Assembly (NCBI GenBank): GCA_903926695.1
Contig: CAIYKK010000068.1
Coordinates: 1 to 10,523 of the forward strand
Reading direction: 5' to 3'
From: an uncultured Burkholderiales bacterium
Lineage (GTDB): Bacteria; Pseudomonadota; Gammaproteobacteria; Burkholderiales; Burkholderiaceae_C
DNA length: 10,523 nucleotides
A program made the translations under genes and the position numbers. The notes below the pieces were generated by a model. It was not told where the DNA came from, made no database searches, and saw nothing but the letters and a program-made list of their open reading frames with translations. This document shows, in pieces, positions 1 to 10,523 of the stretch. Position 1 is the first letter of the stretch; each line of letters opens with the position of its first letter.

Positions 1-2
1 CC

Positions 3-992
3 ACCGCCACGACGATGATCGGCCAGAAGGTCAGCATGCCGGTGGCGATTGCGCCGACCGGCCTGACCGGCATGCAGCACGCCGACGGCGAAATCCTGGG
101 CGCGCTGGCGGCGAAGAAATTCGGCATTCCGTTCACGCTTTCAACCATGAGCATCTGCTCGATTGAAGACGTGGCCGAAGCCACCGACGGCCATCCGTTC
201 TGGTTTCAGCTCTACATGATGAAAGACCGCGCTTTCATCGCCCGGCTGATCGACCGCGCCAAGGCGGCGAAATGCTCGGCGCTGGTCATCACGCTGGATT
301 TGCAGATTCTCGGCCAGCGCCACAAGGATTTGAAAAATGGCCTCTCAGCCCCGCCCAAGCTGACGATTGCCAACATGATCAACATTGCGACGAAACCGCG
401 CTGGGCGCTGGGCATGCTGGGCACGAAACGGCGCGAGTTCGGGAACATCGTCGGCCATGTCAGCGGCGTGGACAACATGGGCAGCCTCTCAGAATGGACG
501 GCCAAACAGTTCGACCCGGCGCTGAACTGGGGCGATGTGGAATGGATCAGGCAGCGCTGGGGCGGCAAGATCATCGTCAAGGGCATTCAGGACGTGGAAG
601 ACGCCAAGCTGGCGGTGCAGTCCGGCGCCGACGCGCTGATCGTGAGCAACCACGGCGGGCGCCAGCTGGACGGAGCGGAGTCGAGTATTCACGCGCTGAG
701 CCGCATTGTTGACGCGGTCGGCGGGCAGATTGAAATTCACATGGACGGCGGCATTCGCAGCGGCCAGGACGTTTTAAAAGCGCGGGCGCTGGGCGCGCAG
801 GGCACCTACATTGGCCGGGCGTTTCTCTACGGCCTGGGCGCGATGGGCGAGGCGGGCGTGACCAAGGCGCTGGAAATCATCCACAAGGAGCTGGACATCA
901 CGATGGCGTTTTGCGGCCGCACCGACATCAATACGGTGGACAAAAGCATTTTGCTTCCGGGGACGTTTGAGCGCGGCGCGCAGGCGGTTTGA
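3..992 (+). CDS. lldD: L-lactate dehydrogenase (FMN-dependent, quinone-linked), 3' part
   Basis: Oxidises L-lactate to pyruvate with FMN and passes electrons to the quinone pool; peripheral on the inner membrane. The frame is open from base 3, so the true start lies outside the window; 329 residues are visible, and the family is about 380 long, so roughly 50 N-terminal residues are missing. Counting from the Met at base 15, I see the FMN-family motif SNHGGRQLDG (211-220) with the catalytic His213 and substrate-binding Arg216, a Lys in the IVKGI strand (Lys189), and the phosphate-binding DGGIRSGQDVLKA and GRAFLYG segments. LDLQILGQRHKD and ITMAFCG are typical of LldD rather than glycolate oxidase or mandelate dehydrogenase. 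The coding region is intact to a TGA. It converges on the lipoprotein gene with only 7 bases between the stop codons, and no terminator hairpin is visible there. Confidence 0.93.
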   Translation, partial: TATTMIGQKVSMPVAIAPTGLTGMQHADGEILGALAAKKFGIPFTLSTMSICSIEDVAEATDGHPFWFQLYMMKDRAFIARLIDRAKAAKCSALVITLDLQILGQRHKDLKNGLSAPPKLTIANMINIATKPRWALGMLGTKRREFGNIVGHVSGVDNMGSLSEWTAKQFDPALNWGDVEWIRQRWGGKIIVKGIQDVEDAKLAVQSGADALIVSNHGGRQLDGAESSIHALSRIVDAVGGQIEIHMDGGIRSGQDVLKARALGAQGTYIGRAFLYGLGAMGEAGVTKALEIIHKELDITMAFCGRTDINTVDKSILLPGTFERGAQAV

Positions 993-999
993 GGCGCAA

Positions 1000-1227
1000 T
1001 CAGTTTATTTGCCGGTAGCGGTAACCCTTGCCCTGCATGCACAGGGTGAGTAAATTGCGCTGCTCGGCGGCTGGGATTTTGTTGAGTTTTATTTGATAGC
1101 TGCACTCGGCCACGGCATTTTGCTTGTCAAAGCTGCTGGCACCATCTTTGACAAAATCATATTTGGCAGGCGTGCCACAGCCAGCGATCAAAATAAGTGC
1201 AGCGGTTGCTGTGAAGACTTTAAACAA
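1000..1227 (-). CDS. Small putative lipoprotein, 75 aa, probable TTG start
   Basis: Unrecognised small exported protein. An upstream ATG in the same frame would give 116 residues, but its first 40 do not look like a leader. A TTG codon at 1227-1225 sits 7 bases after AAGGA and gives MFKVFTATAALILIAGCGTP, a textbook lipoprotein signal: one Lys, a hydrophobic run, then the lipobox LIAGC with Cys at about residue 18. I therefore chose TTG. The mature part is about 57 residues, polar, with two further Cys residues (AECSYQ and TLCMQGKGY) that could form a disulfide in the periplasm. The C-terminal LCMQGKGYRYRQIN resembles the 'C-x-x-x-GY' ends of small Burkholderiales lipoproteins, but I cannot name a function. 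Divergent from dinB with about 200 bases between them. Export is fairly sure; function is unknown. Confidence 0.75.
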   Translation of the reverse strand: MFKVFTATAALILIAGCGTPAKYDFVKDGASSFDKQNAVAECSYQIKLNKIPAAEQRNLLTLCMQGKGYRYRQIN

Positions 1228-1426
1228 TTGATTTTTCCTTGGGATTCTCGGTTTTATTAAAACGACACCGCTCGCGCAAAAGCCAAAGCGCTTTTCAAAA
1301 ACATGCTTTTGAGGCGATAAATTCCTGCGGGCAATACTGCGGACCATCACTGGCTTGCCGAATGAAGGTCGAGATTAAACCACTACTTGAACCGCCCCAG
1401 CCCGGCTGGCGGCACAATCGGACGCC
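1228..1426. other. Divergent intergenic region between lipoprotein gene and dinB
   Basis: About 200 bases that must hold both divergent promoters. It contains a short AT-rich palindrome (GTTTT-ATT-AAAAC, 1250-1262) about 25 bases upstream of the lipoprotein TTG, and a spaced inverted repeat caaaagc/gcttttg (1277-1283 and 1305-1311). No convincing -35/-10 pair and no LexA box of the CTGT-N8-ACAG type was found by eye. Confidence 0.4.
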
Positions 1427-2689
1427 GTGATTTCCGAGTCTCCAACACCCGCAAGCGCCCTGCCCCGGCGCATTGCCCACCTCGACATGGATGCGTTTTT
1501 CGCCTCCGTCGAGTTGCTGCGCTATCCACAGCTCAAAGGCTTGCCGGTGGTTATTGGCGGGGCGCGGCGCAGCGTTGATGAAGCGCTGCTGGCCGCGCAG
1601 GGCCAGCGGGCACTGCGTTTTATCCCGGTGGCCGAGTTTCCGCTGCTCAAGGATTACGTGGGCCGGGGCGTGATCACCACGGCGACTTACGCGGCGCGCC
1701 AGTTCGGCATCGGCTCGGCGATGGGCATGATGAAAGCGGCCCGGCTGTGCCCGCAGGCCATCGTGCTGCCGGTCGATTTTGATGAAATCCGGCGCTTTTC
1801 GCGGCTGTTCAAAAGCATCATTGCCGAGATTGCGCCGCTGGTCGAAGACCGGGGCGTGGACGAGGTGTATATCGACTTCACCGACGTTCCCGGCGGCCAG
1901 CGCGAAGGCGGGCGGGTGCTGGCACGGCTGATTCAAAAAAGCATTTTTGACAAAACTGGCCTGACCTGCTCGATGGGCGTGGCGCCCAACAAGCTGCTGG
2001 CCAAAATGGCCAGCGAATTTAACAAACCCAACGGCGTTTCCATCGTGGTTGAAAGCGATTTGCAGGCCAAAATCTGGCCGCTGCATGTACGCAAAATCAA
2101 CGGCATCGGACCCAAGGCGGGCGAGCGGCTGGCGGCGCTGGGCATTGAAACCATCGGCGAGCTGGCCGCGCAGGCGCCGCACCGGCTGGTGCGCCATTTC
2201 GGCCAGTCCACCGGCGTCTGGATGATTGAGGCGGCCTGGGGGCGCGACGCCAGCGCGGTCGTCACGCACAGCGAGCCGGTCAGCATCAGCCGCGAAACGA
2301 CGTTCGAGCGCGACCTGCACGCGGTGCGCGACAAGGCCGAACTGGGCGCGATTTTCACAAGGCTGTGCGAGCAGGTCGCCGCCGATTTGCAGCGCAAGGG
2401 TTATGCCGCCAAAACCATAGGCATCAAGCTGCGCTACGAGGATTTCAAAATCGCCACGCGCGACCTGACGGCGCCGGGCTACACCGCCGACGCCAAAACC
2501 ATTCGCCGCTTGGCCGGGCAGTGCCTCAAACGGGTGCCGCTGGACAAGCGCCTGCGCCTGCTGGGCGTGCGGGCCGGGACGCTGCTCAAGGTGGGGGAGC
2601 TGGCCGATGGTGAACAGCACCGGGCAGTCGGCACCTCGGCACCGACACAGGCGGGCGCTGAATTGACAGTCACCCGTCAGCTGTTCTAG
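1427..2689 (+). CDS. dinB: DNA polymerase IV (Y-family translesion polymerase)
   Basis: Error-prone polymerase that copies past damaged template bases. The GTG start at 1427 gives 420 residues. HLDMDAFFASVE (18-29) carries the metal ligands Asp20 and Asp22 and the probable steric-gate Phe25; RGVDEVYIDFTD (142-153) carries the catalytic Asp145-Glu146. MGVAPNKLLAKMASEFNKPNG (palm) and INGIGPKAGERLAALGIETIGE (thumb helix-hairpin-helix, 224-245) follow, then a little-finger domain from about 280. The protein ends in RQLF, a short form of the beta-clamp binding motif. Between GGARR (44-48) and GVITTATY (81-88) there are about 30 residues that E. coli DinB lacks, where the finger region normally runs straight on. 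The family is about 350 long, so this insertion plus a longer C-terminal tail explains the length. Ribosome site is weak (GGA near 1420). No LexA operator seen. Confidence 0.95.
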   Translation: MISESPTPASALPRRIAHLDMDAFFASVELLRYPQLKGLPVVIGGARRSVDEALLAAQGQRALRFIPVAEFPLLKDYVGRGVITTATYAARQFGIGSAMGMMKAARLCPQAIVLPVDFDEIRRFSRLFKSIIAEIAPLVEDRGVDEVYIDFTDVPGGQREGGRVLARLIQKSIFDKTGLTCSMGVAPNKLLAKMASEFNKPNGVSIVVESDLQAKIWPLHVRKINGIGPKAGERLAALGIETIGELAAQAPHRLVRHFGQSTGVWMIEAAWGRDASAVVTHSEPVSISRETTFERDLHAVRDKAELGAIFTRLCEQVAADLQRKGYAAKTIGIKLRYEDFKIATRDLTAPGYTADAKTIRRLAGQCLKRVPLDKRLRLLGVRAGTLLKVGELADGEQHRAVGTSAPTQAGAELTVTRQLF

Positions 2690-2774
2690 CGGTTGTTGGT
2701 GATTTACCGGAAGACGCTGCACAGGTGAAAGTCCGGCAGGCCGCTGAACGGGTGAATATTCCAGCCCAGACGTG

Positions 2775-2804
2775 AAAAAAGGGCGCAAACCTGCGCCCTT
2801 TTTT
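2775..2804. terminator. Intrinsic terminator, probably bidirectional
   Basis: A perfect 13-bp inverted repeat (2775-2787 with 2792-2804), core GGGCGCA/TGCGCCC, flanked by six A on one side and six T on the other, with a 4-base loop (AACC). It lies between the convergent dinB and outer-membrane protein genes, and its A/T flanks would serve transcripts from either side. Confidence 0.92.
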
Positions 2805-2836
2805 GTCAAACCTTCACGCCCGTGGCGCAGGGTCTT

Positions 2837-3514
2837 TTACTTATACTTAGGTGTCGGTGCTTGGGCTTTATCGCCGAAACGGTAAATCAGGCCCGCCGAC
2901 ACGAGGTCGATATTGCCCCTGCTGCCCAGCGCATCATTGACCCGGTAGCGTTCAAGCTCGGCACGCACGGCAAGCGACTCGGTCAAGGCGTATTGCAGCC
3001 CCAGACCGAGCTTGTAATTGGCGTCGCTCTTGCTCGGATTGGGATTGCCTACCAGCACAGCCCCGGTGCTGCTGAAGGAGTCACGGGTATGGGCATAGTT
3101 CAGACCGACACGACCAAAAGCAGAAAACTTTTCATTCAGCGGCATAGTGCCGACCAGGTCAAGGTTCAATCCGGTGATCTTGATCGTGCCGTTGAGCGTT
3201 CCGGCGGGCACCGTGGTGGCGGTGTAGCCGAAGCTTCCGAGATCGAAATAACCCCCTTCCAGCGCAAAATTCTTGTCCAGCCGGTAGCCGCCAAAAACCT
3301 TGTAGCCGGTAGAGTGCTCGTCTTTGACCGTGGTGCTGGAGTTAAACCAATTGCCGACCAGGCCGCTGTTGATTTTTGCCCCGTCGATGCTCGTGCTCGC
3401 GCTGCCTAGATTGGCCCCCGCGTACCAGCCCGAATCTTGTGCCAAGGCCCAAGGGCTGGAAAATACTGCCAGCGTCGCCAGGCAAAGTGCCCCAGCAGCT
3501 TTTACTAGTTTCAT
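2837..3514 (-). CDS. Outer-membrane beta-barrel protein (OmpA-like transmembrane domain type)
   Basis: Small outer-membrane barrel, 225 residues. I chose the ATG at 3514 because GGAG lies 5 bases upstream and it begins a clean signal peptide (MKLVKAAGALCLATLAVFSS..., predicted cut after ALA at 25, before QDSGWYAG). Longer in-frame starts add 20 residues that do not look like a leader. The mature chain begins GWYAGANLGSAST and shows alternating polar/hydrophobic strands (TGYKVFGGYRLDKNFALEGGYFDLG, FSAFGRVGLNYAHT, YKLGLGLQYALTESLAVRAELERY) and a last strand LVSAGLIYRF, as in eight-stranded OmpA/OmpX/opacity barrels (Pfam OMP_b-brl type). A short charged tail follows the last Phe. There is no peptidoglycan-binding OmpA C-domain, so an OmpX- or surface-protein-like role is likely; ligand unknown. 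It stands alone behind its own promoter. Confidence 0.87.
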   Translation of the reverse strand: MKLVKAAGALCLATLAVFSSPWALAQDSGWYAGANLGSASTSIDGAKINSGLVGNWFNSSTTVKDEHSTGYKVFGGYRLDKNFALEGGYFDLGSFGYTATTVPAGTLNGTIKITGLNLDLVGTMPLNEKFSAFGRVGLNYAHTRDSFSSTGAVLVGNPNPSKSDANYKLGLGLQYALTESLAVRAELERYRVNDALGSRGNIDLVSAGLIYRFGDKAQAPTPKYK

Positions 3515-3544
3515 ATTCACTCCAAAGATTGATTTAATTTTCCA

Positions 3545-3574
3545 TTGATAAGTAACCATTGTAAAAGCTCTCAA
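3545..3574 (-). promoter_or_regulatory. Candidate sigma-70 promoter for the outer-membrane protein gene
   Basis: On the minus strand TTGAGA (3574-3569) and TATCAA (3550-3545) are separated by 18 bases, about 30 bases upstream of the chosen ATG. Both boxes deviate from consensus. A TACAAT on the same strand a few bases away is an alternative -10. Confidence 0.35.
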
Positions 3575-3884
3575 GCACAGGAGGTGTTAAAAATGAGCCA
3601 CTGACCTTACGTCAGCAGCAAATTTTGATTTTCTACAGAAATGAAAAATTCTGATCACGTTTTCATGGCGATTTACGCCGCGATGCCGATGAATTCGGCG
3701 GCTTTTTGAATGCTGACCATCTTGCGTGTGATGCTCAAATTATTGACTGTTGCGCAAGATTGAGAAACTCAATTAGAAACAGGTCGCACCCCGGCGCGGT
3801 GCCGGGTTGCTCCAAACGGGCAGGGCGGGCCGCTTTGTCGGGCGCATGGGCGTGCGCTCGGGTCAGGCGGCCCGCCGTTGCCGG
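3575..3884. other. Gene-poor stretch with small inverted repeats
   Basis: No intact gene seen. Contents: ctgac-N5-gtcag (3601-3615); a 5-bp hairpin gccga-tgaat-tcggc (3685-3699) followed by five T (3703-3707), possibly a weak plus-strand terminator; a possible gene remnant on the minus strand (listed separately); a 6-bp palindrome attgag-aaa-ctcaat (3759-3773); and a GC-rich hairpin cccggc-gcggt-gccggg (3790-3806) about 80 bases downstream of the FecR-like gene's stop. The hairpin near 3790 lacks a T-run on the minus strand, so calling it that gene's terminator would be a guess. Confidence 0.45.
3673..3735 (-). pseudogene. Possible 3' remnant of a lost gene
   Basis: Read on the minus strand, the last codons before a TAA (3675-3673) give SITRKMVSIQKAAEFIGIAA. 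Of the 17 codons from CGC to GCG, excluding the stop, about three quarters end in G or C, as in the real genes here, whereas the codons just upstream (toward 3780) do not and run into a TGA. There is no convincing start or ribosome site. It could instead be a 15-residue ORF from the ATG at 3720, or chance. The family is not recognised. Confidence 0.25.
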
Positions 3885-6386
3885 TCAGGGTTCGCGTGGG
3901 TTTTTGGGGTCGTCTTCGGGCTTGTGCCGCTGCGGATGGCCCGCAGGCGTCGGCTGGTGCGGCACCTGCGGCGGCGTTTGCGCGCTGGGCGCTTTGGGCT
4001 GAGGGGGCGGCGCGGCGCGGCGCGGCGGCAGGGCCGCTGCGGCGGCGCGCTGGGCTTGGTCTTGCGCTGCTTTTTGCGCCTGCTCGCGCTGGGTCTGCAG
4101 GGCCTGTTCGCGCTGAGCGCGCTGGGCCTGCTGCTCTTCGCTCTTGCGGCGCAGCTGCTCTGCCTGGCGCTGGGTATCAGGCGGTGCTGACTGCTGGACG
4201 GGCTGCTGGGGCCCCTGGAGCTGTTCGGGCGCAGGGTGGTCGATGAGGGTGCGTCCTGACTTTCCTGGCTGGACTGCTGGCGGCGTGGTGCCTGCGCCCG
4301 GCGTCTGTGCATTCGACGGGCGATGCGTTCCTGGCGCGACCGCTGCTGCATCCGCCGGGCGGGAGGGGCTGGAAGATTGGCCGGGCCACTGATGCTGTGT
4401 TGACGGGTCTGGGCGATCTGGACGGGCCGGGCTCAGGGAAGGCGACTGCGATGGCTGCGCCACCGGAATAAACCGAAGGGGCTGGGGCTGTGCGGGCTGT
4501 CCAGACTGTCCAGACTGTCCAGGTTGCACCGGCTGCAAGGGTTGCACCGGCGCCGGGGTGTTGCGTCCTCCCCTGGGCTGATGGGTCATGCTGCCGGCGT
4601 CCTGCACAGGTGTTGACGCAGGCGGCTGGCCAGAGGGCGCGGCCTGATGACTGGCAGGCGGCTGCCTGTTCCACGGTGCCGTCCCTCCAGTCGCGCTGGC
4701 GGGTCTAGCAGGGGGCGGCTGGGCGGGCATCAAGCCGTCAGGTCGGGACGGGCGCTCGCCGTGCTCAGTGCGGTTAATACGATCAGTGCCGTCGGTGCGG
4801 TCCGGCCATCCTGGGCGCGATGCGCCGGGCTGGCGCTGGGGCGCGTTCGGCTGCTCCGCGCCGCGCCCGGACTGGCCGGAGGGGCTGGAGGGACTGGAGG
4901 GCCGCCCACGCCCATCATGGCCGCGCACAATCACGGGCTGCGTGTTCACGGCCGCTGGCGGCAGGGCGGCAGGCGCCAGCCGGTTGACGCCGCGCAGATC
5001 GTTGCGGTCACGGTCGCGCTGATGGTCGCGGCTGGGGCGTGGCATCAGGAAGTTCGATGCGCTCTGGGGCTGGCTCAGCTCGCTCGCGCTCAACGATTGC
5101 AGGTGGTTGTAGACGGGGCGGCCGTGCGTGAAGTCATCCCGGCTCATGGCCGAGACGGCGTTGCGCTGGTTCTGGTAACTGTAGCCTTGGGCTGGCGGAT
5201 TGAACTGGGCGCGGTTTCCCGTGCTGTAGTTGAGCTGGCTCATGTGGCGCTCGCTGGCCCGGTAGCTGGGCCGGAACGCCTCGCCCGGCGCCAGCGGAAA
5301 CCAGCCCACGGGCCGCTCGGCATGGCTGCTGCCGACAAAACCCACCAGCGCGGGCGCGTACACCGGACGCTGGGGCAGTCGCCCCGGCACCCAGGCCCAG
5401 CGTGGGCCGATTTGCGCCCAGCGCCCGTAGTGAAACGGCGCAAAGCCCCAGGGCGCCTCATCGACCCAGGTCCAGCCCCAGGGCGCAACCCAACTCCACT
5501 GACCGGCGCGGTAGGGCGCCCAATTTTCAGGTACGGCGCGGGGAATCCAGACGTGGCCGTAAGTGGCGTCGCGCTGCCAGTCGCCATAGTTGTCGAGCTG
5601 CTGGTAGCCGACTGTTTCGCGCGGCACGTAGCGCGCCGAAACCGAGTGTTCTTCGGCGCGGTCGCGCCCGGCGCTCCACTGGTCAAAATGGTCCTGCACC
5701 GCTGCACCGGGCGCCGCCGGTATCAAGCTGGTGCCGGTGAAGGTGCCTTGCTGCGCGCCTTCCAGCGTCAGCGGTGCGTCGTTGTCGCCATAGATCAGCG
5801 CGCCGCCCGCCAGCGCCACCACCCGCGTGGTGTTGCTAGCCGGGTTGACATCGAGCCGGTAGGTGCCGGGCTGAGTCACCACAAACGCTAGATTGGGCGT
5901 GTTGATTTCCAGGCGCTGGCCCTCAAACAGCGTACGTACGCGCAGTTGAACCGTGCCCTGCACCACCCGCAGCTGGGTCTGGTTGTCGTCGAGCGCAAAA
6001 AAATCCAGGCTGGTGGATTCATCCATCCGCACGGCAGTTGAGCCGACGTGCAGCTCGGCGCGTGAGCGCGGACTGGTCCACAGGCGCTCGCCCTCGACCA
6101 GCGGGCGGTTCAGGATGGCGGGCTGCCAGTCGTTGCTGGCGTCGGTGTCGTTGGGCGCAAAGCTCACTGTGCCTTCGGCCAGGCCCAGCCAGGCGACGCG
6201 GCCCGGCGGGTCCGCCGTCACGGCGGCCTGCGGCGACTGGGGCGGCTGGGGCGGATAGCCGACCTGGGCGCAGGCGGTGGTGTGCAGCGCGGCCAGCATG
6301 ATGAGCAGCGCCGGCACGCTGGCCGGCAGTCGCCGGGCGGCGGGCCGGTCAGTCGGACGGGTTGAAGGGACGGACGGGGAAAACAT
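3885..6386 (-). CDS. Exported FecR-domain / DUF6600-type protein with long Pro/Gln-rich tail
   Basis: Large envelope protein of unknown function, 833 residues from the ATG at 6386, which has AGGAG 10 bases upstream; longer in-frame starts add 57 residues unlike a leader. An Arg-rich N-terminus precedes a hydrophobic segment (about 23-37) and a likely signal peptidase I site (ACA before QVGYPPQ); TTAC is a poor lipobox. A FecR-like beta domain lies at about 62-210 (GRVAWLGLAEGTVSF, LVEGERLWTSPRSRAELHVG, TPNLAFVVTQPGTYRLDV). A Trp/Gly-rich region at about 265-335 (YGHVWIPR, WAPYRAGQWSWVAPWGWTW, GRWAQIGPRWAWVPG) matches the DUF6600 style. From about 400 on the chain is Pro/Gln/Ser/Arg low complexity, with a Gln/Glu/Arg/Ala-rich likely helical stretch near 730-785. 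No FecI sigma factor, FecA receptor or FecR transmembrane anti-sigma layout is present, so iron signalling is not supported; a cell-surface or wall-associated role is more likely. Confidence 0.82.
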   Translation of the reverse strand: MFSPSVPSTRPTDRPAARRLPASVPALLIMLAALHTTACAQVGYPPQPPQSPQAAVTADPPGRVAWLGLAEGTVSFAPNDTDASNDWQPAILNRPLVEGERLWTSPRSRAELHVGSTAVRMDESTSLDFFALDDNQTQLRVVQGTVQLRVRTLFEGQRLEINTPNLAFVVTQPGTYRLDVNPASNTTRVVALAGGALIYGDNDAPLTLEGAQQGTFTGTSLIPAAPGAAVQDHFDQWSAGRDRAEEHSVSARYVPRETVGYQQLDNYGDWQRDATYGHVWIPRAVPENWAPYRAGQWSWVAPWGWTWVDEAPWGFAPFHYGRWAQIGPRWAWVPGRLPQRPVYAPALVGFVGSSHAERPVGWFPLAPGEAFRPSYRASERHMSQLNYSTGNRAQFNPPAQGYSYQNQRNAVSAMSRDDFTHGRPVYNHLQSLSASELSQPQSASNFLMPRPSRDHQRDRDRNDLRGVNRLAPAALPPAAVNTQPVIVRGHDGRGRPSSPSSPSGQSGRGAEQPNAPQRQPGASRPGWPDRTDGTDRINRTEHGERPSRPDGLMPAQPPPARPASATGGTAPWNRQPPASHQAAPSGQPPASTPVQDAGSMTHQPRGGRNTPAPVQPLQPVQPGQSGQSGQPAQPQPLRFIPVAQPSQSPSLSPARPDRPDPSTQHQWPGQSSSPSRPADAAAVAPGTHRPSNAQTPGAGTTPPAVQPGKSGRTLIDHPAPEQLQGPQQPVQQSAPPDTQRQAEQLRRKSEEQQAQRAQREQALQTQREQAQKAAQDQAQRAAAAALPPRRAAPPPQPKAPSAQTPPQVPHQPTPAGHPQRHKPEDDPKNPREP
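4497..4523. repeat. Three tandem 9-bp units inside the FecR-like gene's tail
   Basis: ctgtccaga, ctgtccaga, ctgtccagg in a row. On the coding (minus) strand they encode the repeated tripeptide Gly-Gln-Ser/Pro. A decamer gttgcaccgg is also repeated nearby (4524-4533 and 4541-4550). The unit length keeps the frame, so copy-number change would alter tail length without breaking the gene. Confidence 0.8.
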
Positions 6387-6622
6387 GGCGGATGGACTCC
6401 TCTCAGGAAAAAAGGTGACGGGACGCACGGGCAAAAAAAGGGGGACGGACTGCTTCAGACAACGAACCAATCTTCTAAAAAGACAGTCAACAGTGTGTAA
6501 AGAAGGGCACCCTCGAATGGTAAGCGCTGCAGCAGGCGGACCAGCGCAGGCCAGCATCCTGGGCGGCGGGTCCGCTGTGGCTTAAAATCATAAGTTCAGC
6601 CATTTTTAACCCGGAGCCTTCC

Positions 6623-6784
6623 ATGTCCAAAAAAATCAGAGTCGAAGCCGACATCTGCGCCCCCAAGCCTGTTTCCCCCAAGGGTTACACCATCACCACT
6701 GGCCACGGCCAGAAGATCAGCCTGGAGCGCGGCTCGCACACCCGCAGCAAAAAGAACCCCGGCAAGCGTCCTCACCAGGGCTAA
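6623..6784 (+). CDS. Small basic protein, 53 aa, unknown function
   Basis: ATG at 6623 with GGAG 6 bases upstream (6613-6616) and a TAA at 6782. The protein starts MSKKIRVEADICAPKPV and ends SKKNPGKRPHQG. It has 8 Lys and 4 Arg against 3 acidic residues, one Cys (12), no membrane segment and no signal peptide, so it is a soluble cytoplasmic basic protein, perhaps nucleic-acid or ribosome associated; that is inference only. Codons end strongly in G or C, as in genuine genes of this genome. It is followed within 45 bases by a strong rho-independent terminator and preceded by a TAAAAT box (6583-6588) with no good -35, so it looks like a short monocistronic unit. It is divergent from the FecR-like gene and convergent with the cytochrome gene. 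I do not recognise the family. Confidence 0.75.
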   Translation: MSKKIRVEADICAPKPVSPKGYTITTGHGQKISLERGSHTRSKKNPGKRPHQG

Positions 6785-6797
6785 GCCGCAAATTGGC

Positions 6798-6817
6798 CGG
6801 AGCTTTTTACCGCTCCG
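6798..6817 (+). other. Small hairpin after the 53-aa gene
   Basis: cggagc (6798-6803) and gctccg (6812-6817) form a 6-bp stem around an 8-base loop that contains five T. It lies between the stop codon and the main terminator; with T in the loop rather than after the stem it is not itself a classical terminator. Confidence 0.4.
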
Positions 6818-6825
6818 TCCAGAAG

Positions 6826-6879
6826 GAAACCCGAAGCCTCGCAGGCGCGATCCGCCTGGGCGCTTCGGGTTTCTTTTTT
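6826..6879 (+). terminator. Strong two-tier intrinsic terminator
   Basis: A perfect 12-bp stem gaaacccgaagc (6826-6837) with gcttcgggtttc (6862-6873), followed by six T (6874-6879). The large loop holds a second 6-bp hairpin caggcg-cgatc-cgcctg (6842-6858). It ends the 53-aa gene's transcript. Its minus-strand side has no clear T-run, so it probably works in the plus direction only. Confidence 0.92.
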
Positions 6880-6912
6880 GGGGCCAACCGTCACTGATCT
6901 GAGGCAGCGCGC

Positions 6913-7578
6913 TTATTTCATGGCCGAGATGTAGGTCACGACTGTGGCAATATCGGCGTCCGTCATCGGCTGGGTGACAACGCTCATCTGCGTATCTTTG
7001 CGCACGATGGAGCCGCTGCGGTAGCGTTTGAGCGCCACGCTCAGGTAATTAGGCTGCTGCCCGGCGACCTGCGGCATTTTTTCATTGCCACGCCCCTGCT
7101 CGCCGTGGCAGCTCAGGCAGTTTTTGGCGTAGTACTCCTGGCCTTTGGCCGCCAGCGCTTCATTGGTCGCGGGCTTATGCTGGATATCCTGGCGTGAATA
7201 AAAAACCACGATGCTGACCTTTTCCTCGGGCTTGAGCGCCTTCATCAGACCCTGCATGAACTCGTTGCGGCGCTCGTCGCTGATGAACTGGCGCATCTGT
7301 TCGAGCAGGTAAGCCGGGTTTTGTCCGGCCAGGTTGGGAATGTCGGGGTTGGTGCTGTTGCCGTTGTCGCCATGACAGTTGGCGCAGACGGCCGCACTCT
7401 TGGCGCCGATCTTGTAAAAGGCGTCAAACTGGCGCGGATTGGCCTGAATCGCTTTGACCCGTGCGGCCAAGTCCACCTCGGCAGGCGCCGCGTCCTTGAC
7501 AGGCTGGCCCAGGGCCGGAAAAGCCATCACCATCGAAACCAGCACTGTGGCCAGCGCCACCGGAATTCGCATTGCCAT
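6913..7578 (-). CDS. Diheme cytochrome c (c4-like), periplasmic
   Basis: Electron carrier with two covalently bound c-type hemes, 221 residues. The ATG at 7578 has AAGG 8 bases upstream; a GTG three codons earlier overlaps that site and is less likely. A signal peptide (MAMRIPVALATVLVSMVMAFPALG) is followed by QPVKDAAPAE. Heme motifs are CANCH (65-69) and CLSCH (154-158), each opening a similar half: CHGDNGNSTNPDIPNLAGQNPAYL and CHGEQGRGNEKMPQVAGQQPNYL, i.e. the internal duplication of cytochrome c4. Axial methionine candidates lie in EFMQGLM and TQMSVVTQPMTD. Length is close to the c4 family's roughly 200 residues. It probably shuttles electrons to a terminal oxidase, but no oxidase gene is adjacent, so the partner is unknown. 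Convergent with the 53-aa gene and divergent from the ATPase gene. Confidence 0.9.
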   Translation of the reverse strand: MAMRIPVALATVLVSMVMAFPALGQPVKDAAPAEVDLAARVKAIQANPRQFDAFYKIGAKSAAVCANCHGDNGNSTNPDIPNLAGQNPAYLLEQMRQFISDERRNEFMQGLMKALKPEEKVSIVVFYSRQDIQHKPATNEALAAKGQEYYAKNCLSCHGEQGRGNEKMPQVAGQQPNYLSVALKRYRSGSIVRKDTQMSVVTQPMTDADIATVVTYISAMK

Positions 7579-7865
7579 GGTATTCACCTTGTTACAAAAA
7601 TGGAAATTCTAGGCGATGGCGGGCGGGCTGGGTGCCGATGGCGGCAGGCGGCATGCCCGTCTGAAACGGCGCACGGGTGATCTATCTTGTCTGGCGTCAA
7701 AGCCAAAGGATTCAACTTGCTCAAAGTGATGGGAAAATCCACCACATGAGAAATTTTCAAGTTTTTACATGTTTTTTGACTAAGTACAACTTTTTAGTGT
7801 TGGGTAGCTGCGCCCATGCTAAAACACAAATCATGTTGAACAAGTTCCAGCACTAAGAGCTGATT
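7579..7865. other. Intergenic region crossing from host-like GC-rich to AT-rich DNA
   Basis: About 290 bases without a gene. The first part (to about 7690) is GC-rich like the backbone; from about 7690 on it turns AT-rich with T-runs (7762-7777, 7791-7795). It must carry the divergent promoters of the cytochrome and ATPase genes. A TTGACT lies at 7776-7781, but no -10 box at a normal distance was found. An imperfect hairpin at 7792-7824 is listed separately. I saw no flanking direct repeat or integrase that would mark an insertion point. Confidence 0.5.
7792..7824 (+). promoter_or_regulatory. Imperfect 33-base palindrome upstream of the ATPase gene
   Basis: TTTTAG (7792-7797) pairs with CTAAAA (7819-7824); inward, TGT pairs with ATG through two G-T pairs and one A-T, a single T bulges, and GGG (7802-7804) pairs with CCC (7813-7815) around an 8-base loop. 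It ends 41 bases before the ATPase ATG, so it could be an operator for a regulator or a leader-RNA hairpin. Confidence 0.4.
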
Positions 7866-9188
7866 ATGAAAATAAATCAGATTTCTATTTCAAATTTCAA
7901 ATTATTTGTAAAGGATGAATTTAAATTTCATCCTTCATTTAATTTGGTGGTTGGTGTTAATGGTAGCGGAAAAACTTCATTGCTTCGTGCTGTTGCAGTT
8001 GCATTAGGTGGTTGGGCGCATGCATATATAAAAGATGCTAAAAATCATCGATTTATAGCTGACGGCGAAATTAGAGAAATACAGAAAAACAAACGATTTG
8101 ATAAATCTAAAACGGTTCAAATCGAAGCGCAAGGTCAGGCAGCTATTGTTGATCGGTTTGGCTGGAAAAAAAATGGGTATGCCATATGGACCAGGGATAG
8201 AAAAGAAGAGGCTGTCGAAACATTCACATCAGGAAGGATAAATTACGGGAATGGAAATTTTTATCAATTGAATTTTGATAATCTTGGAAGTGATATTTTA
8301 AATTATATTGAAAAAGGTAAGAATTTCGAGTTGCCAATTATTGCTTTTTATGAATGTGATCGTTTATGGTTGCCTAAAGGTGAAATTAAAGCAGAAGAAT
8401 CGGCAGTATTGAAGTATTCCCGTTTTGATCCGTATCTTGACTGTTTTCATACGGGTGCTGACCATAAGTCTTTGGGGCAATGGCTGTTGAAACATGAGTT
8501 GGCATCTTTGCAGCAAAAAATTGACACACCCATACTTCTTTCCATAAAAAGTGCAGCAAAAGCAGCTTTAGAGGGCTGCTCTGATTTGCGTTTTGACTTT
8601 GATGAAGGTCGAGTAATTGTTGAATTTTCTGATGGTCACGCCATTCCATTTGAACATTTGAGTGATGGGCAGCGCATCATGTTAGGGCTGTTCTGTGATA
8701 TTGCCCGTAGAGCTGCATTGCTGAATCCTCATCTTGGTGGGGATGCCAGCGCAAAAACTGCTGGTGTTGTATTGATTGATGAGCTTGACCTGCATCTTCA
8801 TCCAAAATGGCAGCGCCGTATTATTCAACAGTTGAGGCAAACTTTTCCAAAAATCCAGTTTATCTGCACAACGCATTCACCGCAGTTGATTGGGCAAGTC
8901 AAGGCGGATGAAATTATTATTTTAGGACTCCCATCTTCTCACCCTGTACAAAGTTTTGGAATGGATTCCAACTGGGTGCTGCGTCACATCATGGGCAGCG
9001 AGGATCGTGATCCAGAAATAGCGGCCAAGCTCGATGCCGTTTTCATGGATATTGACGCGGCGCGTTTTGAAGAGGCCCAGCAGGCGGTGGATGCGTTGCG
9101 GAGTGAGTTGGGAGAACATCCTGATCTTGTGGAAGCGCAGGCATTGATTGAACGTTACACGCGATTTAATGATTCCCCGGAGGCGTGA
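7866..9188 (+). CDS. ptuA: AAA/ABC-type ATPase, PtuA-like (Septu-type anti-phage defence)
   Basis: Cytoplasmic SMC/ABC-like ATPase, 440 residues, expected to control the nuclease encoded next to it. N-terminal MKINQISISNFKLF is the usual start of RecF/OLD-like ATPases. Walker A is GVNGSGKTS (30-38), the ABC signature LSDGQ (265-269), Walker B VVLIDELDLHLHP (301-313, Asp305 and Glu306), and the H-loop THSPQ has His337, so all catalytic parts are intact. Between them, LPIIAFYECDRLWLP (156-170) and a YLDCFHTG...LGQWLLKHE segment fit the PtuA/retron-associated ATPase group. There is no TOPRIM domain, which argues against OLD nucleases. The stop is 5 bases before the nuclease's ATG, so the pair is surely one operon. 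The first 300 codons are very AT-rich and the last 80 are like the host backbone. The call rests on motifs and neighbour; the symbol is by family resemblance. Confidence 0.82.
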   Translation: MKINQISISNFKLFVKDEFKFHPSFNLVVGVNGSGKTSLLRAVAVALGGWAHAYIKDAKNHRFIADGEIREIQKNKRFDKSKTVQIEAQGQAAIVDRFGWKKNGYAIWTRDRKEEAVETFTSGRINYGNGNFYQLNFDNLGSDILNYIEKGKNFELPIIAFYECDRLWLPKGEIKAEESAVLKYSRFDPYLDCFHTGADHKSLGQWLLKHELASLQQKIDTPILLSIKSAAKAALEGCSDLRFDFDEGRVIVEFSDGHAIPFEHLSDGQRIMLGLFCDIARRAALLNPHLGGDASAKTAGVVLIDELDLHLHPKWQRRIIQQLRQTFPKIQFICTTHSPQLIGQVKADEIIILGLPSSHPVQSFGMDSNWVLRHIMGSEDRDPEIAAKLDAVFMDIDAARFEEAQQAVDALRSELGEHPDLVEAQALIERYTRFNDSPEA

Positions 9189-9193
9189 AGCGC

Positions 9194-9913
9194 ATGCGTT
9201 CAATTGTTAAACGGGGTGAACCTGTGGAGTTGGGTCAATGGAAACGAGATGGAAGAGCGACACCGCAGAACCTGCGTTATGCCTACCTCTTAACTGCGGT
9301 TAAGGATAAGATCAAAGAGGCGCTTTTAAACGAGCAAGGTTTTCTGTGTGCCTACACCTTGGTCCGGCTCAAAAGTCTTGAAGACTGCCATATTGAGCAT
9401 GTAGAGCCGCAAAATGCAGCGCCTGACAAAGATATTGATTATGGCAATATGGCAGCTTGTTTTCCCTGCGATGGTGGAGATGTTTCGCATGGTTATGGTG
9501 CAGCCATCAAGGCCGGGACACCAGTCATGCTGAATGTTGATTTTGTAACGCCACACGCACAGGGCTGCGAGCAGCGGTTTTTATTCGAGGACAAAGGGGA
9601 AGTTGGCGCGATAGCTGGGGATGCTGCAGCACATCAAACCATCGAGACGGTCAAGTTGAACCATAAAACGCTGATTGAGTTTCGCCGAAGTGCCATTGAA
9701 GCCAATGGATTGGCCTTGAGCAGGCGCACTACGCGCACGGCTCGCAAACTCAAGAGCGCGGCCGAGGCGCGCCGTTTTGCCCAAGAAGTCATGCGACCTG
9801 ATGGAAAGGGGCAACTTTCCCCTTTTTGCGTGGTTCTTGCCCAAGTGGCATTGGCCTTTGCAGAAAAGGAAGAAGCCCGATCTCAGCGGATGCGGGGGCA
9901 GCGTCAGGTTTGA
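9194..9913 (+). CDS. ptuB: HNH-type endonuclease, PtuB-like (TIGR02646 type)
   Basis: Predicted effector nuclease of the Septu-like pair, 239 residues. I chose the ATG at 9194 because GGAGG (9179-9183) is 10 bases upstream and it gives MRSIVKRG, like the MRPI/V starts of this family; a GTG at 9185 overlapping the ATPase stop (GTGA) has the same site only 1 base away. The HNH core is CHIEHVEPQN (65-74) with the His66/His69 pair, then YGNMAACFPCDGG (83-95) with Asn85, Cys89 and Cys92. HGYGAAIKAG (99-108) and a CEQRFLFEDKGEV segment (125-137) follow, then TIETVKLNHKTLIEFRRSAIEA, a familiar C-terminal helix pair. Where many HNH proteins have CxxC it has CAYT (52-55), so a four-Cys zinc site is not formed. 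It converges on icmF with 17 bases between stops. Confidence 0.82.
   Translation: MRSIVKRGEPVELGQWKRDGRATPQNLRYAYLLTAVKDKIKEALLNEQGFLCAYTLVRLKSLEDCHIEHVEPQNAAPDKDIDYGNMAACFPCDGGDVSHGYGAAIKAGTPVMLNVDFVTPHAQGCEQRFLFEDKGEVGAIAGDAAAHQTIETVKLNHKTLIEFRRSAIEANGLALSRRTTRTARKLKSAAEARRFAQEVMRPDGKGQLSPFCVVLAQVALAFAEKEEARSQRMRGQRQV
9805..9827. terminator. Terminator-like hairpin inside the end of the nuclease gene
   Basis: AAAGGGG (9805-9811) and CCCCTTT (9819-9825) form a perfect 7-bp stem around a 7-base loop, extendable by two G-T pairs, with five T at 9823-9827. It lies about 85 bases before the nuclease stop codon and could end the convergent icmF transcript or trim the plus-strand message. Being inside a coding region, it may also be chance. 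Confidence 0.35.
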
Positions 9914-9930
9914 AGCCGCCCCGCTTGGCG

Positions 9931-10523
9931 TTACATATTCCGCCGATACTGCCCGCCCACTTCAAACAGGGCGTTGGTAATCTGCCCCAGCGAGCACACG
10001 CGCACCGCGTCCATCAGCACCTCGAACACGTTTTTGTTTTCAATCACCGCCTGCTGCAGGCGCTTCAGCTGCGCCGGGGCGGCCTCCGCATGGCGGGTGT
10101 GGAAGTCCGCCAGCCGCTTCAGCTGCGACTGCTTTTCCTCGTCCGTCGAGCGGGCTAGTTCCAGCTTGTCATGCACCGCGTCGCCGTGCGGGTTACGGAA
10201 GGTGTTCACGCCGATGATCGGCAGCTCGCCGGTGTGTTTCAGCATCTCGTAGTGCATGGACTCGTCCTGAATGCGCCCGCGCTGGTAGCCGGTTTCCATT
10301 GCGCCGAGCACTCCGCCCCGGTCGGCAATGTTCTGGAACTCGGCCAGCACGGCTTCTTCGACCAGCTCGGTGAGTTCTTCGATGATGAACGCGCCCTGTG
10401 ACGGGTTTTCGTTCTTCGCCAGGCCCCATTCGCGGTTGATGATGAGCTGAATCGCCATCGCCCGGCGCACGCTGTCTTCGGTCGGCGTGGTGATGGCTTC
10501 GTCGAAAGCGTTGGTGTGCAGCG
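9931..10523 (-). CDS. icmF: Fused isobutyryl-CoA mutase / methylmalonyl-CoA mutase family, C-terminal part
   Basis: Adenosylcobalamin-dependent acyl-CoA mutase; only the last 197 codons plus the stop and a partial codon are in the window, and the frame is open to its right edge. [15 protein letters not shown] is the B12-mutase active-site segment, followed by [41 protein letters not shown]. The end ([22 protein letters not shown]) is that of IcmF, the fusion of a B12-binding domain, a MeaB-like G-protein chaperone and the mutase domain, rather than of a stand-alone MutA/MutB subunit. The fusion itself cannot be seen here because its N-terminal domains lie outside. The reaction would be isobutyryl-CoA to butyryl-CoA, or a related branched acyl-CoA. 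The coding region is intact to TAA. Its 3' neighbour is the convergent nuclease gene, unrelated in function. Confidence 0.87.

Follow-up and report, generated by a model that had tools for sequence, protein, structure and literature searches.

The ptuA-ptuB pair and its conserved residues

The window, i.e., the whole stretch of 10,523 nucleotides analysed here, carries two intact reading frames for an ABC-type ATPase and an HNH nuclease amid genes for an FMN-dependent dehydrogenase, a DNA polymerase IV-like protein, an OmpA-like barrel, a FecR/DUF6600 protein, a cytochrome c and the 3' end of icmF. An earlier note had read this as a Septu PtuA/PtuB pair in an ordinary neighborhood; the neighbors are indeed of this kind, and profile, sequence and predicted-fold comparisons agree on the identity of the pair. 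The features of the pair are:

7866..9188, forward strand: ptuA with its stop codon; its product is PtuA, the ABC-type ATPase of Septu, 440 aa long
7953..7979, forward strand: Walker A of PtuA, GVNGSGKTS (residues 30-38, with Lys36), from sequence; Lys36 in 30/30
8658..8672, forward strand: ABC signature of PtuA, LSDGQ (residues 265-269), from sequence; 30/30
8766..8783, forward strand: Walker B of PtuA, VVLIDE (residues 301-306); Asp305 and Glu306 in 30/30
8874..8876, forward strand: H-loop His337 of PtuA, from sequence; 30/30
9194..9913, forward strand: ptuB, coding for the 239-aa HNH nuclease of Septu, with an ATG start and the stop codon included
9389..9400, forward strand: HIEH of the PtuB HNH motif (residues 66-69), from sequence; His69 in 80/80 relatives
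9446..9448, forward strand: Asn85 of the HNH motif; 79/80 relatives

The gap of 5 bases previously given between the genes is correct with ptuB starting at ATG 9194, at which its homologs align; an alternative GTG at 9185 would make it overlap ptuA. The best PADLOC models are PtuA1 for the ATPase (PDLC00278, E 2.4e-120, full length) and PtuB1 for the nuclease (E 1.5e-47, likewise full length), and these scores exclude a chance resemblance; the TIGR02646 model, also named in the earlier note, is passed barely by PtuB (53.2 bits against a cut-off of 52.15). PtuA matches the PtuA of PDB 8ee4 across residues 1-430 (E 9.7e-44), its predicted fold has 8eea_D as the top match (E 4.9e-29), and the first match of the predicted PtuB fold is 8eea, the solved E. 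coli Septu complex. The E. coli PtuA and PtuB are the nearest solved relatives, with all solved PtuB proteins distant from that of the window in sequence (best E 1.7e-6). Of the 84 relatives obtained by scanning a collection of genomes with a PtuB alignment, 80 were retained; a ptuA frame lies directly upstream on the same strand in 77 of these 80 loci, as it does in the window, and two of the three loci lacking it are at a contig end. The pair presents several of the defining features of type I Septu, viz., a PtuA-type ABC ATPase, a PtuB-type HNH nuclease with the His and Asn of its motif, and adjacency of both genes on one strand.

The Walker A, LSDGQ, Walker B and H-loop motifs previously noted in PtuA are intact, and Lys36, residues 265-269, Asp305, Glu306 and His337 are identical in all 30 aligned sequences, the window's own included. 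Likewise, the CHIEH (His66, His69) and Asn85 of PtuB are present and are kept in 79, 80 and 79 of the 80 related loci, respectively. In the Septu system of EcB88, PtuA K43 and D316 and PtuB H75 and N91 are reported as essential in PMC13096335; K36, D305, H69 and N85 would be their evident counterparts, matched by motif and spacing only.

In contrast, the C-x2-C (Cys89..Cys92) that had been counted among the hallmarks of the nuclease is no motif of the family: Cys92 is found in none of the 80 loci and in one of 42 sequences of the protein alignment, i.e., the C-x2-C is peculiar to the window PtuB and at most one of these relatives. Cys89 is kept in 72/80 related PtuB proteins, Cys52 in 80/80 and Thr55 in 78/80, the first knuckle reading CAYT. 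Judged by these residues, the zinc knuckles of this PtuB subfamily are half reduced (CAYT ... ACFP), and metal binding may differ accordingly. Loss of a zinc knuckle in the window PtuB alone was rejected, as CAYT is the rule of the subfamily (78/80).

Genomic setting and relation to retrons

The region downstream of icmF was compared with its equivalents in the same genus, which delimits one further feature:

7622..9930, no strand assigned: stretch with no counterpart at the corresponding site in the nearest genome identified (locus L022 of G003), i.e., an insertion; borders approximate

In G003, which is 95% identical at the icmF end, positions 1490 and 1501 of L022 match window positions 7621 and 9931, leaving about 10 nucleotides (11 positions between the matches) against 2,310 (2.3 kb) in the window. 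A search with the icmF end found a match in 57 of the 61 genomes of the genus; ptuAB DNA occurs in one of the 30 icmF loci fetched, namely the window's own, with the loci extending about 1.5 kb past the match and less at contig ends. The GC content is 0.35 in the first half of ptuA, 0.47 in its second half and 0.52 in ptuB, as against 0.63 in the rest of the window. The empty site in G003, the lack of ptuAB in the other 29 icmF loci and the lower GC together show the insertion to be recent. GC is 32% where ptuA begins and climbs to about 58% towards the end of ptuB, with a slope inside ptuA steeper than that of nearly all 66 related genes. No promoter-like site is listed between 7580 and ptuA. 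Elsewhere in the window, the segment 6573-6879 between the cytochrome c and DUF6600 genes contains no ORF longer than 64 aa, matches no Rfam family, and shows conservation close to icmF at 20 of the 30 genus loci.

The GC jump inside ptuA could mean that misassembly made the window a hybrid: the two halves differ by 0.125, as compared to a mean of 0.012 in 66 related genes (sd 0.029, largest 0.142), and the metagenome assembly from which the window comes is fragmented, with 751 contigs. However, P0086, which is an independent protein, shares 88% identity with PtuA over the whole length, and 96-100% in most blocks outside residues 56-165, making such an artefact extremely improbable.

Given the housekeeping genes around it and the membership of its ATPase in the wide SMC/RecF/Rad50-like group, the pair might instead be taken to serve DNA repair or another housekeeping function. 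Its distribution speaks against this: it is inserted in one lineage and patchy, none of 36 genomes searched in the same genus having it, and the PtuA-like matches in 7 of them being partial and distant, with no ortholog among them; further, its nearest relatives with known function are defence proteins. We accordingly regard a housekeeping role as very unlikely.

A more specific alternative is that the pair represents the effector half of a retron, with the reverse transcriptase (RT) and ncRNA lost or located elsewhere: the same pair serves type I-A retrons as effector, the named family models bear retron names, and the genome is just 86% complete. The scores of the stand-alone models are nevertheless far higher, PtuA reaching 400.8 bits with the best PtuA1 model versus 255.9 with the retron ATPase_I-A, and PtuB 160.3 bits with the best PtuB1 model versus 78.0 with the retron HNH_I-A. 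The NCBIfam Ec78 retron equivalogs NF041760 (PtuA) and NF041761 (PtuB) give 229.8 and 72.4 bits, below their curated cut-offs of 500 and 150. PtuA is also shorter, at 440 aa, than most solved retron PtuA proteins (542-552 aa, with one listed at 456 aa). As the earlier note had it, no RT gene occurs in the window, and the pair has no RT (PtuC) in front of it; nor was any RVT_1 domain found in the 86% complete assembly of the same genome. Of the RT gene and ncRNA that stand beside the pair in type I-A retrons, neither was found here, no Rfam retron family being among the three weak Rfam matches.

Among the 80 related loci, RT matches occur in one (L114), as three fragments on the opposite strand about 1.1 kb before ptuA. 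The RT model employed was built from 25 sequences out of 30 RVT_1 loci, five having been dropped by a filter; on leaving one out at a time it recovered 25/25, and three of these (L156, L157, L159) match retron RT models best. The DNA available around the 77 pairs extends at least 2 kb before ptuA in 64 and at least 2 kb on both sides in 51, and some loci could hence hide an RT. A retron origin is rejected on the profile scores, the PtuA length and the RT absence, and we consider it very unlikely. The lack of RT matches in the 86% complete genome, together with fragmentary traces of an RT in just 1/80 related loci, supports assignment to the stand-alone type. An RT (PtuC) in front defines Septu type II in PMC8565338, and its PADLOC authors put an RT before 7.6% of Septu systems.

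Taken together, this is very probably a Septu defence pair of the stand-alone type (type I), acquired by horizontal transfer and integrated downstream of icmF. It adds one member to a large, known family, other members of which occur in the same genome, a metagenome assembly whose contamination is estimated at 4.5%. On contigs C131 and C416 this genome carries two more Septu pairs, both divergent:

L051:310-1698 and 1695-2414: further Septu pair, same genome
L052:1362-2672 and 2676-3410: further Septu pair, same genome

Their best PADLOC models (PDLC00310/PDLC00357 for C131 and PDLC00269/PDLC00317 for C416) are other than those of the window pair, and the zinc knuckles differ among the three PtuB proteins of the genome. 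The C131 pair has a counterpart in G003 beside neighbors of the same kind. At E 1e-60 or better, PtuA has matches in 8 of 398 genomes of the phylum, its own included. PtuB relatives were found in none of 50,697 phage records and in 9 of 72,556 plasmid records, all below 60% identity; 19 of 169 pattern matches on viral contigs encode a PtuA relative. In E. coli, a Septu-like locus next to smrB is present to 80% or more in 180 of 5,426 genomes. In strain IAI39 (L165:4173-5976) the Septu-like locus beside smrB is broken, with ptuA split in two pieces. Strain 1105 (L166:5001-7051) encodes a PtuAB pair related to that of the window beside a gene whose annotation is that of a HamA C-terminal domain protein (Hachiman-like), and 4 of the 5,426 genomes match across most of the query.

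A fast-changing lobe of PtuA

The comparison of PtuA with its nearest relative P0086 reveals 93-98% identity in five of eight 55-residue blocks and 89% in the last, as against 65% in residues 56-110 and 69% in residues 111-165. Identity scans and pair comparisons locate the variable part as follows:

8091..8321, forward strand: the fast-changing PtuA lobe, approximately residues 76-152

In the PtuA model this is a beta-rich part following the Walker A helix, with strands at 77-80, 83-95, 101-113, 120-126 and 132-135 and a helix at 137-149. A 77-residue window was scanned over 120 homologs, considering pairs whose remainder is at least 95% identical: identity below 80% is reached only in five windows between residues 56 and 176, with a peak at residues 78-154 (61% of 33 pairs) and none of 8 to 13 pairs in the other windows, and no separate stretch of PtuA behaves like the lobe. 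The 30 pairs with cores at 0.95 or above fall into 17 with lobe identity below 0.60 and 13 at 0.70 or above, with none at 0.60-0.70. A wider set of 146 proteins (152 from two listings, less 6 shorter than 425 aa) gave 41 pairs with near-identical cores, the lobe being below 0.70 in 20; of 13 clusters of near-identical cores, 6 have two or more lobe types and 7 have one. These pairs are non-independent, and one group of seven proteins, Sulfurospirillum members included, supplies many of them. The extreme pair, P0137/P0172, is 1.00 identical in the core, 0.99 in the C-terminal part and 0.63 in residues 56-165; the difference lies mostly in residues 71-150, with lobes that are well under 60% identical and differ in length. 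In another subfamily, the PtuA proteins of C131 and G003 are 40-70% identical in residues 111-150 versus mostly 80-100% elsewhere. As a control, RecN of the window's genome and G003 shows 91% identity in residues 76-152, a correspondence by residue number only, for which L196/L193 alone were used, residue numbers in two of three comparisons being shifted by an upstream reading frame. For RecF, four genomes from the genus (G000, G003, G061 and G024) yielded no match above the family cut-off.

At the DNA level, amino-acid-changing differences in the lobe exceed those in every flank block in 9/9 diverged pairs, and silent differences are within the flank range in seven, above it in one and below it in one; these nine are non-independent, with four among cyanobacteria. 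The dN/dS of the lobe is below 1 in all 8 computable diverged pairs (0.18-0.99), three very close pairs display no lobe excess of differences, and the comparison at four-fold sites gave p <0.05, uncorrected, for 2 of 16 gene pairs. An excess of replacements without a consistent silent rise argues against import of foreign DNA in the pairs compared and for fast replacement; import could be the source of the P0137/P0172 difference. Swapping of lobes between sampled alleles is unsupported: among the 146 proteins, no pair with cores below 0.80 has lobes at 0.75 or above. A topology test on 60 proteins, run with 1,000 replicates and thus with fewer than the AU test requires, rejects the tree of the rest of the protein for the lobe (log-likelihood difference 206) and likewise for three control segments (83-99), and so does not discriminate. 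In five cyanobacterial pairs PtuB is 0.89-0.93 identical versus 0.57-0.79 for the lobe; in Pseudomonas pairs PtuB itself is merely 0.70-0.72, which precludes a general statement on PtuB versus the lobe. The 17 full matches to the smrB-side locus of E. coli among the 60 of 662 records listed are 99.2-100% identical, leaving this population comparison silent on the lobe.

Two accounts of this variability have to be weighed. The lobe may merely be loosely constrained, with no part in sensing, which fits its dN/dS below 1, silent change in or near the flank range, the absence of an excess in the very close pairs and the single lobe type in 7 of the 13 clusters. The abrupt jump between P0137 and P0172 over identical cores makes loose constraint alone insufficient as an explanation, and the recurrence of variability at the same place in a second subfamily and the conservation of the RecN counterpart (aligned by residue number) in the same two genomes also weigh against it; we judge this account a serious possibility, a little short of an even chance. 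Alternatively, the pattern suggests that the lobe may be a phage-sensing or specificity surface of PtuA. Our tentative proposal, which we hold with a confidence clearly below even, is that selection might diversify it as a hypervariable specificity lobe and some lineages might exchange it as a whole, against a nearly constant ATPase core and nuclease, and that it would set which phage signal fires Septu. If so, it would be comparable to the target-recognition domains that set restriction-enzyme specificity. The literature covered does not state how stand-alone Septu senses infection, and a lobe changing amid constant surroundings offers a testable place for this. In a literature search that reached neither the principal structural study of Septu (Li et al. 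2024) nor that of Eco7, nothing on PtuA variability was found, and PMC10907252, among the papers retrieved, contains no Septu.

Proposed working and comparison with known systems

In Septu, PtuB is kept in check by ATP. By analogy with relatives, the window pair would form a PtuA-PtuB complex active in defence: PtuA would bind ATP, oligomerise and restrain PtuB; phage infection, read through PtuA, would set PtuB free, and the freed nuclease would cut nucleic acid such that the phage cycle is not completed. The trigger and the nucleic acid cut are likewise projected from relatives, which have different targets, tRNA-Tyr for one Septu and one retron and DNA for others. According to PMC11555353, tRNA-Tyr is depleted by the pair of retron Eco7 and not by that of Eco4; the same paper cites the ATCC 25922 Septu as cutting nicked DNA. 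The review PMC12948488 gives the complex as 6:2.

Compared with the type I Septu of E. coli (8ee4, 8ee7, 8eea, 8sux), the window PtuB is 24% identical over the fold match, and its knuckle residues are CAYT..ACFP in place of CCYS..ASAL. The PtuAB effectors of type I-A retrons (Ec78/Eco7, Ec83/Eco4) belong to systems that need an RT and msDNA; most of their PtuA proteins are about 100 aa longer than that of the window, which scores lower, as does its partner, on the retron profiles. The EcB88 Septu is, like the window pair, a stand-alone PtuAB with what appear, by motif and spacing, to be the same types of catalytic residues.
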